A stretch of DNA of 64,000 nt, from contig NZ_CP092099.1 of NCBI RefSeq assembly GCF_022259695.1, positions 1,720,471-1,784,470 on the forward strand, in the 5' to 3' direction. Origin of the DNA: Flaviramulus sp. BrNp1-15 (GTDB lineage Bacteria > Bacteroidota > Bacteroidia > Flavobacteriales > Flavobacteriaceae). Shown piece after piece: positions 1 through 64,000 of this stretch (the first letter of the stretch is position 1; each line of letters starts with the position of its first letter). Under the pieces are notes generated by a model that searched no databases, was not told the origin of the DNA, and saw only the letters and a program-made list of their open reading frames with translations. The position numbers were made by a program, and so were the translations under genes.

Positions 1-808
1 CAAAAGAGAAACGCTTAAAATCTATTTCAAAATTTCTGCTACCATTAACAAAAGTTTGAATATTATAAACACCATTTGAATTTGCTGCTAAATCTTGTCT
101 GTCTATGGTTACTATACCAAAACCTATATCGCCTATAGCATCAATACTTTCAACGGTATAATCACCATTTTTAAGAGGAATTAGTCTTAGTTTTTGCTTG
201 TCGTTACTATTATTAACAAAAGATTTTTCATTTAAAGGATATGCGTAAATAGATCTAACAATAGGATTTGAAGTGTCTTTTATATCAATTCCAAAAAGCA
301 TAGGATTCATAGGGCGTTCCTGTTTATCACGAATTTCATAATGTAAATGTGGACCACCAGAACCACCAGAATTACCACTATAAGCCACTACACTGTCTTT
401 TAAAACAGGTAAGCTTTCTGCATTTGGAAAGAGTTCAATTTCATAAGATTCTTCTTCATATTGTCGCTTTTTTACATAAGCTTCAATCTCCGGAGCAAAT
501 TTTTGTAAGTGTGCATAAACTGTTGTGTATCCGTTGGGATGCGTTATGTATAAAGCTTTACCATAACCATAATGTGAAACTTTAATACGACTTACAAACC
601 CACTAGCCGAAGCTTTTACCTTTAATCCTCTACGTTGTTGTGTTTTTATGTCTAAACCAGAATGAAAATGATTAGAGCGCAACTCTGCAAATGTTCCTGC
701 AAGTACTAGAGGAATTTCTAAAGGATTACTAAAATAATCTTGAGGATAATTATTTTGGGCATTTGTAAATAATGAAAAAACTAGAAAAAGGGACAGTATT
801 AATCGCAT
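1..808 (-). CDS. M23 family metallopeptidase (3' end outside window)
   Basis: Secreted LytM-type zinc endopeptidase expected to cut peptidoglycan cross-bridges in the periplasm. My translation begins MRLILSLFLVFSLFTNA, a clear signal peptide, followed by an NNYPQDYFSNPL segment typical of Bacteroidota M23 proteins. The zinc ligands are visible: HSGLD (HxxxD) near residue 47 and the HLHYE (HxH) motif near residue 150. About 269 codons are present and the reading frame is still open at base 1, so the C-terminal part is missing. An in-frame ATG two codons upstream (814) is an alternative start; 808 puts the Met directly before the signal peptide. The family call is secure; the substrate is unknown. 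Confidence 0.88.
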   Translation of the reverse strand, partial: MRLILSLFLVFSLFTNAQNNYPQDYFSNPLEIPLVLAGTFAELRSNHFHSGLDIKTQQRRGLKVKASASGFVSRIKVSHYGYGKALYITHPNGYTTVYAHLQKFAPEIEAYVKKRQYEEESYEIELFPNAESLPVLKDSVVAYSGNSGGSGGPHLHYEIRDKQERPMNPMLFGIDIKDTSNPIVRSIYAYPLNEKSFVNNSNDKQKLRLIPLKNGDYTVESIDAIGDIGFGIVTIDRQDLAANSNGVYNIQTFVNGSRNFEIDFKRFSF

Positions 809-929
809 ATGCATGTATTAGGCTAAAATATTAATTTGATATGAATATGCAAAGTATATTGCAAAAATCAATCCATTGTTTTAAGTATATGAACTAAAGA
901 AATGATTTTAAAATTTTATGAAAAAACAA

Positions 930-960
930 TTGTAATTTATAGCTAGGTATGTTAACTTTG
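930..960 (+). promoter_or_regulatory. Bacteroidota-type promoter of the zapA operon
   Basis: TTG at 930-932 (-33 element), then exactly 20 bases, then TAACTTTG at 953-960, a perfect TAnnTTTG -7 element. The first start codon lies 24 bases further on. The same geometry is found at 6682-6712 and 29607-29637, which supports it being a primary-sigma promoter. Confidence 0.75.
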
Positions 961-984
961 TGAGATAAGTATTGAAATTTGTAA

Positions 985-1275
985 ATGAGTAATATTGAAG
1001 ATATTGTAGATTCTTTAGAAAACAAAATTAGTAAAGTATTACACAAACTAGAGCTTTTAAAGCTTGCTAATTTGAAATTGAATGAAGAATTAGAAGTCTC
1101 AAAGCAAGAAATTCAAACCCAAAAAAAGCATATTGATGCTTGGGAAGAAAAATACGAAGCTCTTAAAATGGCAAATTCAATACTTGGTAGTGACGATAAT
1201 AAAAGAGAAACTAAGCTTAAAATAAACGCATTAATACGAGAAATAGACCATTGTATTGGTCAGCTTTCAGATTAA
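985..1275 (+). CDS. Small coiled-coil protein upstream of zapA
   Basis: A 96-residue protein that is almost wholly charged heptads: about residues 10-70 (LENKISKVLHKLELLKLANL and onward) look like a long coiled coil, with no signal peptide or membrane segment. It ends 15 bases before zapA and shares its promoter. Flavobacteria commonly carry such a gene before zapA; I infer a structural or division-related partner of ZapA, perhaps similar in role to ZapB, but there is no diagnostic motif. The gene itself is well supported by its promoter and position; the function is a guess. Confidence 0.75.
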   Translation: MSNIEDIVDSLENKISKVLHKLELLKLANLKLNEELEVSKQEIQTQKKHIDAWEEKYEALKMANSILGSDDNKRETKLKINALIREIDHCIGQLSD

Positions 1276-1290
1276 AGCAACATAAATTCA

Positions 1291-1584
1291 ATGTCAGAAA
1301 AGCTTAAAATAAAGCTATCTATAGCAAATAGAGTATATCCTTTAACAATTGAAGCAAATCAAGAAGAAGGATTGCGTAAAGCGGCTAAGAATATTGAATT
1401 TATGATTAAACAATTTGAGCAAAGTTATTCTGTTAGAGATAAACAAGATGTACTAGCCATGTGTGCTTTACAATTTGCCTCTCAAGTAGAACAGAAGTCT
1501 ATTGATAAAGCGAATGTAAATGAACATGTAGAAGAAAAGCTGAATGCTTTAAATGATTTGTTACATTCACATTTAATCTCTTAA
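1291..1584 (+). CDS. zapA: Cell division protein ZapA
   Basis: A 97-residue protein matching the ZapA family in length and layout: an N-terminal small beta/alpha head (KLKIKLSIANRVYPLTIE, then EEGLRKAAKNIEFMIKQF) followed by a C-terminal helix for dimer formation. ZapA binds FtsZ in the cytoplasm and bundles its filaments at the division ring. It is the second gene of a two-gene unit with the upstream coiled-coil gene, and the 6S-like RNA follows it directly. In proteobacteria the 6S RNA gene is also next to zapA. Confidence 0.88.
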   Translation: MSEKLKIKLSIANRVYPLTIEANQEEGLRKAAKNIEFMIKQFEQSYSVRDKQDVLAMCALQFASQVEQKSIDKANVNEHVEEKLNALNDLLHSHLIS

Positions 1585-1610
1585 AACGTTCTTTAAAATA
1601 AACTAAAAAG

Positions 1611-1783
1611 TTACTGCCTGCATTGGTTATTTTTTTTGATAAACTCAACGTTAATTCTTTAAAAAGGGTGAGTTTAAGTTGTAAAAGCAAGCTGCCTTGA
1701 GCAGATCCTTGATCAGCTTGTTAGCCCTAAACTTGTTTTTAAGGAGTTTATACAAAACTTTATACTGGTGCAGGCTTTTTTAT
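1611..1783 (+). ncRNA. ssrS: 6S RNA, Flavobacteria type (ssrS)
   Basis: The gap between zapA and rny contains a roughly 165-nt structured RNA. The closing stem pairs GCCTGCA (1616-1622) with TGCAGGC (1769-1775), directly followed by a T-run (1776-1781) that would act as terminator. Inside, AACTC (1632-1636) can pair with GAGTT (near 1660), and an AAGCTG/CAGCTT hairpin lies at about 1690-1721. A long, interrupted, promoter-like helix closed by a terminal stem, between zapA and rny, fits the 6S-Flavo RNA, which sequesters RNA polymerase holoenzyme. I identified it by structure and location, not by a covariance-model search. Confidence 0.72.
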
Positions 1784-1807
1784 ATACATAAATCAACTAA
1801 TTAAACG

Positions 1808-3382
1808 ATGGATAACTCAATCATATTTGCAGTAGGCGGTGTTGTTTTAGGGCTAATAATTGGCTTTATTATAGCAAAAACACTCGAAAAGAATAACGCT
1901 TCAAAGCTTGTTAAAGAAGCAAAAAAAAGTGCAGCATTAATACTAAAACAGGCTAACAGTGAGGGAGAAAGTATTAAGAAAGACAAAATACTTCAGGCTA
2001 AAGAAAAATTTATAGAACTTAAAGGAGAGCATGAAAAAGTAATCTTATCTCGGGATAAGAAAATGGCAGAAGCCGAAAAAAGAACTCGTGATAAAGAGTC
2101 ACAGATTTCTGGAGAGCTTTCTAAAAATAAAAAACTTAATGAAAGTCTTGAAAGTAAAATAAAAGACTATAATTACAGACTTGATGTACTTGATAAGAAA
2201 CAAGAGGAAATAGATAAACTACATAAAAATCAAGTACAACAATTAGAAGTAATTTCTAGTCTCTCTGCAGAAGAAGCTAAAGAACAATTAGTAGAATCTT
2301 TAAAAGGTGAAGCAAAGAATGATGCTATGGCATATATACAAAGTTCTTTAGAAGAAGCAAAATTAACTGCTGAACAAGACGCGAAAAAGATTATAATAAA
2401 CACTATTCAGCGTATTGGGACAGAAGAAGCTGTAGATAACTGTGTGTCTGTTTTTAATATTGAATCAGATGATGTTAAAGGACGAATCATTGGTAGAGAA
2501 GGACGAAATATTCGTGCTATAGAAGCTGCTACAGGAGTAGAAATTATAGTTGATGATACTCCAGAAGCAATCATTTTATCATGTTTTGATTCTGTTAGAC
2601 GTGAAATTGCTCGTTTATCATTACACAAGCTAGTTACCGATGGTAGAATACATCCAGCACGTATAGAAGAAATAGTTAAAAAGACTAAAAAGCAAATTGA
2701 GCAGGAAATTATTGAAGTAGGTAAGCGTACCGTAATAGATTTAGGTATTCATAATTTACACCCTGAGCTTATTAAAATGGTGGGAAGAATGAAGTACCGT
2801 TCTTCTTACGGACAGAACTTATTACAACACTCGCGTGAAGTTGCTAAACTTTGTGGTGTAATGGCTGCAGAGTTAGGATTAAACCCAAAATTAGCAAAAC
2901 GAGCAGGGTTATTACACGATATAGGTAAAGTGCCAGATGCTGAGGCAGATATGGAAACTCCACATGCGATATTAGGTATGCAGTGGGCAGAAAAATATAA
3001 TGAAAAAGATGAAGTATGTAATGCTATTGGTGCTCACCACGATGAAATAGAAATGAAATCGTTATTAGCTCCAATCATTCAAGTTTGTGACGCTATTTCT
3101 GGAGCAAGACCAGGTGCAAGACGTCAAGTTTTAGATAGTTATATTCAGCGTTTAAAAGATTTAGAAGATATTGCTTTCGGATTTAATGGTGTTAAAAAAG
3201 CATATGCTATTCAAGCAGGTAGAGAGCTTAGAGTTATTGTTGAAAGTGAAAAGGTAGATGACCAAAAAGCAGCAGATTTATCTTTTAATATTTCTCAAAA
3301 AGTACAAACAGATATGACTTATCCGGGTCAGGTAAAGGTTACTGTTATTAGAGAAACAAGAGCTGTAAATATTGCTAAGTAA
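1808..3382 (+). CDS. rny: Ribonuclease Y
   Basis: Membrane-anchored endoribonuclease that starts bulk mRNA decay. The 524-residue protein has the full RNase Y layout: one N-terminal transmembrane helix (about residues 5-23, [18 protein letters not shown]), a long coiled coil to about residue 200, a KH domain carrying [19 protein letters not shown] (about 225-245), then an HD domain with HDIGK and HHDE as metal ligands. Length is typical of the family. It follows the 6S-like RNA, whose terminator separates it from zapA; no clear promoter box was seen between the two. A strong bidirectional terminator follows. Confidence 0.95.
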
Positions 3383-3403
3383 ATAGTAAATAAACATAAA
3401 CTA

Positions 3404-3438
3404 AGTAAAAAAATCCAGTTTTAAGCTGGATTTTTTTT
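3404..3438. terminator. Bidirectional terminator, rny / histidine kinase
   Basis: A-run, stem AAATCCAG (3411-3418) with CTGGATTT (3426-3433), then an 8-T run. It is symmetric and so serves both converging genes. The stop codon of the histidine kinase (3421-3423, minus strand) lies inside its loop. Confidence 0.88.
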
Positions 3439-4587
3439 GTTTGGTATTGTTATGGTGAACGTGGTTCCTACATTTACTTCACTGTCAAGAGTAATCTCAC
3501 CACCGTAGGTCTCAATTTGATTTTTTATTAAGTACAAGCCAACACCTTCAGAGTTTTTATTGTTATGAAATGTTTTGTAAAGCCCAAAAACAGAATCTCC
3601 AAACTTATCTAAGTTAATACCTATACCATTGTCAGATACTATTACTTTAATGTAGTCTTCAGTTAAGATGGCATCAACATTCACTTTAGGGTCTCTTTCC
3701 GGGTGTTTGTATTTGATAGCATTAGTCAATAAATTTTGAATAATGCTTTCCATGTACGTAGGATTATAATAAATATATAGTTTGGGGTCTATATTAATAT
3801 TTATTATAGCATTACTTTCTGTAATAACAACCTTTAGCATTTCTAAAATTTTATTAGCTTCTTTAGCTAAATAAAGCTTCTCAATTTTAGTGGCTTTGTT
3901 ATTTTGTATGGAAACAATTTCATTTAAATTACTAATTGTTTTTGTTAGCGAAGCGGATAAAGTTTTTAAATACTCTATTAACTCTTGTTTTTCAGCTTCA
4001 GTTTTTGCTTCCTCATAAAAATCAAGTAAACTTTCAAAATTACCTGCATGTTGTTTCAAATTATGTGTAACAATATGGGCAAAGTTTTTAAGTTTATTAT
4101 TTTGTTTACTTACAAGGTTAAGAGTATTGGATAATTTTTTTTCACTTTCAACATGGCTTGTTATATCTACATGAGTACCAATAAAGCGAATGGGTTTTCC
4201 ATTTGTGTCCCATTTTATAATTTTTCCTTTATCTAAAATCCATTTGTAAGAACCATCTTTACATTTAACTCTATGTTCATTAATATAAAGTGGTTTTAAC
4301 CCATTTATATGATCTTGATAATCTTTAAAGTATTTCTCTTTATCCTCTGGGTGTACCCTGTTATTCCAATCATCTATATTCTTACCAAAAGTGTTATCAT
4401 TTTCATAACCTATAATTCGTTTGGATGACTCAGAAAAGTAAACTTTATTTTTTAGAGCATCGAAATCCCATACGCCAATATTAGAAATATCTACAGCTTC
4501 TTGCCATTTTATATTTACATCAAGGTTCTCAGAATGATTTTTTTCGCTTACTTCAGACTTTAATAGGCTCGTAACCTTTTTAAGCAT
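3421..4587 (-). CDS. PAS-domain sensor histidine kinase
   Basis: Cytoplasmic two-component kinase with no membrane segment. Layout: PAS/PAC domain (NIGVWDFDALKNKVYFSESS through IRFIGTHVDIT), a dimerisation helix with the phospho-acceptor in HIVTHNLKQHAGNF, then an HATPase_c domain with N-box NLLTNAIKY, G1 DNGIGI and G2 GVGLYLIKNQIETYGGEI. No receiver domain or response regulator adjoins it, so it is an orphan whose signal is unknown. The open frame can start at a TTG (4614); I prefer the ATG at 4587, which leaves the PAS domain intact. A -7-like box lies about 68 bases upstream of this ATG. Confidence 0.88.
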   Translation of the reverse strand: MLKKVTSLLKSEVSEKNHSENLDVNIKWQEAVDISNIGVWDFDALKNKVYFSESSKRIIGYENDNTFGKNIDDWNNRVHPEDKEKYFKDYQDHINGLKPLYINEHRVKCKDGSYKWILDKGKIIKWDTNGKPIRFIGTHVDITSHVESEKKLSNTLNLVSKQNNKLKNFAHIVTHNLKQHAGNFESLLDFYEEAKTEAEKQELIEYLKTLSASLTKTISNLNEIVSIQNNKATKIEKLYLAKEANKILEMLKVVITESNAIININIDPKLYIYYNPTYMESIIQNLLTNAIKYKHPERDPKVNVDAILTEDYIKVIVSDNGIGINLDKFGDSVFGLYKTFHNNKNSEGVGLYLIKNQIETYGGEITLDSEVNVGTTFTITIPNKKNPA

Positions 4588-4654
4588 TCTGCTAAGATAG
4601 TTTTGGGGTTTCAATTGTATTTTTGATAAAAAAAATTATTTGTGTAAAGACTTA

Positions 4655-4662
4655 CAAAAATA
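4655..4662 (-). promoter_or_regulatory. -7 promoter box before the histidine kinase
   Basis: On the minus strand this reads TATTTTTG, a match to TAnnTTTG. No TTG is found 20 bases upstream, so only half of the promoter signature is present and chance occurrence in AT-rich DNA is possible. Confidence 0.4.
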
Positions 4663-4722
4663 CCTTTTAATCATTTAAATTAAAAATTTAAACAGAAAAA
4701 GAATAGAAAAATTTGATGCTTT

Positions 4723-5619
4723 TTAACTTCTAGGATGAAATTTCTCAACCACTTTAGTTAAATGACTTTTGTCTAAATGAACGTAAATTTCTGTTGTAGT
4801 AATACTTTCATGCCCTAGCATTAATTGTATGGATCTTAAATCTGCATTATTTTGTAATAGGTGAGTGGCAAACGAGTGTCTAAATGTATGAGGAGAAATA
4901 TTTTTTTTAAGCCCAATTTTTTCAGCTAATTGTTTAATTATAGTAAAAATCATAGCTCTGGTTAATTGTTTACCACGTCGGTTTAAAAATAAAGTATCTT
5001 CAAAACCAGCTTGAATTTTTAAATGATTTCTTATTTCACTTTTGTAAATATTGATGTATTTCTGCGTAATGTCAACAATTGGTACAAAACGTTGTTTATC
5101 CCCTTTACCAGTAACTTTTATAAAACCTTCATCAAAAAATAAATCTGATATTTTTAAATTAATTAACTCACTAACACGTAAGCCACAACCGTATAAGGTT
5201 TCTAGCATTGCTCTATTGCGTTCACCTTCTGGTTTACTTAAATCTATAGCTTTTATGATATTATCAATTTCTTGTTCTGATAAAGTATCTGGAAGTTTTC
5301 GTCCTATTTTTGGGGATTCAATAAGCTCCAGAGGGTTATCTGCTCTATAATCTTCGAATACTAAATAACTAAAAAAGCTTCTTAAGCCTGAAATTATTCT
5401 AGATTGAGATCTAGGGTTTACAGTTTTTGCAACGTCGTAAATAAATTGTTGAATAATTTCTGATGATATTGTAATTGGAGAAAAGTTTATATTATTTACT
5501 TCTAAATATGAAATTAATTTTTTTATATCTAAGGCATAATTATCAATAGAGTTTTTAGATAAACCTCTTTCAATTTTTAAGTATAGTTGATAATCTTTAA
5601 GTGCGTTTTGCCATTTCAT
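4723..5619 (-). CDS. xerD: Tyrosine recombinase XerD
   Basis: Site-specific recombinase that resolves chromosome dimers at dif with XerC. The 298-residue length is normal. It has an N-terminal SAM-like core-binding domain (residues 1-85) and a catalytic domain holding all six active-site residues: Arg148 (GCGLRVSEL), Lys172 (TGKGDKQR), His244 and Arg247 (HTFRHSFATHLL), His270 (LGHESITTT) and the nucleophile Tyr279 (EIYVHLD). A stand-alone housekeeping copy, not linked to an integron or phage here. A broken copy of its first codons lies at 6521-6619. Confidence 0.93.
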   Translation of the reverse strand: MKWQNALKDYQLYLKIERGLSKNSIDNYALDIKKLISYLEVNNINFSPITISSEIIQQFIYDVAKTVNPRSQSRIISGLRSFFSYLVFEDYRADNPLELIESPKIGRKLPDTLSEQEIDNIIKAIDLSKPEGERNRAMLETLYGCGLRVSELINLKISDLFFDEGFIKVTGKGDKQRFVPIVDITQKYINIYKSEIRNHLKIQAGFEDTLFLNRRGKQLTRAMIFTIIKQLAEKIGLKKNISPHTFRHSFATHLLQNNADLRSIQLMLGHESITTTEIYVHLDKSHLTKVVEKFHPRS

Positions 5620-5752
5620 AAGGAGTAAAAATAACTTATTATTTAATGTGAATAAAAAAATAATAAGATGATGAAAATCATTTCCAGTTAGTTTATAATT
5701 ATATAAATTTTTAAATTATTTAAAAGCTATTAATCAATTAAAACAAATAATA

Positions 5753-6352
5753 ATGAAAAAATTAATTTTATTTATTGCAGTAATTGCAATAACTGGTTTA
5801 ACACAGACTTTTTCACAAGATATAAATTTTGGAGCTAAAGCAGGTGTGAATTTTTGTGATATTACAGGCGATGATACTGATAGTTTTGATGGTAGAACGA
5901 CTTTCCATATAGGGTTAGTTGCTGAGATTATGATTACAGATGTATTTGCTTTCCAGCCAGAAATATTATATTCAGCTCAAGGATCAGATTGGGAAGAAGC
6001 TTTTGAAGGTGAAACATATCAAGGCACAGTTAAGGTAGATTATTTAAATATTCCTTTAATGGCAAAATATTATGTTGTAGAAGGATTTAGTGTTGAGGCT
6101 GGTCCTCAAATAGGTTTTTTATTATCTGCTAACAATGAAGAAGAAGGATTTGACGATGAAGACATAAAAGATGATTTAAAAGGAATTGATTTTGGAATTA
6201 ATTTCGGGTTGGGTTACAAGCTTGATGGTGGTTTGAATTTTGGAGCGCGTTATATTATTGGTTTAACAGATGTAAATGATAATCCTGAAAATTTAGGTAA
6301 CTCTGATTATAAAAATAGTGTTATTCAAATCAGTGTTGGTTACTTTTTTTAA
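5753..6352 (+). CDS. Outer-membrane beta-barrel protein (porin family)
   Basis: A 199-residue secreted protein with signal peptide MKKLILFIAVIAITGLTQTF ending near SQD. The mature part alternates hydrophobic and polar residues in short strands with Asp/Glu-rich loops, starts with INFGAKAGVNF, and ends in an aromatic residue (ISVGYFF), a BAM-type C-terminal signal. It resembles the OMP_b-brl_2 group of small eight-stranded barrels in Bacteroidota. Its ligand or pore function is unknown. It is divergent from xerD and followed by its own terminator. Confidence 0.82.
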   Translation: MKKLILFIAVIAITGLTQTFSQDINFGAKAGVNFCDITGDDTDSFDGRTTFHIGLVAEIMITDVFAFQPEILYSAQGSDWEEAFEGETYQGTVKVDYLNIPLMAKYYVVEGFSVEAGPQIGFLLSANNEEEGFDDEDIKDDLKGIDFGINFGLGYKLDGGLNFGARYIIGLTDVNDNPENLGNSDYKNSVIQISVGYFF

Positions 6353-6376
6353 TCTAAAACTAATTAAATGTATTGA

Positions 6377-6403
6377 AACCGAAGTAGAAATACTTCGGTT
6401 TTT
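6377..6403 (+). terminator. Rho-independent terminator with GAAA tetraloop
   Basis: Perfect 10-bp stem AACCGAAGTA / TACTTCGGTT closed by a GAAA tetraloop, followed by a short T-run; 24 bases after the stop of the barrel gene. Confidence 0.88.
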
Positions 6404-6520
6404 ATATTACATTACTTCAAACCAATAATTTTGATATTAATTAACTATTATAAATAAAATTTTGAATCAGTTTTCTATCTATTGAGACTGGAAACACTTA
6501 TTCATTTAAGTAAGATATTT

Positions 6521-6619
6521 TTAAAATCTAAGGCAATAATTATTTATTAAGTTTTGACATAAACTACATTCAATTTTTAAATAAAGTTGATAATCCTTAA
6601 GCTTAATTTGCAATTTCAT
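6521..6619 (-). pseudogene. Truncated duplicate of the xerD 5' end
   Basis: Read on the minus strand, the region encodes MKLQIKLKDYQLYLKIE, then CSLCQNLINNYCLRF and a stop. This lines up without gaps with the first 32 residues of the intact XerD (MKWQNALKDYQLYLKIE, then RGLSKNSIDNYALDI). Weak similarity may run a few codons past the stop, after which none is recognisable. It is a dead fragment in the same orientation as xerD. Together with the neighbouring barrel gene 120 bp away (xerD itself is 134 bp from its own divergent barrel gene) it points to an old tandem duplication. The 386-bp gap 6353-6738 holds this remnant, a terminator, a short tandem repeat and a promoter. Confidence 0.85.
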
Positions 6620-6621
6620 AT

Positions 6622-6661
6622 ATTTTTTATCGTTAAAAAGCATTTTTTATCGATAAAATAC
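6622..6661. repeat. Two 20-bp tandem direct repeats
   Basis: ATTTTTTATCGTTAAAAAGC (6622-6641) is followed at once by ATTTTTTATCGATAAAATAC (6642-6661), 16 of 20 bases identical. It lies just upstream of the promoter of the second barrel gene, so a regulatory role is possible but unproven. Confidence 0.6.
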
Positions 6662-6681
6662 AATAAAAAATCAAAAATTTC

Positions 6682-6712
6682 TTGTTAATGAAATTTTTTA
6701 ATATTACGTTTG
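6682..6712 (+). promoter_or_regulatory. Bacteroidota-type promoter
   Basis: TTG at 6682-6684, a 20-base spacer, TACGTTTG at 6705-6712 (TAnnTTTG). The start codon of the second barrel gene is 26 bases downstream. Geometry is identical to the zapA and tRNA promoters of this window. Confidence 0.75.
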
Positions 6713-6738
6713 TTTTAACTTTTAAAACCAATTAAATT

Positions 6739-7239
6739 ATGAAAAAATTATTTTTATTATCAATTATTGCAGTATTAGGAATGACTACTGTTAATGCACA
6801 AGGCAATTTAAATGCTGGTGTTAATTTAGGTTTACCAATAGGAGACGCTGGTGATGGATGGACATTTAATGTAACTTTGGATGTTAACTATTTGTGGGAA
6901 GTAGGAGAAAACTTTGATGCTGGTGTCGCTACCGGATATTCTCATTCTTTTGGAGATTCTATTGATGTTCCTGGATTCGGAAGTGTGGACATTGATGATG
7001 CTCAGTTTTTACCTATTGCTGGTGCAGCTCGCTTTGGAATTTCGGATAAATTCACTTTAGGAGCAGATTTAGGTTATGCTTTAGGAATCAATGATGGTAA
7101 TGATGGAGGTTTTTATTATGCACCAAGAGTTCAGTATGGAGTATCAGAATCTTTAGACATAGTTTTATCTTACCGAGGTGTAAGTCTTGACGGTGGATCT
7201 TTTGATGTTATAAACTTAGGTATACAATTCGGTTTATAA
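6739..7239 (+). CDS. Small outer-membrane beta-barrel protein
   Basis: 166 residues with signal peptide MKKLFLLSIIAVLGMTTVNA cleaved before QGN. The mature region is Gly/Asp-rich with alternating strand patterns (LNAGVNLGLPIG, FDAGVATGYSHSF, FTLGADLGYALGI) and ends in NLGIQFGL. It is a small barrel of unknown function. The start ATGAAAAAATTA and signal-peptide DNA resemble the upstream barrel gene, which agrees with descent from a local duplication, though the mature proteins have diverged strongly. It has its own promoter and terminator. Confidence 0.8.
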   Translation: MKKLFLLSIIAVLGMTTVNAQGNLNAGVNLGLPIGDAGDGWTFNVTLDVNYLWEVGENFDAGVATGYSHSFGDSIDVPGFGSVDIDDAQFLPIAGAARFGISDKFTLGADLGYALGINDGNDGGFYYAPRVQYGVSESLDIVLSYRGVSLDGGSFDVINLGIQFGL

Positions 7240-7265
7240 CCTATTATATATTTAATTAAAATTTT

Positions 7266-7293
7266 AAGAGCTAATGAATATTAGCTCTTTTTT
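7266..7293 (+). terminator. Rho-independent terminator
   Basis: Stem AAGAGCTAAT / ATTAGCTCTT with a GAAT loop, then a T-run; 26 bases after the second barrel gene. Confidence 0.87.
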
Positions 7294-7319
7294 ATTGCCT
7301 TATTTTATATATTTACTAT

Positions 7320-7736
7320 ATGAAAAAACTAATCATCATCAACGGACCAAATTTAAACTTACTAGGAAAGCGAGAGCCAGAAATTTATGGGAACTTAACT
7401 TTTGAAGATTATTTAAAACAGGTTAAAAGTAAATTTTCTAATATAGAGATTGAATATTATCAATCTAATATTGAAGGTGAAATTATTGATAAGTTACATG
7501 AAGTTGGTTTTAGTTATGACGGCGTTATTTTAAATGCTGGTGCCTATACACATACATCTATTGGAATAGGTGATGCTATAAAAGGTATTGAAACACCTGT
7601 TGTAGAACTACATATTTCTAATACTTTTTCTAGAGAAGAGTTTAGGCATCAATCTTATATTTCACCTAATGCTAAAGGTGTAATTTTAGGTTTTGGCATG
7701 CAGAGTTATGAATTGGCTATTCAGAGTTTTTTGTAA
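7320..7736 (+). CDS. aroQ: Type II 3-dehydroquinate dehydratase
   Basis: Third step of the shikimate pathway: 3-dehydroquinate to 3-dehydroshikimate in the cytoplasm, as a dodecamer. The 138-residue protein has the type II signatures GPNLNLLGKREPEIYG (with the catalytic Arg and Tyr), NAGAYTHTSIGI, ELHISNTFSREEFRHQS (catalytic His) and GFGMQSYELA. Length is slightly short but complete. It starts 26 bases after a terminator. In many flavobacteria aroQ lies next to divergent xerD; here two barrel genes and a xerD fragment separate them. Confidence 0.94.
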   Translation: MKKLIIINGPNLNLLGKREPEIYGNLTFEDYLKQVKSKFSNIEIEYYQSNIEGEIIDKLHEVGFSYDGVILNAGAYTHTSIGIGDAIKGIETPVVELHISNTFSREEFRHQSYISPNAKGVILGFGMQSYELAIQSFL

Positions 7737-7841
7737 TTTTTTCCAGAATTAACTTTTATTTAAATATTATTTAAACTTTTATTGTGAGAATTTATAACAA
7801 TTAAGATTAACTTTAGTTAATTATTTCTAATAACATCTGTT

Positions 7842-8333
7842 ATGAATTTAAAAATCACTTTTGTTTTTATAATTTCAAATATCACTTTTATTATTTCACA
7901 AGAAAACCAAGAAGTTAAATCTTTTGGTTTTACCGATGATGTTAGAATTGAATATGACTCCCCAAGAAGTTTTATTAATTACTATTCTGAATATTCAATT
8001 GATGAACATTGGTTTTTAAGATTTGAAATACAGAAAAGAACATATTACAGTTTAACTGGTAGCCAGAGTCTTCTAGAATATCCACTAATAGTAAAGTATA
8101 ATTTTAATAATAAATTTAGTGTTTTATTTGGACCAAAAATTGATGTTTTTTTGAAAGATGCAGACATTGAAGATACTTGGTTTTCATTAACTTCAGGCGC
8201 ACAATTTAATTTAAACAAGACAGTATTGATAGAAGGCAGGGTTAATACTAGTATGGGTAATGAATTAAATTCTACTAATTTTAATTTAGGAGATGGAGTT
8301 ACTTATAAATTAGGGACAAGATTTAAATTTTGA
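7842..8333 (+). CDS. Secreted protein, probable outer-membrane beta-barrel
   Basis: 163 residues with an N-terminal hydrophobic signal (LKITFVFIISNITFIIS) likely cleaved before QEN. The rest has alternating strands rich in Phe and Tyr (WFLRFEIQKRTYYSL, EYPLIVKYNFNNKFSVLFGPK, GAQFNLNKTVLIEGRVNTS) and ends in an aromatic residue (YKLGTRFKF), as outer-membrane barrels do. I do not recognise a named family. It stands alone between aroQ and the lpdA terminator. Confidence 0.68.
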   Translation: MNLKITFVFIISNITFIISQENQEVKSFGFTDDVRIEYDSPRSFINYYSEYSIDEHWFLRFEIQKRTYYSLTGSQSLLEYPLIVKYNFNNKFSVLFGPKIDVFLKDADIEDTWFSLTSGAQFNLNKTVLIEGRVNTSMGNELNSTNFNLGDGVTYKLGTRFKF

Positions 8334-8334
8334 A

Positions 8335-8370
8335 TAAAAAAAAGACGATTTATTAAATCGTCTTTTTTTT
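8335..8370. terminator. Bidirectional terminator, barrel gene / lpdA
   Basis: A-run, stem AAAGACGATTT (8341-8351) with AAATCGTCTTT (8355-8365), 3-base loop, then 8 T. It serves both the plus-strand barrel gene and minus-strand lpdA. Confidence 0.9.
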
Positions 8371-8394
8371 ATTCGAATTTATTTTTTAATAAAT

Positions 8395-9771
8395 CTATAT
8401 ATGAATACACTCATCATAAGCATCAGCAACAGCTTCCATAACGGCTTCACTCATGGTTGGGTGAGGGTGAACTGCTTTTAATACTTCGTGTCCTGTAGTT
8501 TCTAATTTTCTACCTAACACAGCTTCAGCAATCATATCTGTAACAGTAGCACCAATCATATGGCAACCTAACCACTCTCCATATTTAGCATCAAAGATTA
8601 CTTTTACAAAACCATCTTTATTTCCACCTGCACTTGCTTTACCAGATGCTGAGAATGGGAATTTACCAACTTTAATGTCGTAACCTTTTTCTTTGGCTTG
8701 TTTTTCAGTTAAACCAACTGAAGCAATTTCTGGTGTACAATAGGTACAACCTGGAATGTTTCCATAATCTAAAGCTTCAACATGTTGTCCTGCTAGTTTT
8801 TCTACACAAAGAATCCCTTCTGCAGAAGCTACATGCGCTAATGCTTGACCAGGAGTAACATCACCAATAGCATAATAACCGGGAATGTTAGTTTGATAAA
8901 AATCATTTACAATAATTTTATCTCTGTCTACAACAATACCAACATCTTCTAAACCAATATTTTCAATATTAGATTTTATACCAACAGCACTTAAAACGAT
9001 GTCTGCTTCTAAAACTTCTTCGCCTTTTTTGGTTTTTACAGTTGCTTTAACACCTTTTCCAGATGTGTCAACACTAGTAACTTCGGCGGAAGTCATAATT
9101 TTAATTCCGTTTTTCTTAAAAGAACGCTCTAATTGTTTAGATACATCTTCGTCTTCAACAGGAACAATATTTGGTAAATATTCTACTATAGTAACTTCAG
9201 TTCCCATAGAATTATAGAAATAAGCAAACTCAACACCAATTGCTCCAGAACCAACCACAATCATTTTTTTTGGTTGCTTTGGTAAACTCATAGCTTCTCT
9301 ATAACCAATAACTTTTTTACCATCTTGCGGTAAACTAGGCAACTCACGAGAGCGAGCTCCGGTTGCAATTATAATATTGTTTGCACTATATTCGGTCCCA
9401 TCAACGTCAATTTTTTTACCTGGTTTAAGTTTACCGTAGCCATTTATAACGTCAATTTTGTTTTTCTTCATTAAAAATTGAACACCTTTACTCATACCAT
9501 CTGCAACACCACGACTACGTTTTACAACAGCATCAAAATCATAATCTGCATCCTTAACTTTTAAGCCATAATCTTCGGCATGTTTAAGATATTCAAATAC
9601 TTGAGCAGATTTTAATAAGGCTTTTGTAGGGATACATCCCCAATTCAAACAAATACCACCTAAACTTTCTTTTTCAATAATTGCGGTTTTGAAACCCAAT
9701 TGAGATGCTCTAATAGCAGCAACATAACCACCTGGACCACTTCCAAGAACAATAATATCGTATTTACTCAT
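8395..9771 (-). CDS. lpdA: Dihydrolipoyl dehydrogenase
   Basis: E3 flavoprotein of the pyruvate, 2-oxoglutarate and related dehydrogenase complexes; reoxidises dihydrolipoamide with NAD+. The 458-residue protein shows the N-terminal FAD motif IIVLGSGPGGYVAA, the redox-active disulfide Cys41-Cys46 in GGICLNWGCIPTK, the NAD motif VVGSGAIGVEFAYF, the second FAD motif (IPGYYAIGDV) and the catalytic His-Glu pair in HPHPTMSEAVMEA near the C-terminus. It is monocistronic here and away from E1/E2 genes. Confidence 0.94.
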   Translation of the reverse strand: MSKYDIIVLGSGPGGYVAAIRASQLGFKTAIIEKESLGGICLNWGCIPTKALLKSAQVFEYLKHAEDYGLKVKDADYDFDAVVKRSRGVADGMSKGVQFLMKKNKIDVINGYGKLKPGKKIDVDGTEYSANNIIIATGARSRELPSLPQDGKKVIGYREAMSLPKQPKKMIVVGSGAIGVEFAYFYNSMGTEVTIVEYLPNIVPVEDEDVSKQLERSFKKNGIKIMTSAEVTSVDTSGKGVKATVKTKKGEEVLEADIVLSAVGIKSNIENIGLEDVGIVVDRDKIIVNDFYQTNIPGYYAIGDVTPGQALAHVASAEGILCVEKLAGQHVEALDYGNIPGCTYCTPEIASVGLTEKQAKEKGYDIKVGKFPFSASGKASAGGNKDGFVKVIFDAKYGEWLGCHMIGATVTDMIAEAVLGRKLETTGHEVLKAVHPHPTMSEAVMEAVADAYDECIHI

Positions 9772-9862
9772 GTCAATTCTTTAATCGTTATTTGAAGCTA
9801 CGAATTTACAAAACCAAAATTGAATAAAGAATTTAGAACGCTTTAAATTTGCATCTTTATAT

Positions 9863-9870
9863 TACCTTTG
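9863..9870 (+). promoter_or_regulatory. -7 promoter box deciding the start of the flavoprotein gene
   Basis: TACCTTTG matches TAnnTTTG. The ATG at 9889 is 18 bases downstream, giving a leader of only about 12-15 bases. The longer possible frame would begin with TTG at 9868, inside this box and before the transcript, so that start is rejected. Confidence 0.6.
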
Positions 9871-9888
9871 CGTCGCAAGTATTTATTT

Positions 9889-11172
9889 ATGAATATACCC
9901 AGAACAAGTTTTCCTAGAGTTGTTATAATAGGAGGTGGATTTGCAGGAGTAGCCTTAGCAAAAAAACTATCGAAACAAGAAGTACAAGTTGTACTTTTAG
10001 ACAAGAATAATTATCACACATTTCAACCCTTACTTTATCAAGTATCAACAGGAGGATTAGAACCCGATTCTATTGCGTATCCTATCAGAAAAATATTAAA
10101 AGACTTTCCTAATTTTTATTTCAGACTTGCAAACGTAAGTGAAATTGATGCAGAGAATAATAAAGTGATTACAAATATTGGTAAACTTAAGTTTGATTAT
10201 TTAGTGGTTGCTTCAGGCTCTGAAACCAATTTTTTTGGTAATTCTGAAATAGAAAAACATAGTATGGCAATGAAAACCATACCGCAATCTTTAAATTTAA
10301 GAAGCTTGATTCTTGAAAATTTTGAAGACGCGTTGTTAACTTCCAATATAGATGAACGTAATGCACTTATGAATTTTGTAATTGTTGGTGGCGGACCAAC
10401 AGGAGTAGAGCTTGCTGGAGCATTAGCAGAAATTAAAAAAGGCATTTTACCAAAAGATTACCCAGATTTAGATACGCGTATGGCACAAATTCATATCGTG
10501 CAATCTAGTGATTGTATTTTGAAAGGTATGAGTGAAAACGCTTCTAAAAAAGCTGAAGATTTTCTAGAAAAGTTAGGTGTGAACATTTGGAAAAATGTTA
10601 GAGTAACTAATTATGATGGAAAAACAGTAACTACTAACACCGACTTAACATTTGAAACAGCAACAGTAGTTTGGGCAGCAGGTGTAAAAGGAGCTACTAT
10701 TAAAGGTTTAGATGCTGAAGAATTTGTAACCAGAGGAAATAGACTTTTTGTTAATGAATTTAATCAGGTTAAGGGTTTTAAACACATTTTTGCTATAGGT
10801 GATATTGCATGTATGGCAAACGATGAATTTCCTAATGGACTACCAATGATGGCGCAACCTGCTATTCAACAAGGTGAGCAATTGGGCGACAATATTTTGG
10901 AGTTAATTGAGGATAAAACTATGAAACCTTTTGCTTATAAAGATAAAGGAGCTATGGCAACCATTGGAAGAAATAAAGCTGTAGTAGACTTAAAACGTTT
11001 TAAGTTTCAAGGTATTTTTGCTTGGTACGTTTGGATGTTTGTACACTTGTTTTTCTTGATAGGTTTTCGAAATAGAATGGTGGTTTTTGTAAATTGGGTA
11101 TATAATTATATTCGTTTTGATAGAGAAGCACGATTAATTATTCGTCCGTTTAAAAAGAATCATAAAATTTAG
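9889..11172 (+). CDS. NAD(P)/FAD-dependent oxidoreductase, NDH-2 type
   Basis: Probable type II NADH:quinone oxidoreductase, which passes electrons from NADH to the quinone pool without pumping ions. The 427-residue protein has the FAD motif VVIIGGGFAGVALAKKL, the NDH-2 hallmark NNYHTFQPLLYQVSTGGL, the NAD motif FVIVGGGPTGVELAGAL, the second FAD motif IFAIGDIA, the AQPAIQQGEQLGDNI helix, and a C-terminal hydrophobic/aromatic stretch (IFAWYVWMFVHLFFLIGF) that would dip into the membrane. The ATG at 9889 is preferred because a -7 box overlaps the longer start. It converges with the DUF1572 gene with only two bases between stop codons and no terminator. Confidence 0.88.
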   Translation: MNIPRTSFPRVVIIGGGFAGVALAKKLSKQEVQVVLLDKNNYHTFQPLLYQVSTGGLEPDSIAYPIRKILKDFPNFYFRLANVSEIDAENNKVITNIGKLKFDYLVVASGSETNFFGNSEIEKHSMAMKTIPQSLNLRSLILENFEDALLTSNIDERNALMNFVIVGGGPTGVELAGALAEIKKGILPKDYPDLDTRMAQIHIVQSSDCILKGMSENASKKAEDFLEKLGVNIWKNVRVTNYDGKTVTTNTDLTFETATVVWAAGVKGATIKGLDAEEFVTRGNRLFVNEFNQVKGFKHIFAIGDIACMANDEFPNGLPMMAQPAIQQGEQLGDNILELIEDKTMKPFAYKDKGAMATIGRNKAVVDLKRFKFQGIFAWYVWMFVHLFFLIGFRNRMVVFVNWVYNYIRFDREARLIIRPFKKNHKI

Positions 11173-11174
11173 TA

Positions 11175-11726
11175 TTACAAATCGTCTGTAAAATGGCGGC
11201 GACCTTTTTCGTTACTAAATTTTTCTTCGTTATACTTTAACGAATCGCCTTTAGGAATAGAAAGTGATTCCCAGTTTTCACCTTTTAAAAGTTTTCCTAA
11301 AAAAACTATTTGTCCAATGTGGTAAGAGTAATGCGCTAATTGCCTGTTTATAGCTTCTGTAACCGTATGTCCTTGATTTCTAATGTAAATTATTTGTTCT
11401 AAATCGGTTTCAGTTAAAGGTTTTATTGCGTCAAACAAACATTTCCAGCCACTTTCCCAAGATGCAATAATTTCTTCTTTAGAATTATAATTGTCAATAA
11501 ATTCTAAATCTCTGTTCCTCCATTCTTTTTCACCATCTTCACTTAAAAAATTGGTCCATCTGCTTAACATATTACCAACCAAATGTTTTACAATTATTGC
11601 AACACTATTTTCATCCTTCTTACTTTGCCATTGTATTTCGCTAAAGGAAAGTTGAGAGAATGTTTTGTCTCCTAAAGATTTATAATATTCAAACTGTTTA
11701 ATAATACTGGTGAGATAGCTAGTCAT
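11175..11726 (-). CDS. DUF1572 (DinB-like) family protein
   Basis: 183 residues, cytoplasmic, similar to the DUF1572 branch of the DinB/YfiT four-helix-bundle superfamily. Family-like features are EFYKSLGDKTFSQLS-type first helix, NSVAIIVKHLVGNMLSRWTNFL with a conserved His, and HYSYHIGQIVFLGKLL, which supplies the His of the third helix. Such proteins often bind a metal through a His triad; the reaction is unknown. The start codon abuts the msrB stop codon with no gap, so the two are co-transcribed. Confidence 0.82.
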   Translation of the reverse strand: MTSYLTSIIKQFEYYKSLGDKTFSQLSFSEIQWQSKKDENSVAIIVKHLVGNMLSRWTNFLSEDGEKEWRNRDLEFIDNYNSKEEIIASWESGWKCLFDAIKPLTETDLEQIIYIRNQGHTVTEAINRQLAHYSYHIGQIVFLGKLLKGENWESLSIPKGDSLKYNEEKFSNEKGRRHFTDDL

Positions 11727-12218
11727 TTAATCTTCTTTTGGTATAAATTTTAGTGCCACCCCATTAATACAGTGACGTTTACCAGTTGTTTCTCTTGGAC
11801 CATCATTAAAAACATGCCCTAAATGCCCGCCACAAGTAGCACAGTGTTCTTCTGTTCTGGCATAACCTAAATCATAATCTGTAGAAAAGGCTACATTACC
11901 TTCAATTTCTCTATCAAAACTTGGCCATCCACTGCCAGAATCAAACTTGTGTTCACTTTTAAAAAGCGGTGTGTTGCATGCTTTACAAACGTAAATTCCA
12001 TCATCGTAATTTTTATTAAAAGGACTGGAGAAACGTCGTTCTGTACCTGCTTTTCTTAGTACATAAAACTCTGTATCAGTTAGTTGAGCTTTCCATTCAG
12101 CCTCAGTTTTAGAGACTTTAAATGATTCTTCTATTTTTTTAGATTGTTTTTGGGCTTTTGAATTACAACTAAAAAACAACGACAAAATAAATAATAATAG
12201 AAATTTGTTAATATGCAT
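11727..12218 (-). CDS. msrB: Peptide-methionine (R)-S-oxide reductase MsrB, exported lipoprotein
   Basis: Repairs methionine-R-sulfoxide in proteins. The 163-residue protein starts MHINKFLLLFILSLFFSC, a lipobox that would anchor it in the cell envelope. The MsrB domain carries two zinc CxxC pairs (CKAC and CATC), the GSGWPSF substrate motif, and the catalytic Cys in RHCINGVALKFIP. The periplasmic form suits repair of envelope proteins. It is the first gene of a two-gene unit with the DUF1572 gene. Confidence 0.93.
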   Translation of the reverse strand: MHINKFLLLFILSLFFSCNSKAQKQSKKIEESFKVSKTEAEWKAQLTDTEFYVLRKAGTERRFSSPFNKNYDDGIYVCKACNTPLFKSEHKFDSGSGWPSFDREIEGNVAFSTDYDLGYARTEEHCATCGGHLGHVFNDGPRETTGKRHCINGVALKFIPKED

Positions 12219-12444
12219 GGTAAAGAGTTTATTTCAAATCAGTCGACAATTAATTGAAAACTTAACAAAAAGATTTATATTAAAATGTTCTGATATAAGA
12301 TAAATATAAAATGAAATGTGCTAATTTATAATTAAAAAATATTTTAGTTTTACAATCATGTGACCAAGAAGTGTATATTGTGTCATAAATATTAAAGGTA
12401 TGATTTTTGTATTTTTATAATTAATTAAAATAAAATTTATAACA

Positions 12445-13260
12445 ATGAAACTGAATAAAGTAATACTAACTTTTGGAATAGCATTAATAATTATATCATG
12501 TGCTACAAATCCATTCACAGGAAAGAAAACAATGGCTTTAGTGCCAAATTCTCAATTGTTTCCAACTGCTTTTGCTCAATACGATCAGTTTTTAACTGAA
12601 AACAAAGTTGTAAAAGGGACTAAGGATGCTGAAATGATAACTAGAGTAGGACAACGTATTGCTGTTGCAGCAGAACGTTGGTTAAATGCAAACGGACATC
12701 AAGGTTATCTTAATGATTACAAATGGGAGTATAATTTAGTTGACGATAAAACAGTAAATGCTTGGTGTATGCCTGGTGGAAAAATTGTTTTTTATACAGG
12801 TATTTTGCCAATTGCAAATGGAGAAACAGGTGTTGCGGCTATTATGGGCCATGAAGTAGCACATGCTTTAGCGAATCATGGTCAGCAACGTATGAGTGCT
12901 GCTTATGTTCAACAAGGTTTAGCTATAGCTGGAAACATTGCCATAAAAGATGATCAATCTAGAAATGCTTTTAACCAATATTATGGAGTTGGATCTAATG
13001 TATTAGGTATGTTGCCATTTAGCAGAAGTCATGAAACAGAAGCTGATAAAATTGGATTATACTTAATGGCGATTGCAGGATATAACCCAGCTGAAGCTGC
13101 TGAGTTATGGAAACGTATGAAAGCTAATAGTGGCGGACAAGCACCACCAGAAATTTTAAGCACGCATCCATCAAACGATTCTCGTATTGCGAACCTTACA
13201 GCTTTAGCGCCTAGAGCAAAAGAAGAAGCGAAGAAATTTGGAGTAACAACATTTAGATAA
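12445..13260 (+). CDS. M48 family metallopeptidase, lipoprotein
   Basis: Periplasmic zinc peptidase of the BepA/LoiP type. The 271-residue protein starts with a lipoprotein signal (IALIIISC) and CATNPFTGKKTMALVP, the usual N-terminus of this group in Bacteroidota. The zinc motif is GHEVAHALANHG (HExxH) and the third ligand lies in SRSHETEADKIGLYLMA. Homologues degrade or help assemble misfolded outer-membrane proteins; here only the peptidase fold is certain. A hairpin terminator follows and runs straight into the next start codon. Confidence 0.9.
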   Translation: MKLNKVILTFGIALIIISCATNPFTGKKTMALVPNSQLFPTAFAQYDQFLTENKVVKGTKDAEMITRVGQRIAVAAERWLNANGHQGYLNDYKWEYNLVDDKTVNAWCMPGGKIVFYTGILPIANGETGVAAIMGHEVAHALANHGQQRMSAAYVQQGLAIAGNIAIKDDQSRNAFNQYYGVGSNVLGMLPFSRSHETEADKIGLYLMAIAGYNPAEAAELWKRMKANSGGQAPPEILSTHPSNDSRIANLTALAPRAKEEAKKFGVTTFR

Positions 13261-13301
13261 TACTTTGTTATCGTTCAAATAAAAATATTTGATTACTTTA
13301 G

Positions 13302-13329
13302 AAGCTGCCAATAAAAGGCAGCTTTTTTT
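13302..13329 (+). terminator. Terminator abutting the next start codon
   Basis: Stem AAGCTGCC (13302-13309) / GGCAGCTT (13317-13324), then T to 13329. The ATG of the transporter gene begins at 13330, immediately after the T-run. Confidence 0.8.
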
Positions 13330-14691
13330 ATGGTAAAACTTGAAAAAGGAAGTAAAAAACTTCTTAATGCATGGGCATTCTACGATTGGGCTAACTCAGT
13401 TTATACGCTTACCATAGCATCCTCTATATTTCCAATATTTTATTCAGCTTTATTTATTTCACAGGCCACAGAAGTTAAAACGGTTTGGGCTTTTGGTTTT
13501 GAATTTAAAAGTACTGCCTTAATAACACTTGTTACAGCATTTACCTTTTTGGTAGTTGCTTTTACTTCTCCAATTCTTTCTGGTATAGCAGATTATGTTG
13601 GAAACAAGAAAAACTTTATGAAGTTTTTCTGTTATGTTGGAAGCTTAGGTTGCATTGGTTTGTATTGGTTTGATATTACTCCAGATAAAATTCACCTAAG
13701 TTTATTATTTTACTTTATGGGTTTAATAGGCTATTGGGGGAGCTTGGTATTCTATAACTCATATTTGCCAGATATTGCTTTTCCAGAACAGCAAGATAAT
13801 GTAAGTGCAAAAGGTTTTTCATTAGGTTATGTTGGTAGTGTTCTTTTGTTAATCATTAATCTTGTAATGGTCATGTATCCCCAATTATTTGGATTTGACA
13901 TAGGGACAACAGAAGCCGAAAAAGATGCTGCTTCATTTGAAGCTATGAAAATTTCATTTATTACTGTTGGAATCTGGTGGGCATTGTTTAGTCAATATTC
14001 ATTTTACTATTTACCAAAAGGCACTTCATCTGGTCATAAAGTTACAAGAGCTGTTGTTTTTAACGGCTTAAAAGAATTACAACAGGTTTGGAAACAGTTA
14101 AAACAAAACTTAAGATTAAAACGTTATTTGTATGCGTTTTTTGTATTTAGTATGGCGGTACAAACCATTATGCTAGTTGCAGTCTATTTTGGTGAAGAAG
14201 AAATTGCTTGGGGTAGTGCCAATGAAAAAACTATGGGTTTAATTATAAGTATTCTGGTTATTCAATTGGTTGCAATTGTTGGAGCTATTTTAACGTCCAG
14301 AGCCTCCGCTAAATTTGGAAATATAAAAACCTTAATAGTTGTAAATGCTATATGGATGAGTTTGTGTTTCTACGCCTATTTTATGGAAACACCACTTCAA
14401 TTTTATATTGCTGCAGGATTTGTTGGTCTAGTAATGGGTGGTGTACAATCACTAGCAAGATCTACATATTCAAAGTTTTTACCAGAGACCGATGATACTA
14501 CATCTTATTTTAGTTTTTATGATGTAGCCGAAAAAATAGGTATTGTTATAGGAATGGTAATTTTTGCCACTATTGACCAAATAACAGGAACTATGCGTAA
14601 TGCTATTCTGTTTTTATTTATTTTCTTTTTGTTTGGTATAATTTTATTATTCAGAGTTCCAAAAGAAGTATCAAAAACCAAGACCAATTAA
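13330..14691 (+). CDS. MFS transporter, UMF1 (Atg22-like) family
   Basis: Inner-membrane carrier of 453 residues with about 12 hydrophobic segments. The N-terminal LLNAWAFYDWANSVYTLTIASSIFPIFY is diagnostic for the UMF1/Atg22 branch (the AWAFYDWANS motif), and later GFVGLVMGGVQSLARSTYSKFLPE is also family-typical. Homologues in yeast export amino acids from the vacuole; the bacterial substrate is unknown. The start codon directly follows the T-run of the upstream terminator, so expression may depend on read-through or on a promoter inside the hairpin region. The stop overlaps the next frame in a TAATG. Confidence 0.88.
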   Translation: MVKLEKGSKKLLNAWAFYDWANSVYTLTIASSIFPIFYSALFISQATEVKTVWAFGFEFKSTALITLVTAFTFLVVAFTSPILSGIADYVGNKKNFMKFFCYVGSLGCIGLYWFDITPDKIHLSLLFYFMGLIGYWGSLVFYNSYLPDIAFPEQQDNVSAKGFSLGYVGSVLLLIINLVMVMYPQLFGFDIGTTEAEKDAASFEAMKISFITVGIWWALFSQYSFYYLPKGTSSGHKVTRAVVFNGLKELQQVWKQLKQNLRLKRYLYAFFVFSMAVQTIMLVAVYFGEEEIAWGSANEKTMGLIISILVIQLVAIVGAILTSRASAKFGNIKTLIVVNAIWMSLCFYAYFMETPLQFYIAAGFVGLVMGGVQSLARSTYSKFLPETDDTTSYFSFYDVAEKIGIVIGMVIFATIDQITGTMRNAILFLFIFFLFGIILLFRVPKEVSKTKTN

Positions 14692-14720
14692 TGTTTTTCA
14701 AAATAACTAATCAACACACA

Positions 14721-15659
14721 ATGAATTTATCCAAATTTTTTTTACCAGCCACCATTTTACTATTAACTTGTTTTATTACATCGTGTAATATTGAACCTTT
14801 TGAAGATATAGATGCTGAAAATGTCTCTGAAGAAACAGAAGAACCTGAAACAAATGTTGAACCAGGTGCATTTAAAGTAGATTTTGATGATAACACATTT
14901 AATGCTGATGTTGTTTCTGCAACTCTATTAGACAATGTTATAAATATTAGTGGTATTAAAACTTCAAATCAGGAGTTTTTTGCTTTAACACTTTTTGCTA
15001 ATACAACAGGAACATATCAATTAGGTGTTACAGAAAACGACGTAGAGACCAATAGTGTAGCTTACAATAATCCATTAGCTGGTGAAGTTTGGGTTTCTGT
15101 AATAGATTTTGTAACTCCTCAAGGGGAAGTAACCATAACAGAAATTGACGAAGTTAACAAAACAATTTCTGGGACTTTTTCTTTTACAGGATATAACACG
15201 TCTCAAGTATCTAAAGCATTTACAAATGGGGTTTTTAGTAAAATATCGTATTCAACTGATGTACCATCTAGTGGTAATGATAATTCTTTTTTCGCAAAGG
15301 TAGATGGAGAAGAGTTTGTTGAAGATGGAATAGAAGGTGCTTTATTAAGTATCCCAGGAACACCTTCTATCATTACTATTAGTGCGACTAAAAATAGTTT
15401 AGAAACTATAAGTATATCTGTTAATTCTGATATTACGGATGGAACCTATGATTTTTCAACGTTTGATCCACCTATGGGACAATACAATTTATCGCTGACT
15501 GAAAGCGCTGTATCAGACAATGGAACTTTAACAATTACGTCTCATGATGTAACTAATAAAAGAATTATTGGGACTTTTAATTTTAATGCAAGTTCGCTTC
15601 TTGGTGGAGGTGGTAGTTATGAAATTACCGAAGGAAGTTTTGATGTCACATATAATTAA
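14721..15659 (+). CDS. Lipoprotein with two DUF6252-like repeats
   Basis: 312 residues, starting MNLSKFFLPATILLLTCFITSC, a lipobox at about residue 22. An acidic linker (EDIDAENVSEETEEPETN) leads into two related beta-sandwich-like units of about 130 residues, each going from FKVDFDDNTFNADVVSATLL or FFAKVDGEEFVEDGIEGALL to a TISGTFSF / RIIGTFNF strand. Such proteins are common surface lipoproteins in flavobacteria with no known role. The frame could begin at 14691, overlapping the transporter stop, but 14721 places the signal peptide at the N-terminus. Confidence 0.78.
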   Translation: MNLSKFFLPATILLLTCFITSCNIEPFEDIDAENVSEETEEPETNVEPGAFKVDFDDNTFNADVVSATLLDNVINISGIKTSNQEFFALTLFANTTGTYQLGVTENDVETNSVAYNNPLAGEVWVSVIDFVTPQGEVTITEIDEVNKTISGTFSFTGYNTSQVSKAFTNGVFSKISYSTDVPSSGNDNSFFAKVDGEEFVEDGIEGALLSIPGTPSIITISATKNSLETISISVNSDITDGTYDFSTFDPPMGQYNLSLTESAVSDNGTLTITSHDVTNKRIIGTFNFNASSLLGGGGSYEITEGSFDVTYN

Positions 15660-15662
15660 ATT

Positions 15663-15692
15663 AAAAAGCCACTCATTTGAGTGGCTTTTTTT
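15663..15692. terminator. Bidirectional terminator
   Basis: Stem AAAAAGCCACTC / GAGTGGCTTTTT with a four-base loop, ending in T on both strands; lies between the converging lipoprotein and DUF2807 genes. Confidence 0.9.
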
Positions 15693-15709
15693 ATGTAATA
15701 TGTTTTACA

Positions 15710-16441
15710 CTAATTGGAAATGCTACCAGAACCTGCAACCTTAGTGTCTTCTTTTTCAGGGTTTCCTCTGTAAACAATATCGCCTGAGCCAGCTACTCTT
15801 GCTTTTAAAGTTTCTTTGCTTACAACTCTTGCATCACCAGAGCCAGCTACAGCAACATCGGTGTTGTTTGATTGTAAATCAAAGCCATGAAAATCTCCAG
15901 AACCTGCAACACGCGCTTCTAAGTTTGTAGTGTTTCCTTTTAATTTTAAATCACCAGACCCAGAAATTGAGGCTTTAATAGAAGTTGTATTTACCTCTAA
16001 AGTAATATCTCCAGAGCCAGATAAAGAAACATCAAAATTTGATGTGTTTATTGAGTCTTCATTCCATAAATCACCAGAGCCAGAAAGAGAAGCACTACTA
16101 ATTTCTTTAAAAGGAATAGTGATTTTAATCCCTTTATTAAAGCTGGTTTTTAGGTTAGTACCATTTTTAACTTTCACTATTAAGTTGTTATTTTTAACTT
16201 CTGTAATAATATATTCCAGTAGATTTTCTTCTCCTTCAATTTTAATGTTTCCTTCAGTTCCTTTTACCAGAACGTAATCAAAAGATCCTGCACATTTAAT
16301 ACCATCATAATCAGATGTTGTTCTTGTAATAGTGGTCATGTTGCCATTACCTTTTACTTTTCTCCATTGGGCATGAGTTGTTATTGCAAAAAGTAAAGTG
16401 GCAATTAATAAAACTGTTTGTTTTTTGATTGATGTTTTCAT
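15710..16441 (-). CDS. Secreted head GIN domain protein (DUF2807)
   Basis: 243 residues with signal peptide KKQTVLLIATLLFAITTHA. The body is a right-handed beta-helix-like repeat: the motif SGSGD or AGSGD recurs about seven times at roughly 20-residue steps (ASLSGSGDLW, VSLSGSGDIT, ASISGSGDLK, ARVAGSGDFH, VAVAGSGDAR, ARVAGSGDIV, KVAGSGSISN), typical of DUF2807. Its role is unknown; it probably faces the periplasm or cell surface. Last gene of the ECF-sigma operon. Confidence 0.87.
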   Translation of the reverse strand: MKTSIKKQTVLLIATLLFAITTHAQWRKVKGNGNMTTITRTTSDYDGIKCAGSFDYVLVKGTEGNIKIEGEENLLEYIITEVKNNNLIVKVKNGTNLKTSFNKGIKITIPFKEISSASLSGSGDLWNEDSINTSNFDVSLSGSGDITLEVNTTSIKASISGSGDLKLKGNTTNLEARVAGSGDFHGFDLQSNNTDVAVAGSGDARVVSKETLKARVAGSGDIVYRGNPEKEDTKVAGSGSISN

Positions 16442-16466
16442 TTTTTATTGGTTTAAATTAGATGAA

Positions 16467-17555
16467 TTAATTTTTGAAAAGGGTTAAGCTTCCATAATCT
16501 GATGTTACGCTAATTGTATTTCCTGATGACTTACTGCCTCTGTATCCTGCGTAGTATTTATCGGATGATTCTATAATTTTTTTAGTGAATTCTAAATCGT
16601 TATCATCATTTAATGATGCGTATTCTAGGTCAATTTCAAAATCAAAATTATAACCTGGAGCATATCCTATTTTAATGCCTACATAGTCTGATTTTATGGT
16701 AACATTTCCTGCATTGTCTGCCATCCTATTAATTTTAATAGACCCATAATCTGCTCTAATAGATATATTTTTGTAAACATCTCCAATAACAGTAGTTAAA
16801 TAGTCTCCGTTACCAGAAATATTATTTGCTTTGTTAATTTTTAAGCTACCATAATCGCAATTGTAGTTAATATCTTCAGCTATTTCAATTTCAGAGTTTG
16901 TATAATCTGCATTAATGTTAAGTGTTTTAGTTTTAGAGACTGTAAAATCGCTATAGTCTGCATTTATTTTTCCACTTTTAATGTATTCAAAATAGCAACC
17001 TTTTGTATAGTCAAAATTTAAATCATTGTTATCTGCCATTAATTCTTTGGTAGTAATTTTGCCATAATCACAGTTTATTTTTGCTCTTCCTTCTAGCTTG
17101 TCTAAATTAATATTACCGTAATCATTATTTAAATCTACATGATTAGTTATTGGCATTTTAATAACGTAGTTTACTTTCATATTTACATTATTTCTACTAT
17201 TCCAATTCCACCAAGATTTAGAACTGTTTTTGTTAAACTGAGTTTCAGCAGAAACGAAATCAGATGATGATGAAAATTTTACATCAATTTCATTTAATTT
17301 TTTCTCTACTTTTTCTTCATTATTGCCAGAAGTTGTAATAGTGATTTCGAAAACTATTCGGTTGTCGTTCCAGGTTACAACATCAATATTACCGTAGCTG
17401 TTATCTACTTTTAATGTTGCATTGGAGTTTACTGAAAATGTTTTGCTAATCGTTTTTGTTTTCTTGTGTTTGTCGTCTATTTTATTTGAAGCCGATATAA
17501 AAAGGGGCAACATTAAAAAAGCTATAAATGTTTTAAATTGTAGTGCTCGTTTCAT
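16467..17555 (-). CDS. Secreted repeat protein, DUF4097-like
   Basis: 362 residues with signal peptide (ALQFKTFIAFLMLPLFISAS). After a Lys/Thr-rich stretch it has about ten short beta-repeats built around DYG or DY (VDNSYGNIDV, LNNDYGNINL, INCDYGKITT, INADYSDFTV, INADYTNSEI, YNCDYGSLKI, RADYGSIKI, SDYVGIKI, SDYGSLTL), suggesting a beta-helix like DUF4097 and related to the DUF2807 neighbour. Its start overlaps the anti-sigma-like gene by 23 bases, indicating coupled translation. Function unknown. Confidence 0.8.
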   Translation of the reverse strand: MKRALQFKTFIAFLMLPLFISASNKIDDKHKKTKTISKTFSVNSNATLKVDNSYGNIDVVTWNDNRIVFEITITTSGNNEEKVEKKLNEIDVKFSSSSDFVSAETQFNKNSSKSWWNWNSRNNVNMKVNYVIKMPITNHVDLNNDYGNINLDKLEGRAKINCDYGKITTKELMADNNDLNFDYTKGCYFEYIKSGKINADYSDFTVSKTKTLNINADYTNSEIEIAEDINYNCDYGSLKINKANNISGNGDYLTTVIGDVYKNISIRADYGSIKINRMADNAGNVTIKSDYVGIKIGYAPGYNFDFEIDLEYASLNDDNDLEFTKKIIESSDKYYAGYRGSKSSGNTISVTSDYGSLTLFKN

Positions 17556-18102
17556 GATTTGATGAATTTTTTAATTGTTTTACGTTATTTATTTGCTCTA
17601 GAGTGTTTTGTAATATGTTTATTCTATTTTGAAAATTTGAAATCATAGCGTAGATCACACGATTATCGTCGCCACTTTCAATTAAATCGGTTTTTAAAAC
17701 CTTGTAATTTTCTTCTAATTTTTTTATTTGTGCTAATGCATCATTTATTAAGCCTTGAACTTCTGGTGATTTTTCTTCGTTAAGCTTAATTAATTCTTCA
17801 TTTATAGTAAGTGTAAAAAAATCTTGAGTTTCTGCCATTTTTGGAGAAATGCTTGCCAGATCTCCTGAATTATCCTGTAGTTGCGAGCTTATTACTATTG
17901 TAACTAACAATAATATAGAGGCGGCTACACTAATTAAAGGTTTCCATAAACGACGCCATTGTTTAGGAGCTCCAACTAGTTGTAGCTCGCCATTATTGTT
18001 AAGTTTACTTAAAAAGCGCTGTTTATGATTTTCTTTAGGCTCTTCTAAATCAAAATCGTTTTCTAAATTTTTGAATAAATCTTCTAAAGTATTTTTGTTC
18101 AT
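17533..18102 (-). CDS. Probable anti-sigma factor, single-pass membrane protein
   Basis: 189 residues with one transmembrane helix at about 68-88 (PLISVAASILLLVTIVISSQ). The cytoplasmic N-terminus begins NKNTLEDLFKNLENDFDLEEP, and the outer part is a predicted coiled coil (LINDALAQIKKLEENYKVLK). No classical zinc anti-sigma motif is seen. The call rests on topology and on its place nine bases after an ECF sigma gene; a plain membrane protein is the alternative. It overlaps the following gene by 23 bases. Confidence 0.72.
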   Translation of the reverse strand: MNKNTLEDLFKNLENDFDLEEPKENHKQRFLSKLNNNGELQLVGAPKQWRRLWKPLISVAASILLLVTIVISSQLQDNSGDLASISPKMAETQDFFTLTINEELIKLNEEKSPEVQGLINDALAQIKKLEENYKVLKTDLIESGDDNRVIYAMISNFQNRINILQNTLEQINNVKQLKNSSNHETSTTI

Positions 18103-18111
18103 AATTTATTA

Positions 18112-18672
18112 TTATGCGGTAGCGGTTTGTAATTTTTGTCTTAAACTTTCTTTTGCTCTAGATATTAATGTTCTGCAATTAGCGTTAGATACATTCATTA
18201 TTTCACAAATTTCTTCATAATCATATCCTTCAATTAAATTTAAGGTTAAAGCAATTCTATAGTTATCTTTTAGAGTTTTCATGGTGTTTAAAACTTGTTG
18301 AGCTTTTAAATTTGTAAACTCATAATCACTCTCAATTCCATTTGAATTATCTTCAATTTTATAAAGCAAATCATCTAAAGGAACTTCTCTGTTTTTGTTA
18401 TTCTTTTTATAATGATATATGCTGTTATTAATAACAATTCGTTTTAGCCACGCTCCAAATATTTTAACATCTTTTAAACTCTCTAGCTTTGTAAAGGCTG
18501 TTAAAAAAGAGTCTTGCATAATATCTTCCGCTTCAAAACTGTTTTTCACAATTCTATAAGACGTGTTATACATGGCTTTGTAATATCTGTTATAAATCTC
18601 CAATTGTGCAGATTGGTTTCCAGTTTTACAAAGCTCTATGAGCTGTTCAGTATTTAATTGGGTTGGCGTCAA
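18112..18672 (-). CDS. RNA polymerase ECF sigma factor
   Basis: 186-residue group IV sigma factor. Region 2 reads YNRYYKAMYNTSYRIVKNSFEAEDIMQDSFLTAFTKLESL, with the ECF signature EAEDIMQDSFLTAF; region 4 reads LKDNYRIALTLNLIEGYDYEEICEIMNVSNANCRTLISRAKESLRQ with the helix-turn-helix. The frame begins with TTG (18672); there is no ATG before region 2, so a TTG start is likely. It heads an operon with the anti-sigma-like protein and two secreted beta-helix proteins, suggesting an envelope response. Confidence 0.9.
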   Translation of the reverse strand: MTPTQLNTEQLIELCKTGNQSAQLEIYNRYYKAMYNTSYRIVKNSFEAEDIMQDSFLTAFTKLESLKDVKIFGAWLKRIVINNSIYHYKKNNKNREVPLDDLLYKIEDNSNGIESDYEFTNLKAQQVLNTMKTLKDNYRIALTLNLIEGYDYEEICEIMNVSNANCRTLISRAKESLRQKLQTATA

Positions 18673-18727
18673 AAAAACAAATTGTTATAATATAGATTAG
18701 TGTATTTTTTATTTGTTACAGTTTTTC

Positions 18728-18767
18728 AAAAAAAAAATCCTACACTCTGTTAGATTGTAGGATTTTT
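18728..18767 (-). terminator. Terminator of clpC
   Basis: On the minus strand: 12-bp stem AAAAATCCTACA / TGTAGGATTTTT, continuing into a run of about ten T. It separates clpC from the downstream sigma-factor operon. Confidence 0.88.
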
Positions 18768-18789
18768 GAAATTATTAAAGAGTATTTTA

Positions 18790-21333
18790 TTAAGACTCAG
18801 CGGGCTTTTCAGCTTTTTCAATTGATATACTTAATTCATCACTTTTCTTATCTAAGTCTATTTTTATACTATCTCCTTCTTGTAAATGTGAAGCAACAAT
18901 TTCTTCAGCTAAAGCATCTTCAACGTATTTTTGAATAGCTCTTTTTAAAGGTCTTGCTCCATACTGTTTATCGAAACCTTTTTCAGCAATATAATCTTTC
19001 GCGCTATTTGTTAACGTTAAGTTGTAACCTAACCCTTTTATTCTAGCTAAAAGTTTTTCTAATTCAATATCGATAATCTTGTTGATGTCTTCTTTTTCTA
19101 AAGCATTGAAAACAACTACATCGTCGATTCTATTTAAAAACTCTGGAGCAAATGATTTTTTAAGTGCATTTTCAATAACACTTCTTGCATTGGCATCTTC
19201 TTGAGCTTTTTGTGAGGCTGTACCAAAACCAATTCCGGTACCAAAATCTTTTAATTTACGAGCACCAATATTGGATGTCATAATAATAATGGTATTTCTA
19301 AAATCGATTTTTCTACCTAAACTATCAGTTAAATAACCATCGTCAAGTACTTGCAATAACATATTAAATACGTCTGGATGCGCTTTTTCAATTTCATCTA
19401 AAAGAATAACTGCATAAGGTTTGCGTCTAACTTTTTCAGTTAATTGTCCACCTTCTTCGTATCCAACGTATCCTGGAGGTGCGCCAATTAATCTTGAAAT
19501 TGCAAATTTTTCCATGTATTCACTCATGTCTATTCTAACAAGAGAATCTTCGCTGTCAAACAACTCGCGAGATAATACTTTGGCTAACTGTGTTTTACCA
19601 ACTCCAGTTTGACCTAAAAATATAAATGACCCAATTGGCTTATTAGGATCTTTAAGTCCCGCACGATTACGCTGAATAGCCTTAACAACTTTTGCAACCG
19701 CTTCGTCTTGACCAATAACTTTGCCTTTTATAAGGTTTGGTAATTCGGCCAATTTATTAATCTCGGTTTGTGCAATACGGTTTACAGGAACGCCAGTCAT
19801 CATAGAAACTACATCGGCAACATTATCTTCTGTTACTGTTTCACGATGTTGTTTAGTGTCTTCTTCCCATTTTTCTTGTGCTATACTTAGTTCTTTTTCA
19901 ATGCGTTTTTCATCGTCTCTAAGTTTAGCAGCTTCTTCATATTTTTGCTTTCTAACAACGGCATTTTTAGTTTCCTTAATGGCTTCCAATTGTTTTTCAA
20001 GTTCTATAATTTGTTTAGGAACATCAATATTTGTGATATGAACACGAGAACCAGCTTCATCTAAAGCATCAATAGCTTTGTCTGGTAAAAAGCGTTCAGT
20101 CATATATCTGTTGGTTAATTTTACACAAGCTTCAATAGCTTCAGGTGTATAATCAACATTGTGATGTTCTTCGTATTTACCTTTAATGTTATTAAGAATT
20201 TCAATAGTTTCTTCAACTGTAGTTGGCTCAACAATTACTTTCTGGAAACGACGCTCTAAAGCACCATCTTTTTCGATATATTGTCTGTACTCATCTAAAG
20301 TTGTGGCACCAATACATTGAATTTCGCCACGTGCTAAAGCTGGTTTAAACATATTTGAAGCATCTAAACTTCCGGTAGCGCCACCAGCACCAACAATGGT
20401 ATGAATTTCATCAATAAAAAGAATAACATCATCATTCTTTTCAAGTTCATTCATAACGGCTTTCATACGTTCTTCAAACTGACCACGGTATTTTGTTCCA
20501 GCCACTAAACTTGCAAGATCTAGAGTTACAACACGCTTGTTGAATAGAATTCTAGAAACTTTTCTTTTTATAATTCTAAGCGCTAAACCTTCTGCAATAG
20601 CAGATTTACCTACACCAGGTTCACCAATTAAAAGCGGATTGTTTTTCTTTCTTCTACTTAAAACCTGTGAAACACGTTGTATTTCTTTTTCACGTCCAAC
20701 AACAGGATCAAGTTTACCTTCTTCAGCTAAAGCTGTTAAATCGCGTCCAAAATTATCTAGAACAGGTGTTTTAGATTTCTTGTTTGATTTTCCAGATGGT
20801 GTGTTAAAAACATCTTTAGTACCTTCATCTTCAGGACTTACATCATCATCTTGAAATTCGGCTTTGGGCTCTATATAATTATTGTCGTTTGTAATCATAA
20901 ATTTAAATTGTTCTTTAACATTGTCGTAGTCAACTTTTAATTTATTTAAAAGTTTAGTAGTTGGGTCGTTTTCATTTCTTAAAATACAAAGCAACAAATG
21001 CGCTGTATTTATAGAGGTACTTTGAAATAATTTGGCTTCTAAAAATGTAGTTTTTAAAGCGCGTTCTGCTTGTCTGGTAAGGTGTAAGTTCTTTTTTTGG
21101 TTTGAAGCTACAGCAATATTTGGGTTTGCAGGACTCAATATTTCTACTTTACGCCTTAAATGATTTAAATCAATATCTAAGGCATTTAATATGTTTATTG
21201 CCTTACCGCTACCATCACGCAATAGACCAAGCATTAAGTGCTCGGTACCAATAAAATCATGGCCTAAGCGCAATGCTTCTTCTTTGCTAAAAGCAATAAC
21301 ATCTTTTACTCTTGGGGAAAAATTATCATCCAT
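18790..21333 (-). CDS. clpC: ATP-dependent Clp protease ATP-binding subunit ClpC
   Basis: Hsp100 unfoldase that feeds substrates to ClpP. The 847-residue protein has the Clp_N double repeat (FSPRVKDVIAFSKEEALRLG, then LTRQAERALKTTFLEAKLF), AAA+ domain 1 with Walker A GEPGVGKSA and Walker B VILFIDEIHTI, a UVR-type coiled segment (KQKYEEAAKLRDDEKRIEKE) that marks ClpC, AAA+ domain 2 with GQTGVGKTQ and VILLDEIEKAH, and the D2-small domain. The frame is open to 21384, but the family N-terminus MDDNFSPRVKDV begins at 21333. Confidence 0.95.
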   Translation of the reverse strand: MDDNFSPRVKDVIAFSKEEALRLGHDFIGTEHLMLGLLRDGSGKAINILNALDIDLNHLRRKVEILSPANPNIAVASNQKKNLHLTRQAERALKTTFLEAKLFQSTSINTAHLLLCILRNENDPTTKLLNKLKVDYDNVKEQFKFMITNDNNYIEPKAEFQDDDVSPEDEGTKDVFNTPSGKSNKKSKTPVLDNFGRDLTALAEEGKLDPVVGREKEIQRVSQVLSRRKKNNPLLIGEPGVGKSAIAEGLALRIIKRKVSRILFNKRVVTLDLASLVAGTKYRGQFEERMKAVMNELEKNDDVILFIDEIHTIVGAGGATGSLDASNMFKPALARGEIQCIGATTLDEYRQYIEKDGALERRFQKVIVEPTTVEETIEILNNIKGKYEEHHNVDYTPEAIEACVKLTNRYMTERFLPDKAIDALDEAGSRVHITNIDVPKQIIELEKQLEAIKETKNAVVRKQKYEEAAKLRDDEKRIEKELSIAQEKWEEDTKQHRETVTEDNVADVVSMMTGVPVNRIAQTEINKLAELPNLIKGKVIGQDEAVAKVVKAIQRNRAGLKDPNKPIGSFIFLGQTGVGKTQLAKVLSRELFDSEDSLVRIDMSEYMEKFAISRLIGAPPGYVGYEEGGQLTEKVRRKPYAVILLDEIEKAHPDVFNMLLQVLDDGYLTDSLGRKIDFRNTIIIMTSNIGARKLKDFGTGIGFGTASQKAQEDANARSVIENALKKSFAPEFLNRIDDVVVFNALEKEDINKIIDIELEKLLARIKGLGYNLTLTNSAKDYIAEKGFDKQYGARPLKRAIQKYVEDALAEEIVASHLQEGDSIKIDLDKKSDELSISIEKAEKPAES

Positions 21334-21464
21334 AAATCGTGTCCTTTCTGCATTAAAAATAGTAAAACATTTAACTAAAGGCAAAAACTATACCTAAAAA
21401 TGTATGTATGTTGCTAATTGACGAAAAAATCTTTAAAAAATCAAAACTTTTTTGTTGATACTTA

Positions 21465-21572
21465 TTAACTAAAAAAGTATGTTAAATTGTTAATAAAAAA
21501 CACGAAAAATACGATTAAAAGACCTGCCAATACTATTGAAATAGTTATATTAGCATGTTTTGAAATATACAT
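21465..21572 (-). CDS. Possible 35-residue single-helix membrane protein
   Basis: A short frame between divergent clpC and gyrA encodes MYISKHANITISIVLAGLL followed by IVFFVFFINNLTYFFS, one long hydrophobic helix with a polar N-terminus, the look of a bacterial small membrane protein. Against it: the region is AT-rich, which favours Phe/Ile/Leu codons by chance; the start lies only 20 bp from gyrA, leaving little room for a promoter outside gyrA; and the gyrA promoter must also lie here. Treat as a candidate only. Confidence 0.22.
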   Translation of the reverse strand: MYISKHANITISIVLAGLLIVFFVFFINNLTYFFS

Positions 21573-21592
21573 AAAACTAAATTAAATTATAT

Positions 21593-24145
21593 ATGGCAGA
21601 AGGAGAAAAATTGATCCCTATTAATATTGAGGATGAGATGAAATCGGCTTACATTGATTATTCAATGTCGGTCATTGTGTCACGTGCTTTACCAGATGTA
21701 AGAGATGGTTTAAAACCGGTTCACAGACGTGTACTTTATGGTATGCACGAATTGGGTGTTAGAGCAAATTCAGCACATAAAAAATCCGCAAGAATAGTTG
21801 GAGAAGTTTTAGGTAAGTATCACCCACATGGTGATACCTCAGTTTACGATGCTATGGTACGTATGGCTCAAGAATGGAGTTTGCGTTATATGCTAGTAGA
21901 CGGACAAGGAAACTTTGGTTCTATAGATGGTGATAGTCCTGCAGCAATGCGTTATACAGAAGCGCGTATGCGAAAAATATCTGAAGACATGTTGGCAGAT
22001 ATTGAAAAAGAAACTGTAGACCATAAATTAAATTTTGATGACACATTACAAGAACCCACAGTTTTACCAACACGAATACCAGGTCTTTTAGTTAATGGTG
22101 CTTCGGGTATTGCAGTAGGTATGGCTACAAATATGCCTCCTCACAATTTAACCGAGGTGGTTAATGGTACCATTGCTTATATTGAAAATAATGACATTGA
22201 AATAGATGAGCTTATACAGCACGTAAAAGCCCCAGATTTTCCAACAGGAGGAACTATTTACGGTTACGACGGTGTTAAAGAAGCATTTCATACAGGTCGA
22301 GGTCGAATTGTTATGCGTGGGAAAGCAAATATTGAAGAAGTAAATGGGCGTGAGTGCATTATAGTTGATGAAATTCCTTACCAAGTTAACAAAGCAGATA
22401 TGATTAAAAAGACTGCTGACTTGGTAAACGATAAAAAATTGGACGGAATTTCTACTATCCGTGATGAATCCGATAGAAATGGAATGCGTATCGTTTATGT
22501 TTTAAAGCGTGATGCTATTCCTAATATTGTATTAAATAAATTATATAAATATACAGCGCTTCAGTCTTCATTTAGTGTAAATAATATAGCGCTTGTAAAC
22601 GGTCGTCCGCAGTTATTAAACTTAAAAGACTTAATCCACTATTTTGTTGAGCATAGACATGAAGTAGTTGTAAGACGTACAAAATACGAATTACGTAAAG
22701 CGGAAGAACGCGCACACATTTTAGAAGGTTTAATTATTGCATCTGATAATATTGATGAAGTAATTGCTTTAATTAGAGCGTCTGCCAATGCAGATGAGGC
22801 GAGAGAAAAGTTAATTGAGCGTTTTAAACTTACTGAGATTCAAGCTAAGGCTATTGTTGAAATGCGTTTACGTCAATTAACAGGCTTAGAACAAGATAAA
22901 CTTCGTGCTGAGTATGAAGAATTAATGAAAACTATTGAAGACTTAAAAGATATTCTAGACAAGAAGGACCGTCGTATGGATATTATAAAAGAAGAGTTGG
23001 AAGTAGTAAGAGACAAGTATGGAGATGAGCGTCGTTCAACCATAGAATATGCTGGAGGTGATTTAAGTATTGAAGACATGATTCCTGATGAAAAAGTTGT
23101 GATTACAATTTCGCATGCAGGTTATATTAAGCGTACTTCTTTAACAGAGTACAAAACCCAAAATAGAGGAGGAGTTGGCCAAAAAGCATCAACTACCAGA
23201 AATGAAGATTTCTTAGAACACTTATTTGTTGGTACAAACCACCAATATATGTTGTTCTTCACTCAAAAAGGGAAATGTTTCTGGATGCGTGTTTACGAAA
23301 TTCCAGAAGGAAGTAAAACATCTAAAGGAAGAGCTATTCAAAACCTTATAAATATTGAACAAGATGATAAGGTTATGGCCTTTATATGTACTCAAGATTT
23401 AAAAGATGAAGAATACATAAATAGTCATTATGTAATTATGGCCACTAAAAATGGTCAAGTTAAAAAGACCTCTTTAGAGCAATATTCACGTCCAAGAACA
23501 AATGGAATTAACGCTATCACTATAAAAGATAATGATGAGTTACTGGAAGCTAAATTAACAACTGGTAATAGTCAAGTTATGCTAGCTTTAAAATCTGGTA
23601 AGGCTATTCGTTTTGAAGAAGCAAAAACTAGACCAATGGGTCGTGGAGCTTCAGGAGTTAGAGGAATTACGCTTGCCAATGCTAAAGATGAAGTTATTGG
23701 TATGGTAACTGTAGAAAACCCAATGGAACAAACAGTGCTTGTGGTTTCTGAAAATGGTTATGGTAAACGTACTTATATTGATGATCCAGAAGATGGTGAA
23801 GCAGTTTACAGAATTACAAATCGTGGTGGAAAAGGTGTAAAAACCATTTCTATAACAGAAAAAACCGGTAATTTAGTAGCCATAAAAACAGTAACGGATA
23901 ATGACGACTTAATGATAATTAACAAGTCTGGAATTGCAATTAGATTAGCCGTTCAAAATTTAAGAACAATGGGTAGAGCAACTCAAGGTGTAAAATTAAT
24001 TAACTTAAAAGGTAATGATTCTATTGCAGCAGTTGCTAAAGTAATGCATGATGATGAAGATGTTGAAACCATTGAAAATACTGATGATTTAAAAGATGGC
24101 ACAACTCTTGATAATTCCAATAACGAAAATAACACAGAAAATTAA
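21593..24145 (+). CDS. gyrA: DNA gyrase subunit A
   Basis: Breakage-and-reunion subunit of DNA gyrase. The 850-residue protein has the N-terminal winged helix and tower with [19 protein letters not shown], the region around the active Tyr ([10 protein letters not shown]), the quinolone region [19 protein letters not shown], the long coiled coil, and the six-bladed C-terminal DNA-wrapping domain, including the GyrA box QNRGGVGQ. Thr occupies the residue equivalent to Ser83 of E. coli. A short acidic tail ([20 protein letters not shown]) follows. A TPR gene starts 17 bases downstream. Confidence 0.97.
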
Positions 24146-24162
24146 ACTTAATATTATTTAAA

Positions 24163-25413
24163 ATGAAAAAACAAATTATCGTTGCTTTAGCCTTTTCAAT
24201 TAGTGCACTTTCATTTGCACAGAAAAAAGAATTGAAAACTGCAGAAAAAGCAATAAAATCAAATAATTATGCTGAAGCTAAAACTGCCTTGAATCAAGCA
24301 GAAAGCTTAATGTCTGCAATGGATGATAAGACTAAAGCAAAATTCTACTTTTTAAAAGGAAAAGCATTATATGCCGGTGGAGCTGGATCTATTAATGATG
24401 TTGAAAGCAGTTTAGAAAATTTAGGAAAAGTTAATGGAGCTTATGTTGCAGAAATTGCTCAACTAAAACAAGAAATGGCAAATAACTTGCTTACTAAAGG
24501 TAATGCAGCATACGAGAAAGAAGATTTCTCTACATCTTCTAAGTTTTTTGAAAAAGCATATAGAGTAACCGAAAAAGACACCGTGTTTTTATACTATGCA
24601 GCAGCAACTGCAGTTAATGTGAAAGAATATGATAGAGCTTTAACATTATATGAAGAACTTAAAGGTTTAGGATATACAGGTATTGAAAAACAATTCTTTG
24701 CTACTGAAGTTGAATCTGGTGAAGAAGTAGTTTTAGATAAAAACACAAGAGATCTTTATGTAAAAGCAAAAAGTCATATTAAACCAGGTGAGCGTTTAAC
24801 AGAATCAAAAAAACCTGAAATAGTTAAAAATATTGCATTAATTTATGTTAGTCAAGGTGATAATGATAAAGCACTTGCGGCTATGAAAGATGCAAGAGCA
24901 GAAAGTCCAGAGGATATTAATTTAATATTATCTGAAGCCAATGTTCATTATAAAATGGGTAACAAAGATGAATTTAAAAATTTATTACAAAAGGCAACTC
25001 AAATGGATCCAACAAACCCTGAATTACAATATAATTTAGGTGTTATATCAGCAGAATCTAAAGAGTTAGACCAAGCTAAGTCTTATTACGAAAAAGCAAT
25101 TGAATTAGATCCAGGATATGTTAATGCATATATAAATTTGTCTGCCTTAGTATTAGACCAAGAACAACCACTTATTGATGAAATGAATGGTTTAGGAACT
25201 TCAAAAGCTGATGATTTACGTTATGATGAGTTAAGAGAAAAAAGACAAGGTTTATATAGAGAAGCAATTCCTTATTTAACAAAAGCCTTAGATTTAGATA
25301 ATAAAAACATTAGTGCAGCAAAAACACTTATGAATATTTACAGTATTTTAGGTGAGACTGATAAATATAAAAGTATGAAAGAAAAAGTTGAAACTCTTGA
25401 AGGAGGACAATAA
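24163..25413 (+). CDS. Secreted tetratricopeptide-repeat protein
   Basis: 416 residues with signal peptide KKQIIVALAFSISALSFAQ. It then has repeated TPR helices, clearest in GNAAYEKEDFSTSSKFFEKA, LIYVSQGDNDKALAAMKDA and LQYNLGVISAESKELDQAKSYYEKAIELDPGYVNAYINL, and a last pair at about 365-405. It is a scaffold for protein contacts, probably in the periplasm; no partner can be named. It follows gyrA by 17 bases and likely shares its transcript; a strong terminator comes after it. Confidence 0.88.
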   Translation: MKKQIIVALAFSISALSFAQKKELKTAEKAIKSNNYAEAKTALNQAESLMSAMDDKTKAKFYFLKGKALYAGGAGSINDVESSLENLGKVNGAYVAEIAQLKQEMANNLLTKGNAAYEKEDFSTSSKFFEKAYRVTEKDTVFLYYAAATAVNVKEYDRALTLYEELKGLGYTGIEKQFFATEVESGEEVVLDKNTRDLYVKAKSHIKPGERLTESKKPEIVKNIALIYVSQGDNDKALAAMKDARAESPEDINLILSEANVHYKMGNKDEFKNLLQKATQMDPTNPELQYNLGVISAESKELDQAKSYYEKAIELDPGYVNAYINLSALVLDQEQPLIDEMNGLGTSKADDLRYDELREKRQGLYREAIPYLTKALDLDNKNISAAKTLMNIYSILGETDKYKSMKEKVETLEGGQ

Positions 25414-25434
25414 TTCTTATAAACTTATGTAAAT

Positions 25435-25467
25435 AAAAAAGCCACATTTTAAAATGTGGCTTTTTTT
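25435..25467. terminator. Bidirectional terminator
   Basis: A perfectly symmetric inverted repeat centred on GCCACATTTT / AAAATGTGGC, flanked by A6 and T7. The stop codon of the minus-strand peptidase lies at its right edge. Confidence 0.92.
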
Positions 25468-26215
25468 ATATTACTTTTTTAATAACCCGTAATTTATGAG
25501 TATGTGTTTTTTTATCAATATTATAAATTCCAGAATGGTCTAATCTATCAATTCTAACTTTACCATGTGCATGTATAATGTAGTTGTCTTTCATTATAAT
25601 ACCAACATGAGTTATTATACCTTCACTATTATCAAAAAAAGCTAAATCACCAGGTTCGCTTTCTTCAATAAAACTTAGTGCTTCACCTTGTGTAGCTTGT
25701 TGAGAAGCATCACGCAATAAATTATATCCGTTAAGTTTATATACCATTTGTGTAAAACCAGAACAATCAATTCCAAACGATGTTTTTCCACCCCATAAAT
25801 AAGGTGCATTTAAGTACATAAACGCAGTTTTTAAAAGGTTGTCTTTTGCGTTTTTTGTGTTTATTGATTGACCATCAAATTTATGGTTTAGTATAGATAA
25901 TCCATTAAGAGTAGAACCTAAAAGTATTGGGTGTAATTGTGAATTGCTGTCTTCAATAAATTCTACTAAATCTAGGGATAACTTTGGAGTTTCTTTATTT
26001 AAGTTGTTGTATTGTTCTTCTGTGATTTCAAAATATTGTTTATTGTCTACCCAACCTTCATAAGAATCAAAAGCTAATCTTATTTTACTCCAATTTTTAC
26101 GTTGTTCTAATATTTTAAAAAATTCACCATAAAGAACTTGAGAAACTAGTTCACTTACATCTGTAGGTTCATTTCTAAGAGGAACAATGCTTAAATTACA
26201 AATTCCGTATTGCAT
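25466..26215 (-). CDS. C40 family peptidase (NlpC/P60) with SH3-like domain
   Basis: 249 residues without an evident signal peptide. An N-terminal bacterial SH3-like half (VPLRNEPTDVSELVSQVLYGEFFKIL, WSKIRLAFDSYEGWVDNKQY) precedes a papain-like catalytic domain with Cys in FGIDCSGFTQMVYKL, His in ITHVGIIM and the third polar residue near IIHAHGKVRI. This is the YkfC-like layout, known for cleaving cell-wall gamma-D-Glu-containing peptides, often in peptide recycling. It ends inside a terminator and starts nine bases after the thiolase gene. Confidence 0.88.
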   Translation of the reverse strand: MQYGICNLSIVPLRNEPTDVSELVSQVLYGEFFKILEQRKNWSKIRLAFDSYEGWVDNKQYFEITEEQYNNLNKETPKLSLDLVEFIEDSNSQLHPILLGSTLNGLSILNHKFDGQSINTKNAKDNLLKTAFMYLNAPYLWGGKTSFGIDCSGFTQMVYKLNGYNLLRDASQQATQGEALSFIEESEPGDLAFFDNSEGIITHVGIIMKDNYIIHAHGKVRIDRLDHSGIYNIDKKTHTHKLRVIKKVI

Positions 26216-26224
26216 TAATTACCC

Positions 26225-27403
26225 TTAATTTCGTTCAATAATAATTGCAGAAGCACCACCGCCACCATTACAAATAGCTGCTGCACCAATTTTGGCATTG
26301 TTTTGTTCTAAAACATTTAAAAGCGTAATAATTATTCTAACTCCAGAACAACCTAATGGATGTCCCAAAGACACGGCACCCCCATTTACGTTTACATTAC
26401 TATCATTTAATCCTAAAATCTTCATATTAGCTAAACCAACTACAGAAAACGCTTCATTAAACTCAAAGTATTCAACGTCATTTAGTTTAATTCCAGCTTT
26501 ATCTAATGCTTTAGGTAAAGCTTTTGCGGGAGCAGTTGTAAACCACTCAGGTTCGTGAGCAGCATCAGCATAACTTTTTATAGTTGCCAAAACTTTTAAC
26601 CCTAGTTCATCAGCTTTTTTTCTACTCATTAAAACTACTGCACCAGCTCCATCATTTATAGTAGATGCATTTGCGGCAGTTACCGTACCATCTTTTGTAA
26701 AAGCAGGACGTAATTGAGGAATTTTATCCATTTTCACATTAGTAAACTCTTCATCTTTCGATACTAAAATGGGTTCTCCGCGACGTTGAGGTACTTCAAC
26801 AGGTACAACTTCATTATTAAATTTTCCAGCTTCCCAAGCAGCTGCAGATCGTTTGTATGATTGTATTGCAAACGCATCCTGATCTTCTCTGGAAAACTCA
26901 TATTTTGTTGCACAAGCATCTGCACAAACTCCCATAGCATTTTGGTCGTAAGCATCAACAAGTCCATCTTTCTGCATACCATCAATTAACGTAGTAGGGC
27001 CAAATTTTGTACCTGTACGTGCATGTAAATAATGAGGTATTAAGCTCATATTTTCCATTCCTCCAGCTACAATTATTTTAGAATCTCCAAGTGCTATAGA
27101 TTGAGCTCCTTGCATAACAGCTTTCATACCAGATGCACACACTTTGTTAACAGTTGTACATGGCACAGTATTAGGTATACCCGCATAAATAGCAGCTTGT
27201 CTTGCTGGTGCTTGTCCTGTTCCTGCTTGAACAACATTGCCCATTAAAACTTCGTCTACTAATTCAGGTTTTAAACTTATTTTGTTTAAAGCGCCTTTTA
27301 TGGCTATGGCTCCTAAATTTGGAGCTGGAATAGTTGATAAACCTCCTAAAAAACTGCCAATTGGTGTTCTGGCAGCAGAAACAATAACTACTTCGTTATA
27401 CAT
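26225..27403 (-). CDS. Acetyl-CoA C-acyltransferase (thiolase)
   Basis: 392-residue type II thiolase. Residues for catalysis are visible: nucleophile Cys89 in [15 protein letters not shown], the NEAFSVV loop, His in [17 protein letters not shown], and the second Cys in [14 protein letters not shown]. It either condenses two acetyl-CoA to acetoacetyl-CoA or cleaves beta-ketoacyl-CoA. No other fatty-acid genes are nearby, so the direction is open; length and motifs fit the acetyl-CoA acetyltransferase group. Probably co-transcribed with the downstream NlpC/P60 gene (nine-base gap). Confidence 0.92.
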
Positions 27404-27505
27404 TTAAATAATGCTTTAGTTTGGTATCTGCGAAAATAATGATTTTTTAATAGAAATTTGAAGGATTCCTTTATTATAAAAAATGGTAGAAGCTTATAAT
27501 TTTAT

Positions 27506-27513
27506 TACATTTG
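27506..27513 (+). promoter_or_regulatory. -7 promoter box of the HD phosphohydrolase gene
   Basis: TACATTTG, a perfect TAnnTTTG, 18 bases before the ATG, the same spacing as at the NDH-2-type gene. The position 20 bases upstream reads ATG rather than TTG, so the -33 element is weak. Confidence 0.6.
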
Positions 27514-27531
27514 ATTTACTTAATTTATTAA

Positions 27532-29580
27532 ATGAAAGACTTTATAAATAAACTTTACAGAAACCACTCCTTAATTTATAAAGGCTTATTGTTTATATCT
27601 ACCACGTTTTTAATTGTGTATTTATTCCCAAAAAGTGGAAAATTTAAATATAATTTTGAAAGAGGTAAACCATGGCAATCTGAAAATTTACAAGCACCGT
27701 TTGATTTTGCTATTAAAAAAACAGATGCAGAAATTGATTCTGAAAAAAAAGAATTAGTTAATAAAATACCTTTATATTTTGACTTAGATAATAAAGTAAA
27801 AAACTCTGTAGAAAGCGCTTATGAAACTCAATTTAGAAACGCTTTCTCAGATTCTATTTCTAATCGAGTTTATAATAATTTATTTAAAGTAGGAAAAAAT
27901 ATTATCTCAGAGTTGTATGAGTTTGGGATTTTAAGCGAGAACTACGATTTTCAGAAAGATAGATCAGTATCGATACTTGATGGTAGAGAAAAGGTAAAAG
28001 ATGGTTTTTATTCAAATTTAATTCAGCAAGATGAGGTATCATCAAAAATTGATAAAATCTTATCTGATAACAATTATACAAGTTTTAAAACCAACTTTGT
28101 TTCTTTGTTTTTTGATCTAATAGAACCCAATATCACCTATAACAAGTCGTTTACAGACAAAGTATTGGAAGATGAATTAGCGAAAATTTCACATACACGA
28201 GGTAGTATTGCAGAAGAAACCTTAATCGTTTCTAAAGGAGAGGTTGTTGATGGTGAAACGTATCAGATTTTAAAATCTTTACAATCTGAATACGAATCAC
28301 AGGTTTGGAGCAAATCAAATTATGTTTGGGTTGTTTTTGCTTATACCTTATTGGTAGCTTTAGCTTTACTTATGTTGCTTTTATTTTTAAGGAAATATAG
28401 GGTTTCTGTATTTGAAAATAATACTAAAGTCACTTTTATATTCTTTAACATAGCATTATTAATATTTATAACCACTTTGGTTGTTAATTACAATTCGAAA
28501 TATATTTATATTGTTCCTATTTGTATTTTGCCTTTAGTCTTTAAAGCCTTTTTCGATGCTAGATTAGGGCTTTTTGCACATGTGCTTACTGTACTTTTAA
28601 TAGGTTTTATTGTGCCAAATAGTTATGAGTATATGTTTCTGCAAATTATTGCAGGAATTGTAACTATTTTAACGGTTTCAGAGTTATACAAGCGTGCAAA
28701 TTTATTTATTTCAGTTGGGCAAATAACACTTATTTATATTATAGCTTACTTTGCTTTTTTTGTAATTCATGAAGGAAGTGTAGAAGAGCTTAAATGGGAA
28801 ACCTTTATATGGTTTATTCTTTGTGGTTTAGCAACTTTATTTGTACAGCCATTAATTTACATTTATGAAAAACTTTTTGGGTTAGTTTCTGATGTATCAC
28901 TATTGGAATTATCTGATACTAATTCAAAATTACTTAAAGAACTCTCAAATAAAGCACCGGGTACTTTTCACCATTCACTTAATGTGGCCAATTTAGCCGA
29001 AGCTTGTGCAAACGAAATTGGTGCCAATGCTATGTTAGTTAGGGTAGGAGCATTGTATCATGACATTGGAAAAATGAAAAATCCAACGTTATTCACCGAG
29101 AATCAATCTACGGGTATTAACCCACATGATGAATTATCTTCTCATGAGAGTGCTAGAATAATTATAGATCATGTAATTAGTGGAATTGAGATAGCTAGGA
29201 AAAATAATTTACCAGACAGAGTTATTGATTTTATTAGAACTCATCACGGAACAAGCATTGTATATTATTTTTATATGCAAGAAAAAAAGGATTATCCAGA
29301 AGTAGATAAGCAAGACTTTAGTTATCCAGGGCCAAAACCATTTAGTAAAGAAACTGCTATTTTAATGATGAGTGATAGTATTGAAGCTGCTTCTAAAAGT
29401 TTAAAAGAGCCAACTTCTACAAAAATTGAAGCATTTGTTGAAAATATTATAAATAAACAAATTGAAGATGGTCAATTCTTAAATGCAAATATTACTTTTA
29501 AAGAAATTCAATCCATTAAAAAAGTGCTAAAGAGCAAGCTTGCAAATATTTACCATTTAAGAATAGAATACCCAGAATAA
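27532..29580 (+). CDS. 7TM-HD family phosphohydrolase, PgpH-like
   Basis: Membrane protein of 682 residues with an N-terminal transmembrane helix (about 15-33), an extracytoplasmic 7TMR-HDED-type domain (about 35-260), seven hydrophobic helices (about 262-445), and a cytoplasmic HD domain with HHSLNVANLAEACANEIG, ALYHDIGKM (HD pair), HESARIIIDHV and RTHHGT. This is the layout of Listeria PgpH, which degrades cyclic di-AMP; I infer the same role. It precedes the tRNA pair, which has its own promoter. Confidence 0.9.
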   Translation: MKDFINKLYRNHSLIYKGLLFISTTFLIVYLFPKSGKFKYNFERGKPWQSENLQAPFDFAIKKTDAEIDSEKKELVNKIPLYFDLDNKVKNSVESAYETQFRNAFSDSISNRVYNNLFKVGKNIISELYEFGILSENYDFQKDRSVSILDGREKVKDGFYSNLIQQDEVSSKIDKILSDNNYTSFKTNFVSLFFDLIEPNITYNKSFTDKVLEDELAKISHTRGSIAEETLIVSKGEVVDGETYQILKSLQSEYESQVWSKSNYVWVVFAYTLLVALALLMLLLFLRKYRVSVFENNTKVTFIFFNIALLIFITTLVVNYNSKYIYIVPICILPLVFKAFFDARLGLFAHVLTVLLIGFIVPNSYEYMFLQIIAGIVTILTVSELYKRANLFISVGQITLIYIIAYFAFFVIHEGSVEELKWETFIWFILCGLATLFVQPLIYIYEKLFGLVSDVSLLELSDTNSKLLKELSNKAPGTFHHSLNVANLAEACANEIGANAMLVRVGALYHDIGKMKNPTLFTENQSTGINPHDELSSHESARIIIDHVISGIEIARKNNLPDRVIDFIRTHHGTSIVYYFYMQEKKDYPEVDKQDFSYPGPKPFSKETAILMMSDSIEAASKSLKEPTSTKIEAFVENIINKQIEDGQFLNANITFKEIQSIKKVLKSKLANIYHLRIEYPE

Positions 29581-29606
29581 AATTTATAAAAAAATAAATA
29601 AAATAG

Positions 29607-29637
29607 TTGCGTTCTTGTAGAGGATGAATTACATTTG
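29607..29637 (+). promoter_or_regulatory. Promoter of the tRNA-Ser/tRNA-Pro unit
   Basis: TTG (29607-29609), 20-base spacer, TACATTTG (29630-29637). The first tRNA begins 38 bases downstream. Confidence 0.75.
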
Positions 29638-29674
29638 CAACCGCAATTTTATTGCAGAAGTTCTTATTATAATA

Positions 29675-29758
29675 GGAGAGGTGCCAGAGTGGTAATGGAG
29701 CAGATTGCTAATCTGTCAGCGCGTAAGTGCTGCCCGGGTTCGAGTCCCGGTCTCTCCG
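29675..29758 (+). tRNA. tRNA-Ser (anticodon GCU)
   Basis: Acceptor arms GGAGAGG / TCTCTCC pair; anticodon stem-loop CAGA-TTGCTAA-TCTG carries anticodon GCT; a long variable arm (GCGCGTAAGTGC region) marks a class II tRNA; T-arm CCCGGGTTCGAGTCCCGG is canonical. Discriminator G, and the CCA end is not encoded. Reads AGC and AGU serine codons. Confidence 0.96.
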
Positions 29759-29780
29759 CAATTAAAATGATAACCAAAAT

Positions 29781-29855
29781 CGGGGTGTAGCGTAGCCCGG
29801 TTATCGCGCCGCGTTTGGGACGCGGAGGTCGCAGGTTCGAATCCTGCCACCCCGA
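29781..29855 (+). tRNA. tRNA-Pro (anticodon UGG)
   Basis: Acceptor arms CGGGGTG / CACCCCG, anticodon arm CGCGTTTGGGACGCG with anticodon TGG, T-arm GCAGGTTCGAATCCTGC, discriminator A. CCA is not encoded. It follows tRNA-Ser by 22 bases in one transcript and is followed by a terminator. Confidence 0.96.
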
Positions 29856-29866
29856 CTTTAAATCAT

Positions 29867-29903
29867 AAAAAAGCCTGAAAATTTTAATTTTCAGGCTTTT
29901 TTT
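29867..29903. terminator. Bidirectional terminator, tRNAs / GH27
   Basis: A6, stem GCCTGAAAATT / AATTTTCAGGC, T7. It ends the tRNA transcript and, read on the minus strand, the SusC-to-GH27 operon. It marks the left edge of the glycan locus. Confidence 0.92.
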
Positions 29904-29935
29904 ATAAAATTGATTTTTATATGATATAAACTTAT

Positions 29936-31141
29936 TTATATTTTTTCTAGTCTAACCATTAAAACGTCATGTGTACCTATTGTAGCTTGAAGATTTTTTG
30001 ATGTATCTCCTAAGTTTTTGTGATTATACAAATCTCTTATTTTAAAATTGGTATTTTTCATATCAACATATTTTCCATTTAAATCATCACTAATATTATG
30101 TTTTTTCCAATCATGATTAATGTTTACTGGAGAATCAGTCATATTTATAAAAGTCATTGCCCAAGCATCATTTTCAAGAGGTTTTAACCAAATTTCTATA
30201 TTGTTTTCGTTGGTAAAACGAAACCCTTGAATACCTAATTTATCTTGATTTACAGCAATAACTTCTTTATTAGTTAATGTTTTTATAGTTTCTTTTGTAG
30301 CTGTTCTTAAATCGTTACCCATAATTAGTGGTGACGCTAACATGCTCCACATAGCAAAATGGCTTCTGTCTTCGGCATCGGTCATTCCATTTCCTACCTC
30401 CATCATATCAAAATCATTCCAATGTCCTGGTCCAGCAACTTTACGAATATCTTTTCTCATATTGATTATTTTCCAAATACCAGAGGAAGACCAACTACCG
30501 TGACCAACTTCGCAATCCCAACAATTAATAATGTCTCCAGTTACTCGCCATAGATGACCTATATTTTTTGCCCATTTCCAAGGTTCATTATCACCCCATT
30601 CACAAATACTGAATACAACAGGTCTTTTAGCATTATATAAAGCATCTCTCATCGTAATATATGCGCTTTCTGCATTTATTTTACCAGTATTACACCAATC
30701 GTATTTTAAATAGTCTACATCCCACGAAGCATATGCAAGCGCATCTTGATACTCAAAACCACGGCTTCCTGGGTAACCAGCACAAGTTTTGGAGCCCGCA
30801 CAGTTGTATAGCCCAAATTTTAACCCTTTAGAATGGATATATTCTGCAAGCGCTTTCATTCCACTAGGGAATTTCTCAGGGTCTGCAATCAAATTCCCAT
30901 TTCCATCCCGTTCTTTAGCCATCCAACCATCATCTAGTACGATATATTCGTAACCGGCTTCTTTTAATCCCAGTTCTACAAACTTATCGGCAATGTCTTT
31001 AACTAATTGTTCATTTATGTTTGTTGCAAAAGTATTCCAGCTGTTCCAACCTAAAGGTGGAGTTTTTGCTAATCCATCAAACTTTTGTGCAAAAAGATTA
31101 AATGAAAATAATAGTAATAGTAGTAGAGTTGTTTTTTTCAT
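29936..31141 (-). CDS. GH27 alpha-galactosidase
   Basis: Removes alpha-1,6-galactose side chains from galactomannan or galactoglucomannan, probably in the periplasm. The 401-residue protein has a signal peptide (TTLLLLLLFSFNLFAQ), the GH27 opening TPPLGWNSWNTF, VLDDGWM, nucleophile Asp148 in YLKYDWC, and acid/base Asp203 in RVTGDI, followed by GPGHWNDFDMMEVGNGMT. C-terminal all-beta domain present, full length. Last gene of the susC operon; a strong hairpin lies between it and the preceding gene. Confidence 0.93.
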   Translation of the reverse strand: MKKTTLLLLLLFSFNLFAQKFDGLAKTPPLGWNSWNTFATNINEQLVKDIADKFVELGLKEAGYEYIVLDDGWMAKERDGNGNLIADPEKFPSGMKALAEYIHSKGLKFGLYNCAGSKTCAGYPGSRGFEYQDALAYASWDVDYLKYDWCNTGKINAESAYITMRDALYNAKRPVVFSICEWGDNEPWKWAKNIGHLWRVTGDIINCWDCEVGHGSWSSSGIWKIINMRKDIRKVAGPGHWNDFDMMEVGNGMTDAEDRSHFAMWSMLASPLIMGNDLRTATKETIKTLTNKEVIAVNQDKLGIQGFRFTNENNIEIWLKPLENDAWAMTFINMTDSPVNINHDWKKHNISDDLNGKYVDMKNTNFKIRDLYNHKNLGDTSKNLQATIGTHDVLMVRLEKI

Positions 31142-31158
31142 TGTTTATATTTTAAATA

Positions 31159-31184
31159 ACCCCTGTTAGTAAGCTAACAGGGGT
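31159..31184 (-). promoter_or_regulatory. Intercistronic RNA hairpin before GH27
   Basis: Perfect 11-bp stem ACCCCTGTTAG / CTAACAGGGGT with a four-base loop, unusually GC-rich for this DNA and without a T-run on either strand. It sits 18-43 bases upstream of the GH27 start codon in the operon. I infer an mRNA processing or stability element rather than a terminator. Confidence 0.65.
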
Positions 31185-31238
31185 ATATACAAGACTTAAT
31201 TGTTTAGTGGTTAAATTAAATCTAAGATTTTATTTACT

Positions 31239-33737
31239 TTAATTCGCCTCAAAACGAACATTGTCAATTGCAAAGTTTAAAAGTACATCAGCACCTTCAA
31301 ATGCCATTCCAAATTCACTATCAACCAAACTAAAATCAGGAACACCTAATAATGAGCAAGGTATAGTAACAGTTGTCCAACCACCGTCTGTATCAAAAGC
31401 TTCACCGGTGTCATTCCATGGTGCCCAATCGTAAAAAGCATCCACACCATCAGCATCATTAAAACGAATTCTGAATGCACCAGCAGTTAGTGGCTCTAAT
31501 GTGTATATATCAAATTTCAGTGAATAAGCTGAAACATTAGCACCAACAGTAGCGGCACCATTAAAAGTGCTAGCATCATTTCTCCAGAACAAATCTTGCC
31601 AACCAGTACCACCTGTTTGGAAGTTTGCTCTACCATATTGACTACCATCTAAAGTAATGGAGGGATCATTTTCTACTCCAACATTACCCCACCATGGACC
31701 GTTAGCATCCCAATCAAAAAACACTAAATCTGTATCTGCAACAGGATCTGGACCACCACAACCAGGTGTGTCGAAACGTACGTTATCTATAGCAAAGTTT
31801 AGTAATATATCAGCACCTTCAAATGCCATTCCGAATTCGCTGTCAACCAAGCTGAAGTCTGGTTGGCCTAAAACAGATAATGGAATTTCAATTGTTTCCC
31901 AACCATCAGTAGAAAAAGGTTCACCAGTATCATTCCAAGGAGCCCAATCGTAAAAAGCATCTACACCATCAGCATCATTGAAACGAATTCTAAATGCTCC
32001 AGCTGCTATAGGTTCAATAATATTGATGTCAAATTTTAAAGCGTATTCAGTCAAATTTGCTCCTACAACAGAAGCTCCATTAAAAGTGCTTGGATCATTT
32101 CTCCAGAATAAATCTTGCCAACCAGTGCCACCTGTTTGGAAGTTGGCTCTACCATAGGCACTACCGTCAATACTTAAAGATGCGGTATTTTCAACTGCGA
32201 CATTACCCCACCATGGTCCGTTAGCATCCCAATCAAAGAAAACTAATGCAGGGTCACCAACTTCACACAATCCACCTTCACCTGTATCTATGCCTAAAAC
32301 ACTAACTAATGCATCGGGTATTAAAACTCTATTTATTTCATGTAGAATACCATTTGTAGCACCAATATTGGTTGTTACAATACCAGATGGGATTGCATCT
32401 TCAAAAGATGGTATTAATCGAGGTGAATCACCAGATAAATCTGGAGTAATTGTGTCTCCATAAAGCATCGTTATTGCTTCACCATCAGATAATCCACTGG
32501 CCATTAAGCTACCAGCGTAAACATGATATTGTAATAATTCACTTAAAGCTGCTATTTCTTCAGGAGTATCAAAGTCATCCAAACTTTCAAAGTTATTTAT
32601 TGTTGCAAATAAGGCAACAAAAGCATCATTGTTTGGGGTGAAAATTGTTAATTCTTCAGTAGATATTGTTTCGGTTAATCCTGCTTTTTCTACTGCCGCT
32701 AAAAAAGACGTAAACCCTCTATCGTTAGCTCTTTCAACTAAGTTAAGTGTAGCTCCTAAAACAGATTGAAAAACACCTTCTGGGAGTAAAACCTTATCAA
32801 TTCCATGAACAATACCGTTTACACCTTGAATATCTGTTAAACTAATACCAGAATTATTGTATGAAGCATCGTCTATTAATGTACCGCTTATTGAAAATGA
32901 TTCGCCTTGCATTGTAGCTTGAGTAGTTCCATCTATTTCTGCTGATAAAACATTAGAACCAGAAACTACATGATACAATAAAACCTGTTGAAGAACATCT
33001 GTAGGGATATCTGCTAAAGTTTCCCAGCCAAAAGCTCCATTAAGTTCTATCATTAAACCTTCAAAAGCTGTGTTGTTTGGAGCAAATAATGTAAAAGGGT
33101 AATTATCGTTTGAAGGATCTGATTCGATAAGAGCATCTGTTAAACCAGATAGTTCAATAGCTTCTGCTAATGTTGAATAATCTGGATTTGCATTTACATG
33201 ATCTATAATTGTTGGAGGTAGTAATATGCCATCAACACCATGAACAATGCCATTAGTAGCTCCTTTATCATATGCTCCGTCAACTAAAGCTCCCATACCA
33301 TTCAATGTAATATCTCCACTTGTATTAGTGTAAAAACTTAAGTTTAGTCCATCTGGACCTGTAGCTAGAGATGTTAAATATCCAGTTTCCATAGTTGATG
33401 CAAAATCTGGAGTAACAGTACTTAAAACATGGTTTAAAAGTACATTTGAGAGTTGATCATCTGTAAGTGTAGAAATATCTACACCTGAAAATGCATTATC
33501 ATTAGGTGCAAAAACAGTGTAGGTTGTTGTTGTGCTTAAAACATCATCTAAACCAACTTGAGTTAATGCAGACGATAACGTAGAGAATTCAGAATCTGCA
33601 GCTAAAATTTCTGAAATATTTTGTGGGTTTTCACTAAGTTGTTGATTTAATACATCATCATCATCTTTACATGATGACACTATAAATGACAACACTAGAA
33701 TGCATATAAATCTATATAATATTTTGGTTGTTTTCAT
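31239..33737 (-). CDS. Surface lipoprotein: three FAS1 domains plus two tandem C-terminal modules
   Basis: 832 residues. Lipobox ends at Cys23, followed by KDDDD, an acidic surface-export signal of Bacteroidota. Three fasciclin (FAS1) domains follow, each with a YTVFAPNDNAF / FTLFAPNNTAF / LTIFTPNNDAF core and an NGIVHGVDGILLP-type end (about 30-170, 172-325, 326-490). The C-terminus holds two near-identical 159-residue modules (498-656 and 671-829), each starting LVFFDWDANGPWWGNV and ending LLNFAIDNVRF, Trp-rich and probably carbohydrate-binding. Located after the IPT lipoprotein in the susCD operon, it is most likely an outer surface glycan-binding protein. FAS1 in such a protein is unusual to me. 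Confidence 0.85.
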   Translation of the reverse strand: MKTTKILYRFICILVLSFIVSSCKDDDDVLNQQLSENPQNISEILAADSEFSTLSSALTQVGLDDVLSTTTTYTVFAPNDNAFSGVDISTLTDDQLSNVLLNHVLSTVTPDFASTMETGYLTSLATGPDGLNLSFYTNTSGDITLNGMGALVDGAYDKGATNGIVHGVDGILLPPTIIDHVNANPDYSTLAEAIELSGLTDALIESDPSNDNYPFTLFAPNNTAFEGLMIELNGAFGWETLADIPTDVLQQVLLYHVVSGSNVLSAEIDGTTQATMQGESFSISGTLIDDASYNNSGISLTDIQGVNGIVHGIDKVLLPEGVFQSVLGATLNLVERANDRGFTSFLAAVEKAGLTETISTEELTIFTPNNDAFVALFATINNFESLDDFDTPEEIAALSELLQYHVYAGSLMASGLSDGEAITMLYGDTITPDLSGDSPRLIPSFEDAIPSGIVTTNIGATNGILHEINRVLIPDALVSVLGIDTGEGGLCEVGDPALVFFDWDANGPWWGNVAVENTASLSIDGSAYGRANFQTGGTGWQDLFWRNDPSTFNGASVVGANLTEYALKFDINIIEPIAAGAFRIRFNDADGVDAFYDWAPWNDTGEPFSTDGWETIEIPLSVLGQPDFSLVDSEFGMAFEGADILLNFAIDNVRFDTPGCGGPDPVADTDLVFFDWDANGPWWGNVGVENDPSITLDGSQYGRANFQTGGTGWQDLFWRNDASTFNGAATVGANVSAYSLKFDIYTLEPLTAGAFRIRFNDADGVDAFYDWAPWNDTGEAFDTDGGWTTVTIPCSLLGVPDFSLVDSEFGMAFEGADVLLNFAIDNVRFEAN
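31251..32246. repeat. Intragenic tandem duplication, 519-bp period
   Basis: Two copies (31251-31727 and 31770-32246) of one 477-bp module inside the FAS1 lipoprotein gene, start-to-start distance 519 bp. DNA is nearly identical over long stretches, for example the region encoding FQTGGTGWQDLFWRND, with scattered third-position changes; the 42-bp linker region differs. Confidence 0.88.
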
Positions 33738-33784
33738 TATAATTTTTTTTTATTATTAGGTTGAATTTTCATCTGTTTATAATT

Positions 33785-34876
33785 TTATAAGAATCCAAAA
33801 TCATCTACGTAGAAAATATACTGTGCTTGACCTGTATTAGAAGATTCTTGAAAATCTAATCTAAATATTGTGTCTGGTTCTCCACCATTAGGATAAAAAT
33901 CACTTAAAGGTATAACGAATTTAGTCCATTGTCCAGGAACTAGTACTAACTGTTGATGAGAAGCAGAACCATCAAAATCATTTATAGCTAGTGTTACAGA
34001 GTCGCCAGGTGCACCAGTTCCATAAATAGAAACGGTTATTGAATCATATTCATCAAAAGCAATGTTTGGAGGTAAAAAAGTTAATCCTGACCAGCCTTCT
34101 CTAACACTTTGAATAGAGTATTGTCCTAAAGCAGGATCTGTTGCTTGTACATCAAATGTACCGCCCCATTGGCTCATCGACCAATCTGGATTTAAGGCAT
34201 CAATAAATATTGAATAATTAAACCCATAAGAATCAGATTGAACTACAGCACCTCGTGTAGTTGCAAGAAATATAAACGCTTGTTCAACACCTGCCGGAAC
34301 AGCAGCAACAACTGTAGTTTCAGAGATTGATAAAATCTCAGCAGGTCTTTCAACTAAATCGCCATTTTCCTCAGATCCACTAACAAAAGTTACTGTTTCT
34401 GTATCAGTAAAATCTCCTCCAATTAAATTTACTACCTTAACGCCGTCAATTGTATCTTCAGTAAATTCTTCGATTGTTAATAGCGAAAAATCATAATCAG
34501 TATAACCTACAGCATTTGCAATTCTTAGAATATTGCTTTGGCCCACATAAGGAGCATCTTCAGGAATTCTTATAAAAATTAAATTATCTGTTCCTAAAGC
34601 TGGAGCTATTGAAGCAGGATAACCATTAATAGTCACTGATGTAATTGTGCCTAAGTTTTCGCCACGAACAATGTAAGTGTTTTCTAAAACGCCTTGAGTT
34701 ACTGGAACATCTTCTCTTGCCTCACTCACACTTTTAATAACAGGAGGGAGAACGTTTGAATTTGGTGTTTTGTCACTGTCAAACTCATTTTCACAGGAAG
34801 TAAAAGACAGTAACGTTATTAATACTAAAAAGAATCTTGAAGCATTCTTTTTAATAGAATTAATATTATTTTTCAT
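33785..34876 (-). CDS. Glycan-binding surface lipoprotein with IPT/TIG domain
   Basis: 363 residues starting MKNNINSIKKNASRFF with a lipobox in LLSFTSC and an acidic start ENEFDSD. An IPT/TIG domain follows (PPVIKSVSEAREDVPVTQG, GENLGTITSVTINGYPA), then a second Ig-like unit, and a C-terminal jelly-roll-like part (LNPDWSMSQWGGTFDV to QAQYIFYVDDFGFL). This is the layout of the variable surface glycan-binding protein found after susD in many loci. Two other codons upstream (34885) could start the frame. It likely binds mannan chains at the cell surface. Confidence 0.83.
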   Translation of the reverse strand: MKNNINSIKKNASRFFLVLITLLSFTSCENEFDSDKTPNSNVLPPVIKSVSEAREDVPVTQGVLENTYIVRGENLGTITSVTINGYPASIAPALGTDNLIFIRIPEDAPYVGQSNILRIANAVGYTDYDFSLLTIEEFTEDTIDGVKVVNLIGGDFTDTETVTFVSGSEENGDLVERPAEILSISETTVVAAVPAGVEQAFIFLATTRGAVVQSDSYGFNYSIFIDALNPDWSMSQWGGTFDVQATDPALGQYSIQSVREGWSGLTFLPPNIAFDEYDSITVSIYGTGAPGDSVTLAINDFDGSASHQQLVLVPGQWTKFVIPLSDFYPNGGEPDTIFRLDFQESSNTGQAQYIFYVDDFGFL

Positions 34877-34891
34877 ATTACACATTTTTTA

Positions 34892-36472
34892 TTAATTAAA
34901 ACCATCATAAGGAACTGGAGCTTCTAACAATGCAGGATTGTTTTGAGTTTCAGTTGTTGGATAAGGAAACAATAAATCATCTACACTAGCATCAAAAAAT
35001 TCTGAATTTAAAACTGCAGGTGTTACACTACTATCAAAAGTACCTCTATCTGTATTACTTAAAAAATCTATTGCAAAGCTTGGACCCTGACGGACTATAT
35101 CATACCAAAATTCAAACTCAAAAGCTAATTCAATTCTTCTTTCTTGGAAAACATCATCTAAAGTAGGACTTGCTATTTCATCTAATCCTGCTCTACGTCT
35201 AATTTTGTTGAATGATTCTATACCTCTTGCTGCAGGACCACCACCTTTTAGGGCTGCTTCTGCATGTATTAATAATAGATCTCCGTATCTTAAAATATAA
35301 GTATTGTTTGAAGTTGTTGTTTGCCCACTTCCATCATCTCTGGCTACGGCGTCATTACTTCCCACTACATATTTTTTTAATCCATGTCCTGAACCTTGGA
35401 AGTCAACATTATCAGGAACTGTATAACCGCCATTTAAATCTGGATATTCAGCACCAGGTTCTGTAATTGTGGCATAGTATCTTAAATCACCGTCTTCATA
35501 AGCTTCTAATAAATCTGGAGAAGGACCAATTGCAGACCAGCCATCTGAACCTCCAGTAAAACCACCGCCAGGACCAAATAAAGATTGTATGCCGTTACCT
35601 TCTGCATATCTACTTGAGCTTGTCCATTGTAAGGCAAAAATAGATTCAGGGTTGTTATCATTCTCAGGAGTAAATAAATCATAATAACTACCTGATGGAT
35701 CTCCATCTTCAGCATCACCTCCGAATAATCTAAATTCTCCAGAAGTTATTACTTCGTCTGCCATTTGGTATGCCATCGGATAATTTTCTTCATATAAATA
35801 AACTTTAGCAAGCATAGCCTTAGCAGATCCACTTGAAACTTTTCCATTTTCATCAAAATTTGCACCTCTAATTTTCTGATAACAATTTTCTATAGCATAT
35901 TCTAAATCTAATCTGATAAACTTATAAATATCTTCCACTAAATTTCGTGGAACTACTGGTTCTAGTACAAAATCATTATTATCTGCAATAATAGGAACAG
36001 AACCAAATATCCTTACCAAATAAAAGTAAGCTGTAGCTCTTATAAATCTAGCCTCTCCAACTGCATTATTAACTACAGCAAGAGGAATTTCAGGGCCAGC
36101 AGCATCAGGTAATGTGTTTATTACAAAATTAGATTGCCCAATTACAGCATATAAAGATTCCCAAGCTTGAGTTAAAGTACTGTGGTTACCATTTATAGCA
36201 AAGTTTGTAAAATCTGCATTTCTTGGATCCCATGTACGTCCGTTACCTGAACTTAGTTCTCCTATACACCAAATGGTATTCGTATTAAAGTTAAACCAAG
36301 GTGCAGCATATAAGGCATTTGTAGCTACCTCTACCTGCTCAATTGTTTGATAAAATTCATCAACATTATATGAATCTTCTGGTGGTCTATCTAAAAAATC
36401 TTCACCACAAGAAGCTAGTGTTAGCGCAAATACTAAGATAAGTATCAATTTTTTTTCAAATAAATTTTTCAT
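34892..36472 (-). CDS. SusD/RagB-type nutrient-binding lipoprotein
   Basis: Lid of the SusCD glycan importer. 526 residues with signal KKLILILVFALTLASC; the mature part begins GEDFLDRPPEDSYNVDEFYQT, the usual SusD N-terminus. TPR-like helices hold AVGEARFIRATAYFYLVRIFG, and the C-terminal half has LLIHAEAALKGGGPAARGIESFNKIRRRAGL and a terminal FPYPTTETQNNPALLE. The frame is open to 36511, but Met at 36472 directly precedes the signal peptide and leaves a 19-base gap to susC. Confidence 0.95.
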   Translation of the reverse strand: MKNLFEKKLILILVFALTLASCGEDFLDRPPEDSYNVDEFYQTIEQVEVATNALYAAPWFNFNTNTIWCIGELSSGNGRTWDPRNADFTNFAINGNHSTLTQAWESLYAVIGQSNFVINTLPDAAGPEIPLAVVNNAVGEARFIRATAYFYLVRIFGSVPIIADNNDFVLEPVVPRNLVEDIYKFIRLDLEYAIENCYQKIRGANFDENGKVSSGSAKAMLAKVYLYEENYPMAYQMADEVITSGEFRLFGGDAEDGDPSGSYYDLFTPENDNNPESIFALQWTSSSRYAEGNGIQSLFGPGGGFTGGSDGWSAIGPSPDLLEAYEDGDLRYYATITEPGAEYPDLNGGYTVPDNVDFQGSGHGLKKYVVGSNDAVARDDGSGQTTTSNNTYILRYGDLLLIHAEAALKGGGPAARGIESFNKIRRRAGLDEIASPTLDDVFQERRIELAFEFEFWYDIVRQGPSFAIDFLSNTDRGTFDSSVTPAVLNSEFFDASVDDLLFPYPTTETQNNPALLEAPVPYDGFN

Positions 36473-36491
36473 TATTTCTCTTTTTAATTTT

Positions 36492-39400
36492 TTAAAATTC
36501 AACATTAACACCTAAAGTATATGTTCTAGGTGAGGGATAACGACCAGCATCAATTCCTGTTAGAAGTGTATTTTGGTTGTATGACCCTATTTCTGGATCA
36601 TATCCTGAGTAGTTTGTAAAAGTGTATAAGTTTTGAATACTACCGTATATTTTTAGCTTACCGATACCAATTTTTTCAGATAATTTAGAGTCTAAAGTGT
36701 AACCTAATGTTACATTCTGTATTCTAAGGTAAGAACCGTCTTCAACATATCTATCAGAAACATCTATATTTCTCGTATCATTTCTCGCTAATCTTGGAGA
36801 ACTTGCATCTGGATTATCAACTGACCAATAGTCTAATACTGAGTTTAACTGATTTGTATAAGTTCTGTTACCGGCAGTAAGTAATCTACCAATTCCGTTA
36901 AACACATCATTTCCATATGAACCTTGTAAAAATACTGATAAATCAAAATTTTTGTAATTAAATGAGTTTTGAAAACCAAACGTAAAGTCTGGATGTGGAT
37001 TTCCAATTACGGTTCTATCATTATCATCAATTACACCATCATTATTTTGATCTTTATATTTAATATCGCCTAACCAAGTAGTAGCAAAAAGTGCGTCTTC
37101 AAATGGTCTACCATATTGAATAGCGGCACCTTCAAAATCATCAACTGATCTGAACAAGCCCTCAACTTCAAGTCCGTAAAATAAGCCTAGAGGTTCACCT
37201 GGTCTTGTGATGGTTATATTTTGTTCACCATCATAATTAATATTCATAGTTCCGTTAATCTGTGTAACGTTATCTAAGCTTCTTACTTTGTTTTTGTAGT
37301 GTGATACAGTAAGTGAGGAATTCCAAGAGAAATTTTCGCTAGATGTATTGTAACTTAAAGTAACATCTATACCTTTATTTTCCATTTCTCCTAAATTCAC
37401 CCAAGGTGCTTGAATTGCACCAAATGCACTACCGCCAGTAATAAAATCGGTAGCTGCATACTGGTATAAGAAATCTTTAGACACTTTATTGTACAATTCT
37501 ATTGTTGCACTTAAGCTAGAGTCAAATAAAGAAAAATCTAATCCAAAGTTTGTTTGTACAGAGGATTCCCAAACCAAATCTGGATTTGGAAAATTAAATT
37601 GTAAAAAACCTGTTCCTAAGCCTGTATTCACAGTAGTTAATCTAGAGCCATAAGCAAAACCAGGGATATTTTGGTTTCCTACTTCACCATAACCACCGTA
37701 AATTTTTATATTTTGTATGGCATTGAAATCACTCATAAAATCTTCATTTGACATTTTCCAAGCTGCCGAAACAGAAGGAAAATACCCCCATTTATTACCA
37801 GCGGCAAAGTTTGAAGAACCATCAGCTCTTAATGACGCAGTCAAACTATATTTATTATCAAAAGAATAAATTAACCTTCCAAAATAAGATTCTAGTGCAG
37901 AACTTCCTTTATACTGTGTATTGTTATCATCTGCATCACCAGTACCTAAAATTGGCACTTCATTTCCAACAAAATCACCATCTGTTGATGTTGAACCTCC
38001 CCAGCTAGATTCTTGTGCCTCTGCTCCTAACATTACGGTAAGATCATGCTTTTCATTGAATGTATTATTATAGGTTAAAAAGTTTTTTATGATCCAGTAA
38101 TCATTTTGTCGGTTTGTGATACTTAATGTATTTGCACCAGCTGGAATAGCACCATAACTATAACTCGGAGTAAATCTATCTTGTAATTCAGTACCAAATG
38201 AACCACCAAATTCTGTTCTATGCGTAATATTTTCAGAAATTTTAAATTCAGCATATATATTACCTAAAATTGAATTTTTTCTCAATTTATTTCTAAGACT
38301 TAAAGCTTCTGCAATTGGGTTTCTTAATGCAAAAGCCACCTCGTCTGGAGTTACAGGACCAGCAAACGAGCCATCTAAATTATAAACGGGTATTGATGGA
38401 TTATTCAAAAGTGATAAACCAATAATACCATCACTTCTTCCATTTAAAGTTAATTTTTCATCTGTTCTACTAGCAGTAATGTTTACCCCAAAATTTATTC
38501 TATCACTTAATTTTGAATTAATATTTGCTCTAATAGTAGATCTATTGAAATCTGATCCTATAACAGTACCATCCTGATTAACGTGACCAGCAGAGACAAA
38601 ATAATTAGTACCTTCTTTTCCTCCAGAAAACGATATTTGATGACTTTCCATTAAAGCATTTTCAAAAATTTCTTCTTGCCAATTAGTTCCTCGTCCCAGT
38701 AACTCAGGTCTTAGATACTCTACAACTTCATTTAAACCATAGATATCGTTAATTGCATTTTGTAATCTTGCATATCCTGGTAAATCTAAAACTTCAATTT
38801 TGTTAGTAGGTTCTTGGATGGCTATAAAAGAATCATATGAGATTACAGCTTTTCCTTTTTTTCCTCTTTTGGTTGTAACAATAACAACACCATTTGAACC
38901 TCTAGAACCATAAATAGCCGTAGCAGATGCATCCTTTAAAATATTAATAGATTCAATATCATTCGGATTTAATGATGATAGTGGGCTTGTACCCCCTTGA
39001 GAGTCAGGATCACCTATTGAGCCTGCATCTCCAGAAACTGGCACACCATCTATAATATATAGAGGTTCACTAGATCCGGAAATGGAGTTAACACCACGTA
39101 TTCTAACAGATACCGAACTACCTGGTTGTCCAGAGTTTGTAGTGATACTTACACCAGCAGCTCTACCTTGCATCATTTGGTCTATACTAACCTGTGGAAT
39201 TGTTTCCAGTTGTTCCGTATCAACAGATGCTACAGAACCACTAATATCTTCTTTAAGTTGTGACCCATAACCAATTACTATAACTTCGTTTAAGCTTTCT
39301 AAGCTTTCAGTGAGAGAAATATTGATTGTTGATCTGCCATTAATATTTACCTCTTGAGTTGTAAAACCCAAATAGCTAAAAACTAAAGTTGCGTTTTCAT

Positions 39401-39620
39401 TTGCAGAAATAGAATAATTTCCGTCAAAATCACTCACAACTCCATTGCTGGTACCTTTTTCAAGTATATTTACTCCTGGAAGGGCTAATCCATTAGAGTC
39501 AGTTATAACCCCTTTAACTTGAATTTGAGCTAAGGCAATTTGACTAACCATAAAAAACATTAATACAGGCAAATAACGTTTTGCACAAATATTAATGTTC
39601 TTAAAAATTGTTTTTTGCAT
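36492..39620 (-). CDS. SusC/RagA-type TonB-linked outer-membrane transporter
   Basis: 1,042-residue TonB-dependent transporter that imports oligosaccharides. After a signal peptide ending ALAQ comes a carboxypeptidase-regulatory-like domain (KGVITDSNGLALPGVNILEK), a TonB-box-type stretch (LNEVIVIGYGSQ), the plug domain with the SusC signature SGSSEPLYIIDGVPVSGD and LNPNDIESINILKDASATAIYGSRG, and a 22-strand barrel ending YTLGVNVEF. First gene of the five-gene minus-strand operon; a -7-like box and an inverted repeat lie upstream. Confidence 0.96.
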   Translation of the reverse strand: MQKTIFKNINICAKRYLPVLMFFMVSQIALAQIQVKGVITDSNGLALPGVNILEKGTSNGVVSDFDGNYSISANENATLVFSYLGFTTQEVNINGRSTINISLTESLESLNEVIVIGYGSQLKEDISGSVASVDTEQLETIPQVSIDQMMQGRAAGVSITTNSGQPGSSVSVRIRGVNSISGSSEPLYIIDGVPVSGDAGSIGDPDSQGGTSPLSSLNPNDIESINILKDASATAIYGSRGSNGVVIVTTKRGKKGKAVISYDSFIAIQEPTNKIEVLDLPGYARLQNAINDIYGLNEVVEYLRPELLGRGTNWQEEIFENALMESHQISFSGGKEGTNYFVSAGHVNQDGTVIGSDFNRSTIRANINSKLSDRINFGVNITASRTDEKLTLNGRSDGIIGLSLLNNPSIPVYNLDGSFAGPVTPDEVAFALRNPIAEALSLRNKLRKNSILGNIYAEFKISENITHRTEFGGSFGTELQDRFTPSYSYGAIPAGANTLSITNRQNDYWIIKNFLTYNNTFNEKHDLTVMLGAEAQESSWGGSTSTDGDFVGNEVPILGTGDADDNNTQYKGSSALESYFGRLIYSFDNKYSLTASLRADGSSNFAAGNKWGYFPSVSAAWKMSNEDFMSDFNAIQNIKIYGGYGEVGNQNIPGFAYGSRLTTVNTGLGTGFLQFNFPNPDLVWESSVQTNFGLDFSLFDSSLSATIELYNKVSKDFLYQYAATDFITGGSAFGAIQAPWVNLGEMENKGIDVTLSYNTSSENFSWNSSLTVSHYKNKVRSLDNVTQINGTMNINYDGEQNITITRPGEPLGLFYGLEVEGLFRSVDDFEGAAIQYGRPFEDALFATTWLGDIKYKDQNNDGVIDDNDRTVIGNPHPDFTFGFQNSFNYKNFDLSVFLQGSYGNDVFNGIGRLLTAGNRTYTNQLNSVLDYWSVDNPDASSPRLARNDTRNIDVSDRYVEDGSYLRIQNVTLGYTLDSKLSEKIGIGKLKIYGSIQNLYTFTNYSGYDPEIGSYNQNTLLTGIDAGRYPSPRTYTLGVNVEF

Positions 39621-39708
39621 GTCTTTTTGTGTTAGTTGAATTAATTGATAATTTGAGCTTAATTATTTTGTGAGATACATAATTAAACCAGTAGTTTTTT
39701 GTTAATAT

Positions 39709-39759
39709 CAAAATTAAAGCAATTGTTAAATTAAGGTTAATATTATTTTGTCAATTGCT
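39709..39759 (-). promoter_or_regulatory. Putative susC promoter with spaced inverted repeat
   Basis: On the minus strand, TAATTTTG (39716-39709) fits TAnnTTTG. No TTG lies 20 bases upstream; instead AGCAATTG (39718-39725) and CAATTGCT (39752-39759) form an inverted repeat with 26 bases between arms, one arm adjoining the -7 box. A promoter lacking its -33 element with paired sites upstream fits activation, for example by the adjacent AraC protein. Inference only. Confidence 0.42.
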
Positions 39760-39865
39760 AATGAAATTTTTTCGATTAAATGACTCTTAGGGGGATAATA
39801 TTAAATGGAGTCCTTAAATAGCTGCTATTGAGGTAGGGAAAAGAAACAATTTTAATAAGAGAAAA

Positions 39866-40744
39866 CTATAGTATTCTTTTTATGCCAGAAAAGTCATTTT
39901 TGTATTGGCTAGGTGTGCATTTTTTTGATTTTTTAAAAACTCTATTAAAATTGGCTATATTGTTAAAACCACAGTTAAAAGCAATTTCAGAAATAGTGAT
40001 GTCTTTTTCTATTAACCGAATAGCTGCATGACCAATTCTTACATCATTAACATAGTCAACAAAAGTTTTTCCGGTTCTTTTTTTCATGAACCTATTAAAA
40101 GAAACTTGACTCATATTTACAAGGTCTGAAGCTTCTGCTAGAGTAATTTTTTTATCGTAATTTTCTTGAACGTACTCGTATATTTTCTTGATTTTGTCGC
40201 TATTCTCAAAACTATCTCTATTTATAGTGTAGCTGGAGAGAAGTCTTTGGTTTCTGGAGTTTGCAAGATCATGCAGTATAGAAACTAGTTCTAGAAAATA
40301 GTCCATACCATCTAGCTTTGAAACTTGAGCAAGACGTTCGTATAATTCAGAACTTATTTTTTTAGAAAATAAAATCCCATGTATAGATCGGTCAAACATA
40401 TCTTTAATAGGTTTCATTATCTTTCTAGAAAGCAATTCATTATTAAATAAATGTTCATCAAACTGGATAGTAATTTCTCTCATCTCTTGCCCTTTATTAT
40501 TGTTGTTCAACCAACCATGATGTAAGTTGGGACCAACCAAAACGAGTTCTATGTCATCTATCTCTTCAATACTGTCGCCAATGACTCTATTAACCCCTTT
40601 GCCATTATGGATAAAATTAAGCTCGTATTCTGGATGAAAATGAACTGGAAAGTCAAATTCTTCTTTAACTCTATCAAAAACCAAAAAGCTATCTTCAGGA
40701 GATAAAGGAGTTATTTCTCTATGTACTTTGTTTAATATACTCAT
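39866..40744 (-). CDS. AraC family regulator with cupin sensor domain (copy 1)
   Basis: 292 residues. The N-terminal cupin fold is marked by FPVHFHPEYELNFIHNGKGVNRVIGD, with His and Glu at positions that usually hold metal or sugar, and ends near residue 130. The C-terminal double helix-turn-helix has KITLAEASDLVNMSQVSFNRFMKKRTGKTFVDYVNDVRIGHA and ITISEIAFNCGFNNIANFNRVFKKSKKCTPSQYK. It sits between the two main operons (susC on one side, GH26 on the other), so it probably activates both in response to a mannan-derived sugar. Clear paralogue of the gene at 56357-57232. Confidence 0.9.
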   Translation of the reverse strand: MSILNKVHREITPLSPEDSFLVFDRVKEEFDFPVHFHPEYELNFIHNGKGVNRVIGDSIEEIDDIELVLVGPNLHHGWLNNNNKGQEMREITIQFDEHLFNNELLSRKIMKPIKDMFDRSIHGILFSKKISSELYERLAQVSKLDGMDYFLELVSILHDLANSRNQRLLSSYTINRDSFENSDKIKKIYEYVQENYDKKITLAEASDLVNMSQVSFNRFMKKRTGKTFVDYVNDVRIGHAAIRLIEKDITISEIAFNCGFNNIANFNRVFKKSKKCTPSQYKNDFSGIKRIL

Positions 40745-40770
40745 TTTTGTTGCAATTATAGTTTATAATA

Positions 40771-40788
40771 ATGATAAAATAATATCAT
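40771..40788. promoter_or_regulatory. Inverted repeat between araC copy 1 and GH26
   Basis: ATGATA, six bases, TATCAT. It lies 27 bases upstream of the araC start and about 108 bases upstream of GH26, where a shared operator could be. The region is extremely AT-rich, so chance palindromes are common. Confidence 0.28.
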
Positions 40789-40895
40789 AGTTATAATTTG
40801 TATAATTATTAATTTTGAATTTAATAAAATTGAGACCGCTAAATTATATATTTTGTATTTTAAATGGTATAAAATTACCAAAAAACTACGATTGA

Positions 40896-42047
40896 ATGCA
40901 AGAACACCATAAATTTTTAAATTTTAAAAAGTATGTAACCACTATATTAATAGTGCTTATTTTTACTTCGCTTAACTCTTGTAAGCCTTTTTATAATTCA
41001 GTTTACGAAAAACCTCAATTGGTTGATAGTAAACCGTCAAAACAATTGAAAAAGCTACACAAAAAATTATTTTACATTTCCAAGAACGGTTTCGCTATAG
41101 GGCATCAAGATGCTACCTCTTATGGAATTGGATGGAAAGAAGTAGACTATCCAAATACTATAAAAAGTGATGTGAATGATATAGTTGGAGATTTTCCTGC
41201 GGTTTATGGTTTTGATATAGGAAGAATTGAACATGGTCATAATAAAAATTTAGATGGTGTACCTTTTGAAACTATGCGTAAACTAATGATTGATGCATAT
41301 AAGAAAGGTGGGGTTATTACCGTGAGTTGGCATGCAGACAATCCTACAACTGGAGGAGATTCTTGGGATAAAACACCTGCAGTTAAGGACATTATTGAAA
41401 ATGGAAAACATAGAGAGAAATATATACTTTGGCTAGACCGAGTTGCCACTTTTTTAAAATCTGTAAAATATAAAGGCAAGAAAGTGCCAATCATCTTCAG
41501 ACCTTTTCATGAAATGAATGGAGCTTGGTTTTGGTGGGGTGATCCAAATTGTACAGCTTCAGAATATGTTCAATTGTGGCAAGAAACCGTTAATTATTTA
41601 AAAAATAAGCATAAATTACACAGCTTAATTTATGCTTATTCGCCAAATAAGTTAAATCCTAATGATGATTACATGAAGTATTATCCTGGTGACAATTATG
41701 TTGATTTTTTTGGAATTGATATTTACGATTTTAATAACTCTGAAGATTATAAAACATCTGTTGTAAACGATTTAAAAATTGTTAGAAGTATAGCAACATC
41801 AAAAAATAAATTATACGCTTTTACAGAAACTGGTTTAGAGGCAATTCCAAACAATAAATGGTTTACAGATGTTGTATATCCAAGTATTGAAAATACAGGA
41901 ATAGCGTATATTTTATTTTGGAGAAATTACACAAAAAAACATCATTATATGCCATATAAAACACATGTAAGTGAAGATGACTTCAAAAAGTTTGAAAAAT
42001 TCCCAAAAACACTTTTCCTAAAAGATATTAATAGTATTACAGACTAA
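40896..42047 (+). CDS. GH26 beta-mannanase, lipoprotein
   Basis: Hydrolyses beta-1,4-mannan. 383 residues; a long N-terminal stretch precedes the hydrophobic segment and lipobox LNSC (Cys29), followed by KPFYN with no acidic export signal, so a periplasmic-facing anchor is likely. Catalytic residues of GH26 are present: acid/base Glu206 in FRPFHEMNGAWFWWG and nucleophile Glu311 in AFTETGLE. Placed directly before a sugar symporter and the mannobiose enzymes, it may be the mannobiose-releasing enzyme, as in the mannobiose locus of Bacteroides fragilis. First gene of a six-gene operon. Confidence 0.93.
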   Translation: MQEHHKFLNFKKYVTTILIVLIFTSLNSCKPFYNSVYEKPQLVDSKPSKQLKKLHKKLFYISKNGFAIGHQDATSYGIGWKEVDYPNTIKSDVNDIVGDFPAVYGFDIGRIEHGHNKNLDGVPFETMRKLMIDAYKKGGVITVSWHADNPTTGGDSWDKTPAVKDIIENGKHREKYILWLDRVATFLKSVKYKGKKVPIIFRPFHEMNGAWFWWGDPNCTASEYVQLWQETVNYLKNKHKLHSLIYAYSPNKLNPNDDYMKYYPGDNYVDFFGIDIYDFNNSEDYKTSVVNDLKIVRSIATSKNKLYAFTETGLEAIPNNKWFTDVVYPSIENTGIAYILFWRNYTKKHHYMPYKTHVSEDDFKKFEKFPKTLFLKDINSITD

Positions 42048-42060
42048 CTTAAACCAACTT

Positions 42061-43896
42061 ATGAATTTATTACATACCGTAGATATTTTAATAATTGCAC
42101 TTTATTTAATTACCATAATAGTAATAGGTTTGGTGCTCAGAAAAAAAGCACAACGAAGTAAAGACGATTATTTATTGGGGGGTAAGTCTATTCCTTGGTA
42201 TATGTTGGGGCTTTCAAATGCCTCTGGAATGTTTGATATTTCTGGAACCATATGGTTGGTTACATTAATGTTTGTTTATGGTATTAAAAGTGCTTGGATA
42301 CCTTGGCTATGGCCAGTATTTAATCAAATCTTCTTAATGGTTTACTTATCAAAATGGTTGAGACGATCTAACGCTACAACCGGTGCAGAGTGGATAGGTA
42401 CACGATTTGGATTTGGAAAAGGGGCGAAGCTATCACATATAATTGTTGTTGTTTTTGCTTTAGTGGTGTGCTTAGGTTATTTAGCTTACGGCTTTATAGG
42501 TTTAGGGAAGTTCGTAGAAATATTCATGCCTTGGGAGTTTGTTAGTAATTATATTCCTTTCGATATACCCTTAGAATATGTTCCTCATTTTTATGGAACA
42601 ATCTTTACGCTATTTGCTGTGTTTTATTCATTACTGGGAGGAATGTCTGGTATTGTTTGGGCAGATGTTGTACAGTTTACAATCATGACAATTGCTGCAT
42701 TAGTAATTGGTTATTTAGGTTGGCAAGCAGTTGGTGCTTCAAATTTAAATGTACCTGATGGATGGATGAATCCGTTTATAGGTGAGTTAAGCATGGACTG
42801 GACTGAAATTATTCCAGAAGTTAATCAAAAAATTAAAGATGATGGGTTTGGTATTTTCAGCATATTCTTATTTATGATGCTGTTTAAAGGTGTATTAGTA
42901 AGTGTTGCAGGTCCTGCGCCAACTTACGATATGCAAAAAATACTCTCAACTAAATCACCGGCAGAAGCTTCTAAAATGAGTGGTTTTGTTTCGGTTATTT
43001 TAATGCCAATTCGTTATTTAATGATTGCAGGTTTCGCTGCATTGGCATTAATTTATTATGAGAAATTGGATTTATTAAATGCAGCTGGAAATATAGATTT
43101 TGAATTGATACTTCCAACAGCTATAAAAACTTTTGTACCCGTTGGTTTATTAGGATTGCTTTTAGCAGGATTAATTGCTGCGTTTATGTCAACTTTTGCA
43201 GGAACATTAAATGCTGCACAAGCGTATTTGGTAAACGATATTTATTTAAAATATGTTAAACCAGATGCAAAAACCAATCAGGTTAAAAACATGAATTACC
43301 TAACAGGACTAGTTGTAGTTATAATAAGTATAGTTCTTGGCTTTTTTGCAGAAGATGTTAATTCGGTTTTAAATATTATAGTATCAGTGCTTTATGGTAG
43401 TTATGTGGGGGCTAATATTTTAAAATGGCACTGGTGGCGTTTTAATGGTGAAGGTTTTTTCTGGGGTATGGTTGCTGGTTTAATAGCAGCTTATTTTGCA
43501 CCAATGTTATTTCCAGATACGAACGAACTCTATTTATTCCCAATATTATTAGTGGTTTCATTAATAGGAAGTATTGTAGGTACATATTCTGCTCCACCAA
43601 CAGAAGAAGCTGTTCTAAAAACATTTTATAAAAATGTAAGACCATGGGGCTTTTGGAAACCAATAAATGACAAATTAGTTGCTGAAGACCCTAACTTCAA
43701 AAAGAATAAAGATTTTGGTAGAGATATGTTTAATGTGGTTGTGGGTATTGTTGCCCAAACGGTGTTAGTAATTCTACCAATGTACATAATATTCAGACAA
43801 AGTATGCCAATATATATATCACTTGCTATCTTGGTAGTTAGTGTGCTATTGTTGAAAAAATACTGGTGGAATAAATTAGAAGAGAAATTAGATTAA
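42061..43896 (+). CDS. Sodium:solute symporter (SSS family)
   Basis: 611-residue inner-membrane carrier with about 14 hydrophobic helices. It begins LLHTVDILIIALYLITIIVIGLVLRKKAQRSKDDYLLGGKSIPWYMLGLSNASGMFD, the SSS N-terminus; a typical GLLLAGLIAAFMSTFAGTLNAA helix with small/hydroxyl residues, as in Na+-binding sites, is present. From its place between GH26 and GH130 it most likely imports mannobiose or mannosyl-glucose with Na+. The gap to GH26 is 13 bases and to GH130 18 bases. Confidence 0.92.
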   Translation: MNLLHTVDILIIALYLITIIVIGLVLRKKAQRSKDDYLLGGKSIPWYMLGLSNASGMFDISGTIWLVTLMFVYGIKSAWIPWLWPVFNQIFLMVYLSKWLRRSNATTGAEWIGTRFGFGKGAKLSHIIVVVFALVVCLGYLAYGFIGLGKFVEIFMPWEFVSNYIPFDIPLEYVPHFYGTIFTLFAVFYSLLGGMSGIVWADVVQFTIMTIAALVIGYLGWQAVGASNLNVPDGWMNPFIGELSMDWTEIIPEVNQKIKDDGFGIFSIFLFMMLFKGVLVSVAGPAPTYDMQKILSTKSPAEASKMSGFVSVILMPIRYLMIAGFAALALIYYEKLDLLNAAGNIDFELILPTAIKTFVPVGLLGLLLAGLIAAFMSTFAGTLNAAQAYLVNDIYLKYVKPDAKTNQVKNMNYLTGLVVVIISIVLGFFAEDVNSVLNIIVSVLYGSYVGANILKWHWWRFNGEGFFWGMVAGLIAAYFAPMLFPDTNELYLFPILLVVSLIGSIVGTYSAPPTEEAVLKTFYKNVRPWGFWKPINDKLVAEDPNFKKNKDFGRDMFNVVVGIVAQTVLVILPMYIIFRQSMPIYISLAILVVSVLLLKKYWWNKLEEKLD

Positions 43897-43914
43897 CCAA
43901 AAATTAAAAATAAA

Positions 43915-45090
43915 TTGTACAAAGTAGTTTCACATATAGATAAGGTAAAGGAACAGTATTCCAAATTAATTAATAAAAGGAATAAACCAGTTTCTAAAAC
44001 TAATGGTGTTTTTAAAAGATTTAAAAACCCTGTTGTAACTTCAGAACATATTCCTATTCATTGGAGATATGATTTAAATCCTCAAACAAATCCTAATGCT
44101 CTAGAACGTATTGGCTTTAATGCAGCGTTTAATGCAGGTGCGATGAAGTGGAATGACGCCTACCTTATATGTGTTCGCGTTGAAGGTAATGATAGAAAAT
44201 CATTCTTTGCTATAGCAGAAAGCCCTAATGGTATTGATGGTTTTGAGTTTTGGGACAAACCATGTGTAATACCTCAAATTAAAGGTAACCCAGACACCAA
44301 TGCATACGATATGCGTCTTATAAATCATGAAGATGGTTGGATTTATGGTGTTTTTTGTACCGAGCGAAAAGATCCAAATGTACCTGTGGAAGATACAAGT
44401 AGTGCCATTGCAAATGCAGGCATTGTAAGAACAAAAGACTTAATTAATTGGGAACGCTTGCCAGATTTAATTTCAAACTCTGGTCAACAACGCAATGTGG
44501 TACTTCATCCAGAATTTGTAAATGGTAAGTATGCTGTTTATACAAGACCTCAAGATGGATTTATAAGTGTAGGCTCTGGCGGCGGTATTGGATTAGGCTA
44601 CATAGATGATATGGAAAACCCAATTGTAAAAGATGAAAAAATCATATTTGGTAAAACCTACCATACTATATATGAACTTAAAAATGGTTTAGGTCCAGCA
44701 CCAATAAAAACCGAAAAAGGTTGGTTGCATCTTGCACATGGAGTAAGAAATACAGCAGCAGGATTGCGTTATACACTTTATATGTTTATGACAGATTTAA
44801 ATGATATCTCAAAAGTAACATATAAACCAGGAGGCCATTTTATGGCGCCTGAAAATGATGAACGGGTAGGAGATGTGTCAAATGTGTTATTCTCTAACGG
44901 CTGGATAGCAAATTGTGATGGAAAAGTTTATATCTATTATGCCTCATCAGATACCAGAATGCATGTTGCAACATCAACTATTGAAAAATTAGTTGATTAT
45001 TGCATGAATACTCCAGAAGATAAATACACTTCTGCAGGTTCTGTTGAAACAATTATAAATCTTATTGATAAAAACAAAGGGCTTTATTAA
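43915..45090 (+). CDS. GH130 4-O-beta-D-mannosyl-D-glucose phosphorylase
   Basis: Cytoplasmic phosphorylase turning beta-mannosyl-1,4-glucose plus phosphate into mannose-1-phosphate and glucose. 391 residues matching GH130 subfamily 1: RFKNPVVTSEHIPIHWRYDLN, ERIGFNAAFNAGAMKWNDAYLICVRVEG, the catalytic Asp132 in NAYDMRLINHEDGWIYGVFCTE, and FGKTYHTIYELKNGLGPAPIKTEKGWLHLAHGVR for phosphate contact. Translation must begin at TTG (43915): the frame upstream is closed by the symporter stop and holds no ATG. The stop overlaps the next ATG (TAATG). Confidence 0.94.
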   Translation: MYKVVSHIDKVKEQYSKLINKRNKPVSKTNGVFKRFKNPVVTSEHIPIHWRYDLNPQTNPNALERIGFNAAFNAGAMKWNDAYLICVRVEGNDRKSFFAIAESPNGIDGFEFWDKPCVIPQIKGNPDTNAYDMRLINHEDGWIYGVFCTERKDPNVPVEDTSSAIANAGIVRTKDLINWERLPDLISNSGQQRNVVLHPEFVNGKYAVYTRPQDGFISVGSGGGIGLGYIDDMENPIVKDEKIIFGKTYHTIYELKNGLGPAPIKTEKGWLHLAHGVRNTAAGLRYTLYMFMTDLNDISKVTYKPGGHFMAPENDERVGDVSNVLFSNGWIANCDGKVYIYYASSDTRMHVATSTIEKLVDYCMNTPEDKYTSAGSVETIINLIDKNKGLY

Positions 45091-46271
45091 TGACTGATGC
45101 TTATACTGAACTTAAATCAGAACTTAATTCTGAATTAAAAAACATATTAAGCTATTGGGTTAAAAATACTTTAGATGATGAGTATGGGGGTTTTGTTGGT
45201 AAAATAAATCATTACAACAAAATTATACCAAAAGCATCAAAAGGTATAATTCTAAACACTCGTATTCTTTGGTCGTTTTCAGCAGCGTCAAATTATTTGA
45301 AAACTAATGAATATGAATTGATTTGTGAAAGAGCTTTTAATTATTTGAAAGATAATTTTAAAGACAACAAATATAAAGGTGTTTATTGGGAGCTAGATTA
45401 CAAAGGAAACCCTTTAAATATACGTAAACAAGTTTATGCACAAGCTTTCACTATTTATGCATTGTCTGAATATTACATGTTCACTAAAAATGAGGAGGCA
45501 AAAAATTGGGCAATAGAAATTTTTGAACTGTTAGAAAAATACGCCAAAGACGAACTTAATCTTGGCTACTTCGAAGCATTTAATGAAGATTGGTCGCCTA
45601 TTGAAGACATGCGCTTAAGTGATAAAGATATGAATGCCTCTAAAACCATGAATACACATCTTCATGTTTTAGAAGCCTATACATCACTGTTGCTGATTTA
45701 TGATAGTGAAAACTTAAAAAAATCGCTTAAACAATTAGTAGAATTGTTTTTTGATAATTTTTTAAATGATAAAAACCATTATGAATTATTTTTTAATGAT
45801 GAGTGGCAGTTGTTAAGTAACACAGTGTCTTATGGTCATGATATTGAAGCGGCATGGTTAATTATTGATGCTGCAAAACTACTTAATGATGAAGTATTGT
45901 TAAATAAAGCAAACACTTTAGCGGTTGTAGTTGCTGATACTTTTTTAAATGAAGCCATAGATAAAGATGGAGCAGTATTAAATGAAAAAAATATAACAAC
46001 AAATCATGTTGATACTGATAGACATTGGTGGCCACAAGTTGAAGCATTAATAGGTTTAAATTATGTATTTAAGTTAAGTCCAGATCAAGATTATTTAGAG
46101 ACTTCAATAAAAATATGGGAATACACAAAAAAGCATTTGATAGATTACAAAAATGGAGAATGGTTTTTTAGAGTATCAAAAAAAGGAAAAGTATATAAAG
46201 AAGAAGACAAAGTAAGTATGTGGAAAGCACCATATCACACATCACGAGCTTGTATTAAATTAAATATTTAG
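45090..46271 (+). CDS. AGE-family epimerase (cellobiose/mannobiose 2-epimerase)
   Basis: Converts the reducing-end mannose of mannobiose to glucose, giving the substrate for GH130. 393 residues forming an (alpha/alpha)6 barrel: TRILWSFSAASNYLK, YWELDYKGNPLNIRKQVYAQAFTIYALSEYY, the His-containing MNTHLHVLEAYTSLL, YGHDIEAAWLI, HVDTDRHWWPQVEALIG and MWKAPYHTSRAC, which supply the conserved catalytic His residues. It has no signal peptide. It overlaps GH130 by one base, so the two enzymes are translationally coupled. Confidence 0.92.
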   Translation: MTDAYTELKSELNSELKNILSYWVKNTLDDEYGGFVGKINHYNKIIPKASKGIILNTRILWSFSAASNYLKTNEYELICERAFNYLKDNFKDNKYKGVYWELDYKGNPLNIRKQVYAQAFTIYALSEYYMFTKNEEAKNWAIEIFELLEKYAKDELNLGYFEAFNEDWSPIEDMRLSDKDMNASKTMNTHLHVLEAYTSLLLIYDSENLKKSLKQLVELFFDNFLNDKNHYELFFNDEWQLLSNTVSYGHDIEAAWLIIDAAKLLNDEVLLNKANTLAVVVADTFLNEAIDKDGAVLNEKNITTNHVDTDRHWWPQVEALIGLNYVFKLSPDQDYLETSIKIWEYTKKHLIDYKNGEWFFRVSKKGKVYKEEDKVSMWKAPYHTSRACIKLNI

Positions 46272-46274
46272 ACT

Positions 46275-47834
46275 ATGAAAAATTTAAAAAAAATATTAAG
46301 TGTTTTATGTATTGCTGTAACTATTTATAGCTGTTCAAAAGATTCACCAGAAGATCCAGTTGATCAAGAACCATCAAAAAGTAACGTTAGTATTTCAACT
46401 TCAACAAATATAGTTACAGAACCTTCAGCAAATGGTTCGTTTTTAGTTACACTAAGTAAAGCAGTAAATGCATCAACAAAAGTTAATTATACTATAACAG
46501 GAACAGCAACTAATAGTGAAGATTATGAAACATTAAGCAATAGTATAACTATACCAGCAAATTCATTATCGGGAGTTATCGCTATTAATGTTTTAGATGA
46601 TAATATTTCTGAAGATAATGAAACCATAATCATAACACTTACAAGTACAGATAATGATGATGTTGTAGTTAATTCTGCAAAAACAGCTACTATAACAATT
46701 TCAAGTAATACGGAGTCATTTACTTTAACCCCAGAAGACACAGCTACTTATATGGTTAATCCAAATGCTACAGACGAAACCATAGCGCTATTTTATAATT
46801 TAAAAACACTATCTAAAACCAATTTTATAGTAGGTCAACAAGATGCATTTGCCGGTTTTTACAATAATAATACTGGTGATTCTGATATTAAAAAAACAAC
46901 AGGTAGCGATCCTGGATTATTAGGGTCAGATTTTATGTTTATTACAGATGATAATAATGATGGTACACCTGCAAATTGGTTTTATCAACAAGAACAAATT
47001 ATTACAGGAGATGCAGTAGAAGCATACAATAAAGGTATGGTAAATATTTTTGCTTGGCATTTAAGAGAACCTTATGAAGGAGATCATTTTTATACTTCTG
47101 AAATGACAGATTTTCAAAAACAAAATGCTTTCAAGAGTATTTTACCTGGAGGAAGTAATCATGACTATTATAAAGACAAGTTGCAAGTAGTTGCAGATGT
47201 TGCAAATAGTATGGTTGGTAACGATGGTAAATTAGTGCCTTTTATTTTTAGACCTTTTCATGAATTTGATGGCGATTGGTTTTGGTGGGGAGCATCATGG
47301 TGTACAGCTCAAGAATTTATTGAGTTATGGCGTTTTACAGTAGAATATTTAAGAGATACATTAAATGTAAATAATATGCTTTTTGCATTTTCTCCTGATA
47401 GAAGTTATAGTTCTGAAGCACAATATTTAAGTAGATACCCAGGTGATGCTTATGTAGATGTTTTAGGAATGGATAATTATGGAGACTTGAATAATATGGG
47501 ACAATCTGGAGTAGATTCAGCTAATCAAAAATTACAAATAATAGATAAACTTGCTAAAGAAAAAGTAAAAATAGCTGCATTTACTGAAACAGGTTATTTT
47601 GTTACTCCAGGAGAAAATAATCCTATTTCTGGTTTTTATGCTAATAATTTATATCAAACAATTACTAATAATGATATAGAGATGGCTTTTATGATGTTTT
47701 GGACTAATTCACAGAACACTTATGTAACTCCTGTTCCTAGTTTGTCTAGCGCATCAGATTTTATTGAGTTTACCGATAAGCCAAAAACATTATTGCAAGA
47801 CGAGTTACCAGACATGTATACCTTACCAAACTAA
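46275..47834 (+). CDS. GH26 beta-mannanase with Calx-beta domain, surface lipoprotein
   Basis: 519 residues. Lipobox IYSC (Cys20), then SKDSPEDPVDQEP, an acidic stretch like a surface-export signal. Residues 38-145 form a Calx-beta domain (VSISTSTNIVTEPSANGSF to DETIIITLTSTDNDDVVVNSAKTATITI), often used as a linker or binding module. The GH26 domain follows with acid/base Glu330 (FRPFHEFDGDWFWWG) and nucleophile Glu438 (AAFTETGYF). Only distantly similar to the first GH26 of the operon. I infer that it starts mannan cleavage at the cell surface. Confidence 0.92.
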   Translation: MKNLKKILSVLCIAVTIYSCSKDSPEDPVDQEPSKSNVSISTSTNIVTEPSANGSFLVTLSKAVNASTKVNYTITGTATNSEDYETLSNSITIPANSLSGVIAINVLDDNISEDNETIIITLTSTDNDDVVVNSAKTATITISSNTESFTLTPEDTATYMVNPNATDETIALFYNLKTLSKTNFIVGQQDAFAGFYNNNTGDSDIKKTTGSDPGLLGSDFMFITDDNNDGTPANWFYQQEQIITGDAVEAYNKGMVNIFAWHLREPYEGDHFYTSEMTDFQKQNAFKSILPGGSNHDYYKDKLQVVADVANSMVGNDGKLVPFIFRPFHEFDGDWFWWGASWCTAQEFIELWRFTVEYLRDTLNVNNMLFAFSPDRSYSSEAQYLSRYPGDAYVDVLGMDNYGDLNNMGQSGVDSANQKLQIIDKLAKEKVKIAAFTETGYFVTPGENNPISGFYANNLYQTITNNDIEMAFMMFWTNSQNTYVTPVPSLSSASDFIEFTDKPKTLLQDELPDMYTLPN

Positions 47835-47841
47835 TTTTATT

Positions 47842-49164
47842 ATGAAAATAAACAAGTTAATATATATTATAGTTTTAGCCTTAATTTTTTCAGGTTGTAA
47901 AAGTGCACAGTACAAAAAAACAGATCGAAGTGTAGATATTGAGCAAATTACCATAGAAGATTCCAAGTTTATGAAAGGCGATAAACCTTATTATTTTGTT
48001 GGAGCAAACTATTGGTATGGTCCATTAATTGGTGCAAAAAATATAGGTGACCGAGAGCGCTTAATTAAGGAGTTAGATTTAATGAAATCTGTTGGAATAG
48101 ATAATTTACGAATTTTAGTTGGAGCTGAAGGTGATGGCGGAGATTCTAGAGTGCATCCTGCTTTACAGCCAGAACAAGGTGTTTATAACGAAGATTTATT
48201 GGATGGTTTAGATTTTATGATGGCAGAAATGCGCAAAAGAAATATGTATGCGGTTTTATATCTTAATAACAATTGGATTTGGTCTGGCGGAATGAGTGAA
48301 TATTTAAAATGGAATGGTTACGGAGAAGTTCCCAATCCGTTTTTAGAACAATATTCATGGGATGAGTATATGAACTACACCAAACAATTTCATAGTTGCG
48401 AACCATGTAAAGAAGCATATTACGACCACCTTAAATTTATTATTGGAAGAACAAATACTTACACAGGTTTAAAATATACTGATGACCATACAGTAATGTC
48501 TTGGCAAGTAGCAAACGAACCTAGAGTTTTGGTGTCACCAGATCATGAAGAAGCTTTTGCAGGTTGGTTAAATAAAACCGTAGCTTTAATTAAAGAGTTA
48601 GACCCAAATCACCTGGTGTCTACAGGAACCGAAGGGAAACATGGGTTTTTACAAGACATGGATATGTTTGAAAGATTACACACCAATAAAAACATAGATT
48701 ATCTAGCAATGCATATGTGGCCAAAAAATTGGGGTTGGTATGATATTAATAATGAAAAAGAAACTACGCAATTATCTATTAAAAATGCATACGCATATAT
48801 GGATGAACATATTGTGGTGGCAAAAAGAATGAATAAACCTATTGTGATGTCAGAATTTGGTTTTCCAAGAGAGAAAGAAAGCTTGTCTTTAGATGCATCA
48901 GTTGAAAATAGGGATGTGTTTTATAAAGCTATTGCAGATAGAATTATTGAAAGTTCAATAAATAAAGGTGTTCTAGCCGGTTTGAATTTTTGGGGCTTTG
49001 CAGGATATGCTAAAACTAATCCTAGCACCAATGGTAAATGGATTCACGGTGATGATTTTAGTGCAGATCCACCACAAGAACCCCAAGGCTTAAATTCTGT
49101 TTTTGCATCAGATGTTTCAACCTTAGAGATTATTAAACAAGCTAATAACAGTATAACTGATTAA
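47842..49164 (+). CDS. GH5 subfamily 7-like endo-beta-mannanase, lipoprotein
   Basis: 440 residues; the Met at 47842 fronts signal KLIYIIVLALIFSGC (Cys19), without an acidic export signal. The domain matches fungal/bacterial GH5_7 mannanases: FVGANYWYGPLIG, LRILVGAEGDGG, LYLNNNWIWSGGMSEYLKW, acid/base Glu226 in SWQVANEPR, AMHMWPKNWGWY and nucleophile Glu338 in VMSEFGFPRE. A longer frame reaches back into GH26 but lacks a signal there. Last gene of the plus operon, seven bases after GH26. Its stop codon shares two bases with the stop of the converging gene. Confidence 0.92.
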   Translation: MKINKLIYIIVLALIFSGCKSAQYKKTDRSVDIEQITIEDSKFMKGDKPYYFVGANYWYGPLIGAKNIGDRERLIKELDLMKSVGIDNLRILVGAEGDGGDSRVHPALQPEQGVYNEDLLDGLDFMMAEMRKRNMYAVLYLNNNWIWSGGMSEYLKWNGYGEVPNPFLEQYSWDEYMNYTKQFHSCEPCKEAYYDHLKFIIGRTNTYTGLKYTDDHTVMSWQVANEPRVLVSPDHEEAFAGWLNKTVALIKELDPNHLVSTGTEGKHGFLQDMDMFERLHTNKNIDYLAMHMWPKNWGWYDINNEKETTQLSIKNAYAYMDEHIVVAKRMNKPIVMSEFGFPREKESLSLDASVENRDVFYKAIADRIIESSINKGVLAGLNFWGFAGYAKTNPSTNGKWIHGDDFSADPPQEPQGLNSVFASDVSTLEIIKQANNSITD

Positions 49165-50072
49165 TCATCAAAAAACTCGTAATTATATACTAAAATATCT
49201 TTTGTGCCATTCTCAAGGTCTAATGTGTATTTCTTGAAAATTAATCTATTACTATCGTATTCAAATTCAGTTTCAATTTTTTGTTGACCAAAAGGGAAAA
49301 TACTATTTAGAATAGTTTTAGTTACATTACCATCTAAATCATATTGATATGAAGTGTTTATTTCTTGAACTCCCATAGGATATCTAGATATAATTTTAAA
49401 TTGTTGAATAAGCCCTTTATCATTTAACACATAGGTTTTGCTTGATTCAAAATCACGATTATAATATGTGTTATTAGAAATAAACATGTCTCCTTTTTCA
49501 TTATACCCACTAACATAAATAGAAGGTGTATCGCCTTCAGTATTAAGGCTTGTAGCTTTTAAACCGTTGTAATGTGTAATTCTGCTAAGGGTTTTATTAC
49601 CTGTTATTCTATCTTTAGTGTAAGTACTTTTTTTTACTAAATTATTTACATTGTCATAATCATATAGTATTATGTAATCTAATTTACTAAATGTGTTTGA
49701 TTTATTTGATGACGTTTCCTTAATTAGGTTTCCATAGTCACCATAATTATATTCAGCAAGATGATCAATATTATTATTTGGGACTTTAGATTTTGCGTTT
49801 TGAAATTGTTTAGGTAAGGAACTGGTTAGGTTTTTAATAGATGTTTTATTGTAAACCAATCTGCCTTCTTTATCAAACTTACTAATGGTAATAATTTCTC
49901 CGTTCTTTTTAATTATTCCATTTTTGTGTTTTGTAATAGTAAGCCCTGAAACACCAAGTTTCTTTCTTAATGCTTCCTCTTTTTCTTTTTTTATCGTTTC
50001 AGGACTTATCACAGTTTGAGCGTTGACAACAAAACCGGTAAAAATTATAAAGAAAAAGAGAAAGCGTTTCAT
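49161..50072 (-). CDS. Secreted protein of unknown function with YD-like repeats
   Basis: 303 residues with signal peptide KRFLFFFIIFTGFVVNAQ. No family recognised. The mature part has repeated strand pairs with Tyr-Asp-x-x-Gly-Asn patterns (EYNYGDYGNLIKETS, YDYDNVNNLVKKST, GYNEKGDMFISN, YQYDLDGNVTKTIL, FEYDSNRLIFKKY), resembling RHS/YD repeats that form beta-sheets. It follows GH3 by eight bases and so belongs to the side-chain operon; a role in glycan binding is possible but there is no direct sign. The stop codon overlaps that of the GH5 gene in a TTAA. Confidence 0.7.
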   Translation of the reverse strand: MKRFLFFFIIFTGFVVNAQTVISPETIKKEKEEALRKKLGVSGLTITKHKNGIIKKNGEIITISKFDKEGRLVYNKTSIKNLTSSLPKQFQNAKSKVPNNNIDHLAEYNYGDYGNLIKETSSNKSNTFSKLDYIILYDYDNVNNLVKKSTYTKDRITGNKTLSRITHYNGLKATSLNTEGDTPSIYVSGYNEKGDMFISNNTYYNRDFESSKTYVLNDKGLIQQFKIISRYPMGVQEINTSYQYDLDGNVTKTILNSIFPFGQQKIETEFEYDSNRLIFKKYTLDLENGTKDILVYNYEFFDD

Positions 50073-50080
50073 TTAAGTTA

Positions 50081-52360
50081 TTATTTCAATTCAAAACCTG
50101 CTTCTAGAGTTGCTGTAGAACTTCCACCTACAAAAACCTTAAAATCACCAGGTTCAACTATGTAATCGCCTTGGTTATTGTAGAAACCTAATGTTTCATT
50201 GTTTAATGCGAAATTAATAGTCTTAGTTTCTCCCGCTTTTAACTCAACTAATTCAAAACCTTTTAATTCTCTAACAGGTCTTGTTACACTTCCTACAAGG
50301 TCTCTAATGTATAATTGTACAACTTCTTTTCCGTCAATATTGCTTGTGTTTGTTACATTAACAGAAACATTTACCTCGCTTCCAGTTTTAAATGATGTTC
50401 CATTAAGATTTAAGTTAGAATATTCAAAAGTTGAATAACTTAAACCGTAACCAAATGGGTATAATGGTGTTTTTTCAGAATCAATATAATGAGACCAAAA
50501 TACATTATTGTCTTTATCAGTAGGTCTTCCTGTATTTTTATAATTGTAATAAATAGGTACTTGACCAACATGTCTAGGAAACGTCATAGGTAGTTTTCCG
50601 CTAGGGTTATAATCTCCATATAGAACTTGTGCAACTGCGTTTCCAGTTTGAGTACCTAATTGCCACGCTTCTACAATAGCAGGAATATGTTCATCTGCCC
50701 AACTAACTGCTAAAGGACGTCCATTGTTTAATACCAAAACAATGTTTTTATTTACTTTGTAAACTGCTTCTAATAATTCTTGTTGTACTCCTGGTAATTG
50801 CAAGTTCGTTCTGCTTCTTGCTTCGCCACTCTGGAAGCCGTGTTCTCCTAAAACCATAACAACAACATCTGATTGTTTTGCAACTTTTATAGCTTCAGCA
50901 AAATCACTTTTATCAGTTTCATTAATAATAACTTCATGAACAAACCCTGCATTTCCAACAAATAAATCAGCTCCCTTAGCATAAGTTAATTTGTTTCCTT
51001 TATAAGCTTGCATTCCTTCTAAAACAGATACAGCAGTATTATCGTCAGAACCTATTCTCCAGCTTCCAAGAGGACTATTTTTATCGTTAGCTAGGGCTCC
51101 AATTAATGCTATTTTTTGACCTTCTTTTTTTAGAGGAAGCAAATTGTTGTCATTTTTTAGTAGCACTATTGATTTCTTTGCCATATCTAAAACAGCATCA
51201 AGATGTTTTGTACTTCCTATAACTGTTTTTTCGCGTTCTTCATCACAATATTTGTAAGGATCATCAAATAAGCCCAATTCGAATTTAACTCTTAAAATTC
51301 TTCTTGCAGCGTCATCAATTAATGATTCTTCAACCTCTCCAGACTTTACTAAATCTACTAAATGATTAATATAGGCGTTAGACTCCATATCTAAATCTGA
51401 ACCAGCAATTGCAGCTTTTTTAGCAGCATCTTTTAAATCTTTTGCGTGTCCCCAGTCAACCATTTCACGAATTGAGGCCCAATCTGATACAACAAAACCA
51501 TCAAAATTCCATTTACCTTTTAAAATATCGCGTTGTAAAAACTTATCTCCAGTTGCTGGCACACCATTTAAATCGTTAAACGAATTCATAAATGTTTTTA
51601 CGCCAGCATCTTTAGCAGCTTTAAAAGGAGGTAATACGTAATTATATAGGGTGGAAGTTCCAATATCTACAGTATTATATTCTTTACCTGCTTCGGTAAA
51701 CCCATAAGCAGCAAAATGTTTTGCGCAAGCAGCAATGGTATTTACAGCAGATAAATCTTCACCTTGAAAACCAGTAACACGTGCAACAGCTATTTTACTA
51801 CCTAAAAAAGGATCTTCGCCAGCACCTTCCATAACACGTCCCCAACGTGCATCTCTAGAGATGTCTACCATTGGTGCAAATGTCCAGTTTACACCAACCG
51901 CAGAAGCTTCTGCTGCTGCTACACTTGCCGATTTTTTTATAGCTTCTAAATCCCAACTTGCTGATTCTGCTAGTGGAATAGGGGCCAAAGTTTTGTAACC
52001 ATGTATAACATCTGAACCAATAATTAAAGGAATGCCTAAACGCGATTCTTCAACTATAATTTTTTGGAGCGCTCTTACATTTTCAACGCCTCTAACATTT
52101 AACATAGAACCCACATAGCCTTTTCTTAAATCTTCATATTTCTTTTCTGCATTTCCACCTTCTGGAGCAGGACCAGTGACATTCCAAAATCCATTGTATT
52201 GGTTCATTTGACCCACTTTTTCTTCAATAGTCATTATTGATAATAGTGAATCAATTTTTTGTTCAATGTTTTGGTTTTTAGTGTTTGAAGTTTGACTTTG
52301 TATGTTTTGACAGCTTATAAAAGCAAATAATAAAGTCCCTAATAATGCTATTTTTTTCAT
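50081..52360 (-). CDS. GH3 beta-glucosidase (BglX-like), lipoprotein
   Basis: 759 residues. Lipobox FISC (Cys17), no acidic export signal, so probably periplasmic. GH3 N-terminal domain with LIIGSDVIHGYKTLAPIPLA, NWTFAPMVDISRDARWGRVMEGAGEDPFLG, AKHFAAYGFTEAGKEYN and nucleophile Asp293 in FDGFVVSDWASI; GH3 C-terminal domain with VMVLGEHGFQSGEARSR; and the FnIII-like end (NVSVNVTNTSNIDGKEVVQLY). It is expected to remove terminal beta-glucose from glucomannan or cello-oligosaccharides. Third from last in a minus-strand operon after GH1. Confidence 0.94.
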   Translation of the reverse strand: MKKIALLGTLLFAFISCQNIQSQTSNTKNQNIEQKIDSLLSIMTIEEKVGQMNQYNGFWNVTGPAPEGGNAEKKYEDLRKGYVGSMLNVRGVENVRALQKIIVEESRLGIPLIIGSDVIHGYKTLAPIPLAESASWDLEAIKKSASVAAAEASAVGVNWTFAPMVDISRDARWGRVMEGAGEDPFLGSKIAVARVTGFQGEDLSAVNTIAACAKHFAAYGFTEAGKEYNTVDIGTSTLYNYVLPPFKAAKDAGVKTFMNSFNDLNGVPATGDKFLQRDILKGKWNFDGFVVSDWASIREMVDWGHAKDLKDAAKKAAIAGSDLDMESNAYINHLVDLVKSGEVEESLIDDAARRILRVKFELGLFDDPYKYCDEEREKTVIGSTKHLDAVLDMAKKSIVLLKNDNNLLPLKKEGQKIALIGALANDKNSPLGSWRIGSDDNTAVSVLEGMQAYKGNKLTYAKGADLFVGNAGFVHEVIINETDKSDFAEAIKVAKQSDVVVMVLGEHGFQSGEARSRTNLQLPGVQQELLEAVYKVNKNIVLVLNNGRPLAVSWADEHIPAIVEAWQLGTQTGNAVAQVLYGDYNPSGKLPMTFPRHVGQVPIYYNYKNTGRPTDKDNNVFWSHYIDSEKTPLYPFGYGLSYSTFEYSNLNLNGTSFKTGSEVNVSVNVTNTSNIDGKEVVQLYIRDLVGSVTRPVRELKGFELVELKAGETKTINFALNNETLGFYNNQGDYIVEPGDFKVFVGGSSTATLEAGFELK

Positions 52361-52393
52361 ATGTAATATTTATTTTTTTAACTGTTTCTAGTA

Positions 52394-53770
52394 TTACCAG
52401 CCATTATTCTTAATAATTTGTTTAAACCACAAAGCAGAAGCTTTTGGGATTCTTTTAAGTGTTTTGTAATCTATATAATTTATACCAAAACGAACAGAAT
52501 AACCTGAAGCCCATTCAAAATTATCAAAAAGACTCCATGCAAAATAACCTTTTAAATTGATACCATCTGCAATAGCTTTGTTACAAGCTTCCAAATACTG
52601 TTTATAATAATCTAATCTCTCAAGGTCATTTACTTCTCCGTTTTCAACTTTGTCATCGCAAGCAAAACCATTTTCGGTAATAATTATGTCTGGATTATTA
52701 TATCGTTTACTAATCCAATCTAACAATTTATAACATCCCCATGGCACAACTGCCCAGTTAAATGATGTAAGTGGCCATGATTCATCTTGAGATAAAATAA
52801 CGTCTTGATCTTCAGAAATACCTCCGTTACCGTAAACGCTTCCAGTAATTCCAGAATGATCATCTTCAGCAGCATACATTGTTGTGTAATGGTTTAAACC
52901 AAAAAAATCTGAAGAATCTTTAATTAGTTCTTTTTCTTCTTCAGTAAATTTAGGTAATCTTTCTCCAAGCCTATCTTTCATTACTTGTGGATAATCTCCA
53001 AAATATACAGGATCTGCAAACCATCCAATAAAAAATAATAAAGCGCGTTCTGCAGCATCGATATCACATAGTTTATCAGTTAAAGGTTCTCTCCAATCGC
53101 AATTATTGGTAATTCCAATAGTTCCTTTTTGATTGTTAAAGTTTGTTCTGTACTGTTTTACAGCTTTGGCATGTGCAAGAATTAAATGATGAGCAGCTAA
53201 ATAGGGTTCTGAATTTGAGGTTCTCCCTGGGGCAAAAACACCTTGCCCATAACCTAAAATGGCTGCTACCCATGGCTCGTTAAGTGTAATCCAGTTTTTA
53301 ACGCGATCGCCAAATCTTTCAAAACAAACTTTAGCAAATGCTTCAAAATAATCTGCTATATCAGGATTTAACCAACCATCATTTTCCATTTCCAGTGCCA
53401 AAGGTAAATCCCAATGATATAATGTTACCCAAGGCGTGATGTCGTTTTTCAATAATTCATCTATAAGATTTGAATAAAAAAGAATGCCTTCTTCATTTAT
53501 TTTACCTTTACCCTCAGGCATAATTCTGGACCAAGAAATTGAAAATCGGTAAGCCTTAAAACCTTGCGATTTCAACAAAGCTACATCCTCTTTATAGCGG
53601 TTGTAATGGTCTATGGCAACATTGCCGTTTTCATTATTCTTTATCCGATTTGGTATGGTGCAATAACTATCCCATATTGAAGGTCCTTTGCCATCTGCAT
53701 TATGCCCTCCTTCAATTTGATAAGCTGATGTTGCTGTACCCCATATAAAATCATTTGAAAATTTAATCAT
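52394..53770 (-). CDS. GH1 beta-glucosidase, cytoplasmic
   Basis: 458 residues, no signal peptide. GH1 signatures are complete: FIWGTATSAYQIEGGHNADGKGPSIWD at the N-terminus, YHWDLP, acid/base Glu165 in TLNEPW, NHYTTMY, and nucleophile Glu366 in IIITENGFA. It would hydrolyse imported beta-gluco-oligosaccharides, or possibly beta-mannosides, as some GH1 enzymes do; no GH2 beta-mannosidase is present in the locus. Spacing is 29 bases after the esterase and 33 before GH3. Confidence 0.94.
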   Translation of the reverse strand: MIKFSNDFIWGTATSAYQIEGGHNADGKGPSIWDSYCTIPNRIKNNENGNVAIDHYNRYKEDVALLKSQGFKAYRFSISWSRIMPEGKGKINEEGILFYSNLIDELLKNDITPWVTLYHWDLPLALEMENDGWLNPDIADYFEAFAKVCFERFGDRVKNWITLNEPWVAAILGYGQGVFAPGRTSNSEPYLAAHHLILAHAKAVKQYRTNFNNQKGTIGITNNCDWREPLTDKLCDIDAAERALLFFIGWFADPVYFGDYPQVMKDRLGERLPKFTEEEKELIKDSSDFFGLNHYTTMYAAEDDHSGITGSVYGNGGISEDQDVILSQDESWPLTSFNWAVVPWGCYKLLDWISKRYNNPDIIITENGFACDDKVENGEVNDLERLDYYKQYLEACNKAIADGINLKGYFAWSLFDNFEWASGYSVRFGINYIDYKTLKRIPKASALWFKQIIKNNGW

Positions 53771-53799
53771 TCTGTTTTGGTTAGTCTAAATTAGTTAAA

Positions 53800-55170
53800 T
53801 TAATGTTCGGTTGTAAATGTTGATGCAGGTAAATTAGCTTCATTAAAAACATTAGATTGAGCCGTGTTTTTCCATGCAAATCGAACATATTTAGGTTGTT
53901 TTACTTCTTTTGATGAAAGTATTATGTAATCATCTTTCAATTTTATTTTTGCATTGTAGAATATTTTATCATCTCCAGAAATTTCAAAAAGAGAATAATT
54001 GTCTTTCATGTATAATCCCTCTGAATTATCAAAAAACACTATAGCTTTTCTTTTTTCAAATGAAACATTTTTGAAAAGAGGACCACTTATAGTTCCCTCA
54101 AAGTTTTTGTAATGATTTTTTAAAGCTAGATTAGCAAGTCTTATTCCAACCGTTTTTTTGTCTTTGGGATGAATATCATCTGTTGTAGAAACATCATCAA
54201 TAACAACCATTCCTGTGTTTTCTGAAATATCTAACACTTTACGTTGTGCATTTCTAATTTCAGCAGCACCAAAATGATCTTCACCATATTCAAACGGCGC
54301 AATTTGTACGTAATAAAATGGGAAATTATGATTCCAAAGCAAACGCCATGAACTGATTAAAGCAGAAAGCGTTTTTTCATAATGTTTTGCGCCAACATTT
54401 GCTTCACCTTGATACCACAAAGCTCCTGTTACATTGTAACCCAACAAGGGGTTTATCATAGCATTGAAGGCTCTGGCGGGTTCTGTTGGTCCCCATTCCA
54501 CAGGTTTTAATTTGTTTGCGGCTACATTAAGTATAGAATCTTTTGTAATAATATGTTCTGGCATCCAAATTTCTGCAGGTGTTCCTCCCCAAGCAGAAAC
54601 TATTAATCCCACAGGAATATTTTCATATTTTTCTTGTAATCGCTTTGCAAAAAAGTAAGCTACAGCACTAGAATTCTTCATGGTTTCTGGTGTTGAAACT
54701 AGCCAATTTGCATTCACGTTAATTTGAGGTGATTTTGCAGAAACTTTAGGCACATTAAAAAAACGAATGTTAGGATTGTTTGCCTTTTCAATTTCATTCA
54801 TATTTTTTATACCCCAACTTGCAGACATTTCCATGTTGGATTGCCCTGAACATAACCAAACTTCACCTATAAGAATATCTTTTAAAATAATTTCATTGTA
54901 TCCTTTTATCGTAATTGTATAGGGTCCACCATAACTAGGAGTTTTAATAGTTAATTCCCAGTTTGCTTGATTATTAGTTTTTGTTTTATAAACTTCATTT
55001 GACCAAGATGGTTGAATTGTGATGTCTTCATTTGGATTTGCCCATCCCCAAATTTTCACATCATCATTTTGTTGTAATACCATGTGGTCTGCAAATACAG
55101 AAGGTAAAACAACATTTGCAAATGATGAATTTACAAGAAGCAGGAATAATAATGTGTATAAGAATTTCAT
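53800..55170 (-). CDS. Sialate O-acetylesterase-like SGNH esterase
   Basis: 456 residues with signal peptide KFLYTLLFLLLVNSSFA. SASA-family (PF03629-like) SGNH hydrolase: oxyanion and Ser block in EVWLCSGQSNMEMSASWG, VSAWGGTPAEIW, GALWYQGEANVGAKHYEKTLSALI, and the catalytic Asp-x-His in TTDDIHPKDKKTVG. An N-terminal Ig-like part precedes it. In plant-glycan loci these enzymes remove acetyl groups, here probably from acetylated glucomannan. It overlaps the CE2 gene by one base (TAATG), so the two esterases are translationally coupled. Confidence 0.9.
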   Translation of the reverse strand: MKFLYTLLFLLLVNSSFANVVLPSVFADHMVLQQNDDVKIWGWANPNEDITIQPSWSNEVYKTKTNNQANWELTIKTPSYGGPYTITIKGYNEIILKDILIGEVWLCSGQSNMEMSASWGIKNMNEIEKANNPNIRFFNVPKVSAKSPQINVNANWLVSTPETMKNSSAVAYFFAKRLQEKYENIPVGLIVSAWGGTPAEIWMPEHIITKDSILNVAANKLKPVEWGPTEPARAFNAMINPLLGYNVTGALWYQGEANVGAKHYEKTLSALISSWRLLWNHNFPFYYVQIAPFEYGEDHFGAAEIRNAQRKVLDISENTGMVVIDDVSTTDDIHPKDKKTVGIRLANLALKNHYKNFEGTISGPLFKNVSFEKRKAIVFFDNSEGLYMKDNYSLFEISGDDKIFYNAKIKLKDDYIILSSKEVKQPKYVRFAWKNTAQSNVFNEANLPASTFTTEH

Positions 55171-56255
55171 TATTTATTGCTTATTAATTTGTTGAAAAAA
55201 GGAGTTAGCTGTTCTGCTAATAATTTATGGTCCTCTATACTAGGGTGATAATTACAACCGTTTACATAAAGTTTTTCAAACTGAAAAAGCACAATATTTT
55301 TATCATTGAAATGATTTTGTACAGCTTTTAAACAAGACACCAAAGTATCGTTTCTTTGCTCGGAAACCATTGGGCTATTTAACAATGCAACTTGAACATT
55401 AGGATGTTTTTTATAAAGCATTTCAACAAACTTGATGTAGTTATTGGTATATTTTTTTGAATTAAAAGGAAGACGTTCTTTTACGCCATCACCATCAGAC
55501 ATATCATTGGTGCCCAAACAAATACTAATTATATCTGGATTAAAATTAGATTTGTATGGTTTAGATTCATCTTTGTTTAAGTACAAATTATTATAAACTT
55601 GAGGCATGATGGGTTCTTCAACATTCTCATCGTTCCAATTTCTATACATTCCCATCCCCGAAACAGAACTTAAAAGGTAATTAGTATTTAAAGTTCTTGC
55701 CAATAATGGACCGTAAGCTAAGTATGCATTGTGTTGGTCTAGATACTCACCTTCATTGCAATCAATATCGCTATTATCTGCTAATGCTCCGCAAGTAATA
55801 GAATCTCCTATAAATTCAATAGAAATTTTGGATTTTTCGTTTAGCGGAACTAATTCTTTTGCTTCAATTTTATGAACAATAATATTTCCGCTTGCGGCTT
55901 CAGTAGCTTTATGAATTCCTATTTTATTAAATTCATTTTCGGGCAATTGTAATGTTATTTTATTAATTGTGTCGCCTTTAATTTGATAACGTCCTTTGTA
56001 TTCATCATTAATAGTTAAAACAACATAATTACGAGGTGTAAATTCAGACTGAATAAATAATGAAATAGAATCTCCTTTAGTATTAAATTCTAACGATGCA
56101 GCAGAACCAATTAATGCAGTTGTACTGTCGGTTAATTTTTCTATTCTTCCTGTTTGTTTTATTAGTTTATCTGTAGCGTTATAAATTTTCAAAGAGTTTT
56201 CTTTACATGAAACGATAAATAAAAAGCTTATAATTGATATGTAAAATTTAAACAT
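55170..56255 (-). CDS. CE2-type acetylesterase, lipoprotein
   Basis: 361 residues. Lipobox FIVSC (Cys17), then KENSLKIYN. CE2 layout: an N-terminal jelly roll (about 25-140, e.g. GSAASLEFNTKGDSISLFIQS) followed by an SGNH domain with the nucleophile Ser in ISIEFIGDSITCGALA, SSVSGMGMYRNW, ISICLGTNDMSDGDGV and catalytic His in NYHPSIEDHKLLAEQLTPFF. Known CE2 enzymes deacetylate mannan/glucomannan at C6 and related positions. First gene of the five-gene operon that runs to 49161. Confidence 0.88.
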   Translation of the reverse strand: MFKFYISIISFLFIVSCKENSLKIYNATDKLIKQTGRIEKLTDSTTALIGSAASLEFNTKGDSISLFIQSEFTPRNYVVLTINDEYKGRYQIKGDTINKITLQLPENEFNKIGIHKATEAASGNIIVHKIEAKELVPLNEKSKISIEFIGDSITCGALADNSDIDCNEGEYLDQHNAYLAYGPLLARTLNTNYLLSSVSGMGMYRNWNDENVEEPIMPQVYNNLYLNKDESKPYKSNFNPDIISICLGTNDMSDGDGVKERLPFNSKKYTNNYIKFVEMLYKKHPNVQVALLNSPMVSEQRNDTLVSCLKAVQNHFNDKNIVLFQFEKLYVNGCNYHPSIEDHKLLAEQLTPFFNKLISNK

Positions 56256-56306
56256 TTATTAGTTTTTTTGATTGCATGAAATTAAGGTAAATTTCTTTTT
56301 TATATT

Positions 56307-56334
56307 TAGTATAAAATATCAAATACTTATACTA
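56307..56334. promoter_or_regulatory. 28-bp inverted repeat upstream of the CE2 operon
   Basis: TAGTATAA (56307-56314), 12 bases, TTATACTA (56327-56334): 8-bp perfect arms, 52-79 bases before the CE2 start codon and just after the AraC stop. Size and placement fit a dimeric regulator site. Confidence 0.45.
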
Positions 56335-56356
56335 TTTATACATTTGGAAGAGAAAT

Positions 56357-57232
56357 TTATTCAAATCGTTGTATTGACTTGAACTCGGTTTTAAATTTAC
56401 TAGGTGTTATGTTTTTAGATTTTTTGAAGAAACGGTTGAAGTTTGCAATACTATTAAATCCACATCTGTAAGCTGTTTCTGCAACAGATAAATCGGTTTC
56501 AACTAAAAATTTTGTTGCATAACCTATTCTTTTATCATTTGCAAATTCAATAAATGTTTTACCTGTTCTCTTTTTAATGAACCGGTTGAATGAGCTTTGG
56601 CTCATATTTACTAAACTAGAAATTTCTTTTAAAGATATTTTTCTAGCATAATTTTCATTTAAGAAATCATGTACTTTTTTAATTTTATCACTTCCTTCAA
56701 ATTGATTTTCTCTTTCATCAATATTTTGAGAAAGTGTACGCTGATGTTTTGAATTTGCAAGTTCTTCAAGAAGTTTTAAAAGTTTAATAAAATCATCTAC
56801 ACCGTTTTCTGATGAGAGTGCTTTTATTTTTGACATTAAATTTATGGCTGTTTTTTCATCAAAAAGCACTCCTTGTTTAGACCTTATAAATAAATCTTTT
56901 ATTGGTTTAAAATTTTTCAAAGAAAGTAAATCATCACTAAATAAATTTTCATGAAATTGAATAGTTATTTCATAAATTTTATTTCTTTTACAATGGTGTG
57001 TTTCCCAACCATGTTCTAAATTAGAGCCTACTAAAACCAATTCTACATCTCCAATTTCTTCCATGGAATTTCCAACCACACGTCTTACACCTCTGCCATT
57101 TAGTATAAAATTTAATTCATACTCTGGATGAAAATGTATTGGGAAATCAAACTTTTTTTTCACACGATTAATTATCAAGAAAACATCATCTGGTTTTAAT
57201 AGTGTTATTTCTCGATTAATCTTTTCAACCAT
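56357..57232 (-). CDS. AraC family regulator with cupin sensor domain (copy 2)
   Basis: 291 residues, collinear with the AraC at 39866-40744 from end to end. Cupin part: FPIHFHPEYELNFILNGRGVRRVVGN; HTH part: KISLKEISSLVNMSQSSFNRFIKKRTGKTFIEFANDKRIGYA and LSVAETAYRCGFNSIANFNRFFKKSKNITPSKFK. The core of the recognition helices is shared, while the sensor domain differs more. It follows a GH5 gene by 21 bases and lies just before the CE2 operon, which it may activate. Confidence 0.9.
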   Translation of the reverse strand: MVEKINREITLLKPDDVFLIINRVKKKFDFPIHFHPEYELNFILNGRGVRRVVGNSMEEIGDVELVLVGSNLEHGWETHHCKRNKIYEITIQFHENLFSDDLLSLKNFKPIKDLFIRSKQGVLFDEKTAINLMSKIKALSSENGVDDFIKLLKLLEELANSKHQRTLSQNIDERENQFEGSDKIKKVHDFLNENYARKISLKEISSLVNMSQSSFNRFIKKRTGKTFIEFANDKRIGYATKFLVETDLSVAETAYRCGFNSIANFNRFFKKSKNITPSKFKTEFKSIQRFE

Positions 57233-57253
57233 TTTTTATCTCTAAATTTATTT

Positions 57254-58264
57254 TTAATTGTAATTATAAGAACTTAATTTCTTTTTGAAATATTTACCAT
57301 GCCTTGATGGGGTATAATTCCAGTCTTCAAATAAACGTGGAGCCCATTGTGGGTCAAAAACCCAAACCACATAGGATATTTCTTTGTCATCACAATAATT
57401 TGTTATTGCATCACCATATGATTCATCACTAATAACGGGTATGTGTGCGCCTGGGTCTTCTGGTCCGCTAAATCCTATTTCAGTAAGAATTAAAGGGTAC
57501 TTTCCTTTTACATAACCCCAATCTTCAGTCCATTGGCTTTCCCAAGGTTTTTCTCTTTTTTGAGGATACGGGTGACTTACATAAGCAATTCCTTCAGCAT
57601 TTATTGGGTTTTCTTTTACAGGTGTTAAATCGTAAGCCCAATTAAAACCAGCTATTAGAGGAATGCCTTCACCACCATTAGCTCGAACAATAGTTATTAA
57701 TTCTTCGTTAATTTTTTTCCAATCTTCCCAAGTTGCGGTTCCTAAAGTATTATTAAACGTTGTCGGTTCATTAAATAATTCGTAAAAAGCTACAGTTGTG
57801 TTTTTTCCGTACTTAACAGCAATGGTTCTCCAAAAATCATAAGTTTGTTTAAGAGTCGTATCGTACATATCGTGCTGATACATTTCGGTTTGTAAATTAC
57901 CAATGCTATGCCAGTCTATAATAACATACAAATTAAGTTCTGTAGCCCATTTTATACCATCATCTAAAAGTTTTAGATAATTTTCTTTTCCTCTTTTTAC
58001 CCAAGCTGTAGGATGTACTGGGAAACGAACAATATTAGCGCCCCAGTTTTTTATTTCTTGAAAATATGATTTATTCCAATGATTTTGACTTTCTAGCTTA
58101 TCAGGATCACTTGTGTTTAAACCTCTAAAAACAATTGTTTCGTTACTGTTTGTAACAAAGTCATTTTCATTTACTGTTATTCTATCTAATTTGTTTTGTG
58201 AAAAGCCTGTAGCTAAAAATAAACTACATATTACTACTGCTAATTTTCTTTTTAAATTTCTCAT
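57254..58264 (-). CDS. GH5 endo-glycanase (cellulase-like), secreted
   Basis: 336 residues from the Met at 58264, which fronts signal KRKLAVVICSLFLATGFSQ; the frame is open to 58309. GH5 fold with VFRGLNTSDPDKL, WGANIVRFPVHPTAW, NLYVIIDWHS, acid/base Glu166 in FYELFNEPT, SHPYP and nucleophile Glu262 in PLILTEIGFSG. It differs clearly from the GH5_7 mannanase of the plus operon and looks like an endoglucanase-type branch; glucomannan or a beta-glucan are likely substrates. The subfamily was not determined. Co-transcribed with araC copy 2. Confidence 0.9.
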   Translation of the reverse strand: MRNLKRKLAVVICSLFLATGFSQNKLDRITVNENDFVTNSNETIVFRGLNTSDPDKLESQNHWNKSYFQEIKNWGANIVRFPVHPTAWVKRGKENYLKLLDDGIKWATELNLYVIIDWHSIGNLQTEMYQHDMYDTTLKQTYDFWRTIAVKYGKNTTVAFYELFNEPTTFNNTLGTATWEDWKKINEELITIVRANGGEGIPLIAGFNWAYDLTPVKENPINAEGIAYVSHPYPQKREKPWESQWTEDWGYVKGKYPLILTEIGFSGPEDPGAHIPVISDESYGDAITNYCDDKEISYVVWVFDPQWAPRLFEDWNYTPSRHGKYFKKKLSSYNYN

Positions 58265-58350
58265 AATTTTATAAAACTTGATGTGATGTTTAAATACCAT
58301 TTGAAGCAAGTTATTTTATAAAAGACTCATGTGAAAATAAAACTAAATAA

Positions 58351-58383
58351 TTGATTAAATTTTAAAGGTAAATGACAATATTG
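58351..58383. promoter_or_regulatory. 33-bp bipartite element, copy A
   Basis: TTGATTAAAT, eight bases (TTTAAAGG), TAAATGACAATATTG. It is repeated at 59647-59679 with the same 8-base spacing. It lies 87 bases upstream of the GH5 start. CAATATTG is a self-complementary 8-mer. Read on the minus strand, TACCTTTA (a near -7 box) spans the spacer. Confidence 0.7.
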
Positions 58384-58456
58384 TATAGTGTTTTAAGACT
58401 TCTTTAACCTTTAATATGAAAACCTAGTTTTAGCTAATATTTAAAAATAATAAAAT

Positions 58457-59479
58457 TTAGCTTGAGTTTCTAATTATAAGTTCGGTATCTACAATTATTT
58501 GTTGGGGTTTTGTTATTATTCCTTTGAATTTACAATCTATTTCATGAAATAGGATTTGAGCAGATTTTTCACCTATTTCATATCCATTTTGTTCGATTGA
58601 AGATAAAGTAGGGGTAACTACTGAAGACATAAACCAATTACTAAAACCTATAAGTGCAATATCTTCAGGTACATTTATATTAACAGAATTTAAGTAATTT
58701 AAAGCACCAATTGCTAAAAGATCATTCATTGTAAATAAAGCATCAACATTATTACCATGGTCTTGTATTAACTTTTTAGCATTTTTGAATCCGTCATCAA
58801 AATCAGAATCATTATCACATAAATAAACTAATGATGAGTCAAAATTTATATCATTATCTAGTAATGCTTTTTTGTAACCTAAAAAGCGATCAATAGAATT
58901 TTGTGGGTTTAATCCACCTCTAAAATGAGCGATTCGTTTATGTCCTTTTTTTATAAGATAAGTAACTGCTTCATAAGCTGATTTTCTATCATCTATTTTA
59001 ACTTTAGAGCAATTAATAGTTTTTGCTATTTTATCAAAAAGGACTAAAGGTATTCCAAGTGCTTGGATTTTTTTTAAATGATCTAAATTACTTGTTTTGT
59101 TTGATAATGAAATTAAAATACCATCTACACCTTTATTTAAAAGTAAGTCAATTTGTTTTTTTTCAAGTTCGTAATCTTCTTTTGACTGCATTAAAATGAC
59201 TACATAGTTATTTTTTTCGGCTTCTTTTAAAATACTATCTATGACCTTAGAGAAAAAATAATGTACGGTTTCTGGCACTATAACCCCAATAGTTTTTGAT
59301 TTTTGCATTCTAAGGCTTACAGCAAACGAATTAGGAACGTAATTTAGTTTTTCAGCTAAGGTTTTTACACGATCTCTGGTTTTTTTACTTACATCTGGAT
59401 ACGCTTTAAGTGCTTTTGAAACAGTAGTAACCGATAACTCTAATTGATTTGCTATTTCTTTTAGTGTTATTGTTTTCAT
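58457..59479 (-). CDS. LacI family transcriptional regulator
   Basis: 340 residues from the Met at 59479 (frame open six codons further). N-terminal HTH: ITLKEIANQLELSVTTVSKALKAYPDVSKKTRDRVKTLAEKLNYVPNSFA, with the hinge helix; then a periplasmic-binding-protein-like sugar domain (SKTIGVIVPETVHYFFSKVID, DGILISLSNKT, RIAHFRGGLNPQNSIDRFLGYKKAL, DALFTMNDLLAIGALNYL, PEDIALIGFSNW). It probably senses a sugar from mannan breakdown and controls part of the locus. A duplicated 33-bp element lies upstream of both this gene and GH5, a candidate for autoregulation. Confidence 0.93.
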   Translation of the reverse strand: MKTITLKEIANQLELSVTTVSKALKAYPDVSKKTRDRVKTLAEKLNYVPNSFAVSLRMQKSKTIGVIVPETVHYFFSKVIDSILKEAEKNNYVVILMQSKEDYELEKKQIDLLLNKGVDGILISLSNKTSNLDHLKKIQALGIPLVLFDKIAKTINCSKVKIDDRKSAYEAVTYLIKKGHKRIAHFRGGLNPQNSIDRFLGYKKALLDNDINFDSSLVYLCDNDSDFDDGFKNAKKLIQDHGNNVDALFTMNDLLAIGALNYLNSVNINVPEDIALIGFSNWFMSSVVTPTLSSIEQNGYEIGEKSAQILFHEIDCKFKGIITKPQQIIVDTELIIRNSS

Positions 59480-59646
59480 CTCTTTTGATTGATTCATTGA
59501 GAAAATATATGTTTTAAAAAGACTAGATACTTCTTGTATTGGTTATAATGAACAATATTTTTCATGACTATATAATAAATATCAATAAAGTATCATTTAT
59601 AGCAAGTTATTTCATTATTAATTAAAATAAAAGTAAAATTCGAAAT

Positions 59647-59679
59647 TTGATTAAATAGTGAGTGTAAATGACAATATTG
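59647..59679. promoter_or_regulatory. 33-bp bipartite element, copy B
   Basis: TTGATTAAAT, eight bases (AGTGAGTG), TAAATGACAATATTG, identical to copy A at 58351-58383 in both conserved blocks and in spacing. It is 168 bases upstream of the lacI start. Confidence 0.7.
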
Positions 59680-59711
59680 AATATTTATAATAACTTTATT
59701 AAGTTATTTTA

Positions 59712-60128
59712 TTAATGTGGCAACTTATCTTTAAGTACTCCATATAAATACGTGCCAATCACCGAAAAGAATATTACTATTAGTATGGGGGAAAAACCAG
59801 CCCCTAAAAGTGTAAACATGGGACCTGGACAAGCACCAGCAAGCGCCCAGCCTAGGCCAAAAATTATTCCCCCAATTAGATAATTTGTTACACCTTTTGT
59901 TTTAGGAATAAAATTAATGTCTTCCTTATAAAACGATTTTATTCTAAACCGTTTAATAGATTGCACTATAATAATACCTAATGTTAGGGCAGAACCTATA
60001 ATACCATACATATGAAATGACTGAAATTTAAACATTTCGTATATACGAAACCATGAAGCAGCTTCAGATTTAAACATTGTAATACCAAATAAAACACCTA
60101 TCAGTAAATAAAAAAATATTCTAGCCAT
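59712..60128 (-). CDS. YeeE/YedE-type membrane protein, half-size (DUF6691-like)
   Basis: 138 residues with about four hydrophobic helices. The signature GWALAGACPGPMFTLLGAG holds the Cys found in YeeE/TsuA thiosulfate carriers. Its partner at 60132 carries the other half; in full-length YeeE the two are fused. It starts three bases after the partner gene, so the pair forms one unit that probably imports thiosulfate or another sulfur species. Confidence 0.88.
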   Translation of the reverse strand: MARIFFYLLIGVLFGITMFKSEAASWFRIYEMFKFQSFHMYGIIGSALTLGIIIVQSIKRFRIKSFYKEDINFIPKTKGVTNYLIGGIIFGLGWALAGACPGPMFTLLGAGFSPILIVIFFSVIGTYLYGVLKDKLPH

Positions 60129-60131
60129 ATC

Positions 60132-60689
60132 TTAAAAAATTAAAGGAAAAATAAAATTAACCATAACTAAACCTCCAATAAAAAATCCAATTACAGCAAT
60201 TAAAGAAGGAAGTTGTAAATTACTTAAACCAGAAATGGCATGACCAGAAGTACAGCCACTAGCATATCTGGTACCAAAACCAATTAGTAAACCACTAACA
60301 GATAAAATTAAAATGCTTTTTATATTCCCAAATACCGAGTTGTCAAAAAGTTCTGTTGGTAAATATTCTTTACCAGCGCCTTCAAAACCAAGTAAATTTA
60401 ATTCACTAACAGTTTCTGGATTAATATGAACAACCAAATCGTTAGACAAGAAATGCGATCCAATAAATCCTCCAATTATAGCTCCTGTGGCTACAACTAA
60501 ATTCCATTTTTGAGATTTCCAATCAAATTTAAAAAATTCAGTTTTTTTTCCTGCACCACAAATAGCACACAATGTTCTAAGGTTTGATGACATGCCAAAG
60601 CTTTTACCAAACATGATTAGTAAAAACATTATAAAAGCTATCATAGGACCAGAAATATACCATGGCCAAGGTTCAAATATCCAATTCAT
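60132..60689 (-). CDS. YeeE/YedE family sulfur transporter, half-size
   Basis: 185 residues with about five hydrophobic helices. The signature GFGTRYASGCTSGHAISGLSNLQLPS contains the Cys of the YeeE family that contacts sulfur substrates. An additional Cys pair lies in LRTLCAICGAGKKTEF. It is followed after two bases by the second half-protein. The MBL/rhodanese gene lies 129 bases upstream on the same strand, so the three act in one pathway: uptake and oxidation or trafficking of sulfane sulfur. Confidence 0.88.
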   Translation of the reverse strand: MNWIFEPWPWYISGPMIAFIMFLLIMFGKSFGMSSNLRTLCAICGAGKKTEFFKFDWKSQKWNLVVATGAIIGGFIGSHFLSNDLVVHINPETVSELNLLGFEGAGKEYLPTELFDNSVFGNIKSILILSVSGLLIGFGTRYASGCTSGHAISGLSNLQLPSLIAVIGFFIGGLVMVNFIFPLIF

Positions 60690-60818
60690 TTTTTTTGTTT
60701 AAGCTACAAAAAAAAGGATAATTATGAATTTTAGCTAACTTATATTCAAATAAAGTAAACTATGTGTTATAAAATGGATAAAGGTTAAGGAGTATTATTT
60801 TGGATTTACCTTCAAGAA

Positions 60819-62228
60819 TCATAAAGTAGTAGGACAAACATAATCTGAAACTTTAACTCCAGATTCTTTAATAGCTTTAAACCCTCCTTTAACATCAATT
60901 AAGTTGTGAATACCTCTACTTTTTAAGATAGAAGCGGCAATCATACTTCTGTAACCTCCAGCACAATAAACATAAAAGGTTTCTGTATTTGGAAACTCAG
61001 ATAAATGATTGTTAATGTAATCTAAAGGAGTATGTTTTGCATTTAATACATGTTCAGATAAAAATTCCCCTTCTTTTCTAACATCAAAAACTGGAGTTTC
61101 ATCATGTTCTTTAGCTTCTTTAAATGTAGTAGCAGTAATTGAACTTACGGCATCATATTCTTTAGCTGCTTTTTTCCAAGCTTCAAATCCACCTTTTAAA
61201 TAGCCTAAGGTATGGTCAAAACCAACTCGAGATAATCGTGTAATAGTTTCTTTTTCTCTGCCTTCTGGAGCTACTAATAAAATAGGTTGTTTTACATCGG
61301 CAATTAAAGCACCAACCCAAGGGGCAAAACTACCATCTAATCCAATAAAAATAGATCGAGGAATATGACCTTTTGCAAAATCATTTTGGTTACGAACGTC
61401 TAGAACAACCGCTTCAGTTTCATTAGCTGCTGTTTCAAAAGCATCTGGTGTTAAAGCTTGTGCGCTACGTTTTAAGACCTCATCAAAGTCATCATAACCT
61501 TCTTTATTCATTTTTACATTTAACGGAAAGTATTGAGGAGGTGGCAATAAGCCATCTGTAACTTCTTCAATAAAATCTTCTTTTGTCATATCTGCTCTAA
61601 GCGCATAATTTGTAGCTTTCTGGTTACCTAAAGTATCTACAGTTTCTTTACTTAGATTTTTACCACATGCGGAACCTGCTCCATGAGCTGGATACACAAT
61701 AACATCGTCTGCTAAGGGCATTATTTTAGTACGTAAACTATCGTATAAATAGTCTGCTAAATCTTTTTCAGTAATTTCTCCAGTTTTTTGAGCTAAATCT
61801 GGTCGACCTACATCTCCTAAAAATAATGTGTCTCCACTAAAAATAGCATGGTCTTTCCCATTTTCATCCTTTAAAAGAAATACTGAACTTTCCATGGTAT
61901 GTCCAGGAGTATGTAATACAGTAATTGAAACATTACCTAATTTAAACTCTTGTCCGTCTTTTGCAATGATAGCATTAAAAGTAGTTTCAGCATTTGGCCC
62001 AAAAATAATAGGAGCACCAGTTTCTTTTGAAAGCGTTAAGTGTCCGCTCACAAAATCTGCATGAAAATGTGTTTCAAAAATGTATTTTATCTTAGCATCG
62101 TCTAGTTTTGCTCTATTTATATATGGTTTTACTTCGCGTAAAGGGTCTATAATTGCTACTTCACCATTACTTTCAATGTAATAAGCACCTTGCGCTAAAC
62201 ATCCAGTATATATTTGTTCAATTTTCAT
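60819..62228 (-). CDS. MBL-fold / double rhodanese fusion (persulfide dioxygenase-like)
   Basis: 469 residues, cytoplasmic. The metallo-beta-lactamase-like domain (1-230) has ETHFHADFVSGH, LHTPGHTMESSV, FSGDTLFLGDVGRPDL and YPAHGAGSACG, matching ETHE1/Blh-type glutathione-persulfide dioxygenases. Two rhodanese domains follow: the first (about 265-360) reads LLVAPEGREKE where the active loop should be and has no Cys, so it is probably inactive; the second (about 370-465) has the intact loop YCAGGYRS. It likely oxidises persulfides and moves sulfane sulfur. A palindrome upstream suggests Crp-type control. Confidence 0.9.
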   Translation of the reverse strand: MKIEQIYTGCLAQGAYYIESNGEVAIIDPLREVKPYINRAKLDDAKIKYIFETHFHADFVSGHLTLSKETGAPIIFGPNAETTFNAIIAKDGQEFKLGNVSITVLHTPGHTMESSVFLLKDENGKDHAIFSGDTLFLGDVGRPDLAQKTGEITEKDLADYLYDSLRTKIMPLADDVIVYPAHGAGSACGKNLSKETVDTLGNQKATNYALRADMTKEDFIEEVTDGLLPPPQYFPLNVKMNKEGYDDFDEVLKRSAQALTPDAFETAANETEAVVLDVRNQNDFAKGHIPRSIFIGLDGSFAPWVGALIADVKQPILLVAPEGREKETITRLSRVGFDHTLGYLKGGFEAWKKAAKEYDAVSSITATTFKEAKEHDETPVFDVRKEGEFLSEHVLNAKHTPLDYINNHLSEFPNTETFYVYCAGGYRSMIAASILKSRGIHNLIDVKGGFKAIKESGVKVSDYVCPTTL

Positions 62229-62247
62229 AGTATTTAATTTGCGGCAT

Positions 62248-62309
62248 TAAAGGTAAATGTTACATAAAATTTATACACTAACATAGGTAACGTTTAATAA
62301 TATTTAAAC
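62248..62309 (-). promoter_or_regulatory. Putative Crp/Fnr-controlled promoter of the MBL/rhodanese gene
   Basis: GTTTAA, six bases, TTAAAC (62292-62309) is an 18-bp palindrome of the size bound by Crp/Fnr dimers. On the minus strand a near -7 box, TACCTTTA (62255-62248), lies 19 bases before the ATG, with no TTG 20 bases upstream of it. The palindrome centre is about 58 bases from the expected transcript start, close to a class I activator position. A second pair, ATGTTA and TAACAT, flanks the same region. Confidence 0.42.
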
Positions 62310-62327
62310 ATTATTTAGTACCTTTTA

Positions 62328-62960
62328 TTATATGTTTTTAATTGTTATATAATTTCTATGTAACTCTATTTTACCTAAGTTCTCTAATTTTTTTAATAAT
62401 CTTGAAATAACAACCCGAGATGTATGTAATTCGTATGCTATTTCTTGGTGTGTGATATTTACTTTATGGTCTTTTGAGATTCTTGCTTTTTCATTTAGAT
62501 ATTTTAAAAGACGTTCATCCATTTTTAAAAATGCGATACTATCAATGGTTTCAAGCATTTCATTTAAACGATTGTGGTAACTTTCAAAAACAAAATTTCT
62601 CCAGCTTTTATATTTAGCAGACCATTCTTCCATTTTCTGAATAGGAATCATAATAAGTCTTGCATCAGTTTCTGCAATGGCTCTTATTTCACTTTTAGTA
62701 TGGGCTAAACAACACGTTAATGTCATGGCACAGGTATCTCCTTTTTCCAGAAAGTAGAGCAGTAGTTCATCGCCGTCTGTATCTTCGCGTAAAATCTTAA
62801 TTGCACCAGAAATTAATAAAGGCATTGCTTTTACATACTCTCCAATATCAATAAGTTTTGAACCTTCGGGTACATCTTTAAACGTTCCTACTTGGTTTAT
62901 TTCATTTAAAAGCGCATCTTCAAATAAATGGCCGTAATTATCTTTTAATTCTTGTATCAT
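62328..62960 (-). CDS. Crp/Fnr family transcriptional regulator
   Basis: 210 residues. Cyclic-nucleotide-binding-like fold (about 15-125, SGAIKILREDTDGDELLLYFLEKGD) and a C-terminal winged helix (HKVNITHQEIAYELHTSRVVISRLLKKLENLGKIELHRNYI). In place of the Crp phosphate cassette it has GDTCAMTLTCCLAHTKSEIRA, with Cys77, Cys83 and Cys84, which could bind a cluster or react with sulfur. It precedes the sulfur genes in the same direction and probably controls them. A perfect -7 box ends four bases before its ATG. Confidence 0.9.
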   Translation of the reverse strand: MIQELKDNYGHLFEDALLNEINQVGTFKDVPEGSKLIDIGEYVKAMPLLISGAIKILREDTDGDELLLYFLEKGDTCAMTLTCCLAHTKSEIRAIAETDARLIMIPIQKMEEWSAKYKSWRNFVFESYHNRLNEMLETIDSIAFLKMDERLLKYLNEKARISKDHKVNITHQEIAYELHTSRVVISRLLKKLENLGKIELHRNYITIKNI

Positions 62961-62964
62961 TCTG

Positions 62965-62972
62965 CAAAGTTA
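62965..62972 (-). promoter_or_regulatory. -7 box giving a leaderless crp/fnr transcript
   Basis: Minus strand TAACTTTG, a perfect TAnnTTTG, followed by CAGA and the ATG of the regulator. Transcription starting 4-7 bases after the box would begin at or next to the A of ATG. Confidence 0.55.
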
Positions 62973-63011
62973 TATTATTTTAAACTTTTAGGCTTTAAGT
63001 ATTGATTCACT

Positions 63012-63034
63012 CAAAAGTTTAATAACAAAAGTTT
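63012..63034. repeat. Two direct CAAAAGTTT repeats upstream of crp/fnr
   Basis: CAAAAGTTT at 63012-63020 and 63026-63034 (14-base period); the reverse complement core AAACTTTT occurs at 62982-62989. All three lie within 75 bases upstream of the regulator, so they may be operator half-sites. AT-rich context lowers certainty. Confidence 0.4.
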
Positions 63035-63057
63035 TTGGATAGTTTATTTATTTTTAT

Positions 63058-64000
63058 TTAAAAGTAGTTAAATGCTTTACCTTTTATGTAGACAGTATCT
63101 ATTAAATTAGAGCCAAAAGAATATGGAATAAATCCATAAGAACTAATATGTTTTGTTATTAATAGATTAGCATTTTTACCTAGTGTTATAGTACCAACTT
63201 CTTTTTCTAATCCCATAGCATAAGCACCATTAATAGTAGCAGCGTTAATGGCTTCTTCTGGTGTCATCTTCATTTTAATACATGCCGTTGAAATTACAAA
63301 ATTCATGTTCCCAGAAGGCGAGGAGCCAGGGTTGTAATCTGTGGCAAGAGCCAATGGTAAACCAGCATCAATTATTTTTCTAGCAGGAGTGTAAGGAATA
63401 CTTAAAAAATAAGAACATGCAGGTAAGGCAACGGGCATTGTTGTAGAGTTTTTTAGAATATTAATATCTTCATCTCTCATAATTTCTAAATGATCCACGG
63501 ATAGTGCTTTGTTATTAACTCCAGCTTGAACGCCACCTATAGCTGTAAATTGATTAACATGAATTTTAGGAATTAATCCATATTTTTTACCTGCTTTTAA
63601 AATTTGCTCTGTATCTTCAACAGAAAAGTATCCAGTTTCACAAAAAATATCTACATAGTCTGCTAATTGTTCTTGATGTATTTGAGGCATAATATCATCA
63701 ATGAGCATTTGTAAATAACCTTCTTTATTTTCTTTGTATTCTATAGGAAGTGCATGTGCTCCTAAAAAGGTCGCTTTAATTTTGATAGGATAAGATTCTT
63801 TTAAACGTTTTATAACACGAAGCATCTTTAGTTCAGCATCAAAAGTTAAACCATATCCAGATTTAATTTCAATGGCTCCTGTGCCTAATTTAATGACATC
63901 TTCTAATCTTTCTTTACTTTGCTGATAAAGCTCTTCTTCAGATGTTTCTTGTAGTTTTTTTGCTGAATTTAAAATACCTCCGCCTCGTTTTGCAATTTCT
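63058..64000 (-). CDS. hutI: Imidazolonepropionase (5' end outside window)
   Basis: Third step of histidine degradation: opens 4-imidazolone-5-propanoate to N-formimino-glutamate in the cytoplasm. About 313 codons are present; the frame is still open at base 64000, so the N-terminus with the first metal His pair is missing. Visible features: IEIKSGYGLTFDAELKMLRVIK, ATFLGAHALPIEYK, the metal His in IPKIHVNQFTAIGG, VDHLEIM, and the catalytic/metal Asp in LALATDYNPGSSPSGNMNFV, then MTPEEAINAATINGAYAMG and the amidohydrolase end GTITLGKNANLLI. Not functionally linked to the sulfur genes. Confidence 0.93.
   Translation of the reverse strand, partial: EIAKRGGGILNSAKKLQETSEEELYQQSKERLEDVIKLGTGAIEIKSGYGLTFDAELKMLRVIKRLKESYPIKIKATFLGAHALPIEYKENKEGYLQMLIDDIMPQIHQEQLADYVDIFCETGYFSVEDTEQILKAGKKYGLIPKIHVNQFTAIGGVQAGVNNKALSVDHLEIMRDEDINILKNSTTMPVALPACSYFLSIPYTPARKIIDAGLPLALATDYNPGSSPSGNMNFVISTACIKMKMTPEEAINAATINGAYAMGLEKEVGTITLGKNANLLITKHISSYGFIPYSFGSNLIDTVYIKGKAFNYF

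Follow-up and report, generated by a model that had tools for sequence, protein, structure and literature searches.

A bipartite promoter element before GH5 and lacI genes of a flavobacterial mannan locus, a candidate site for an AraC-type activator

In a mannan locus of Flaviramulus sp. BrNp1-15, the same 33-bp bipartite element stands before two transcription units, one opening with a GH5 gene followed by the gene for an AraC-type regulator (AraC1), and the other beginning with a gene for a LacI-family regulator. Which protein recognizes the element, and what does its presence before lacI mean? The original prediction named the LacI protein as the binder. The comparisons reported here, made on the 64-kb stretch of DNA under analysis (hereafter the window) and on genomes of the same family, make it likely that an AraC-type activator binds the element instead, the probable binder being the AraC clade of the locus (AraC1 and/or its paralog AraC2), with lacI recruited as a target. 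The features of the locus are collected in Table 1.

Table 1. Coordinates of the features discussed, in window positions.
Feature	Position	Strand	Remarks
Element copy 1, GH5 promoter	58351..58383	-	+ strand half-sites ATTGATTAAATTTT (58350-58363) and AATGACAATATTGT (58371-58384), 21 bp apart
Element copy 2, lacI promoter	59647..59679	-	+ strand half-sites TTTGATTAAATAGT (59646-59659) and AATGACAATATTGA (59667-59680), 21 bp apart
TAACTTGC, predicted -7 box of GH5 promoter	58306..58313	-	37 nt from element; predicted start ~58301; box type after PMC9723704
TAACTTGC, predicted -7 box of lacI promoter	59602..59609	-	37 nt from element; predicted start ~59597; box type after PMC9723704
lacI, LacI-family regulator	58457..59479	-	PF00356, PF00532; proposed target of the module, not binder; start set at the ATG of 59479 (59497 in the ORF list)
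GH5 enzyme, first gene downstream of copy 1	57254..58264	-	PF00150
AraC1, AraC-type regulator, proposed binder	56357..57232	-	PF12833; 21 bp behind GH5
Remainder of presumed operon: GDSL/CE2-like esterase, sialic-acid-type acetylesterase, GH1, GH3	50081..56255	-	
AraC2, AraC1 paralog (56%)	39866..40744	-	Between susC and GH26
susC promoter, same 21-bp pair ATCGAAAAAATT / ATTGACAAAATA	39744..39776	-	Half-sites forward relative to transcription
AATGATAAAATAATATC box	40770..40786	+	Between AraC2 and GH26

The element and the promoter module around it

The element, TTGATTAAAT-N8-TAAATGACAATATTG, was found in two copies exactly where it had been described, before both lacI and the GH5-araC unit, with 25/25 block bases identical between the copies and 8-base spacers differing at 5/8 positions. 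Since the genes lie on the minus strand, it reads CAATATTGTCATTTA-N8-ATTTAATCAA in gene direction. With up to three mismatches allowed, the two copies were the sole matches in the window (0 in 100 dinucleotide shuffles), and the genome-wide search suggested in the original prediction returned the same two and no others in 3,580,797 bases (control 0); a wide scatter of the element through the genome was rejected on this basis. The single block CAATATTGTCATTTA, searched alone at up to two mismatches, gave 54 matches against 49 in the control.

The similarity of the two copies exceeds 33 bp. After a constant gap they also have in common AAATAACTTGCT..AAATG.TA.TT, and beyond ~95 bp they agree little (21/60 positions upstream, 15/48 downstream). 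Thus, the conserved unit is a ~95-bp promoter module, of which the original prediction had caught the first 33 bp. Both copies lie 37 nt upstream of TAACTTGC, and the distance from the element to TAACTTG is 37 nt in 6/6 modules, namely these two and the four from relatives described below; five of the six were found without using the gap, while the profile that detected the sixth (in genome G419) includes it. The sequence downstream of the gap resembles the SM5 box of Flavobacterium psychrophilum, TAnnTTGY, located at -12 to -5 (PMC9723704). This pattern is fully matched in 5/6 modules, the one in G156 having TAACTTGG with G at the last place, and the start sites deduced from it are predictions. 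Placed by the SM5 box, the element would span -82 to -50 from the start, and the ATG codons of GH5 and lacI would be 37 nt and 118 nt downstream of it, respectively. The likeness to the SM5 promoters lies in the sequence of the box; the SM5 genes of that report are LPS, peptide and gliding genes, unlike those behind the modules here, for which the starts are predicted (PMC9723704).

Among 397 genomes of the family, 12 (the source genome included) carry the pattern at up to three mismatches, against three control hits. The 11 matches outside the source genome comprise four upstream of GH5 or GH3 genes, six within ORFs (G400, G357, G341, G351, G367 and G088) and one in an intergenic region before an unrelated gene (G180); the last seven were set aside. 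In G072 and G156 the module precedes GH5, and in G282 it precedes GH3; in G095 the element is reversed before GH3 and lacks a box at the 37-nt spacing. A search with R1, a sequence profile built from five modules, added one strong match (1e-5) in G419, before a gene for a mannanase-like protein with 25% identity over 231 aa to the GH5_7-like protein of the window and no Pfam match at 1e-3. The G419 locus includes GH26, GH130, epimerase, transporter and AraC genes, as judged from their sequences. Of the R1 matches past G419, the 25 examined as loci (L229-L253) had no match to the proteins of the mannan locus. The fixed blocks, the free spacer and a geometry conserved before sugar-degradation genes of other genera support the original view that the element resembles the site of a bound protein.

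LacI as a candidate binder

On the LacI reading, which goes back to the original prediction, the protein would act through the element to repress its own gene and to control GH5-araC. The position of lacI between the two copies and the self-complementary CAATATTG within the element favour this reading. We consider this very improbable for several reasons. We collected LacI orthologs at 55-76% identity (best 80 of 509 loci, a few of them with little upstream DNA), and the element, at more than 20/25 matches, was present in 0/80 of these loci; the best match among these best 80 of 509 was 20/25, inside the lacI coding sequence of L101. A GH5 or AraC1 neighbour was likewise found in none of the 80 (best 80 of 509). 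A different palindrome, CGAAAACGTTTTCG, occurs at 13/14 or better in 66/80 of the loci (best 80 of 509), compared with 0/80 for a control palindrome; members of the LacI clade probably use it as their operator. Many of the CGAAAACGTTTTCG sites in these loci (L063-L142, best 80 of 509) adjoin susC, and L064 has a GH65 gene directly upstream. The window contains a single match to TCGAAAACGTTTTCGA at up to three mismatches (position 18050), which is about the chance expectation.

The genomes that carry the element point in the same direction. The best match to the window LacI is 49% in G072, 59% in G282 (on another contig), 42% in G095 and 40% in G419, with none at E<=1e-60 in G156. We took the G072 match as a paralog because the source genome also has a 49% paralog; by the searches run, three of the four relatives that carry the whole module have no ortholog of the window LacI. 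The LacI gene had been described as the only one, which is true of the window, but the genome has six matches to the LacI query. As for CAATATTG, it is present in both window copies but lost in 4/4 relatives with the full module (G072, G156, G282 and G419). At ~50-82 nt ahead of the predicted start, the element would also be unusually placed for a repressor.

LacI autoregulation through the element was consequently rejected, given its absence at the ortholog loci (best 80 of 509), its presence in genomes for which the searches gave no ortholog, the other palindrome at the ortholog loci and the loss of CAATATTG. The original prediction had staked its case on orthologous genes in relatives, and there the element is absent before lacI (best 80 of 509 loci) but occurs in the same form before GH5 in 2/14 relatives, the other 12/14 having GH5 orthologs without this form. 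The two-level switch originally proposed for mannan use may nevertheless exist, albeit in a form in which AraC is the upper level and lacI one of its targets.

AraC-type half-sites and the linked regulators

On the strand opposite to transcription, the element reads as a direct repeat of the half-site TGAYWAWAT at a distance of 21 bp, or two helical turns, which is the arrangement of AraC-type regulators. When spacings of 10-60 bp were compared over seven promoters, the best pair scored 13.59 at 21 bp, the other spacings having a mean of 3.35 (sd 1.58) and a next best of 7.62; the maximum at 21 bp in 60 block shuffles was 6.74. Promoter by promoter, the 21-bp spacing ranks first in five and second in two of the seven. 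The half-site of the element recurs in further promoters tied to this regulator clade: boxes of the TTGAYAAAATAATA type occur in 6/6 susC promoters and in 12/13 regions separating AraC2 from its divergent neighbour, a count covering 13 of 14 such regions (that of G063 was left out).

For ranking within the window, we used half-site models made from 16 susC and araC/GH26 promoter boxes, all from other genomes and none from the window. Two of 20 boxes (minus strand) had been dropped before any modelling, including that of the spacings above and of the GH5 promoters below, and for the ranking the two boxes of the window itself were dropped as well. Scored by their weaker half among ~128,000 window positions, the two copies rank 1st and 2nd with the 10- and 12-base models and 1st and 5th with the 14-base model. 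Their summed scores place them 2nd and 3rd (10 and 12 bases) or 3rd and 5th (14 bases), the susC promoter being 1st each time. Taken singly, half-sites discriminate poorly: with its better half, copy 1 ranks only 22nd in the window. The AraC half-site was first spotted by eye through its resemblance to the element, so the choice of training boxes was not blind, but the boxes do lie at conserved places. Half-site pairs with one mismatch occur at five extra places in the genome and at five in the control, so that no wider regulon was found.

Half-sites also appear before GH5 genes that lack the full element. The GH5 orthologs of four other genomes have a near-perfect forward half-site, TTTGAYAAAATAATA, in their promoters, and five GH5 orthologs directly follow GH27 and do not require a separate promoter. 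In G291 (L179), the GH5 gene is preceded by a weak half-site (11.79) that was not counted; the other seven site-less GH5 promoters score 3.7 to 8.0. Upstream of GH5 in G284 (L173), a TTTGACAAAATAATA half-site is followed 39 bp on by TAACTTGC, with the AraC half-site in the opposite orientation.

The AraC clade (E<=1e-80) is present in 65/397 genomes overall and in 6/6 genomes with the element, in each case within 21 kb of it; the probability of finding the clade by chance in 5/5 other element genomes is ~1e-4. All four outside matches upstream of GH5 or GH3 belong to genomes with the clade, and the seven matches set aside belong to genomes without it. The recognition helices are near-identical across 10 members of the clade. 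In G156, where the esterases-GH1-GH3 operon order is also found behind the element, AraC1 is a remnant between GH5 and the esterase genes (L226, 2649-2957; 78-79% identical in its first 66 residues), and the full-length clade member is AraC2, 20.9 kb from the element. Thus, AraC2 or another protein must serve the element there.

This remnant leaves some room for a different AraC-type DNA-binding protein, such as a hybrid two-component system (HTCS) or the third clade member of the source genome (G000:C1:1619904-1620764). The AraC-type HTCS sites of Bacteroides share the direct-repeat form, with repeats averaging 21 bp (PMC3878776), and an HTCS belongs to the beta-mannan locus of Muricauda (PMC9860051). 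Nevertheless, no HTCS stands out by eye among the listed ORFs of the window, the AraC1/AraC2 clade is linked to the element in every element genome, and the susC and GH26 promoters of this very clade bear the same half-site; we therefore regard another AraC-type binder as unlikely. The third clade gene lies away from mannan genes (L286, 7878-9390, equivalent to G000:C1:1619878-1621390), with a half-site-like box at 8953 of L286 and a short IS-like ORF adjoining the gene.

Returning to the clade of the locus, we infer that AraC1, encoded directly behind GH5, and/or AraC2, whichever paralog is responsible, would bind the half-site pair upstream of the TAACTTGY -7 box. In response to a putative inducer, the bound protein would activate GH5-araC1-esterases-GH1-GH3 and, in the mannan locus, susC and GH26 as well. 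As araC1 is inside the activated unit, a positive loop would result, and the second copy of the promoter module would place lacI, whatever its role, under the same activator. The pairing of half-sites at 21 bp points to a dimer, whereas MarA binds as a monomer. The class I mar box of MarA promoters is otherwise comparable, being an AraC-family site that is backward and upstream of the core promoter (PMC2453137), as here.

Origin of the lacI copy and relation to known systems

The surroundings of the module offer clues to its history. In G072, hutI (78% identical) directly precedes the element, GH5 and AraC1, whereas in the source genome FNR, MBL-rhodanese, two YeeE-type genes and lacI lie between hutI and GH5. 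The window stretch 59712-62960, between hutI and lacI, holds two YeeE-type transporter genes and genes for an MBL-rhodanese protein and a Crp/Fnr regulator, none of which is in the G072 stretch L169. With lacI enclosed by two direct repeats and these genes intervening where hutI directly precedes the element and GH5 in G072, the copies could be viewed as the scar of a recombination or duplication around an inserted lacI, the lacI copy being functionless. This is exceedingly improbable in our judgement, because the blocks, the gap and the box were kept while the flanks and the spacer diverged, and the lacI copy retains 24/25 bases of the G072 box region. Over the module, the lacI copy matches the G072 GH5 promoter at 78/95 positions and the GH5 copy at 72/95; that the lacI copy is the closer one fits a duplicated promoter kept under selection.

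If lacI is genuinely a target of the mannan locus, one may speculate, though this is doubtful, that a mannan-responsive AraC captured the LacI of another sugar system, which would be made only with mannan and act in trans on the CGAAAACGTTTTCG operators of alpha-glucan or sucrose/fructan loci. Among the sites of the CGAAAACGTTTTCG type in the genome, one, at 3204430, precedes a GH97 gene, and two separate lacI-type genes from susC genes, an exact one at 3357358 and one with a single mismatch at 3221664. Against such a capture, the genome has seven places of the CGAAAACGTTTTCG type, which is not above the 10 of the control, and one of these sites, at 2312666, is within a coding ORF.

The element can be compared with several described systems. 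Like it, the HTCS sites of Bacteroides consist of two conserved direct-repeat half-sites with a free spacer before polysaccharide-utilisation genes (PMC3878776). The regulators linked here, however, are of the one-domain AraC type (HTH_18; no kinase or receiver by Pfam), and the half-sites of the element run backward relative to the gene. In the beta-mannan locus of Muricauda, the AraC regulator FG28_RS02325 lies among GH26, GH27, GH130 and GH5 genes and is co-induced with them (PMC9860051), a likeness of locus content; the excerpt of that report describes no binding site for FG28_RS02325, unlike the candidate site here. CgrA of Zobellia, an AraC activator of carrageenan genes in a marine flavobacterium, is required for a polysaccharide locus (PMC5698469) and is comparable in role; its substrate differs, and no site is given in the excerpt of that report.

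In the literature searched, no site is described for the AraC regulators of marine flavobacterial mannan loci. For these recurrent regulators, the element offers a concrete candidate site and a candidate regulon. The module has moved between GH5, GH3 and lacI genes, which may be a route by which polysaccharide loci are wired together. If the capture of LacI is also true, a single locus would set the order of sugar use.
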